Positions 1 through 34,424 of a stretch of DNA of 34,424 nucleotides are shown here, piece after piece. A program made the position numbers and the translations under genes. Origin of the DNA: Arcobacteraceae bacterium (GTDB lineage: Bacteria > Campylobacterota > Campylobacteria > Campylobacterales > Arcobacteraceae); contig JAIOSF010000001.1 of the NCBI GenBank assembly GCA_021107755.1, positions 1-34,424 on the forward strand, read 5' to 3'. The notes under the pieces were generated by a model. The model did not search any database. It saw nothing but the letters and a program-made list of their open reading frames with translations, and was not told the origin of the DNA. Numbering within the stretch: the first letter of the stretch is position 1; each line of letters opens with the position of its first letter.

Positions 1-259
1 AACTCATGATGTAGCTCTTGATACAGATAAGATTGCTAAACTTGTTGTAAGTGATGCTGATGCAAAAGAGTTTATTGGTAAAAACGAGGTAAAAGCAAAA
101 ACTATGGATAAACACCAAACAGCTTCCCCAACTACAACACCCAAAACTACTTCAACAAAAGAAGAGACACCAAAACCAGTATCACAATCTAAACCATCAA
201 AACAAATAGAACCTATTAAAGCTTCTAAGGATAACGATGATGAGTGGGCAAGCTTTTAG
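1..259 (+). CDS. Methyl-accepting chemotaxis protein, C-terminal end (partial)
   Basis: Only the last 85 or so codons are present; the frame is open from base 2 to the TAG at 257-259. The visible start (THDVALDTDKIAKLVV) looks like the membrane-distal end of a chemoreceptor signalling helix. It is followed by a Thr/Ser/Pro/Lys-rich flexible tail of about 50 residues ending in DDEWASF. A flexible linker ending in an acidic/aromatic pentapeptide (EWASF, compare the enterobacterial NWETF) is the usual tether for CheR/CheB adaptation enzymes. The family call rests on this short piece, so the ligand domain and exact type cannot be given. The gene ends 78 nt before hemA and is unlikely to share its function. 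Confidence 0.72.
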   Translation, partial: THDVALDTDKIAKLVVSDADAKEFIGKNEVKAKTMDKHQTASPTTTPKTTSTKEETPKPVSQSKPSKQIEPIKASKDNDDEWASF

Positions 260-295
260 TAGCTTGTCTTTTCGAATATTAAAGTAAGAAAAGTG

Positions 296-301
296 TATAA
301 T
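296..301 (+). promoter_or_regulatory. Candidate -10 box for hemA
   Basis: A perfect TATAAT lies 35 nt upstream of the hemA start in the 77-nt gap after the chemoreceptor gene. No clear -35 is seen, as is common in Campylobacterota. This is the only good match in the gap. Confidence 0.5.
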
Positions 302-336
302 AATTCTTAATGATTTAGTGTAAGGGATTATGGACA

Positions 337-1620
337 TTGGAATATATAGTAATAAGTTTTACTCATAAAAACACAGATATAGCAACCAGAGAAAAATTAG
401 CATTTAATAATGAAGTTGAGAAAGAATCTTTTTTAAAAAATATTATTAAAAACTCCTCAGTTAATGAAGCAATACTTCTATCAACTTGTAATAGAATTGA
501 ACTAATAATAAATACTCCAAATTCAAAAGAAGCTAGTAAAGTAGGTATCGAGAACTTTGCAAAACATTCAACACTACAGATTGAAGAGCTCTACAATAGA
601 GCAGATATCTATGAAAATGAAAGTGCTATTCATCATATTTTTACTGTTGCTTCCTCTTTAGATAGTTTAGTAGTTGGTGAAACACAAATAGCGGGTCAAT
701 TAAAAGATGCTTTTAAATTTTCAATTGAAAAAGACTTTTCAGGTCAAAACTTATCAAGAGTTTTACACTATGCTTTCAAATGTGCAGCGAAAGTTCGAAA
801 TGCGACTCAACTAGGAAGTGGTTCAGTGTCAGTAGCTTCTACAGCAGTTGCTCAAGCCAAGCAACTTTATAAAGATACCACAGGGGTAAGAGCTTTAGTA
901 ATTGGAGCTGGAGAGATGAGTGAGTTAGCCTGTAGACATTTACTAAAATATGGCTTTGATGTTGTGATTTGTAGTAGAAACATAAAGAAAGCTAGAATTT
1001 TAGCACACTCTATAATTAGCGATGGAAATGGAGATGAATATACTCATGATCAAATAGAGATTAGACCTTATGAAGAACTTGAAACACTCTTAAACTCAAT
1101 GAGACTTATGATAACAGCAACAAGTGCTCCATATCCAATAATCAAAAAAGAGATGGTAAAAGAGTTTAAACACACAAGAAATTGGTTTGATATAGCACTT
1201 CCAAGGGATATTGAAGATATTGAATTTGAAGACTTAAATATCTACAGTGTAGATGACTTACAATGTATAGTTGATGAAAATATGGAACTACGGGCGAGTC
1301 AAGCAAAAGAAGCTTATAGTATAGTGGGAAAAATGACTGTTGATTTTTTTAGTTGGCTACAAACACTAAGTGTAGAACCAGTGATAAAAGACCTGCATCT
1401 TAAAGGTGAAGAGATTATAGATAAAAAAATACAAAATGCTCTGAAAAAACATTTTATCAAATCTGAAGATGAAGAAAATGTCAAAAAGCTTTGTCAAACT
1501 ATTATGGCTGAATTTTTACATCAACCAACAACAAAACTAAGAGATGTATCAAAGTCAATTGATGGAGATATAGTTTTAGGAACTACTCAAAATCTTTTTG
1601 GACTCAATACAGAGATATAA
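337..1620 (+). CDS. hemA: Glutamyl-tRNA reductase
   Basis: Reduces glutamyl-tRNA(Glu) with NADPH to glutamate-1-semialdehyde, the first committed step of C5-pathway tetrapyrrole (heme) synthesis in the cytoplasm. At 427 aa it is full length. The N-terminal catalytic domain has the STCNRIE motif with the nucleophilic Cys at residue 51, then VVGETQIAGQ near residue 110. A Rossmann NADPH domain (VIGAGEMSELACRHL) starts near residue 188, and a helical dimerisation tail follows. The start is TTG at 337, with TAAGGGA at 321-327 as ribosome binding site; an ATG at 330 is out of frame. The next plus-strand gene is far away and proS/hemC, often neighbours in relatives, do not follow. It converges on the VWA gene with 9 nt between. 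Confidence 0.95.
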   Translation: MEYIVISFTHKNTDIATREKLAFNNEVEKESFLKNIIKNSSVNEAILLSTCNRIELIINTPNSKEASKVGIENFAKHSTLQIEELYNRADIYENESAIHHIFTVASSLDSLVVGETQIAGQLKDAFKFSIEKDFSGQNLSRVLHYAFKCAAKVRNATQLGSGSVSVASTAVAQAKQLYKDTTGVRALVIGAGEMSELACRHLLKYGFDVVICSRNIKKARILAHSIISDGNGDEYTHDQIEIRPYEELETLLNSMRLMITATSAPYPIIKKEMVKEFKHTRNWFDIALPRDIEDIEFEDLNIYSVDDLQCIVDENMELRASQAKEAYSIVGKMTVDFFSWLQTLSVEPVIKDLHLKGEEIIDKKIQNALKKHFIKSEDEENVKKLCQTIMAEFLHQPTTKLRDVSKSIDGDIVLGTTQNLFGLNTEI

Positions 1621-1631
1621 TATCTTTTTTT
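1613..1631. terminator. Weak hairpin plus T-run at the hemA / VWA junction
   Basis: AGATAT and ATATCT (1613-1618 and 1620-1625) form a tight AT-only dyad across the hemA stop, followed by seven T residues (1625-1631). The stem is short and has almost no loop, so termination is only a possibility. Confidence 0.25.
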
Positions 1632-2541
1632 AGTTTTCCCTTTTATTTTTTAAATATATAAAAAATAGTAAAAATAAAAATGAAAACATTAAAGGATAAA
1701 AGAAATAATACTCTTTTAAAATAAGTTTATTTTTCTCTATTTTACTTTTTTCTAAATTATCGATAATTTGATATACCTCTTCTAACTCTTTTTTACTATT
1801 TACTCTAAAAGTTTTCCCTTTTGTAGCACTTGAAAGCTGTTGAAGTGTATAAATATTTCTTGCTCCTATTGCTATCGTATATATTTTAATAGTATACTTT
1901 TTTGCTAATTTCAATACAACTTCAAGAGGAATGGAACTTGCAGTATCTTCCCCATCTGTGATAGCTATAATTATTTTTGATTTTGTTTCTCTATTTTTTA
2001 AAATATTAATAGAAGTTGCTATACTGTTTATCAATGCTGTTTTATCTCCAACTATCCCTATTCGTAAACTATTAACAATCCTATTTTGTGCTTTTTTATC
2101 ATAACTCAGTGGTGAAGCTGTCATAACTGAACTTCCAAATACAACAAGAGCTATATTATCATTAATTCTTTTATTGATAAAGTCGTTGACTATTGTTTGT
2201 ACCACTTGCCATCTATTTTGCTCTGGTGCGTTTGGATTGAATCCTATTTGTCGCATAGAACCACTGGTATCTAAACTAAGCACCATATCAATTCCATCTT
2301 GTTTTGTATTAACACTATGTAACTCTTTGATAGGAGAAGCAAGTGCTATGATAGCTAGAAGAATTGAGACCCATTTTAATAGTGACACCAAAGTACTATT
2401 TAAAGTTGTAGCTTTTTCATAAATATCAAGATGTGGCATATAATAAGATTGTACTTTTGCTTTACAAAACTTTGCACAAAAAGCAAACAGAAAAAAGAGT
2501 AAAAGGAAATAGGGATATTCAAGTGTTATATTATCAAACAT
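1630..2541 (-). CDS. VWA-domain membrane protein, BatA/BatB-like
   Basis: A 303-aa inner-membrane protein. Two N-terminal hydrophobic segments (about residues 8-25 and 52-70) precede a von Willebrand A domain, and a C-terminal membrane helix lies near 277-297. The MIDAS metal-binding site is intact: D-T-S-G-S at residues 91-95, a Thr in the KTALINS stretch, and ITDGEDT further on. This membrane-VWA-membrane order is that of BatA/BatB proteins of 'aerotolerance' clusters, which usually also hold a MoxR ATPase and a DUF58 protein; neither is in this window. Its ATG at 2541 overlaps the end of the upstream small membrane protein gene by 8 nt, so the two are probably co-translated. The cellular role is not established. 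Confidence 0.8.
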   Translation of the reverse strand: MFDNITLEYPYFLLLFFLFAFCAKFCKAKVQSYYMPHLDIYEKATTLNSTLVSLLKWVSILLAIIALASPIKELHSVNTKQDGIDMVLSLDTSGSMRQIGFNPNAPEQNRWQVVQTIVNDFINKRINDNIALVVFGSSVMTASPLSYDKKAQNRIVNSLRIGIVGDKTALINSIATSINILKNRETKSKIIIAITDGEDTASSIPLEVVLKLAKKYTIKIYTIAIGARNIYTLQQLSSATKGKTFRVNSKKELEEVYQIIDNLEKSKIEKNKLILKEYYFFYPLMFSFLFLLFFIYLKNKREN

Positions 2542-2935
2542 CTAAACTCTCCAAAAAAGTTTCATACTGTAGTTTTATAGTATTTGGTATCTTTTTATCT
2601 ATGGTTTTTTTGTATTTAAACTCTTCAAGACTATTATGTAACTCTTCAAAAAGTCTTTTCTGTCTCTCATCTTTTACTAAAAGACGACCATATTTTGATA
2701 TGGTATAGGCGCTATTTTTTTGATTTGATAAATCAATATTTTTCAAAATAAATAGATACTCTTTTTCTAAAGAGTGTTTTTTCGATTTAAAATAATTATA
2801 CACAAAATACAAAGAGGCTAAAAATAGAGAAAAAGCTAGAATGATTAAACCATAATAAAAATATATACTATAATCAGGTATCTCCACTATTGTCTTAATA
2901 TCATTGATTTGAAGTTGATTTTGCTCATTATTCAT
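2534..2935 (-). CDS. Small single-helix membrane protein, DUF4381-like
   Basis: Starting at the ATG at 2935 gives 133 aa. The frame is also open from a TTG at 2962 (142 aa), but neither start has a clear Shine-Dalgarno sequence; the ATG gives a more usual N-terminus (MNNEQNQ). The short leader contains IKTIVEIPDYSIY, then one strong membrane helix (about residues 25-48) and a soluble basic, helical C-terminal half. This resembles the DUF4381 proteins that sit beside VWA proteins in Bat-type clusters, and the overlap with the VWA gene fits. The family assignment is from pattern and context only. The promoter would lie in the 68-nt gap shared with the divergent lipoprotein gene. Confidence 0.65.
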   Translation of the reverse strand: MNNEQNQLQINDIKTIVEIPDYSIYFYYGLIILAFSLFLASLYFVYNYFKSKKHSLEKEYLFILKNIDLSNQKNSAYTISKYGRLLVKDERQKRLFEELHNSLEEFKYKKTIDKKIPNTIKLQYETFLESLDV

Positions 2936-2940
2936 GATAA

Positions 2941-2960
2941 AATAATACCCAATAATACCC
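2941..2960. repeat. Tandem direct repeat of AATAATACCC
   Basis: Two adjacent exact copies of the 10-mer AATAATACCC lie in the divergent gap between the small membrane protein and lipoprotein genes. It could be a protein binding site or a chance duplication. Confidence 0.4.
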
Positions 2961-2990
2961 AATCAAAAGCTAAAATATATTTTTTAATAG

Positions 2991-2996
2991 TATAAT
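2991..2996 (+). promoter_or_regulatory. Candidate -10 box for the lipoprotein gene
   Basis: A perfect TATAAT ends only 7 nt before the ATG at 3004. If used, transcription would begin almost at the start codon, giving a leaderless mRNA. No Shine-Dalgarno sequence is visible in front of that ATG, which agrees. Confidence 0.45.
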
Positions 2997-3003
2997 TATC
3001 CTT

Positions 3004-3483
3004 ATGAAAAGTATCAAGAAAAATATAGCTATCTTAAGCATGACAACATTAGCGTTATCATTTACAGCGTGTAATCAATCAGCAACATCTGTTTTAAACA
3101 AAGAACCAATATTTGGACAAAATTTACAATATACAAAAGTTGGTAAAATTGTTATAGATAAAGAGGTTCAAGCTTTAATCAACATCACATATTTAAATTC
3201 TGTAGATAGTAAAGCTTGGGATAATGATAAACAAAACTTTCTAATAGGTACCTATATAGCAGAAAATCATGATACTACATATAGTTTAACTATGAATGGA
3301 AATAAAGAGATTGCAACAAGTAAAGTTCCACAAAATGATCCTATATTTCAAAATATTGCTTTAAAAAACAACTGGGCAAGTTATCAAATAACAACTTTTG
3401 ATGATGTAGAAGAGACAAAACTAGAATTAGTTTTTAAAGATACTCTTGATAATAATGCTACTATTAGTTTTATCAAAGAGTAA
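3004..3483 (+). CDS. Small lipoprotein of unknown function
   Basis: 159 aa. The N-terminus has basic residues, a hydrophobic stretch and a lipobox ending S-F-T-A-C at residue 23, so the mature protein should be lipidated and sit in the periplasm on the inner or outer membrane. The rest looks like a compact beta-rich domain with many Asp and Asn and no further Cys; I recognise no family or catalytic motif. A later start at Met14 would leave too short a signal peptide, so the ATG at 3004 is kept. It is alone on the plus strand between two minus-strand genes; its stop lies 2 nt from that of the lytic transglycosylase gene. Confidence 0.75.
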   Translation: MKSIKKNIAILSMTTLALSFTACNQSATSVLNKEPIFGQNLQYTKVGKIVIDKEVQALINITYLNSVDSKAWDNDKQNFLIGTYIAENHDTTYSLTMNGNKEIATSKVPQNDPIFQNIALKNNWASYQITTFDDVEETKLELVFKDTLDNNATISFIKE

Positions 3484-3485
3484 TA

Positions 3486-5099
3486 TTAATAATTCTTAAT
3501 CCCATTAACTAAGGTTTGAAAATTAATCTTTTTATTTTTATTTAAATAATTATAATAGATAAAATAGTTCGCCAACACTTTTTTACCATATTTTTTTGTC
3601 TCATCATAAGGTAAAAGTTCCATACTCAAATATGGTTCATATTTCCCTTTTTTAAAGAATCCACTTTTAAGTAATCTAGTTGTAAATCCTATACCACCAT
3701 TGTAAGCATACGCTACAAAAAGTGGATTATCTAATCTTTTTGTCAAATAATCTAGATGATGATCTGCATATCTTAAATTTGTTTTTGCCTCAAGTTGTTT
3801 ATCTATATCGTATGGCTCATTGAGTTGTTTTGCTATCGCCTTACTTAAAAATGGCATTATTTGCATAGTTCCCATTGCATAAGCACTTGAAATAGAGGTA
3901 GGGATAAATCTACTTTCTTGTCTTCCTATTGCATATATTAAAGCTTGTCTATCTTTGTCTAGTTTTTTTAGGTATTTTTGAAATGGTGTTACAAAATAAG
4001 AATTTCTATATCTATAATATCTCTCATTTACAAAAGCTAGATGTCCAAGAGTCTCATCTGTTACAAAAGTATCTTGATATTTTTGTAGTTTTTTCTCATC
4101 TAATTTTTTTGTATCATCAAGAACTTGAAGCCATTGAAATGGATTTGAGATATCGTATTGTGTATTTGAAGTTTTGTTTTGATTCAGTGTATAGATAATA
4201 TTTTTTTGCTCTTTTTTTAATCGTTCATTAGCATATAGTGTATAGATATTTACATCCCAACTATCTGCTAATGCTTCTAAATATTTTTTATCTTTTGTGA
4301 GTTGATATTGCCAAAAAGTGATATTGTCTTTTTCCATTTTAAAATAGGCTTTTTTAAATGCTAATTCTAAATAATTTAAAGCAATTTTCTCTTTTTTATG
4401 TTTAATTGCATTGATTGATAAATGAAATGTTGTTTTAAAATCAAGGTCACTAGCATCAAGATTGAGCAGTGACTTTTGTGCTTTTTTCATAGATGGATTT
4501 GTAACAATAAGTTTTACTGTTTGATCAAACTCTTTTTCATATTTTAATTTCTCTATTAAACTTTTTGGAAAAAACTGATTAAAATTTCTAACTCTATACA
4601 CTCCACCACACTCATTAAATACACCAAAAAAAGTTTCACTATCACTTTGTTCTAATGTTTTAAAAGGTATTGCAGAGTTTAAGACTTCAAGTTTTGAGGT
4701 AAATTTAGGATACTCTTTTTCTGTCTTTTTGATAACTTTTTGCAAATTTTGTTTTGATAATTTTGTAGCTTCATAGATACTAAGCCCTGCTTCTATACAG
4801 TAGTCTTCTTTATTAAGTAAAAAAGGAGTTTTCCCTTTAAGACATGATTTATAATCTTTATATACCTCATCATTTGATTTAGTAATATATCTATAAAAAA
4901 TTTTATTATTAAAATACTTTACTTGACCAAGAGCTTCATTTGCTTGCTGGGGTGTTATATCTTTATCTAAATATCTCCAAATATAAAAATCTTTTGCATA
5001 ACTTCTTGGTTGTTTGTCTAGCCAATCTAAAGTTATTTTATCATCTGTTGCAAATATTGAAGTTGTAATTAGTATTAAAATTATAGTTTTAAGTATCAA
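3486..5099 (-). CDS. Soluble lytic murein transglycosylase (Slt70 type)
   Basis: Periplasmic enzyme that cleaves the MurNAc-GlcNAc bond of peptidoglycan, leaving 1,6-anhydro ends. A signal peptide (about residues 1-17) is followed by a long alpha-helical U-domain-like region (about 25-370) and a C-terminal SLT catalytic domain. That domain has the ES motif (IGRQESRF, catalytic Glu near 395), the AMGTMQIMP motif and AYNGG. Length (537 aa) fits, slightly shorter than E. coli Slt. The start is TTG at 5099 with AAGGA six bases upstream; no nearby in-frame ATG would keep the signal peptide. It lies 42 nt after maf and is probably the last gene of the pta-ackA-maf transcript, although its job is unrelated. 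Confidence 0.9.
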   Translation of the reverse strand: MILKTIILILITTSIFATDDKITLDWLDKQPRSYAKDFYIWRYLDKDITPQQANEALGQVKYFNNKIFYRYITKSNDEVYKDYKSCLKGKTPFLLNKEDYCIEAGLSIYEATKLSKQNLQKVIKKTEKEYPKFTSKLEVLNSAIPFKTLEQSDSETFFGVFNECGGVYRVRNFNQFFPKSLIEKLKYEKEFDQTVKLIVTNPSMKKAQKSLLNLDASDLDFKTTFHLSINAIKHKKEKIALNYLELAFKKAYFKMEKDNITFWQYQLTKDKKYLEALADSWDVNIYTLYANERLKKEQKNIIYTLNQNKTSNTQYDISNPFQWLQVLDDTKKLDEKKLQKYQDTFVTDETLGHLAFVNERYYRYRNSYFVTPFQKYLKKLDKDRQALIYAIGRQESRFIPTSISSAYAMGTMQIMPFLSKAIAKQLNEPYDIDKQLEAKTNLRYADHHLDYLTKRLDNPLFVAYAYNGGIGFTTRLLKSGFFKKGKYEPYLSMELLPYDETKKYGKKVLANYFIYYNYLNKNKKINFQTLVNGIKNY

Positions 5100-5141
5100 A
5101 CTTTATCCTTATTTATTATAAAAAATGATTATACTAAAGAA

Positions 5142-5690
5142 CTATTTTATATAAGGTAAAAGTTTCTCCACACAAAGTCCCATTGCTGTAGATTCGTACC
5201 CATCTACATATTTTATATAAGGTTTACAAAAGCCTTCTACCATAATAGCACCTGCTTTTCCCATACATTCGCCACTTTGGATGTAATTTTCTAAATCATC
5301 TTCATCGAACTTTTTAAAATGATAAGTAGTAGTGGATATATCTTTTATATAGGTGTCATTTGATTTAAAAATCATACAAGAGATGATGCTTACTTCATTA
5401 TCACTTTGAAGTTCTAACATTCTTCGTGCATCCTCTTTATCTTTTGCTTTTCGTAAAAGCTCTCCATTTGATGTGACAACTGTATCTGCAACAAGTAGAG
5501 GCATCTCATTGCAACCAAATTTTTCATAAAGTTCATCAAACTTCCCTTGAGTTGCTATCTCTACAAACGCTCTTGGATTTGAAGTACTGATACTATCCTC
5601 ATCAAACTCTCCACCATCTTGTCTAAACTCTATATTATGTTGCTCTAAAAGTAACGCTCGTGTACTTGACTTTGAACCTAATCGTATCAA
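5142..5690 (-). CDS. maf: Maf-family nucleotide pyrophosphatase
   Basis: Maf proteins hydrolyse nucleoside triphosphates to monophosphates, with a house-cleaning preference for modified or pyrimidine nucleotides, and affect septation when overproduced. The 182-aa product shows the family signatures: the N-terminal S-K-S-S-T-R-A-L-L-L phosphate-binding stretch, ADTVV near residue 69, and the late GKAGAI stretch (normally DKAGAY). The start is TTG at 5690, sharing the bases TTGA with the ackA stop, so translation is probably coupled to ackA. The exact substrate (dTTP/UTP-type or m7GTP-type) cannot be set from the sequence alone. Confidence 0.85.
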   Translation of the reverse strand: MIRLGSKSSTRALLLEQHNIEFRQDGGEFDEDSISTSNPRAFVEIATQGKFDELYEKFGCNEMPLLVADTVVTSNGELLRKAKDKEDARRMLELQSDNEVSIISCMIFKSNDTYIKDISTTTYHFKKFDEDDLENYIQSGECMGKAGAIMVEGFCKPYIKYVDGYESTAMGLCVEKLLPYIK

Positions 5691-6733
5691 TCTAAAAGCT
5701 CCCTTGATTGCATTGCAATTGATTTTTCTTCATCTGTATTAATAGTGATATGTACCAAATCAAACTTATCTGTTGACTCATAGATTGCATGACGAACAAG
5801 CTGACTATTTTCCCCAATGCCCCCTGTTAATACTATAGCATCAACTTTTCCTAAAATCATTAGATAACTTCCTATATATTTTTTTACTCTATATATAAAC
5901 ATATCAAGAGCTAGTTTTGCATGAGTGTCACATTGGTCAATCAGTTTTATAACTTCTCTTAAATCATTTGTTCCACATAACCCTTTAAATCCACTCTCTT
6001 TATTTAATATATTATAAATCTCTTCCCTTGAACAATCTAATTTTTCTTCAAGATAATAAACAAGTGATCCATCAATATCACCACATCGTGTCCCCATCAT
6101 AAGCCCTTCAAGTGGTGTGAATCCCATAGAGGTATCTATACTTTTTCCATCTTTTATAGCACAAGCACTTGAGCCATTTCCTAAATGTAATGTAATAAGA
6201 TTACACTCTTCTAATTCTTTTCCTAACTCTTTTGCTGCAGCTTGTGCTATATATTGATGGCTTGTCCCATGAAATCCATATTTTCTTATATGATATTTTT
6301 CATAATACTCATAAGGAAGTGGATAAAAACTAGCATAGTTAGGGATGGTTTGATGAAAAGCAGTATCACATACTATCACTTGTGGAATATCTCCAAGTGT
6401 TACACTTATTGCTTTTATCCCCTCAAGATTTGCTGGATTATGTAATGGTGCTAGTTCACAGAGGATCTCTATTTTTTTTATCACATCCTCATCTACTAAG
6501 GTAGCTTTTGTAAAAAAATCTCCCCCATGAACAACTCTATGACCTACACAAAAAATTTCTTTTGGATCATCAATAAGATTTTTCTCTTTGAGTTTAGTAA
6601 GAATTTTTTCAATCCCCTCTTTATGATCTTTGACTTCCTCTTTTATACCACTATGAAGTTCATTAAGGGTCTCTTTGTTAAAAAGTTTATATTTTATAGA
6701 GGAGCTACCACTATTAAGTACTAATATTTTCAT
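5687..6733 (-). CDS. ackA: Acetate kinase (compact form)
   Basis: Makes ATP and acetate from acetyl phosphate (reversible), coupling with Pta. Family motifs are intact: NSGSSSIKY at the N-terminus, HRVVHGG (Arg 66), DTAFHQT, KYGFHGTSH, HLGNGSS, MGTRCGDID, GGIGEN, and the late T-D-E-E near residue 335. At 348 aa it is about 50 residues shorter than E. coli AckA (400 aa). About 25 residues are missing before HRVVHGG and a similar number between GGIGEN and the C-terminal Glu motif. All catalytic motifs remain, so it is probably active. ATG at 6733 overlaps the pta stop (ATGA). Confidence 0.92.
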   Translation of the reverse strand: MKILVLNSGSSSIKYKLFNKETLNELHSGIKEEVKDHKEGIEKILTKLKEKNLIDDPKEIFCVGHRVVHGGDFFTKATLVDEDVIKKIEILCELAPLHNPANLEGIKAISVTLGDIPQVIVCDTAFHQTIPNYASFYPLPYEYYEKYHIRKYGFHGTSHQYIAQAAAKELGKELEECNLITLHLGNGSSACAIKDGKSIDTSMGFTPLEGLMMGTRCGDIDGSLVYYLEEKLDCSREEIYNILNKESGFKGLCGTNDLREVIKLIDQCDTHAKLALDMFIYRVKKYIGSYLMILGKVDAIVLTGGIGENSQLVRHAIYESTDKFDLVHITINTDEEKSIAMQSRELLD

Positions 6734-8820
6734 TGTGTTTCCTCTTTTTTATTTGTTATTGATTGTGCTTGAATAGCTGTAATTGCAATAGTATTTACTA
6801 TATCACTTACTAAACAACCTCGACTTAAATCATTGATTGGTTTATTCAATCCTTGCAATACTGGACCAATAGCAACAGCTCCACTACTTCTTTGAACTGC
6901 TTTATAGGTATTGTTTCCTGTATTTAAGTCTGGAAATATCAATACATTTGCATCTCCTGCAACTAAACTATTTGGTAGCTTCTGAGCTGCAACACTTTTT
7001 TCAATAGCTGCATCATATTGAATAGGTCCTTCAACTAAAAGATTCCCCTCGTCTTGAAGTATTTTTGTAGCCTCTTTCACTTTTTCTACATCATCGCCAC
7101 TTCCACTTTGTCCTGTCGAATAGGAAAGCATCGCTACTTTTGGTTCTATCCCAAAAGCAAGTGCAGTTTTAGCACTACTTTTAGCTATAGCAGCCAACTC
7201 TTGTGCTGTTGGGTCTAAGTTAATTGCACAATCACCATATACCAAAACTTTTGTATCTAAACACATAAAAAATACACTAGAAACTATAGGAGTATCAGGT
7301 GTAGTTTTAATGATTTGTAGTGCTGGTCTTACTGTGTCAGCTGTAGTACTAATACTTCCACTTACCATCCCCCCTGCAAGTCCTGTTTGTACCATCATAG
7401 TTGCAAAATAGTTTGGAGTAGTTTGTAGTATCTCTGTAGCTTGTTCTAGTGTAAGTCCTTTATGTTTTCGTAAATTATAAAACTCTTGACTTAACATCGG
7501 AAGATGTTTTGATGTTGCAGGATTCACCACTGTTGCTTTTGAGATATCTATACCTAGTAAACTTGCTCTATGATTTATCTCTAACGCATCTCCTAATAAT
7601 ACTATATCTACAACATTAGAATTAAGAAGTATTTGGGTAGCTTTGAGTATTCTTTCATCTTTTGCTTCTGGCAATACAATTGTTTGTTTATTTTCCCTTG
7701 CTCTTTTTAAAAGAGAGTATTCAAACATCAAAGGTGTCATTATATGATTTGTATCTACTAATAGATGTTTTTCAATTTCATCTATATCTACAGAAGAGTT
7801 AAAAAGCCCTTCAATTAAAGATGTTTTTCTTTTATTATCTGCTTTTATTATAGCTTTAATATCTGATACTTTTTTTGCAATATTAAAAGTATTCTCTTCC
7901 ACTTTTAATATTGGGATATGCTCATTAAATCCTTTTAAAAGTTCTTTGATTGGCTTTTTGAGTTTCATATCACCAGTTAAAAGTATACAACTAATACTAG
8001 GTATTGTTTTAGAATGAACAGCAGCAATTGAGCCCACAACTATATCACTTCTATCTGCAGGAACTATGATAAGATCATTTGGTTGAATATATTTAATATA
8101 ATTGTCAAAACTCATAGCTGCTACTTTTATATTATCTATATTTCTGTGCAAATATTCTGGCACCTCAAAAACAACTTGAGCATTAAGTCTATTTTGTATA
8201 TCCCAAATAGTTAAAGCTGATAATTCTTGTATCTCCTCTATACAGTACAATAAATAGTCATTTTTACTACTTTCTATATCTTCTATATATTCTTTGTTTA
8301 CCCTATTAATAAAAGTAGCAAAATGTAATGACCCACTATGTTTTATATTTGATTCCTCTATTGCTATATCTTCCAGTAATTGTGTATAAGTTTTATCTTT
8401 ACCATTTAAAACAGATATAAAACTTGTATCAAAATTTTTTGCTAACTCTAAATTGATATCAAAATCTGAAATAACAGATAAACTATCTGTACTCACCCCT
8501 TGTATCAATACAAAATCATAATTTGCTTTAAGCTTTTCATATTTTTCTATAAGTATCTCATAAAGTTTATCTACTTTATTTGCTGATATAAGCTCTTTCG
8601 CTCTTTTTATATCAACCCCAAAGCAATCTTTTTTATCAATTTCTAGTTTAAAATTATTTACTATTAGGTCTATATCGTTGTTTGGAACTTGTGATACTAT
8701 TGGTCTAAAAAACGCTACTTTCTCATATTTTCGCTTTAAAAGTGCCATTAAACCAAAAGATATAACAACGGCCCCTGATTCTATCTCTTGAGGTGATATG
8801 TAAAGTGATTTTAATTTCAT
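6730..8820 (-). CDS. pta: Phosphate acetyltransferase (long form)
   Basis: Interconverts acetyl-CoA and acetyl phosphate; with AckA it forms the acetate activation and overflow pathway. The 696-aa product has the long three-part architecture: an N-terminal P-loop-like domain (about 1-200), a DRTGG domain (about 210-330) and the C-terminal catalytic PTA_PTB domain (about 370-690). The catalytic domain includes KDERILKA, GLAGGMVSGS, SYSTGQSGSG, GPIQYDAAI and FPDLNTGN. The Walker A position reads PQEIESGAVVIS, without the usual GK[ST], so nucleotide binding there is doubtful; this does not affect the C-terminal catalytic centre. The ATG at 8820 and downstream ATGA overlap are clear. Confidence 0.95.
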   Translation of the reverse strand: MKLKSLYISPQEIESGAVVISFGLMALLKRKYEKVAFFRPIVSQVPNNDIDLIVNNFKLEIDKKDCFGVDIKRAKELISANKVDKLYEILIEKYEKLKANYDFVLIQGVSTDSLSVISDFDINLELAKNFDTSFISVLNGKDKTYTQLLEDIAIEESNIKHSGSLHFATFINRVNKEYIEDIESSKNDYLLYCIEEIQELSALTIWDIQNRLNAQVVFEVPEYLHRNIDNIKVAAMSFDNYIKYIQPNDLIIVPADRSDIVVGSIAAVHSKTIPSISCILLTGDMKLKKPIKELLKGFNEHIPILKVEENTFNIAKKVSDIKAIIKADNKRKTSLIEGLFNSSVDIDEIEKHLLVDTNHIMTPLMFEYSLLKRARENKQTIVLPEAKDERILKATQILLNSNVVDIVLLGDALEINHRASLLGIDISKATVVNPATSKHLPMLSQEFYNLRKHKGLTLEQATEILQTTPNYFATMMVQTGLAGGMVSGSISTTADTVRPALQIIKTTPDTPIVSSVFFMCLDTKVLVYGDCAINLDPTAQELAAIAKSSAKTALAFGIEPKVAMLSYSTGQSGSGDDVEKVKEATKILQDEGNLLVEGPIQYDAAIEKSVAAQKLPNSLVAGDANVLIFPDLNTGNNTYKAVQRSSGAVAIGPVLQGLNKPINDLSRGCLVSDIVNTIAITAIQAQSITNKKEETQ

Positions 8821-8869
8821 TTTGTAACCTTTATCTCTATTGTGTTTTAATTTTACTATACAAAAGTTA

Positions 8870-9211
8870 CTATTTGGTTTTAGCTACTTGAATATCTTTT
8901 TCATATCTATAAATCATAAAGTCAAACATACTAGCAGTTTGATTTGCTTTAAAAAACATACTCATCTCATACAGTCTAAACGACACTCTATAAAATGCAG
9001 TAAAAGGGATAAGGTAACTTGCCATTGTTTCTAACCCACGATTTGGATAATATTCATCGATCTCCTCTTTTAGTCGTCCTAGTTTTTCATGGGCTCGTGA
9101 TACCTCAACAGGGTCATTTGATTTGATAACATTGAGTGCCAAAACTAGATTAACCACAAACATCAAAGCATTAAGGTTCCAACCTATTATAAATATCTCA
9201 CTATAACTCAT
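8870..9211 (-). CDS. Small conserved-looking membrane protein
   Basis: 113 aa of unknown function. The first 27 residues contain a hydrophobic helix (IIGWNLNALMFVVNLVLAL); a charged helical region follows (about 32-58), then a second hydrophobic or amphipathic stretch (about 62-86) and a basic C-terminus. No catalytic motif or Cys pair is seen. The ATG at 9211 has GGAG five bases upstream and a TATAAT box (9243-9238) on the same strand, so the gene is well supported. It lies 49 nt before pta and may be the first gene of that operon, but no role in acetate metabolism can be inferred. Confidence 0.65.
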   Translation of the reverse strand: MSYSEIFIIGWNLNALMFVVNLVLALNVIKSNDPVEVSRAHEKLGRLKEEIDEYYPNRGLETMASYLIPFTAFYRVSFRLYEMSMFFKANQTASMFDFMIYRYEKDIQVAKTK

Positions 9212-9237
9212 CTTTTCTCCAAAATTCTATTTGTAAG

Positions 9238-9261
9238 ATTATAGCAAACAATAGATATAAT
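9238..9261. promoter_or_regulatory. Divergent promoter pair (minus: small membrane protein gene; plus: ywbE)
   Basis: On the minus strand TATAAT reads from 9243 to 9238, about 27 nt before the ATG at 9211. On the plus strand TATAAT lies at 9256-9261, about 27 nt before the ATG at 9288. The two boxes are only 12 nt apart, so the two polymerases would compete or be co-regulated. Confidence 0.55.
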
Positions 9262-9287
9262 CTCATAAAAGTAAAGGAATTATTCAT

Positions 9288-9479
9288 ATGGATGGAAAAA
9301 AAAGAATCAATATAAAACAAGGTTTAAAAGTAAATATAGTTTTAAAAGAAGACCAAAGAAGTGGGAAACTAACTAGCGGAGTAGTTAAAGATATCCTTAC
9401 AAACTCTCCAACACATCCACATGGAATAAAGGTGCGTCTTACTAATGGTGATGTAGGTAGAGTTCAAGAGATTTGTTAA
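9288..9479 (+). CDS. ywbE: YwbE-family small protein
   Basis: A 63-aa basic, single-domain beta protein. The pattern G-L-K-V-N-I-V-L-K-E-D-Q-R-S-G-K-L-T-x-G-V-V-K-D-I-L-T-x-S-x-x-H-P-H-G-I-K-V-R-L matches the YwbE (DUF2196) family, whose function is unknown; the fold and charge suggest nucleic-acid binding, which is inference. AAAGGA at 9273-9278 gives a good ribosome binding site. It is joined to the methyltransferase gene by TAATG, which suggests a shared role in RNA or ribosome maintenance. Confidence 0.85.
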   Translation: MDGKKRINIKQGLKVNIVLKEDQRSGKLTSGVVKDILTNSPTHPHGIKVRLTNGDVGRVQEIC

Positions 9480-10396
9480 TGGATACTCTAAAAGAAGTAT
9501 TAGAAAAAAACTCTTTAAACCTAACAAATGAATTTAAGAGAATTTTTCATGGTCGAGGTGAAGTGTATGAGAATTGGAAATTTTTAACTATTGATTCTAT
9601 TGATGATATTTTAAGTGTAGCATTTTATAGTGAAATATCATTAGAACTAGAAACTGAACTTTTAAATATGTTAGTAAATTTCATACAAAACACAAGACAC
9701 TCAACTATTATTTTGCAAAGACGCTATATAGATAAAACTGTCACTGAAGTTATAATAGGAAGACTTACGGATGAAAATATAGCTGTAGAAAATAATCTCA
9801 AATTTAAACTTAATCTTCAATCAAATCAAAACAGTGGATATTTTCCTGATATGAAAAATGGGAGAGAATATATAAATAATATCTCAAAAGACAAAAAGGT
9901 ATTAAATCTTTTTTCATACACTTGTGGATTTAGTTTAGCAGCTTTAAAAGGTGGTGCAAAAAGTGTAGTGAATATGGATATGGCAAAAGGTGCTTTAAAC
10001 ACTGGTAGAGTAAATCATCAACTCAATAATCTTGATACTAAAAAAGTAAAATTCTATCCCCATAATATTTTAAAATCTTTTGGAAGAATTAAAAGAGATG
10101 GTCCTTTTGATATCATCATCATAGACCCACCAACTTTTCAAAGAGGAAGCTTTGAAGCAACAAAAGATTATCAAAAAATAATCAAAAAACTTCATGAATT
10201 TGCAAGTGAAGGTTGTACTGTTTTAGCGTGTCTCAATGCTCCACAATTAGATGAAAACTACATAATCAATATTTTTAAAGAGTTTGCACCAAATTTTAGT
10301 TTTGTAAAACGACTTGACAATCCTAAAGAATTTGAAACTTCTCAACCACAAAGAGCTTTAAAAAATCTAGTATTTAATAAATTAATTATTCCTTAA
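9479..10396 (+). CDS. Class I SAM-dependent methyltransferase, RlmI/RlmK-like
   Basis: Probably methylates rRNA (23S, at a base). After a divergent N-terminal region of about 120 residues, a Rossmann methyltransferase domain has motif I VLNLFSYTCGFSLAA, an acidic residue after the next strand (VVNMDMAKGALNTGR), and the catalytic DPPTF motif (IIIIDPPTFQRGSF). These are hallmarks of the Methyltrans_SAM group with RlmI and the RlmK half of RlmL. No PUA or THUMP RNA-binding domain is evident. The reading frame opens at a TTG at 9473, but ATG at 9479, overlapping the ywbE stop by one base, is the better start (305 aa). The precise target base is unknown. Confidence 0.8.
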   Translation: MDTLKEVLEKNSLNLTNEFKRIFHGRGEVYENWKFLTIDSIDDILSVAFYSEISLELETELLNMLVNFIQNTRHSTIILQRRYIDKTVTEVIIGRLTDENIAVENNLKFKLNLQSNQNSGYFPDMKNGREYINNISKDKKVLNLFSYTCGFSLAALKGGAKSVVNMDMAKGALNTGRVNHQLNNLDTKKVKFYPHNILKSFGRIKRDGPFDIIIIDPPTFQRGSFEATKDYQKIIKKLHEFASEGCTVLACLNAPQLDENYIINIFKEFAPNFSFVKRLDNPKEFETSQPQRALKNLVFNKLIIP

Positions 10397-10430
10397 AAGA
10401 CAAAACTACTCTTATTTGTATATATTATAT

Positions 10431-10483
10431 TACACCAAGTGTATATATACTACACAATATAATGTATACTTATAAAAGTATAC
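10431..10483. promoter_or_regulatory. Cluster of dyads (putative operator) upstream of the LRV/4-Cys gene
   Basis: Two elements lie in the 110-nt gap. First, TACAC (10431-10435), GTGTA (10439-10443) and TACAC (10451-10455) make overlapping inverted repeats around the perfect palindrome GTATATATAC (10441-10450). Second, GTATACTT (10464-10471) and AAGTATAC (10476-10483) form a perfect 8+8 dyad with a 4-nt centre. The second ends 23 nt before the ATG at 10507, where a repressor would block transcription. No regulator family can be named from these sites. Confidence 0.5.
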
Positions 10484-10506
10484 TATGTTTATAAAAAGGA
10501 ATAAAA

Positions 10507-10839
10507 ATGAGCGCAATGATAAACATAGATGAAGAGTTAAACTTAGCAATAAACAGTTCCGATATATCGATTTTACATAAACTAAAAAGAAATGTAAACA
10601 CAGTAGTGAGAAGAGCATTAGCAACAAATGTCCATACACCAAAAGAGATTCTTGATACTTTGGCATATGACCCAGTATTAAATGTATCATATATGGCTAT
10701 ACAAAACCCAAGTTGTAGTGTAGTGCGAGATTTTAACCATATCTCACATCCTTGTATCAAATGTAATGAACATATTGGAAGTAATAGTTGTAATAGCTGT
10801 AGTGTTTTACAAGAGTTTAATGCTAAACATGGGTATTAA
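10507..10839 (+). CDS. Small leucine-rich-variant (LRV) repeat protein with a four-cysteine C-terminus
   Basis: 110 aa. Residues about 20-69 read as two 24-residue alpha-helical repeats; the clearer one is TPKEILDTLAYDPVLNVSYM followed by AIQNP, close to the leucine-rich variant consensus (T-P-x-x-L-x-x-L-A-x-D-P-x-x-x-V). The C-terminal part has C83-x2-C86-x8-C95-x2-C98, plus Cys70 nearby, which would suit a zinc or iron-sulfur site. An Azotobacter LRV protein carries a 4Fe-4S cluster next to LRV repeats, but at its N-terminus. Function is unknown; a protein-binding or redox-sensing role is inference. The ATG at 10507 has AAAAGGA six bases upstream. It is a single gene with its own dyad-rich promoter region and a strong 3' hairpin. 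Confidence 0.7.
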   Translation: MSAMINIDEELNLAINSSDISILHKLKRNVNTVVRRALATNVHTPKEILDTLAYDPVLNVSYMAIQNPSCSVVRDFNHISHPCIKCNEHIGSNSCNSCSVLQEFNAKHGY

Positions 10840-10851
10840 ACTCTTGTAAAA
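10805..10851. repeat. 17-bp perfect hairpin at the 3' end of the LRV/4-Cys gene
   Basis: TTTTACAAGAGTTTAAT (10805-10821) and its exact reverse complement (10835-10851) are separated by 13 nt. The left arm codes for the last residues of the protein and the right arm contains the stop codon. No T-run follows on either strand, so it is not a textbook intrinsic terminator; 3'-end stabilisation or termination remain possible. Confidence 0.6.
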
Positions 10852-10925
10852 TCATCAAAAATTATTCTTCAATATTTAAAACTCAAGAACTCATACTTTT
10901 TATAAAATAAACTCATCACATCGAA

Positions 10926-10949
10926 ACCAAATCAATCATTTGGTAAAAT
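10926..10949 (+). promoter_or_regulatory. Candidate ligA promoter with overlapping dyad
   Basis: ACCAAAT (10926-10932) and ATTTGGT (10938-10944) form a 7+7 dyad, and an extended -10 TTTGGTAAAAT ends at 10949. The 24-nt stretch from 10928 closely matches the one in front of ovoA (14405-14428). Confidence 0.45.
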
Positions 10950-10959
10950 ATCTCATTAA

Positions 10960-12939
<1,980 letters not shown>

Positions 12940-13011
12940 ATTATAGTTTATGCTACATTAATACTATACAATAATGATAAGATTTTATTATATTAAATTT
13001 TGGAGATAAAT

Positions 13012-13482
13012 ATGGAAAGTAATGTTTTAAATACAGATATAAGATCAATGCAAATGAGTGTTTTAATGACACCAGATAAAGCGAACTTTACAGGGCATGT
13101 TCATGGTGGAGAACTTTTAAAATATTTGGATCAAATAGCCTATGCATGTGCGACAAGATATTGTGGACACTATGTTGTAACACTTTCTGTTGATAAAGTA
13201 CTTTTCAAACACCCTATTTTTGTAGGGGATTTTGTGACATTTTTTGCACATGTAAATTATACAGGTACAACCTCTATGGAGATAGGGATAAAGGTAGTTT
13301 CTGAAAATATTCAAAAACAAGTTGCAACCCATACCCATACTTGTTATTTCACTATGGTTGCTTTAGGTGATGATAAAAAACCAACTCCAGTTCCACCTCT
13401 CAATCCACAATCAGATGAGTGTAAAAGAAGATTTGAAGATGGGAAAAGAAGAAGAGATGTTAGATTGAAAAATAAATTGTAA
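13012..13482 (+). CDS. Acyl-CoA thioesterase, hot-dog fold (YciA/BACH type)
   Basis: Hydrolyses acyl-CoA to free CoA and fatty acid in the cytoplasm. The 156-aa product has one hot-dog domain with the signature N-F-T-G-H-V-H-G-G-E-L-L-K-Y-L-D-Q-I-A (catalytic-loop Asp at the helix) and a second conserved strand (LSVDKVLFKHPIFVGDFV). The C-terminal tail after about residue 125 is Pro/Lys/Arg-rich. TGGAG at 13001-13005 sets the ATG at 13012 as start rather than the in-frame TTG at 13000. Such enzymes are typically hexamers with broad chain-length range; its physiological substrate cannot be told. It converges on yajQ across a shared hairpin. Confidence 0.87.
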   Translation: MESNVLNTDIRSMQMSVLMTPDKANFTGHVHGGELLKYLDQIAYACATRYCGHYVVTLSVDKVLFKHPIFVGDFVTFFAHVNYTGTTSMEIGIKVVSENIQKQVATHTHTCYFTMVALGDDKKPTPVPPLNPQSDECKRRFEDGKRRRDVRLKNKL

Positions 13483-13500
13483 TTTTACTACAATTTATTT
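13470..13500. terminator. Bidirectional intrinsic terminator
   Basis: AAATAAATTGTA (13470-13481) and its exact reverse complement (13489-13500) enclose a 7-nt loop between two converging genes, with A-rich and T-rich sequence on the outer flanks. The stem contains both stop codons. It is AT-rich but placed where a two-way terminator is expected. Confidence 0.6.
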
Positions 13501-14005
13501 ATCTAAAGTTGTCAAAAGTTAATGGTGCTTTTAAATCCTCTAAAGATTTAAGATGTTTCATAACATTTTGTAAATCATCAAGATTTTTTCCAGTTACTCG
13601 TATCTCATCACCTTGATTTGCAGCTGTTACTTTGAGTTTTAAATCTTTTATCTCTTTTTGGATTCTTCTTGCTTCATCAGCTTCAATACTATCAATAATT
13701 TTATAAGTAAACTTTCTATTGTTTCCACTTGAATCTTCAGATTTTAACTCTTCTATAGAGTTTATAGAGACACCTCTTTTATTCATCTTAGAGATAATTA
13801 TATCTTTCATTGCATCTATTTTATTATCACTTGCACTAATAAGTGTTAAGGTTTTTGCACCAACATTAAGGTCTATCTCTTTTGTAATTCCTTTGAAGTC
13901 ATAACGGTTGTCAACCTCTTTTTGTGCTTGTATTACTGCATTTTTCATCTCTTGCATATCAAGTTTTGCAGAGATATCAAAGCTATGTTCTTTTGATTTT
14001 GCCAT
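13499..14005 (-). CDS. yajQ: YajQ-family nucleotide-binding protein
   Basis: 168 aa, the usual family length. It has the YajQ opening (MAKSKEHSFDISAKLDMQEM), NRYDFKG near residue 32, and the tandem alpha/beta ferredoxin-like halves with VTAANQGDEIRVTGK and the C-terminal L-T-F-D-N-F-R. Members bind GTP/ATP or cyclic di-GMP and in Xanthomonas act as a c-di-GMP effector; in this organism the role is not known. The gene is 13 nt downstream of the parvulin gene and probably co-transcribed. The HD-GYP phosphodiesterase gene at 20.4-21.3 kb may deplete the same messenger, but that link is speculation. Confidence 0.92.
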   Translation of the reverse strand: MAKSKEHSFDISAKLDMQEMKNAVIQAQKEVDNRYDFKGITKEIDLNVGAKTLTLISASDNKIDAMKDIIISKMNKRGVSINSIEELKSEDSSGNNRKFTYKIIDSIEADEARRIQKEIKDLKLKVTAANQGDEIRVTGKNLDDLQNVMKHLKSLEDLKAPLTFDNFR

Positions 14006-14018
14006 TGAGTCTTAGCTC

Positions 14019-14303
14019 CTAATCTTCTCTAGATGTAGTTTCTAATAGATGCCATCCAAATTGTGTTTTCACTGGTCCATGGACAACTCCAACTTCCTCT
14101 TCAAATACAACTTTATCAAACTCAGGAACCATAGCACCTCGTGGAAAACTTCCTAAATCTCCACCCTCAGCTCCTGATGGACATTGAGAATAATCTTGTG
14201 CTGCTTTTTCAAATGTTGTTTCACCTGCTGCTATTTTCTTTTTTAGTTCATTACAAACCACTTCATCTGCTACTAATATATGTCTTGCACTTGCTGTTGC
14301 CAT
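14019..14303 (-). CDS. ppiC: Single-domain parvulin peptidyl-prolyl isomerase
   Basis: Catalyses cis-trans isomerisation of Xaa-Pro bonds. The 94-aa product is a bare parvulin domain: ARHILVAD at the start, FEKAAQDYSQCPSG, GGDLGSFPRGAMVPEFD, GPVKTQFGWHLL at the end. There is no signal peptide, so it should work in the cytoplasm like E. coli PpiC. ATG at 14303 has AAAGG seven bases upstream. It begins a two-gene unit with yajQ and is divergent from ovoA. Confidence 0.9.
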   Translation of the reverse strand: MATASARHILVADEVVCNELKKKIAAGETTFEKAAQDYSQCPSGAEGGDLGSFPRGAMVPEFDKVVFEEEVGVVHGPVKTQFGWHLLETTSRED

Positions 14304-14379
14304 TTTATAACCTTTTAATATAATCTATTTAATCTCAATAAAATAATAAACCTACATGAAAACTATACAAGAGTATTAT

Positions 14380-14426
14380 TTGATTTGGTAAAATATTATT
14401 GTATCAAATCAATCTTTTGGTAGAAT
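14380..14426 (+). promoter_or_regulatory. Candidate tandem promoters and dyad upstream of ovoA
   Basis: Two extended -10 boxes face ovoA: TTTGGTAAAAT ending at 14394 and TTTGGTAGAAT ending at 14426. TTGATTTG (14380-14387) and its reverse complement CAAATCAA (14405-14412) form a perfect 8+8 inverted repeat with a 17-nt spacer that contains the first -10. A regulator binding both arms could switch between the two promoters; the regulator is unknown. Confidence 0.45.
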
Positions 14427-14453
14427 AAAACTAAAGAAAAAAGTGGGTAAATT

Positions 14454-16535
14454 TTGGAACAAAAAAATATAATATTAAATGGAAATAGTATAGAGCAAAA
14501 AAGAGAAGAGATAACTCAATATTTTTTAAAAACTTATGAAAGCTTTGAAAAACTATTTGAACTATTTGTTAATGATAATGTTTTTTATGAACAACCTGAG
14601 CCTTTACGACATAAACTAATTTTTTATTTTGGACATACAGCAGTTTTTTATATCAATAAACTTATTTTAGCACAAGAGCTTTCCAATAGAATTGATCCTG
14701 AACTAGAATCAATATTTGGTATAGGAGTTGATGAGATGTCTTGGGATGATTTACAAAATATTAAATTCCCAACTGTAGAAAAAACAAAAGAGTATAGAGA
14801 AAAAGTAAAAAAATGTATTATTGAATATATACAAACAGTAAAGTTCACACTTCCTATTACTTGGGAATCTCCTATGTGGATAATTTTGATGGGAATTGAA
14901 CATGAAAATATCCATTTTGAGACCTCCTCTGTTTTACATAGACAACTTGATATAAATCTTATAAAAGACTCTTCATACTTCCCTATCTGTAAGCAAAGTG
15001 GTACATCCCCTATAAACGAACTTCTTAAAATAACTGGTGACACTATAACTTTAGGCAAATCACATGAAAGTGATGATTTTTATGGATGGGATAATGAGTA
15101 TGGGAAAAGTACTGTACTTATTGAAGATTTTGAAGCATCAAAATATCTAGTATCCAATAGTGAATACTTAGAATTTGTAAATAATAATGGTTATACTACT
15201 AATAGATTTTGGGACAAAGAGGGAATAGAATGGAAAAATCAAAACAACATTACCCATCCACCTTTTTGGATAAAAGAACCAAATGGTTATAAATATAGAA
15301 CCTTAGCAAAAATTATAGAGATGCCACAAAATTGGCCTGTTGAAGTAAACTGCCTTGAAGCAGAAGCTTTTTGTAGATACAAAAGTGAAAAACTCTCAAA
15401 AAAAATTACTCTACCAACAGAAGCTCAATATTATAGATTAAGAGAGGCTTGTAATCTTCCAAATGAAGTTACAGCTAATGCAAATATCAATCATCAATAT
15501 TCCTCATCAACTCCAATTGATATGTTCCAACAAGGAGATTTTTATGATGTAGTTGGAAATGTATGGCAATGGAGTAGTACACCAATAGATGCTTTTGAAG
15601 ACTTTAAAGTACATCCTATATACGATGATTTTTCTGTTCCAACTTTTGATGGAGAACACAATTTAATCAAAGGTGGTTCATGGGCAAGTAAAGGAAATGA
15701 GATACTTAAAAGTGCACGATATGCTTTTAGAAAACATTTCTATCAGCATGCTGGGTTTAGATATGTTCATACCACTCAAGATATAAATGAAGATATAGAA
15801 TATTATGAAAGTGATGAGATAGTAGCTCAATATTGTGAGTTTCATTATGGGCAGGAGTATTTAGGGGTAAAAAACTTCCCAAAAACAATTGCAGAATTAG
15901 CAAAAAAATATAGTACTGATACTACAAAAAAAGTTTTAGATTTGGGATGTAGTGTTGGTAGATGTAGTTTTGAACTTAAAAAATATTTTCCAAGTGTGAC
16001 AGGGATAGATTTTTCAACTAGATTTATCAAGGTAGCTATTGATTTACAAGAAAAAAAACATATTAATTATAAACAAAAGATTGAGGGTGATATTACAAAA
16101 GATAAAACAGTTACTCTAGTAGATTTAGAACTTGACAATCTTGATATGGACGGTTTAGAATTTTGGCAAGGTGATGCTTGTAATTTAAAACCAAACTTTG
16201 ACTCATACGATATGATTGTCGCTATAAATTTACTTGATAGACTCTATGATAGTAGAAAATTTTTAAATGATATTACAGAAAAACTCAACCCAAATGGTAT
16301 ACTAATAATAGCTTCCCCTTTTACATGGAGTGAAGAATATGTTAGTAAAAAAGAGTGGCTTGGTGGTAAAATAGAAAACAATACACCAATTTACTCTCAA
16401 GATATACTTAATAAAATATTATTAGAAAACTTTATAGCTGTAGAGGAACCATTTGAAGTAGAATTTGTAATACAAGAACATTGTAGAAAATATCAACACA
16501 CTTTTAGTTTGTGTAGTATTTGGAAGAAAAAATAA
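14454..16535 (+). CDS. ovoA: Ovothiol biosynthesis protein OvoA (5-histidylcysteine sulfoxide synthase / methyltransferase)
   Basis: Iron-dependent sulfoxide synthase joining L-histidine and L-cysteine with O2 to 5-histidylcysteine sulfoxide; its C-terminal domain later N-methylates 5-thiohistidine to ovothiol A. The 693-aa product has all three parts. The N-terminal DinB-like domain (about 15-170) carries the iron ligands: His61 (YFGHTAVF) and HENIHFE (His150, His154). The FGE-like domain (about 185-440) has LPTEAQYYRL, VVGNVWQWSS, IKGGSW and HAGFRYV. The SAM methyltransferase domain (about 470-693) has VLDLGCSVGRCSFEL and INLLDR. EgtB of ergothioneine synthesis lacks this last domain, which favours OvoA. 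Start is TTG at 14454 preceded by AAGTGGG. TAATG joins it to ovoB. Confidence 0.95.
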   Translation: MEQKNIILNGNSIEQKREEITQYFLKTYESFEKLFELFVNDNVFYEQPEPLRHKLIFYFGHTAVFYINKLILAQELSNRIDPELESIFGIGVDEMSWDDLQNIKFPTVEKTKEYREKVKKCIIEYIQTVKFTLPITWESPMWIILMGIEHENIHFETSSVLHRQLDINLIKDSSYFPICKQSGTSPINELLKITGDTITLGKSHESDDFYGWDNEYGKSTVLIEDFEASKYLVSNSEYLEFVNNNGYTTNRFWDKEGIEWKNQNNITHPPFWIKEPNGYKYRTLAKIIEMPQNWPVEVNCLEAEAFCRYKSEKLSKKITLPTEAQYYRLREACNLPNEVTANANINHQYSSSTPIDMFQQGDFYDVVGNVWQWSSTPIDAFEDFKVHPIYDDFSVPTFDGEHNLIKGGSWASKGNEILKSARYAFRKHFYQHAGFRYVHTTQDINEDIEYYESDEIVAQYCEFHYGQEYLGVKNFPKTIAELAKKYSTDTTKKVLDLGCSVGRCSFELKKYFPSVTGIDFSTRFIKVAIDLQEKKHINYKQKIEGDITKDKTVTLVDLELDNLDMDGLEFWQGDACNLKPNFDSYDMIVAINLLDRLYDSRKFLNDITEKLNPNGILIIASPFTWSEEYVSKKEWLGGKIENNTPIYSQDILNKILLENFIAVEEPFEVEFVIQEHCRKYQHTFSLCSIWKKK

Positions 16536-17698
16536 TGAATAACTTTGATAAACATATAAATAGAAAAGATACAAACTGTATTAAATATGATGCAATTGAA
16601 ACAAGATTTCAAGTATCTAAAGATACTAAACCAATGTGGATTGCAGATATGGATTTTGAGGTGCCAAAATTTATTTTAAAAGATTTACAAAAAGTTCTAC
16701 AAAATAAAGTTATGGGCTATCCACACATAGATAAAGCAGTATTTGATTCTATTATTTTTTGGAATAAAGAGAGATACAATATTGAGGTAGATAAAAAACA
16801 AATACACCTTATGCCTAGTGTTTTAAGCTCTCTAGCTTGTTGTATTACAGCTTTAAGTGAACAAAATGATGAAGTGATTATCCAAACTCCTGTATATCCC
16901 CCTTTTTATGATATTGTTAAACTTAATAAAAGAGTACTCATAAAAAATAAACTAAAAAAAGTAAATGATAAATATGAGATAGATTTTAAAGATTTAAAAA
17001 AGAAAATATCACAAAAAACAAAACTACTTATTCTTTGTAATCCACACAATCCTATAGGTAGAGCTTGGGATAAAAAAGAGTTACAAAAACTTTCAAAAAT
17101 CTGTAAGCAAAATAATATAATTATCATAAGTGATGAGATTCATAGTGATATTTGTTTTACAACATTTCAATCTGTTTTAAACATTAAAGAGTGTGAAAAC
17201 AACTGTGTTGTATTAAACTCACCAACAAAATCATTTAATCTAGCTGGGGTAAAAATAGCTTATACCCTTTGTAAAAATGAGTATATTCATAGTGCACTTC
17301 AATCAGAGATAAAAAAACGATATATAGATGAGCTTAATATTTTTGCACCCGTTGCACTTAAAAGTGCTTATAGTAAAAAAGGTTTAATATATATAGAAAA
17401 ACTCGCTTCGTATCTCAAAGAAAATTGCACTTATACATACAACTACTTCAATAATAATTTACCAAAACTTATTGTTATTCAAAATGAAGCTACTTATCTT
17501 ATTTGGCTAGATTTTTCTAACTTTGATTTATCTCATAATCAAATATTTACAAAGCTTACAAACGAAGCAAAAGTACTCTTAAATGATGGGAAAAGTTTTT
17601 CCAAAAAAGAGGGGAAAAAATGTTTTAGAATCAATGTAGCTTTACCATTTAATGAGCTTAAAAACTCACTTGAAAATATCGTAAAAGCTTTTAGTTAA
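16535..17698 (+). CDS. ovoB: PLP-dependent C-S lyase OvoB (MalY/PatB-type aminotransferase fold)
   Basis: Predicted to cleave 5-histidylcysteine sulfoxide, the OvoA product, to 5-thiohistidine, pyruvate and ammonia. The 387-aa product is a fold-type I PLP enzyme: PMWIADMDFEVP at the start, TPVYPPFY, LCNPHNPIGRAW, SDEIHSDI, and the PLP lysine in SPTKSFNLAG (Lys232). These are MalY/PatB cystathionine-beta-lyase features, and the ovothiol role comes from the direct link to ovoA. The ATG at 16535 shares one base with the ovoA TAA; a TTG at 16520 in the same frame is less likely. It ends in an overlapping stop with exbD on the other strand. Confidence 0.88.
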   Translation: MNNFDKHINRKDTNCIKYDAIETRFQVSKDTKPMWIADMDFEVPKFILKDLQKVLQNKVMGYPHIDKAVFDSIIFWNKERYNIEVDKKQIHLMPSVLSSLACCITALSEQNDEVIIQTPVYPPFYDIVKLNKRVLIKNKLKKVNDKYEIDFKDLKKKISQKTKLLILCNPHNPIGRAWDKKELQKLSKICKQNNIIIISDEIHSDICFTTFQSVLNIKECENNCVVLNSPTKSFNLAGVKIAYTLCKNEYIHSALQSEIKKRYIDELNIFAPVALKSAYSKKGLIYIEKLASYLKENCTYTYNYFNNNLPKLIVIQNEATYLIWLDFSNFDLSHNQIFTKLTNEAKVLLNDGKSFSKKEGKKCFRINVALPFNELKNSLENIVKAFS

Positions 17699-18084
17699 TT
17701 CTCTTGAGTCACTAAAGCTAGATTATTTAATGAATATTTTTGAAGAGCATCTAAAACTTTAATAAGTCTGTCATATTTTACCTCTTTATCTATTCGTAAA
17801 ATAACAGGCATATCTTTTTTTGTAATATTGGCTAGTTGTATATCTAGTTGTGTAAAATCAATCTGTTTTCCCAAATATGCTAAAGAGGTGGGTGAGAGTT
17901 CAATGTTGAGCTGTTTTATCTCAACTTCTAACTCTTTTGCATTAGAGCTTGGAAGTGATAAATTAAGTGCTAACTCCTCTTTTTTAAATACAGAACTTAC
18001 AATAAAAAATATTAATAAAATAAAAACTATATCAATAAGTGGTGTTAAATCAGGGGTGAGAATCTCTCTTTTTTTATGTCGCAT
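17695..18084 (-). CDS. exbD: ExbD/TolR-family biopolymer transport protein
   Basis: Inner-membrane partner of ExbB, forming a proton-driven stator that powers TonB-dependent outer-membrane uptake or TolA-like functions. The 129-aa product has a short cytoplasmic N-terminus, one membrane helix with the conserved proton-carrying Asp (LTPLIDIVFILLIFF) near residue 18, and a periplasmic domain with VILRIDKEVKYDRLIKVLD. ExbD and TolR cannot be told apart with certainty by sequence alone. It starts 6 nt after exbB. Its TAA stop overlaps the ovoB TAA on the other strand within TTAA. Confidence 0.9.
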   Translation of the reverse strand: MRHKKREILTPDLTPLIDIVFILLIFFIVSSVFKKEELALNLSLPSSNAKELEVEIKQLNIELSPTSLAYLGKQIDFTQLDIQLANITKKDMPVILRIDKEVKYDRLIKVLDALQKYSLNNLALVTQEN

Positions 18085-18090
18085 AATCTC

Positions 18091-18594
18091 TTAATCTATC
18101 TTATCAAGAATTATCTTTTCTAGTTTTATCTCCATACTATCTAAACTTCCAATAAAATAGTTATATCCAATATAATGTGGAATAGCTACAAGAAGTCCAG
18201 CAACTGTAGTAATAAGAGCGATACTAATACCACTTGAGAAAACTGTTGGATCACCAAGTCCTAGATGACTGATACTATCAAAAGAATTTAAAATACCTAT
18301 AACCGTCCCAAGAAGTCCAATAAGTGGAGAGATAGAGGCTATAAGTTTTACAGTATTGAGACCTGATTCTAGTTTTTTTACCCGTAAAGCAACAGTTGAT
18401 TGCACTTGTGCTATCTCATACTCTTTTGTGAGTTTTAAACTAGAAATTATATCTTGTGCAATTTGATTTATATTCATATTGGCTATAAAAAAAACAAATG
18501 TTTTCCAAAGCATAATAGTAAATCCAATAATATTCATAACTATTAAGATATATACTATTATACCTCCTCTATCGATATAAGATACTAAATCCAT
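18091..18594 (-). CDS. exbB: ExbB/TolQ/MotA-family proton channel protein (short form)
   Basis: Forms the pentameric membrane channel around the ExbD dimer. At 167 aa it is a short form with three membrane helices: about 12-36, then a pair near 82-105 (LIASISPLIGLLGTVIGIL) and 122-150 (GISIALITTVAGLLVAIPHYIGY). The helix-2 signature P-L-x-G-L-L-G-T-V-x-G and the helix-3 T-T-x-x-G-L-x-V-A-I-P are classic. It lies 6 nt downstream of dsbD and 6 nt upstream of exbD, so the three are very likely one transcript. No tonB is adjacent in this window. Confidence 0.9.
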   Translation of the reverse strand: MDLVSYIDRGGIIVYILIVMNIIGFTIMLWKTFVFFIANMNINQIAQDIISSLKLTKEYEIAQVQSTVALRVKKLESGLNTVKLIASISPLIGLLGTVIGILNSFDSISHLGLGDPTVFSSGISIALITTVAGLLVAIPHYIGYNYFIGSLDSMEIKLEKIILDKID

Positions 18595-18600
18595 TCTGAC

Positions 18601-20286
18601 CTATTTTACTATTTTTAAGAAATCTTCAGCATTTTTAAAACCGATGATTCTTTTACTTTTTTCTTCAACACCATCTTTATAAAAGATTAACGCAGGTGGT
18701 CCAAATAGGTTGAATTTTTTCATCAATGCTTTATCATCACTTGTATTTTTTGTTACATCAACTTTTACAAGAAGATATTTTTTAAGCTCTTCTCGCACTA
18801 TTGGGTCTTTAAAAGTGATGTTATCAAGTTCTATACAACTTACACACCATGTAGCCCAAAAATCAATCATAACTGGTTTTGCTGAATGTGCTACAACTTT
18901 ATCAAACTCTTCAACAGTTTTTACATATGTATAGTGTAGCTTATCCTCTTTTGCAGTCATTGTTTGCATTAAAAAGTATGATGAAGCTAGCATTAAAATA
19001 ACAGCTACTACTTTTCCAAATTTATTTCCATTTTTGATTAAGTAAAATGCACTTCCCATAGCAAGTATCATAATAAGTACTGTTGTCACAACAAACGGTA
19101 CGATTCTATCAAGCATCCAAATAGCAACCCCTAACATCACCACACCAAATACTTTTGATACAGTTGTCATCCATCCACCTGGTTTTGGCATATACTTACC
19201 AGCTCCAATTCCAATAGCAAGAAGTGGCATACCCATACCTAAACTCATCACAAATAAAGCAAGTCCACCAAGAACTGCATCACCTGTTTGTCCAATGTAA
19301 ACTAATGCCCCTGCTAGTGGTGGTGCAACACAAGGTCCAACTATAAGTGCTGAGATAAATCCCATAATTGCAATACCTATCAATCCACCTTTTTTACTAC
19401 TTTCATCACTTGTTTTATTTAATTTTGATTGCCATGAAGCTGGTAATCCTATCTCATAATATCCAAACATTGAAAAAGCTAATGCGATAAAAATACCAAC
19501 AAAAGCTACTATCACATATGGGTTTTGAAGCATCGCTTGAATATTTGCACCAAATACACCAGCTAATACTCCTGCTATAGTATATGCAGCAGCCATAGAT
19601 AATACATAAACTAATGAAAGGAAAAAACCACGCCCAGCAGACATCTGTCCACCTGCTTGATTTGATTGCTTAACAATAATACCAGATAAAATTGGTATCA
19701 TAGGGAAAATACAAGGTGTCATGGCAAGTAATAATCCAAATCCAAAAAATGTAGCAAGAACTAAAAGGATACTTCCATCTTTTAAAGTTTGTGCTATAGC
19801 ATCTGTTTCATTTACTGGTTGCTCTACTGTTTTTGTAGTTTGTGCAGGTGGAGTTTGTTTTGCTGTAGTTTGTGCAGTTTTGATATCTGACTTATACTCT
19901 TTTGACATAGGTGAATAACATAATCCAGCTTTTGAACAACCTTGATATGCGAACTCTAAAGTATAGTTATTTCCTGCACCTATTTTATCATCTATTAAAC
20001 TTTGTGATACTTGTATAATAACTTCTTTAAAATGTACTTGAAATCCATCATACTCCACTGGCTTTGCAATAGCAAGCTCTTTAGTGATATCTATAGATTT
20101 TGGCTCTTTGATTGTAACTTTCAAAAACTCATCATACAAATAGATACTTTTATCTAAAACGATTTTAAATTCAACACCACTATCATTTTTTGTAACTGTT
20201 GTTATAAAAGCTTTATCTGGCTCAAGAAATCCATCACTAGCAAATAATGAAGATACGAAAAGTAATATTAATAAAATATTTTTCAT
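18601..20286 (-). CDS. dsbD: Thiol:disulfide interchange protein DsbD
   Basis: Carries electrons from cytoplasmic thioredoxin across the inner membrane to periplasmic thiol proteins (disulfide isomerases, cytochrome c maturation, peroxide reduction). The 561-aa product has the full three-domain build: signal peptide (1-17); N-terminal immunoglobulin-like alpha domain (about 20-135) with Cys117 and Cys123; a membrane beta domain of about eight helices (about 172-430) with redox Cys192 (AMTPCIFPM) and Cys319 (IVGPCVAPP); and a C-terminal thioredoxin domain with Cys481-V-S-Cys484. A Thr/Pro/Gln linker separates the first two domains. AAGGG stands before the ATG at 20286. It heads the dsbD-exbB-exbD unit. 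Confidence 0.95.
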   Translation of the reverse strand: MKNILLILLFVSSLFASDGFLEPDKAFITTVTKNDSGVEFKIVLDKSIYLYDEFLKVTIKEPKSIDITKELAIAKPVEYDGFQVHFKEVIIQVSQSLIDDKIGAGNNYTLEFAYQGCSKAGLCYSPMSKEYKSDIKTAQTTAKQTPPAQTTKTVEQPVNETDAIAQTLKDGSILLVLATFFGFGLLLAMTPCIFPMIPILSGIIVKQSNQAGGQMSAGRGFFLSLVYVLSMAAAYTIAGVLAGVFGANIQAMLQNPYVIVAFVGIFIALAFSMFGYYEIGLPASWQSKLNKTSDESSKKGGLIGIAIMGFISALIVGPCVAPPLAGALVYIGQTGDAVLGGLALFVMSLGMGMPLLAIGIGAGKYMPKPGGWMTTVSKVFGVVMLGVAIWMLDRIVPFVVTTVLIMILAMGSAFYLIKNGNKFGKVVAVILMLASSYFLMQTMTAKEDKLHYTYVKTVEEFDKVVAHSAKPVMIDFWATWCVSCIELDNITFKDPIVREELKKYLLVKVDVTKNTSDDKALMKKFNLFGPPALIFYKDGVEEKSKRIIGFKNAEDFLKIVK

Positions 20287-20323
20287 CTACAACCCTTGTT
20301 TTAATTTTAAGTTATAATAGTAT

Positions 20324-20346
20324 CATATTAATATTAATGTAATATG
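20324..20346. promoter_or_regulatory. Dyad upstream of dsbD
   Basis: CATATTA (20324-20330) and TAATATG (20340-20346) form a 7+7 inverted repeat with a 9-nt AT-rich centre, about 40 nt upstream of the dsbD start and near its likely -35 region. It could be an operator for dsbD-exbB-exbD; the match to a Fur-type box is too poor to name it. Confidence 0.35.
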
Positions 20347-20366
20347 AATAAATCACTCTGTTTATC

Positions 20367-21335
20367 TCACTTATATCTATCTATTCTATTTCCCATAAAT
20401 ACCATGAATTCTGCTAGTAAATGAGGATTGAGTTCACTGGTCATCTCATTTTTCATAATTGAAAGGGCATCGAAAGTTTTTAGTGCATCTTTATAGGATC
20501 GTTTTGTAGTTAAAGCATCAAATATATCTGCTATAGCAATGATTTGAGATAAAATATGTATCTCATGAGCTTTTAATCCTTTTGGATATCCAGAGCCATC
20601 TAGTTTTTCATGATGTTGTTCAATAGCATCTAAAACTAATTGGTTATTCTCTCCTAGTTCTTTTAAAATCTCTACTGCCAATACTGGGTGACTTTTCATA
20701 GTTGAAAACTCTTCATCTGTTAATCTTCCATTTTTATTAACAATCTCATTTGGAATATTTTTTTTCCCTAAATCATGGAGAATTCCAGCACGACCTAAGA
20801 CATTTAACTTATTTTTGTCTAATTTTAAATGAGCCCCAAACCCTAAAGCATAGATAGAAACATTCACACAATGGGTATAGGTATAATAATCATATGAGGT
20901 AACCCCCAACATAGCTTTTGCTGCTGACTCATCATTAAGTATTAATTGTATTGTGTCATTAACAAGCTCTGTTGATCTATCAATTTTATTTTTATTTATT
21001 TCTCCTGAAAAAAGTTCATTAATTGTATCTGTTGCCATATCATGAATTATTTCAGATTTTAACTTACTAGAGATTGAATTATCATCAAGAATTTTAGCAA
21101 TATATACTTGTGTATCTTTTTCATATAATGGATGATCTTTTGTTAAAACATATAAATCTTTTAATTGTAATTTATCAATTTTATCTTGTGTCTCTTTAGT
21201 AAAACTTTCATCTTGTTCTATTAATGCTTGATAAATATCCCCTATATCTTTATAAAATACAGGGTATTTGTAAACATGACCAACCTCTAAAGCTTTTCTA
21301 GAGATATGGTTAAGTTTGACTTTTTTATACGCCAT
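20367..21335 (-). CDS. HD-GYP domain cyclic di-GMP phosphodiesterase
   Basis: HD-GYP proteins degrade cyclic di-GMP to pGpG or GMP and so favour motility over surface life. This 322-aa soluble protein has an N-terminal region of about 145 residues without a recognised sensor motif, then a complete catalytic domain: His155, the HDLGK metal motif (His187-Asp188-Lys191), SHP (His216), EQHHEKLDGSGYPKG (His241, His242, GYP at 249-251) and ADIFDALTTKRSYK. All expected metal ligands are present, so it should be active. There is no receiver domain or membrane helix. It follows a 70-aa gene by 12 nt, which is probably co-expressed. Confidence 0.93.
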   Translation of the reverse strand: MAYKKVKLNHISRKALEVGHVYKYPVFYKDIGDIYQALIEQDESFTKETQDKIDKLQLKDLYVLTKDHPLYEKDTQVYIAKILDDNSISSKLKSEIIHDMATDTINELFSGEINKNKIDRSTELVNDTIQLILNDESAAKAMLGVTSYDYYTYTHCVNVSIYALGFGAHLKLDKNKLNVLGRAGILHDLGKKNIPNEIVNKNGRLTDEEFSTMKSHPVLAVEILKELGENNQLVLDAIEQHHEKLDGSGYPKGLKAHEIHILSQIIAIADIFDALTTKRSYKDALKTFDALSIMKNEMTSELNPHLLAEFMVFMGNRIDRYK

Positions 21336-21347
21336 AGATTATTTTTA

Positions 21348-21560
21348 TTATTTTGCTTTTTTCAGTGCCTCTATAACAGCATCTATATTTTCTTTTGGGA
21401 TATGCACTTTCCACTCAACATCATCACCAACTAAAGATATTCCAATACTTGTAACCGTATCAGTACCTGCTCCATATGGTTCAGTAATATTTGCTATACT
21501 TATAGTGCCCTCTTTGGTTCCACTTAACTCTATTGTTTCTATTTGTATTGTTGTTGACAT
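21348..21560 (-). CDS. Small protein of unknown function upstream of the HD-GYP gene
   Basis: 70 aa with no Cys, signal peptide or membrane helix. The first 48 residues look like four or five beta strands (TIQIETIEL, GTISIANI, SIGISLV, VEWKVHI), and the end is an amphipathic helix (KENIDAVIEALKKAK). I do not recognise a family with confidence; the layout resembles small single-stranded nucleic-acid-binding folds but no motif proves it. An AAGGAT ribosome binding site stands 7 nt before the ATG at 21560, so translation is credible. The 12-nt gap to the HD-GYP gene suggests that it could be a partner or regulator of that enzyme. Confidence 0.65.
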   Translation of the reverse strand: MSTTIQIETIELSGTKEGTISIANITEPYGAGTDTVTSIGISLVGDDVEWKVHIPKENIDAVIEALKKAK

Positions 21561-21629
21561 TATTTATCCTTATTTTTCTTTTTAATATACTAGCATAAAA
21601 AAAGTTATGTTACAATCAAAAAAATAATT

Positions 21630-21797
21630 AGCATAATTTTATATTCAGTTTTTTTTAAGATTAACCAAAAATTACGCGTGACTTGAAGATAAAGAACAGA
21701 TTATTAAGGTATTTTTATTCTGTAAGCAGATAAAAAGGACTTAACTACTAAAGCTATTTTCTTTAATCTTAAAAAAAACTGAATATAAAATTATGCT
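21630..21797. mobile_element. MITE-like element, 168 bp, with perfect 35-bp terminal inverted repeats
   Basis: Bases 21630-21664 (beginning AGCATAATTTTATATTCAG) are the exact reverse complement of 21763-21797. The 98-nt centre holds a second, imperfect hairpin (21704-21722 with 21727-21744, TTAAG and CTTAA at its outer ends). Taking the ends at GCATAATT (21631) and its complement (21796), both flanks read TTA (21628-21630 and 21797-21799), a possible 3-bp target duplication. There is no ORF inside. This is the form of a miniature inverted-repeat transposable element, but a large regulatory hairpin is not excluded. The right end supplies an ATG in frame with the next gene. Confidence 0.6.
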
Positions 21798-21822
21798 TAA
21801 ATTCATTTCGAAAGTAGCATAT

Positions 21823-22659
21823 ATGAGTAAAGAACATTTAAAAGAATTTATAGGACTTGGTATTGCTGGCAATTTTGCACACCATTTAGAACAAGCTGGA
21901 GAAGCTAGTGATTTTGTTAATATACAAGTGAATGATGAAAATGCTCCTAAGGGTATTTTTCCATTTTATCTGCCAAAAAGTGAAACTTTTTTAGGTACCT
22001 ATCCACTCTCAAGCCAAAATATCAAACACCCTAGAACTAAAGATGGAAATCTTCAAATGGAACCAGAAGTGGCACTTATTTGTGAAATAATTTATGAAAA
22101 CAATCAAGTCAAAGATATAATTCCAAATTTTTTTACAGCGTACAATGATTGTAGTATAAGAAAAGAGGGAGCTAAAAAGATTAGTGAAAAAAAGAACTGG
22201 GGAGAAGAGACAAAAGGGATATCATCTCAAATCATCCCTATAGATAAATTTGAAGAAGATGGGATAATGGAAAGTTACCATATCGCCTCTTTTTTAAAAA
22301 GAGATGGGATAGTGTATCCTTATGGTGAAGATAGTGCTGTAAAAACATATAATTATATTTATGGACAATTAAAAAACTGGATTGTAGAAAAACTTAATAC
22401 TCAAAAAGATGAGGGACCATTAGAGGATCTGCATAGTTATATTCAAAAATGTGATTATCCACAAGGGATGGTTATCAGTATTGGGGCTACAAGTTATACT
22501 GAATTTGGAGAGAATACATTTTTGGAAGTTAATGATGAGATATTTGTATATATTTATGATAGTAAAAAATATACTTTTAATGATATTTTAGCAAATGCTA
22601 AAACAGAAAATACAGATAAACTATCAAACTGCTCATTACTGCATCAAAAAATAATATAA
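21823..22659 (+). CDS. FAH-fold-like protein (DUF5718-type)
   Basis: 278 aa from ATG at 21823 (MSKEHLKEFIGLGIAGNF). The frame is also open from an ATG at 21793, but that codon lies in the terminal repeat of the inserted element. The sequence follows the course of fumarylacetoacetate-hydrolase folds: IGLGIAGNFAHHLEQ, then QMEPEVALICEI (acidic metal-site strand), FFTAYNDCSIRKEGAKKISEKK, and late GMVISIGATSYTEFG and FLEVNDEIFVYI. This agrees with a divergent family I know as DUF5718, of unknown substrate. The call is by pattern, not search. Its promoter must lie in or just beyond the inserted element. It ends adjacent to the stop of the kinase gene on the other strand. Confidence 0.68.
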   Translation: MSKEHLKEFIGLGIAGNFAHHLEQAGEASDFVNIQVNDENAPKGIFPFYLPKSETFLGTYPLSSQNIKHPRTKDGNLQMEPEVALICEIIYENNQVKDIIPNFFTAYNDCSIRKEGAKKISEKKNWGEETKGISSQIIPIDKFEEDGIMESYHIASFLKRDGIVYPYGEDSAVKTYNYIYGQLKNWIVEKLNTQKDEGPLEDLHSYIQKCDYPQGMVISIGATSYTEFGENTFLEVNDEIFVYIYDSKKYTFNDILANAKTENTDKLSNCSLLHQKII

Positions 22660-24522
22660 CTACTTGATAGGAATATCAAGTATAAGTTTTGCACCAAAAT
22701 ATTCTACATTTTTATAGGTAAATGGTGCATTTTCTACACTAATAAACCCTAACATATGTTTTGTAATTATTTGATGTGACATATACAATCCAATCCCTGT
22801 TCCTTGAGACTTATGTTTTGTTGTAAAATATGGCTCAAAAACATGTTCTATAATATTTTCTGGTACTCCTCCACCATTATCATGTATTATAAATAAAGCT
22901 CGATTAACATTTTTAACAACATCTATTTTTATTAATTTGTTATCTATATTATTATCATTTAAGATATCTCTTGCATTGTTTAAAATATTTATTAAAACCT
23001 GCATCAACTCCCCATCAAGTTGATTTAATTGGATATCTTGAACTTTTTTTATAACTTCTATTTCACTATTTTTAAAAGTTGTCTCTAGAATTTTTAAACT
23101 TCTGTCTACAACATCTATTGCTTTAAATTTAGTTTTCTGTTTATCTGGCTTAAAATAATCCCTAAAATCATCAATAGTCTTTGATAAAAACTCTGTTGAG
23201 CTCACTATGTCATCCATACTTTTCATAAGCTCTTCATCTGTAAGTGTAGCAAACTGTTTTTTCACCTTCACCCCACTAGCAACTGTAGAGATTATAGATA
23301 ATGGTTGCCTCCATTGATGTGCAATATTTGAAAGCATCTCACCCATACTTGCCATTTTTGACTGTTGCATCATGATCTGCTCACTTTCCCGTAAAGCATG
23401 TTGAGTTTCTATCTCTTTTGTGATATTTAGTTTAATAGCAACAAACTCTTCTATCTCTCCATTATCATCAAAGATAGGTGTAATTGAAGCTCTTTCATAT
23501 TGTTTTTCACCCGATTTATCCAAATTGATAAAGGTTCCTACCCACTTTTTACCATTGTGGATAGTTTCATGAAGTTCTCTATAAAATTTATCATCATGTT
23601 CACCTGATTTTAAAATAGAAGGTTTTGACCCTCTTATCTCATCTAAAGTATATCCATAATTATTAACAAATGCCTTATTTACAAATTTTATATTTTCATA
23701 TTTGTCTGTTATAATAATAATATTATCACTATTTTCTATAGTATTCCTAAATTTTTTCAAATCTTTTTGTTTTTTATAAATTTTATATGAATCATAAAGA
23801 TATAAAAAAATAGAGAGTATTAAAAGAATAAATAATATAACCACTAGTATATGTGCTTTATTTATATTATCATGAGATAAAGTGTCATACTCATTCATCA
23901 AACTTTTTAACTTTTCTAAAATATTTAAATTACTCTCCTCTTCTAGAATTTCAGATGTACTTTGAAAATAGTTAAATAAAATTCTTGCATGTGCTAAAAA
24001 TATCTTTTCTGAACTATCTGATACATTAATAGTATCTATAGTTTTTAAATATTTTTCATACTCTATATTTTTAGTTTTATCTAAAGTGGAGATAGTAAAA
24101 TAAAGATCTATGAGTTCTCTTGATTGTATTTTATATTTTAGTTTTTGAATATATCGAAAAGAGTTATTTAAAATAGCATTATAAGATTTTATTTTTTGAA
24201 TAATAAATATTTTCTTTTCAAAATCTTTTTGTAGCTTATGAAGCTCATTTTGAAAAGCAGTGCTTTTTATTGAGTTATTTGAACTAATAAAAGAGAAGTT
24301 TTCTTTTATATCTTTTATATCTTTTTCTATATGGTCATAGTTATTATAATCTAAAATATTGCTTTTAAATAAGTCAAGATTATTATTAAGTGCATAAATT
24401 TTACCAATTTTTTCACTTATATAAAAATAATTAGTTATTTTCTCTTTTGTATTATATTTATTATATGCTAAAAACAATAAACCTATTAAAAAAAGTGTAG
24501 CAAAAAATATTGGTTTTTTCAT
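22660..24522 (-). CDS. Membrane-bound PAS sensor histidine kinase
   Basis: 620 aa from ATG at 24522 (MKKPIFFATLF), 4 nt after the peroxidase gene; the frame also extends 13 codons back into that gene from an upstream start. A first membrane helix (about 4-22) and a second (about 224-245) enclose a 200-residue, all-helical, presumably periplasmic sensor region (possibly a DAHL-type domain). Then come a PAS domain (about 257-372, TDKYENIKFVNKAF), a dimerisation helix with H-box SNIAHQWRQPLS (His402), and a HATPase domain with NILNNARDIL, DNGGG and GTGIGLYMS. No receiver domain or response-regulator gene is nearby. The signal is unknown; position behind a periplasmic peroxidase hints at a redox or envelope cue. 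Confidence 0.9.
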   Translation of the reverse strand: MKKPIFFATLFLIGLLFLAYNKYNTKEKITNYFYISEKIGKIYALNNNLDLFKSNILDYNNYDHIEKDIKDIKENFSFISSNNSIKSTAFQNELHKLQKDFEKKIFIIQKIKSYNAILNNSFRYIQKLKYKIQSRELIDLYFTISTLDKTKNIEYEKYLKTIDTINVSDSSEKIFLAHARILFNYFQSTSEILEEESNLNILEKLKSLMNEYDTLSHDNINKAHILVVILFILLILSIFLYLYDSYKIYKKQKDLKKFRNTIENSDNIIIITDKYENIKFVNKAFVNNYGYTLDEIRGSKPSILKSGEHDDKFYRELHETIHNGKKWVGTFINLDKSGEKQYERASITPIFDDNGEIEEFVAIKLNITKEIETQHALRESEQIMMQQSKMASMGEMLSNIAHQWRQPLSIISTVASGVKVKKQFATLTDEELMKSMDDIVSSTEFLSKTIDDFRDYFKPDKQKTKFKAIDVVDRSLKILETTFKNSEIEVIKKVQDIQLNQLDGELMQVLINILNNARDILNDNNIDNKLIKIDVVKNVNRALFIIHDNGGGVPENIIEHVFEPYFTTKHKSQGTGIGLYMSHQIITKHMLGFISVENAPFTYKNVEYFGAKLILDIPIK

Positions 24523-24526
24523 ACTA

Positions 24527-25459
24527 TTAATTATTTTGTACAATATCAGGTACCTCACCATCTAATGTTTTCAAAAACTTTACTATTTGACTTACATCTT
24601 CAGAAGGTGCAACAATCCCTAATTGAACATTTAACATCACTTCAACTGCTGATTTTAAATCATAAACAGAACCATCATGAAAATATGGTGCAGTTTTTGA
24701 AATATTTCTAAGTGTTGGTACTTTAAAATAATTCATATCCGACTTATTCCCTGTAACATCAAATTTTCCCAATGATTTTACGCTAGTTTTAAACTCTTTG
24801 ATTAAACCAATTTTTTGAAAAAGATTACCACCTATATTTATACCATTATGACAAGAAACACACCCATACTCTACAAAATGCTCATAACCTTTTCTTGCAT
24901 CTTCATCAATAGCATTTTTATCACCTCGCAAGTATTTATCAAAGGGTGCATTTGGTGTAATTAGTGTAGTTTCAAAATGTGCAATTGCATCTGTGATACT
25001 ATTTGAGGTTATACCCTCTTTATATATCTTTCTAAACTCTTGAGACAACGAATTATCTTTTTGTAATTTTTTTATTACATTGTCAAAGCTCTCACCCATC
25101 TCTATTGGGTTTTCAACAGGTCCATGAGCTTGCTCTTGTAAATCTTTTGCTCTCCCATCCCAAAACTGAGCTATATTAAAAACACTATTATAAACCGTAG
25201 GTGCGTTTATACCACCAACTTTTCCATTAATACCAACAGAGAAGCTTAAATTATCATCTCCTCCTGCATCTAATACATGACAACTAGCACAACTTATACT
25301 ATTATCTTTACTAAGTCTGGGATCAAAAAAAAGCTTTTTCCCTAAAAGTACTTTTTCTTTATCATATTTAATATCTAAAGGTATAGGGGTAATTAATTCT
25401 TTTGAAAACAAAGAACTAAAGAGGATTAATAAAGTTACTATTTTGTATCTAAATTTCAT
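24527..25459 (-). CDS. Di-heme cytochrome c peroxidase
   Basis: Periplasmic enzyme reducing H2O2 to water with electrons from cytochrome c. The 310-aa precursor has a signal peptide (about 1-19), and two heme c sites: C57-A-S-C60-H61 and C200-V-S-C203-H204. Between them are the family stretches NAPTVYNSVFN, WDGRAKDLQEQAHGP and ENPIEMG, and later VPTLRNISKTAPYFHDGSV. This is the CcpA/MauG superfamily; the context and length favour a peroxidase over MauG, which makes protein cofactors. GAGG before the ATG at 25459. It is followed after 4 nt by a sensor kinase gene and preceded by psd (30 nt). Confidence 0.92.
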   Translation of the reverse strand: MKFRYKIVTLLILFSSLFSKELITPIPLDIKYDKEKVLLGKKLFFDPRLSKDNSISCASCHVLDAGGDDNLSFSVGINGKVGGINAPTVYNSVFNIAQFWDGRAKDLQEQAHGPVENPIEMGESFDNVIKKLQKDNSLSQEFRKIYKEGITSNSITDAIAHFETTLITPNAPFDKYLRGDKNAIDEDARKGYEHFVEYGCVSCHNGINIGGNLFQKIGLIKEFKTSVKSLGKFDVTGNKSDMNYFKVPTLRNISKTAPYFHDGSVYDLKSAVEVMLNVQLGIVAPSEDVSQIVKFLKTLDGEVPDIVQNN

Positions 25460-25489
25460 TTTATTTTTTCCTCTTTTTTATAAAGCAAG

Positions 25490-26302
25490 CTAATTTGCTG
25501 TTGCTATAATATCTGAAAATCTCACTTTTGTATTTATAATATTATTTAATGAAATCATATCTTTTTCCCAAAAAAGCAATACTGTTGAACCCATCTCAAA
25601 GTATCCTAAACAATCACCTTTTTTTACATATAAATCTTCATACTCATACACTTTTGGATAGATAAGATCACTATTTGTTTGTATCTTTTCTTCAAAAGTA
25701 AATACCATTTTTCCTACATTTAAAGCTCCAACAAATACCATATAAAAAAGCTTATCATCTGTTGTTTTACACTCTAAAACAACCCTTTCATTTTCAATAA
25801 AAAGATTTTCTTGCTTATTTAAATATCGAAAATTTACAGGATATAATTTTCCTGGTACATGGATAAGTTTTGTTATATGACAATTATAAATAGCATGATA
25901 TCTATGATAATCTTTTGGACTCAAGTAAAAATTTGCATAAGAGCCATTTTTGAGTTTTTCAAAATCATCATACAAAATTTCATCAGTAAGTAATTCTCTT
26001 ACACTATAATTCATCCCTTTTATTTGAAGCGATGTTTCGCCTTCTATTGCCCCACATTGTGTTACAAAACTATCAGCTGGACTAATAAAATTATCTAGAC
26101 TATGTTCAATTGCTCTTGGAGTAGTTAACTCTCTAGTAAAAAGCTTATTAAGCGTTTTATAACTACTAGGGTCATTGAACTCTCTCATATCAAGTCCTAG
26201 TATCTTTACATAACCATTATTTATAATAGTTTGTATTGTTTTAGGAAACTCATATGTTGCAAATTTATGAAATAAGTTAGAGATTTTGTTTGTTATGTGC
26301 AC
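25490..26302 (-). CDS. psd: Phosphatidylserine decarboxylase (proenzyme)
   Basis: Makes phosphatidylethanolamine from phosphatidylserine at the inner membrane. The 270-aa proenzyme has the catalytic elements: SPADS (Asp77), DYHRYH (His133 and nearby His136), HVPGKLYPVN, and the C-terminal self-cleavage motif M-G-S-T (Gly238-Ser239), where cleavage creates the pyruvoyl group on the small alpha chain. The usual motif is LGST, so M replaces L, a mild change. The start is GTG at 26302, with AAGGA five bases upstream located across the end of mltA; the gap between genes is 2 nt. Confidence 0.93.
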   Translation of the reverse strand: MHITNKISNLFHKFATYEFPKTIQTIINNGYVKILGLDMREFNDPSSYKTLNKLFTRELTTPRAIEHSLDNFISPADSFVTQCGAIEGETSLQIKGMNYSVRELLTDEILYDDFEKLKNGSYANFYLSPKDYHRYHAIYNCHITKLIHVPGKLYPVNFRYLNKQENLFIENERVVLECKTTDDKLFYMVFVGALNVGKMVFTFEEKIQTNSDLIYPKVYEYEDLYVKKGDCLGYFEMGSTVLLFWEKDMISLNNIINTKVRFSDIIATAN

Positions 26303-26304
26303 TT

Positions 26305-27435
26305 TTATCCTTCACTTTTTGTATCTATATTTTTTATATTATTTGGTATAAGTATATACAAACTTCCCTTTTGTTTCATAATACCAGCTAGTTTTTCTGC
26401 TTTTTTCCCATTTCCAAAGAAAAAATCTGCTCTTATTTCACCTTTTATAGCACCACCTGTATCTGCTGCTACCATTAGTTGCTGAATTGGTATTTGGGTC
26501 AGTGGATTAGTAGTATCTATAAATACAGGAAACCCTAAAGGGATATAAGACCTATCAACTGCTAAATTTCTATTTGCTACAAGTGGTACACCTAAACTTC
26601 CTGTTGCAGTTTTTTCACTTTGTGTAAAAAATATATAACTTTCATTTAGGTTTAAAGTCTCATCTATTTGAGTTGGATTTTCCTTAAGCCACTTTCTAAT
26701 AGCTTGTAGGGACATATCCTCTTGTGATATATAGCCCTCTTCTATAAGTTTTCTACCTACTGGATAGTATCCTCTTCCATTTTGTTGGGCATATCCAACA
26801 TTGATAATAGTTCCATCTTGAAGTTTTACTTTTCCACTCCCTTGAATATGTAAAAAAAATAGATCTACCTTATCATCAACATAACAAATAGCTTCAAGAT
26901 TATTTTGTGACTCAATCTCTTCTCTACTATCATAAGGGACAACTTTATTTCCAATAACTTTTCCTCTAAGTCTATAATCTTTAAGTTCAGGATATAAACT
27001 ACCAAAGTCAACTATTAAAATATCCTTAGGTGTTTTATATATTGGATATTTATAAACATCAGTTTTTACTAGACTACCATTTAAAATGGGTTCATAGTAT
27101 CCCGTTATTAATCCCTCTTGTGCATTATTTTCATCCAACAATTTATAAGGTGTAAAATATTGAGTAAAAAACTCTTTTGAGTTTTCTATTTCAAACTGAT
27201 TTGCTTTGGTGCAAATATCTTTTAAGTTTTCATATCTTTTAGATTTTGTACATGCTTTTTTAAAAACCTCAAAAGATAACTCTAAATTATCTTTTTCAAA
27301 ACCAGCCATCTCATCCCAAGACACCTCTTGAAGATTTGCTTTTGATAAGTGTGGCTTTTGTTCAACTTTTGTGGCACATCCTGTGAATAATACCAGTAGT
27401 AAAGCAAATAAAAAAATTGCTTTAAAAAAACTCAT
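26305..27435 (-). CDS. mltA: Membrane-bound lytic murein transglycosylase A
   Basis: Cleaves peptidoglycan glycan strands to 1,6-anhydro products from the outer membrane. The 376-aa lipoprotein has a signal peptide with lipobox LFTGC (Cys20). The MltA barrel contains GLITGYYEP, IYKTPKDI and FLHIQGSGKV, and the late 3D domain has VAADTGGAIKG and R-A-D-F-F-F-G with the conserved Asp residues. The ATG at 27435 overlaps the preceding small gene by ATGA. It and the Slt-type enzyme at 3.5-5.1 kb are the two lytic transglycosylases in the window. Its neighbours psd and surE are also common housekeeping genes. Confidence 0.93.
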   Translation of the reverse strand: MSFFKAIFLFALLLVLFTGCATKVEQKPHLSKANLQEVSWDEMAGFEKDNLELSFEVFKKACTKSKRYENLKDICTKANQFEIENSKEFFTQYFTPYKLLDENNAQEGLITGYYEPILNGSLVKTDVYKYPIYKTPKDILIVDFGSLYPELKDYRLRGKVIGNKVVPYDSREEIESQNNLEAICYVDDKVDLFFLHIQGSGKVKLQDGTIINVGYAQQNGRGYYPVGRKLIEEGYISQEDMSLQAIRKWLKENPTQIDETLNLNESYIFFTQSEKTATGSLGVPLVANRNLAVDRSYIPLGFPVFIDTTNPLTQIPIQQLMVAADTGGAIKGEIRADFFFGNGKKAEKLAGIMKQKGSLYILIPNNIKNIDTKSEG

Positions 27436-27698
27436 GATAAGGTAAGTTCCTGTTTGATTTTTTCTTGATTAAGTTTATGAATAGTTTGAGTTTCTATCTC
27501 TTCAAATCTTTCATTATCAACACCCAACTCTTTTATCATATCTTTTGTTGTAGCATTCTCAACTTTTAGTTTATAATATCTAAACTCTTTTTTTGTTAAT
27601 CTTTTTTTCAAAATCTTAATCAGTTCATTTTCATCTTTTAAATCACCAACTAACTTATTTATATCCCCTAATAACTCATCGTAAAAGCTATTTTTCAT
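27432..27698 (-). CDS. Small sigma-region-4-like helix-turn-helix protein
   Basis: 88 aa from ATG at 27698, which has AAAGGA with a 9-nt spacer and overlaps the surE stop as ATGA; an ATG at 27707 touches that same AAAGGA and is less likely. The second half reads LTKKEFRYYKLKVENATTKD then MIKELGVDNERFEEIE and TIHKL. That follows the pattern of sigma-70 region 4 and LuxR-type HTH domains (L-T-x-x-E, then a helix-turn-helix, then I-E/K-L). The N-terminal half is helical and acidic/basic mixed. It could bind DNA or bind RNA polymerase, but no functional study is known to me. It ends by overlapping mltA. Confidence 0.7.
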   Translation of the reverse strand: MKNSFYDELLGDINKLVGDLKDENELIKILKKRLTKKEFRYYKLKVENATTKDMIKELGVDNERFEEIETQTIHKLNQEKIKQELTLS

Positions 27699-28486
27699 CT
27701 TATCCATTCCTTTAATTTTTCTATATCATCATAACTTGTCATATCAAGCTGTACTGGTGTAATTGAAACATAATTTTCTTTAATCGCTTCAAAATCACAC
27801 ATTTTTCCATCCACTTTTTGCCATATGAGCGGATGCAACCCTATCCAATAAACCTCTTCCCCTCTTGGGCTTACATATCTATGGGAATCATTTCCATACT
27901 CTCTATATCCTGCATTTGTAATCTTTATCCCTTGACACTCTTCTATAGAACAATGTGGTATATTGATATTGAGTAACTTTCTTTTCCCTATAGGGAAATC
28001 ACCATCAAGTATTTTTGTTACAATATCAACAATTGTTTTAGAGGCAAGTTCATACTCCCATCTATCTTTATTTGTTCCATTAATATCATGAAAAACTTGA
28101 CTTATTGCAATAGCAGGTATCCCTTGAAGTACAGCCTCACTAGCACCTGCAACTGTCCCACTATAGGTAATATCCTCCCCCATATTTGAACCAATATTAA
28201 TACCACTTATTACCAAGTCTGGCTTATTGTCATCATCAAATAAATTATTCAATCCAATAAAAACACAATCTGTAGGTGTACCATCATCCATCTTATAATA
28301 ATCATCATCAACACCTAAAAGTTTCATAGGACGGGTTAATGTCATACTATGAGCCGAGGCTGATTTTTCTGTTGCTGGTGCAACTATTGTAAGGTGAGCA
28401 ATCGGTCTTAAAACTTCAATAAGTTTTTTTAAACCTTTTGCATCCCAACCATCATCATTTGTTAAAAATATTTTTTTCTTATTCAT
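27695..28486 (-). CDS. surE: 5'/3'-nucleotidase SurE
   Basis: Metal-dependent phosphatase acting on nucleoside 5'- and 3'-monophosphates, a survival-linked house-cleaning enzyme. The 263-aa product has the metal motif TNDDGWDAKG (Asp11, Asp12), APATEKSASAHSMT, DGTPTDCV, VISGINIGSNMGEDITYSGTV and a C-terminal RW..YV-type segment. ATG at 28486 gives MNKKKIFLTNDDG, the normal start; an upstream start at 28504 adds only six residues. It leads a six-gene run on the minus strand (surE, HTH gene, mltA, psd, peroxidase, kinase). Confidence 0.95.
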   Translation of the reverse strand: MNKKKIFLTNDDGWDAKGLKKLIEVLRPIAHLTIVAPATEKSASAHSMTLTRPMKLLGVDDDYYKMDDGTPTDCVFIGLNNLFDDDNKPDLVISGINIGSNMGEDITYSGTVAGASEAVLQGIPAIAISQVFHDINGTNKDRWEYELASKTIVDIVTKILDGDFPIGKRKLLNINIPHCSIEECQGIKITNAGYREYGNDSHRYVSPRGEEVYWIGLHPLIWQKVDGKMCDFEAIKENYVSITPVQLDMTSYDDIEKLKEWIR

Positions 28487-28533
28487 TTCATAATTGTACA
28501 ACAAATGTAATAAATATTTTATTGAGTTTCAGT

Positions 28534-28539
28534 TATACT
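28534..28539 (+). promoter_or_regulatory. Candidate -10 box of the first dual-receptor kinase
   Basis: TATACT ends 6 nt before the ATG at 28546, and no Shine-Dalgarno sequence precedes that ATG. As with the lipoprotein gene, a leaderless transcript is possible. Confidence 0.35.
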
Positions 28540-28545
28540 CTTAAA

Positions 28546-31359
28546 ATGTTAAATAAAATATTTATTGCCTTACATCTTCTTACTATTTTACTTATAGCAA
28601 ATGAAAAAGTAAGCTTACAATTACAATGGAAATACCAATTTCAATTTGCTGGATATATTATGGCAAAAGAGAAAGGTTTTTATAATGATGTTGCCCTTGA
28701 TGTTGATATCAAAGAGTGGCAATATGGGATAAATATGGTTGATGATATTATGCAAGAAAAAAGCACTTTTTCTATCGTAAGATCTACAGCATTTATAGAT
28801 AATACAAATAAAAATGATATTGTTTTTTTAGCAGCTATATTTCAATCTTCCCCTTTGGTGTTATTAGCAGATAAAAGTTCAGGAATTAATAACTTTAGTG
28901 ATTTAAAAGATAAAAAACTTATGTCTACAACTGACTTAAGCACAGATGCCTCTCTTCTATCTATGCTTTTTTCAAAACATACCTCTTTTAATGATATGAA
29001 TGTTATTAAACAAACTTTTAAAATAGAAGATTTGATGAATGGTCATGCTGACATTATGGCTGCTTATATCTCAAATGAGCCTTACCTTTTAAAGCAAAAG
29101 GGTGGAACTCCTGTTATTTTTAATCCAAAAGATTATGGCTTTGATTTTTATAGTGATATTTTAGTAACAAAGCGAAACACACTTGATAAAGATCCAAGTT
29201 TAGTTAAAAAATTTACTGATGCATCACTAAAAGGTTGGAAATACGCCTTTGAACATATTGAAGAGACAAGTGAAATAATCTATAACAAATATAACACTTT
29301 AGATAAATCAAAAGAGGCTTTGATATATGAGGGGAAAGAGTTAAAAAAATTAGCCTATGATGGAACTAGGCAATTAGGTTCTATAACAAAAGATAAACTT
29401 GAAAGAATCTATGATGTGTATAAATTATTGGGTCTATCAAATACACAATTACTATTTGATAATGCCATCTATGAAGTAGACAATAAGAACAGTGAATTAA
29501 CAAAAAGTGAAAAAAACTATATTGAGAAGAAAAAAGTTATAAAAGTGTGTACAAATCCAAACTGGACACCAATTGAGTTTACAAATAATGATGGTGAACC
29601 AAATGGAATCTCTATAGATATTTTAAAACTGTTAGGGGAAAAAACTGGTTTACAATTTCAGTTTATAAAAACAAAAACTTGGGCAGAGTCACAAATGTAT
29701 CTCAAGAATAAAAAATGTGATATTCTTCCTGCTGCTATACAGACAAAAGAGCGAGAAAAATATGCAAACTTCACTACCTCTTACTTAAATTATGATTTAG
29801 CAATAATCACAAAAGATGACAAGCCTTTAGTAGATGAGCTTGAAACATTAATAGATAAAAAACTTTCTCGTAAAAAACATAGTGGACTTGTAAGTAAATT
29901 AAGAGACAAATACCCAAATATTCAAATCAAAGAGACAGTAGGGTACAAGGAAGCTTTTGAAGCAGTTGAAAATGGTGAAGTATATTATACTATAGCCACT
30001 TTGCCCGTACTCTCATATTATAAAAATATTTATAACTTTGAAAATCTTCAAATAGCAGGATACTCTAAAATGGTGTATAATTTATCAATTGCTGTAAGAG
30101 ATGATAATATTATCCTTTATAATATTTTAAACAAATCACTCTTTACCCTTTCTGATGAATCTAAAAAAATTATTCATGAAAAATGGCTTTCAAAACCCTT
30201 TGATTCACAACTTGATTATACTATCTTTCGTAATGTTTTTATTGTAATATTAGTACTTTTTATATTTTTTATCTACAAACAATATATGCTAAAAAAATCT
30301 CTAAATGAGTTTCATGAGATTATTAATGCAACGATTGAGGGTATTGGTATTTTCAAAGATGGAATTTGTATTGATGTTAATCAAAGTACCCTTACCATTC
30401 TTGGATATGATTCAAAAGAGGAACTTATAGGGAAAGATATATTCTCATTTATCCCTAGAAAATATCTTGCTATGGCCAAAGAAAAATTATCTCAAGATGA
30501 TACTCACCCTTACGAAATGGCGATTCTCAAAAAAGACAATAGTACAATATCTGTTTTAATCAGAGGACACTATATTAAAAATCGAGATATAAGACTTGTA
30601 AGTATTATAGATATCACCTTATTAAAACAACAAGAGGAGCAACTTCTTCAGCAAGCAAGACTTGTATCAATGGGAGAAATGATAGGAAATATAGCCCACC
30701 AATGGAGACAACCACTCTCTGTAATCTCTACAAGTGCAACAGGGATAAAGGTACAAAAAGAGTATGGTGTTCTGGACGATAAATTTTTATATGATGCTTG
30801 TGATGCAATTGATAACAATGTACAATATTTATCAAAAACAATAGATGATTTTAGAAACTTTGTAAAAGGGGATAGATTAAAATTAAAATTTAAAGCAACT
30901 GATTTTATAGAAAGTCTTTTAAACTTAATTGAACCATCAACAAAAAACCACAATATACAGATTATACAAAATGTTGATGAACAACTTATCATTAATGGTT
31001 ATAAAAATGAGTTACTCCAATGTTTTATGAATATTTATAATAATTCTAAAGACGCATTATCAAATAAAAACACTCTCAAAGAAAAAGTTGTTCTTATTAC
31101 AATAGAGCAAAAAGAGAACAAAATATTATTACATTTTAAAGATAATGGTGGTGGAATTGAAAAAAAGATTCTACCAAAAATATTTGACCCATACTTTACA
31201 ACTAAACATGAAACTCAAGGGACAGGGTTAGGACTTCATATGACTTATAATCTAATTACTAAAGGTATGGAAGGTTCAATCACAGCACAAAATAGCACTT
31301 TTGAGTATAATGGAGAAATGTATATAGGTGCTGAGTTTATTATTCAACTTGATATTTAA
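28546..31359 (+). CDS. Sensor histidine kinase with two solute-binding domains (NMT1/THI5-like and SBP type 3)
   Basis: 937 aa from ATG at 28546; the frame opens upstream at 28438 but would cross the surE start on the other strand. After a signal peptide (about 1-18), an NMT1/THI5-like domain (about 21-305) has KVSLQLQWKYQFQFAGYIMA and FGF-like pairs. A second, amino-acid-type binding domain (about 330-550) begins with VIKVCTNPNWTPIEF. Then come a membrane helix (about 560-578), PAS (about 587-695), and H-box GNIAHQWRQPLS (His718) with a HATPase domain ending in GTGLGLHMTYNL. It should sense two periplasmic ligands, for example a pyrimidine/thiamine-type or sulfonate-type compound and an amino-acid-like one; the actual ligands are not determinable here. 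No receiver domain. Confidence 0.9.
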   Translation: MLNKIFIALHLLTILLIANEKVSLQLQWKYQFQFAGYIMAKEKGFYNDVALDVDIKEWQYGINMVDDIMQEKSTFSIVRSTAFIDNTNKNDIVFLAAIFQSSPLVLLADKSSGINNFSDLKDKKLMSTTDLSTDASLLSMLFSKHTSFNDMNVIKQTFKIEDLMNGHADIMAAYISNEPYLLKQKGGTPVIFNPKDYGFDFYSDILVTKRNTLDKDPSLVKKFTDASLKGWKYAFEHIEETSEIIYNKYNTLDKSKEALIYEGKELKKLAYDGTRQLGSITKDKLERIYDVYKLLGLSNTQLLFDNAIYEVDNKNSELTKSEKNYIEKKKVIKVCTNPNWTPIEFTNNDGEPNGISIDILKLLGEKTGLQFQFIKTKTWAESQMYLKNKKCDILPAAIQTKEREKYANFTTSYLNYDLAIITKDDKPLVDELETLIDKKLSRKKHSGLVSKLRDKYPNIQIKETVGYKEAFEAVENGEVYYTIATLPVLSYYKNIYNFENLQIAGYSKMVYNLSIAVRDDNIILYNILNKSLFTLSDESKKIIHEKWLSKPFDSQLDYTIFRNVFIVILVLFIFFIYKQYMLKKSLNEFHEIINATIEGIGIFKDGICIDVNQSTLTILGYDSKEELIGKDIFSFIPRKYLAMAKEKLSQDDTHPYEMAILKKDNSTISVLIRGHYIKNRDIRLVSIIDITLLKQQEEQLLQQARLVSMGEMIGNIAHQWRQPLSVISTSATGIKVQKEYGVLDDKFLYDACDAIDNNVQYLSKTIDDFRNFVKGDRLKLKFKATDFIESLLNLIEPSTKNHNIQIIQNVDEQLIINGYKNELLQCFMNIYNNSKDALSNKNTLKEKVVLITIEQKENKILLHFKDNGGGIEKKILPKIFDPYFTTKHETQGTGLGLHMTYNLITKGMEGSITAQNSTFEYNGEMYIGAEFIIQLDI

Positions 31360-31441
31360 ATTTATTATAAAATGATACAACTTTGATACTTTTTTACAGT
31401 AACATAATAAATCCGCATATCTATAGGAAAGAATACTATTA

Positions 31442-34424
31442 ATGAAATTTAATTTAAAAATCATCTTATTATTACCTTTGTTTATAACTACTCTTATGGC
31501 TAATGAAATATCTCAAATAAACTCTTCAAACATACAAAAAAATAATAAAATAAAACTTCAACTGCAATGGAAACATCAATTTGAATTTGCAGGATTTTAT
31601 GCAGCAAAAGAGAAAGGTTTTTTTAAAGAGGTTGGACTTGATGTAGAGTTTAAAGAGTTTCAATCAAATATGAATATAATTGATGAAGTTATAAATGGTG
31701 AAGCTCAATATGGCTTAACCTATTCCTCTTTAATAGTTGATTATATGAAAAACAAACCTTTAATTTTTGTTGCAAACTTTTTTAAGCAATCCCCTCTAGT
31801 TTTAGTTACACAAAAAAATATTAAAACACCTGCTGATTTAAAAGGGAAAAAGATTATGGGATTACTTGATAGTAGCCATAAACAAGTTGTTTTAACAATG
31901 TTAGATAAATTTAATATGACAGCGGATGATTTCCAAAATATTCCAAGAAAGTTTAGTATTGAAAGTTTTAAAAATAAAAAAGTGGATGCATTAAGTGTTT
32001 TTACCACTAATGAAATTTATACATTAGATAAACTAGGGATTCAATATAATATTTTAGATCCAGCTGCATTTGGAACAAAGTTTTATGACTTAAATCTTTT
32101 TACAACAAAAAGTGAACTTAAAAATAACCCTAAAAGAATTGAGAGTTTTAGAGAAGCTTCTATTAAAGGTTGGGAGTATGCACTAAAACACAAAGAAGAG
32201 CTGGTAGATATTATTTTAAAAAAATACAATACTCAGAACAAAACAAAGGAGGCATTACTTTTTGAATCAAAGCAGATAGAATATCTAATGTTAACACATA
32301 TTTATCCAATAGGAAGTATTGATTTAGATCGAGTCCAAATGATAGCAGATAGTTTTGCACAATCTTTACTTATCCCTAAAGAGTCAAAAAAGAATCTTGA
32401 GTCTTTTATCTATAAAGCAGAAAAAAGTATTTTTTTATTAACAAAAGAGCAAAGAAAATACCTAAAAGATAAAAAACAAATTAAAATGTGTGTAGACCCA
32501 AACTGGATGCCTTTAGAAAAAATAGAAGATGGAAAACATATAGGGTTAGCAGCGGACATTATGGATTTGGTCTCAAAAAGAATAGATACCCCAATAAAGT
32601 TAGTACCTACGCAAAGCTGGTCTCAAACTCTTAATAGTGTAAAAAGTAGAAAATGTGATATCTTGGCACTTGCAGAAAAAACTCCATCAAGAGAAAACTA
32701 CCTTAACTTTACAACACCTTATATAAAAGTCCCTTTAGTAATCGCTACAAAAAAAGGGCAACTTTTTATAGATAACCTAAACACCATCATAAAAAAACCA
32801 CTTGGTATTGTAAAAAACTATTCTATATATGAATTACTCAAAGAAAAATATCCAGACATAAAATTAGTTGAAGTTGACTCTGTCAAAGAGGGACTAGAGT
32901 TTATAGAACAAGAGAAAATTTTTGGCTTTTTAGATAATTCATTAGTTATTAACAATGAGATTCAAAAAAATGATATAGCTAATAATATTGTTATTTCAGG
33001 GCAGTTTCCTGAAATTAGTTATTATAGTATCGCTTCAAGAAATGATAAACCAATTTTAGGAGATATTTTAGAAAAAGCACTAATATCTATCGATACTGAT
33101 ACTAAAGACTCTATTATTAACAAATGGAAAAATATCAACTATCAAACAAAAACAGATTACCAACTATTATTGCAAGTAACATTTTTCACTTTTGTGTTGA
33201 TTAGTATCTTTATCTACTGGAATCTTAAACTTAAAGAGGAGATAAAAAGTAAAGAGTTAGCTCAAAAACAACTCCAAGAGAGTGAAGAGAAATTTCGAAC
33301 ACTTTTTGATATAGCACCTGTGCTTTTAAACTCTTTTGATAAAAATGGTCAAATAGTTCTATGGAACAAGGAGTGTCAAAGAGTTTTTGGCTGGAGTAAA
33401 AAAGAGCTTATTGTATCTAAGAAGCCTATAGCATTGTTTTATCCTGATCCAAAATCACAACAAAAACTTATAGATTCATTATCAAAACCAGACCACTCTA
33501 GCTACAAATTGTGGTATCCAAAAACTAAAAATGGTGAAACTCTTACTACAATGTGGGCAAATATAACCTTACCGAATGGTGATATAATCCATATAGGTTA
33601 TGATATCACCCAACAACAAAAAGACACCCTTTTAATAGAAGAGAAAACAGAACAACTCCGAATTGCAAAAAACAAACTTGAAGAATTAAACAACTCCTTA
33701 GAAAAGAAAATTAAACAAGAGATTGAAAAAAATACAAAACAGCAAGTTGTCCTTATGCACCAAAGTAAACTAGCTCAAATGGGAGAGATGATAGAAAATA
33801 TTGCACATCAATGGAGACAACCATTAGCTCAAATAAACTCCTCCGTTCTTCTTGTGGATATAGCATTAGCTAAAAACAATATTGATGATACTATGATAGA
33901 AGAAAAACTTCTAGAGATAGAATCTCTTACAGCGTACATGTCAAAAACTATTGATGATTTTAAAAACTTTTTTAACCCTGACAAACAAAAAAGTATTTTT
34001 GACCTTGAAGATGCTATTGAAAAATCTTTAGATATTGTAAAAGGTTCAATCAATACACACCGTGTAGCTGTAGAGATAGATATAGATAAAGAGTTAAAAT
34101 GTCATTGTTATTTAGATGAGCTACAACAAGTTATCTTAACTTTATTAAACAATGCAATAGATGCCTTAATTCTTAAAGCTATAGAATCGCCAAAGATACA
34201 TATAAAAGCTCATAAAGAAGATGTAAGTATTTTTATAGATATACAAGACAATGCAGGTGGCATTCCAGAGAATATTATAGATAAAATATTTGAACCTTAT
34301 TTTACAACAAAACATAAAACACAAGGGACAGGACTCGGACTTTATATGGCAAAAATGATTATTGAAAGTGGTTTAGAGGGAACACTTAGTGTAGAAAATA
34401 GACTAGAAGGTGCTTGTTTTACAA
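31442..34424 (+). CDS. Second dual-receptor sensor histidine kinase (partial, 3' end cut by the window)
   Basis: 994 codons are visible from ATG at 31442, with no stop before the window ends. The layout copies its upstream neighbour: signal peptide (about 1-20); NMT1/THI5-like domain (about 37-330, KLQLQWKHQFEFAGFYAAKE); SBP type 3 domain (about 344-563, IKMCVDPNWMPLEK); membrane helix (about 574-593); PAS (about 613-724); a coiled coil (about 726-773); H-box ENIAHQWRQPLA (His789); and most of the HATPase domain through GTGLGLYMAKMI. The cut is just after GACFT, near the usual C-terminus. It lies 82 nt after the first kinase on the same strand, as a tandem paralogue that has drifted. GGAAAG upstream is a weak ribosome binding site. 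Confidence 0.9.
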   Translation, partial: MKFNLKIILLLPLFITTLMANEISQINSSNIQKNNKIKLQLQWKHQFEFAGFYAAKEKGFFKEVGLDVEFKEFQSNMNIIDEVINGEAQYGLTYSSLIVDYMKNKPLIFVANFFKQSPLVLVTQKNIKTPADLKGKKIMGLLDSSHKQVVLTMLDKFNMTADDFQNIPRKFSIESFKNKKVDALSVFTTNEIYTLDKLGIQYNILDPAAFGTKFYDLNLFTTKSELKNNPKRIESFREASIKGWEYALKHKEELVDIILKKYNTQNKTKEALLFESKQIEYLMLTHIYPIGSIDLDRVQMIADSFAQSLLIPKESKKNLESFIYKAEKSIFLLTKEQRKYLKDKKQIKMCVDPNWMPLEKIEDGKHIGLAADIMDLVSKRIDTPIKLVPTQSWSQTLNSVKSRKCDILALAEKTPSRENYLNFTTPYIKVPLVIATKKGQLFIDNLNTIIKKPLGIVKNYSIYELLKEKYPDIKLVEVDSVKEGLEFIEQEKIFGFLDNSLVINNEIQKNDIANNIVISGQFPEISYYSIASRNDKPILGDILEKALISIDTDTKDSIINKWKNINYQTKTDYQLLLQVTFFTFVLISIFIYWNLKLKEEIKSKELAQKQLQESEEKFRTLFDIAPVLLNSFDKNGQIVLWNKECQRVFGWSKKELIVSKKPIALFYPDPKSQQKLIDSLSKPDHSSYKLWYPKTKNGETLTTMWANITLPNGDIIHIGYDITQQQKDTLLIEEKTEQLRIAKNKLEELNNSLEKKIKQEIEKNTKQQVVLMHQSKLAQMGEMIENIAHQWRQPLAQINSSVLLVDIALAKNNIDDTMIEEKLLEIESLTAYMSKTIDDFKNFFNPDKQKSIFDLEDAIEKSLDIVKGSINTHRVAVEIDIDKELKCHCYLDELQQVILTLLNNAIDALILKAIESPKIHIKAHKEDVSIFIDIQDNAGGIPENIIDKIFEPYFTTKHKTQGTGLGLYMAKMIIESGLEGTLSVENRLEGACFT

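Follow-up and report, generated by a model that had tools for sequence, protein, structure and literature searches.

Being the site on which the transposase acts, the ends of a MITE usually vary little from copy to copy. MITEAba12 of Acinetobacter is 113 bp long, carries 16-bp ends matching those of the resident insertion sequence ISAba12, folds at about -25 kcal/mol and occurs in highly conserved copies (PMC6382973). Like MITEAba12 (PMC6382973), the element described here is short and non-coding, ends in inverted repeats and duplicates 9 bp of its target, but it possesses arms of 35-41 bp, folds at about -57 kcal/mol and has outer ends specific to each copy, and no resident IS was found for it. 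Correia, ERIC, RUP and comparable bacterial MITEs are 100-250 bp long, intergenic, AT-rich or structured, and are transcribed into RNAs that fold as long stem-loops; those of the Correia type may bring in promoters and RNase III sites (PMC10969869). No sequence match to these MITEs was found and, unlike in them, the outermost arm bases of our element are among its most variable.

REPs and REPINs, of 20-40 bp, are mobilised by TnpA-REP, a Y1 transposase (PMC3116915, PMC8266576). They too are dispersed palindromes that fold on themselves, but the genome studied here is devoid of PF01797 and its element bears a 9-bp target duplication. To our knowledge, no target duplication is expected from single-strand Y1 transposition. 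The last related system is a process, quasipalindrome or template-switch correction (PMC7202029, PMC8604942, PMC8794818), which makes arms identical and leaves changes on both sides. We assign the element to a MITE-type family that is new, duplicates 9 bp of its target and has no known parent, the two arms of each copy evolving in concert.

Results and discussion

Structure of the element

The window, that is the whole stretch of 34,424 nucleotides of Arcobacteraceae DNA that was analysed, carries one copy of the element, flanked by a 70-aa minus-strand ORF (start 21560) and a plus-strand DUF5718 gene. An earlier note on this DNA had described exact reverse-complement arms of 35 nt and a position between divergent genes, and both descriptions are accurate; all 35 of the 35 arm pairs in the window copy are Watson-Crick (Table 1). 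RNA folding of positions 21600-21830 yields -59.2 kcal/mol, where shuffled sequences average -29.5 (z = -7.6, equalled by none of 200 shuffles), and the DNA fold of 21630-21797 has z = -9.4.

Table 1. Features of the window copy and its flanks (window coordinates)
Feature	Position	Strand	Basis
Whole element	21629..21798	+	Family end consensus TARC...GYTA (window copy TAGC...GCTT); 13 aligned copies, analysis of flanks
Left arm, long stem	21630..21664	+	Exact reverse complement of 21763-21797
Right arm, long stem	21763..21797	+	Exact reverse complement of 21630-21664
Core motif 1 (approximate limits)	21666..21702	+	Family consensus AAAAAATTACGCGTGACTTGAAGATAAATAGCCAG; alignment, ATTACGC invariant in 13 copies
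Variable loop including inner hairpin (fold without conservation)	21704..21744	+	Loop block 51% mean pairwise divergence; no covariation
Core motif 2 and inner right arm (approximate limits)	21747..21773	+	CTAAAGCTATTTTCTTTAATCTTA; 7-9% mean pairwise divergence, nearly invariant
Putative 9-bp target duplication, left copy (decayed, register +/-1)	21619..21628	+	Best alignment AAAATAATT / AAATTCATT, 7/9
Putative 9-bp target duplication, right copy (decayed, register +/-1)	21799..21808	+	Flank alignment with left copy, 7/9
Ten spurious codons of DUF5718 frame	21793..21822	+	ATG in right arm of element; Met of homologue L077 aligns with 21823

The inner hairpin, also pointed out in the note, is not a feature of the family: over 11 copies, only a TTAA/TTAA match is invariant and covariation is nil, for which reason we discarded it as a conserved helix.

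A dispersed family

The note had proposed a search of the complete genome and of relatives for the end sequence. In the genome of origin (2.62 Mb, 33 contigs), it brought to light 13 further copies, 12 full and one reduced to its arms, so that 13 full copies of 165-200 bp (the window copy included) and the arms-only copy are distributed over nine contigs. The same set is recovered by a covariance model for which 11 copies served as the input. Identity between copies is mostly 67-81%, the nearest pair (L037 and L038) reaching 92%. Coding capacity is absent, the longest stop-free stretches spanning 27-57 codons in frames that differ from copy to copy. All copies are intergenic, several of them no more than 10 bp from a stop codon. 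The neighbouring genes are divergent in 6 of the 14 cases, co-directional in 5 (with the element in both orientations) and convergent in 3, and such mixed contexts suggest no common effect on neighbours.

Outside this genome, the DNA search, covering 104 genomes of the same bacterial family, gave no significant copy in any of the remaining 103, and the covariance model, applied to 41 genomes, detected none in the 40 relatives. Relatives gave some weak matches (L027-L029, L117-L135), all of which were inspected; most also went through the covariance model, and none proved significant. The element has no match in Rfam, and a known RNA family was discarded on this ground; carriage by phage or plasmid was discarded likewise, no match having been found.

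The description of the element as MITE-like, given in the note, thus gains support from dispersed copies, empty sites, target duplications (the latter two are treated below) and the lack of coding capacity. We consider it probable, taking the explanation developed here as a whole, that the element belongs to an old non-autonomous MITE-type family which is restricted to one species in the searched genomes.

One pair of loci in relatives is worth recording. Genomes G061 and G065 have in common an intergenic hairpin at the same place (L123 and L125, approximately 1485-1553), 21 bp of which are identical to the inner arm. Its covariance-model score is not significant (E = 0.76 for L123), and it is perhaps a distant cousin of the element.

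Target site and transposase

Empty sites in relatives, another check named in the note, were found at two syntenic loci in sister species of the same genus. Flanks of L042, joined without the element, have an uninterrupted counterpart in G003:C46 (583 query bases, 79% identity), and those of L041 have one in G002:C90 (602 bases, 71%). Since these alignments are only 71-79% identical, the exact junction is unreadable.

Flanks of all 14 copies were then compared for direct repeats of different lengths, the register being set two bases beyond the conserved RC/GY. Words of 9 bp agree at 60.3% of positions, as against 34.1% +/- 4.8% for randomly paired flanks, a value as high being obtained in none of 2000 shuffles. 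Other lengths give no comparable peak, although length 4 reaches p = 0.002. The duplication is exact at two copies, GTTTATTTG (L038) and TACTTTATC (L046); with slides of one base allowed, 9 of the 14 match in at least 7 of 9 positions, and those at L040, L043 and L044 are past recognition. Judging from these flanks, the 9-bp repeat is a target-site duplication, now decayed at most copies. From its length we infer insertion by a DDE-type transposase with a 9-bp stagger. This stagger is common to several DDE families, namely IS1, IS4/IS50, IS903 and some of IS256. The 3-bp TTA duplication (21628-21630 and 21797-21799) that the note had proposed is peculiar to the window copy and gives way to the 9 bp displayed by the family.

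The same data bear on the idea that these are fixed regulatory hairpins, terminators or mRNA-stabilising structures, which never transposed. The exclusively intergenic location and the several copies within 10 bp of a stop codon would agree with it, but target duplications and empty sites contradict it, no terminator-like site is present, and several copies stand between divergent genes, where a terminator is unneeded. We regard this explanation as highly improbable.

Insertion by a DDE-type enzyme raises the matter of its source. The genome contains no member of DDE_3 (PF13358), Y1_Tnp (PF01797), Transposase_mut or DDE_Tnp_1, each of which does match some control genomes, and a genome-wide search with the arm sequence returned no locus beyond the copies. 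The element ends in TAGCACAATC-like sequence, the weak end consensus of the family being TARCNYAATC. With these four Pfam families and the arm search, the 33-contig assembly yielded no such transposase at another locus and no full-length IS bearing the same ends, the two sources raised in the note. An IS630-type MITE with a 2-bp TA target is ruled out by the 9-bp duplication together with the absence of DDE_3 (PF13358), Y1 or REP-type mobility by the absence of PF01797, and resident transposases of the IS256 and IS4/IS5 types are not present in the genome. Non-autonomous copies would thus have been spread by a DDE transposase acting in trans with a 9-bp stagger; its parent element may have been lost since, may reside in another lineage, or may belong outside the four transposase families searched.

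Concerted evolution of the arms

Comparison of the arms revealed that complementarity is kept within copies and sequence is not kept between them. Over the 35 outer pairs of 11 copies (385 cells), 373 cells are Watson-Crick, 5 are G-U and 7 are mismatched, and in 16 of the 35 pairs one or more copies have both partners altered. If the stem is taken as 42 pairs, 98.5% of cells are paired, and two-sided changes affect 17 pairs and 48 cells, the shuffle means being 8.1 and 13.5 (none of 500 shuffles was as high). This signal of covariation is gone once the partner is slid by one base. Arms diverge by about 21% between copies as against 3% (12/385) within a copy. Likewise, distances calculated from the left arm correlate with those from the right arm at 0.80 and with those from the core at 0.06. 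The arms of each copy thus evolve in concert: they stay complementary after insertion, with their outer halves drifting between copies. The ends do not behave as a conserved transposase site, their outer 14 bp being 43% different between copies.

The halves of a target duplication can serve as a clock for the arms, because at the moment of insertion the former are identical and the latter exactly complementary. In the fixed register, 40% of positions now disagree in the duplications, as against 3% in the arms (p = 1e-23); even when only duplications matching in at least 7 of 9 positions are retained, a restriction that biases toward similarity, 11 of 81 positions differ as against 12 of 385 in the arms (p = 0.0005). 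Since arm mismatch is far below duplication mismatch, perfect arms are evidently maintained and are not a sign of recent movement. Arms are perfect in L039, L040, L041, L044 and the copy in the window. The duplications of these copies match in 7, 3, 6, 5 and 7 of 9 positions, respectively, and the copies are about 25% diverged from one another, so that the reading in the note, by which perfect ends suggest recent movement, finds no support.

These values also weigh on the possibility that the family has recently been active, each transposition producing a fresh perfect copy and the differences between arms reflecting many diverged masters. Exact duplications at L038 and L046 and the 92% identity of L037 and L038 speak for it, but the perfect-armed copies have decayed duplications, and with identities mostly of 67-81% roughly one master per copy would be required. 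Recent activity is accordingly unlikely in our opinion. Perfect inverted ends, often taken as evidence of recent transposition, can be old, and the decayed 9-bp duplication provides a clock for each copy.

What keeps the arms paired

Among two-step compensatory changes in RNA genes, 78.5% were reported to involve G-U (PMC8794818). Given this share, finding 5 or fewer G-U among the 12 pairs left with a one-sided change has p = 0.006, a value obtained on a small sample with a rate taken from other RNA genes, and the share of 5/12 is near that of unfiltered transitions plus transversions. Selection on RNA pairing would leave many G-U pairs as tolerated intermediates, so that their low number counts against it and favours a process at the level of DNA. 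Template switching between the arms of inverted repeats is a known homogenising process (PMC8604942, PMC7202029). Upkeep of pairing by palindrome correction during replication thus appears more likely than selection on RNA, as far as sequence comparison can tell; selection for a DNA cruciform would produce the same pattern as arm correction.

The course of events was then probably as follows. After insertion, the target duplications decayed while the arms of each copy remained paired. Within the hairpin, one arm would serve the replication fork as template for the other (template switching or quasipalindrome correction), and most surviving changes would in consequence appear on both arms. Template switching has been described as a source of mutations; in the present case it would operate on transposon copies and preserve the pairing of their ends. 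A limited literature search retrieved no paper joining template switching with homogenised terminal inverted repeats. The 14 copies are natural replicates with which palindrome correction in DNA could be told apart from selection for RNA structure, and this difference is important wherever covariation is taken to prove that an RNA is functional.

Conservation of the core and possible host function

Arm correction does not explain all the conservation. The inner halves of the arms and motif 2 (CTAAAGCTATTTTCTTTAATCTTA) diverge by only 7-9%, as against 51% in the loop, and ATTACGC of motif 1 is invariant across the 13 copies. This exceeds what is expected of a dead neutral copy, and correction alone would be insufficient, which points to an additional constraint. 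The invariance may come either from constraint in place, i.e. use by the host, or from exchange of blocks between copies.

With core motifs nearly invariant, a function in the host has to be considered. The MITE might have been domesticated, either as a family of host small RNAs or as a structured DNA site bound by protein, with selection acting on the stem and the two motifs and leaving the arms free to change provided they stay paired. The low divergence of inner arms and motif 2 and the invariant ATTACGC, retained despite the divergent loop and decayed duplications, would be understandable on such terms, as would the very strong covariation in the stem. Divergent, co-directional (in both orientations) and convergent contexts reveal no shared role in cis, however, intermediates of the G-U type are few (5 as against 7 mismatches), and Rfam matches, covariation in the inner helix and, in the genomes searched, relatives outside the species are all lacking. 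Domestication is in our view possible but doubtful, and maintenance of an old MITE family by arm correction is the reading we prefer.

Single copies deviate from the common form. L049:3019-3079, the arms-only copy, has lost its entire core, and its target duplication is recognisable in 8 of 9 positions. L040:2996-3168 is located between two nitrogenase-type genes of the same direction (type judged by eye), 9 bp past a stop codon. Within the motif 2 region, the right inner arms of L047:3018-3217 and L048:3030-3220 contain 22 extra bases (TATAAATCAAGACT[G/T]CGTCGTG). These bear some likeness to motif 1 in reverse complement (p = 0.016), but it was too weak for us to accept the insert as a relic of a longer palindrome. 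In the rest of its sequence, L047 sides with the short copies L037 and L038, and this conflict suggests repeated deletion or exchange between copies.

Start of the DUF5718 gene

The right arm of the window copy contributes an ATG at 21793, which opens the DUF5718 frame ten codons early. The closest DUF5718 homologue (L077, an Arcobacter MAG, 69% identity, MSKKHLQEFIGFG...) begins at a Met aligned with position 21823 of the window, just after GGAG. The true start is therefore likely to be 21823, the ATG at 21793 being a false start supplied by the element, as the note had suspected. Other homologues of this gene (21823-22659) come mostly from Aeromonas and Pasteurellaceae, with about 41-53% identity, and their patchy spread suggests horizontal transfer.
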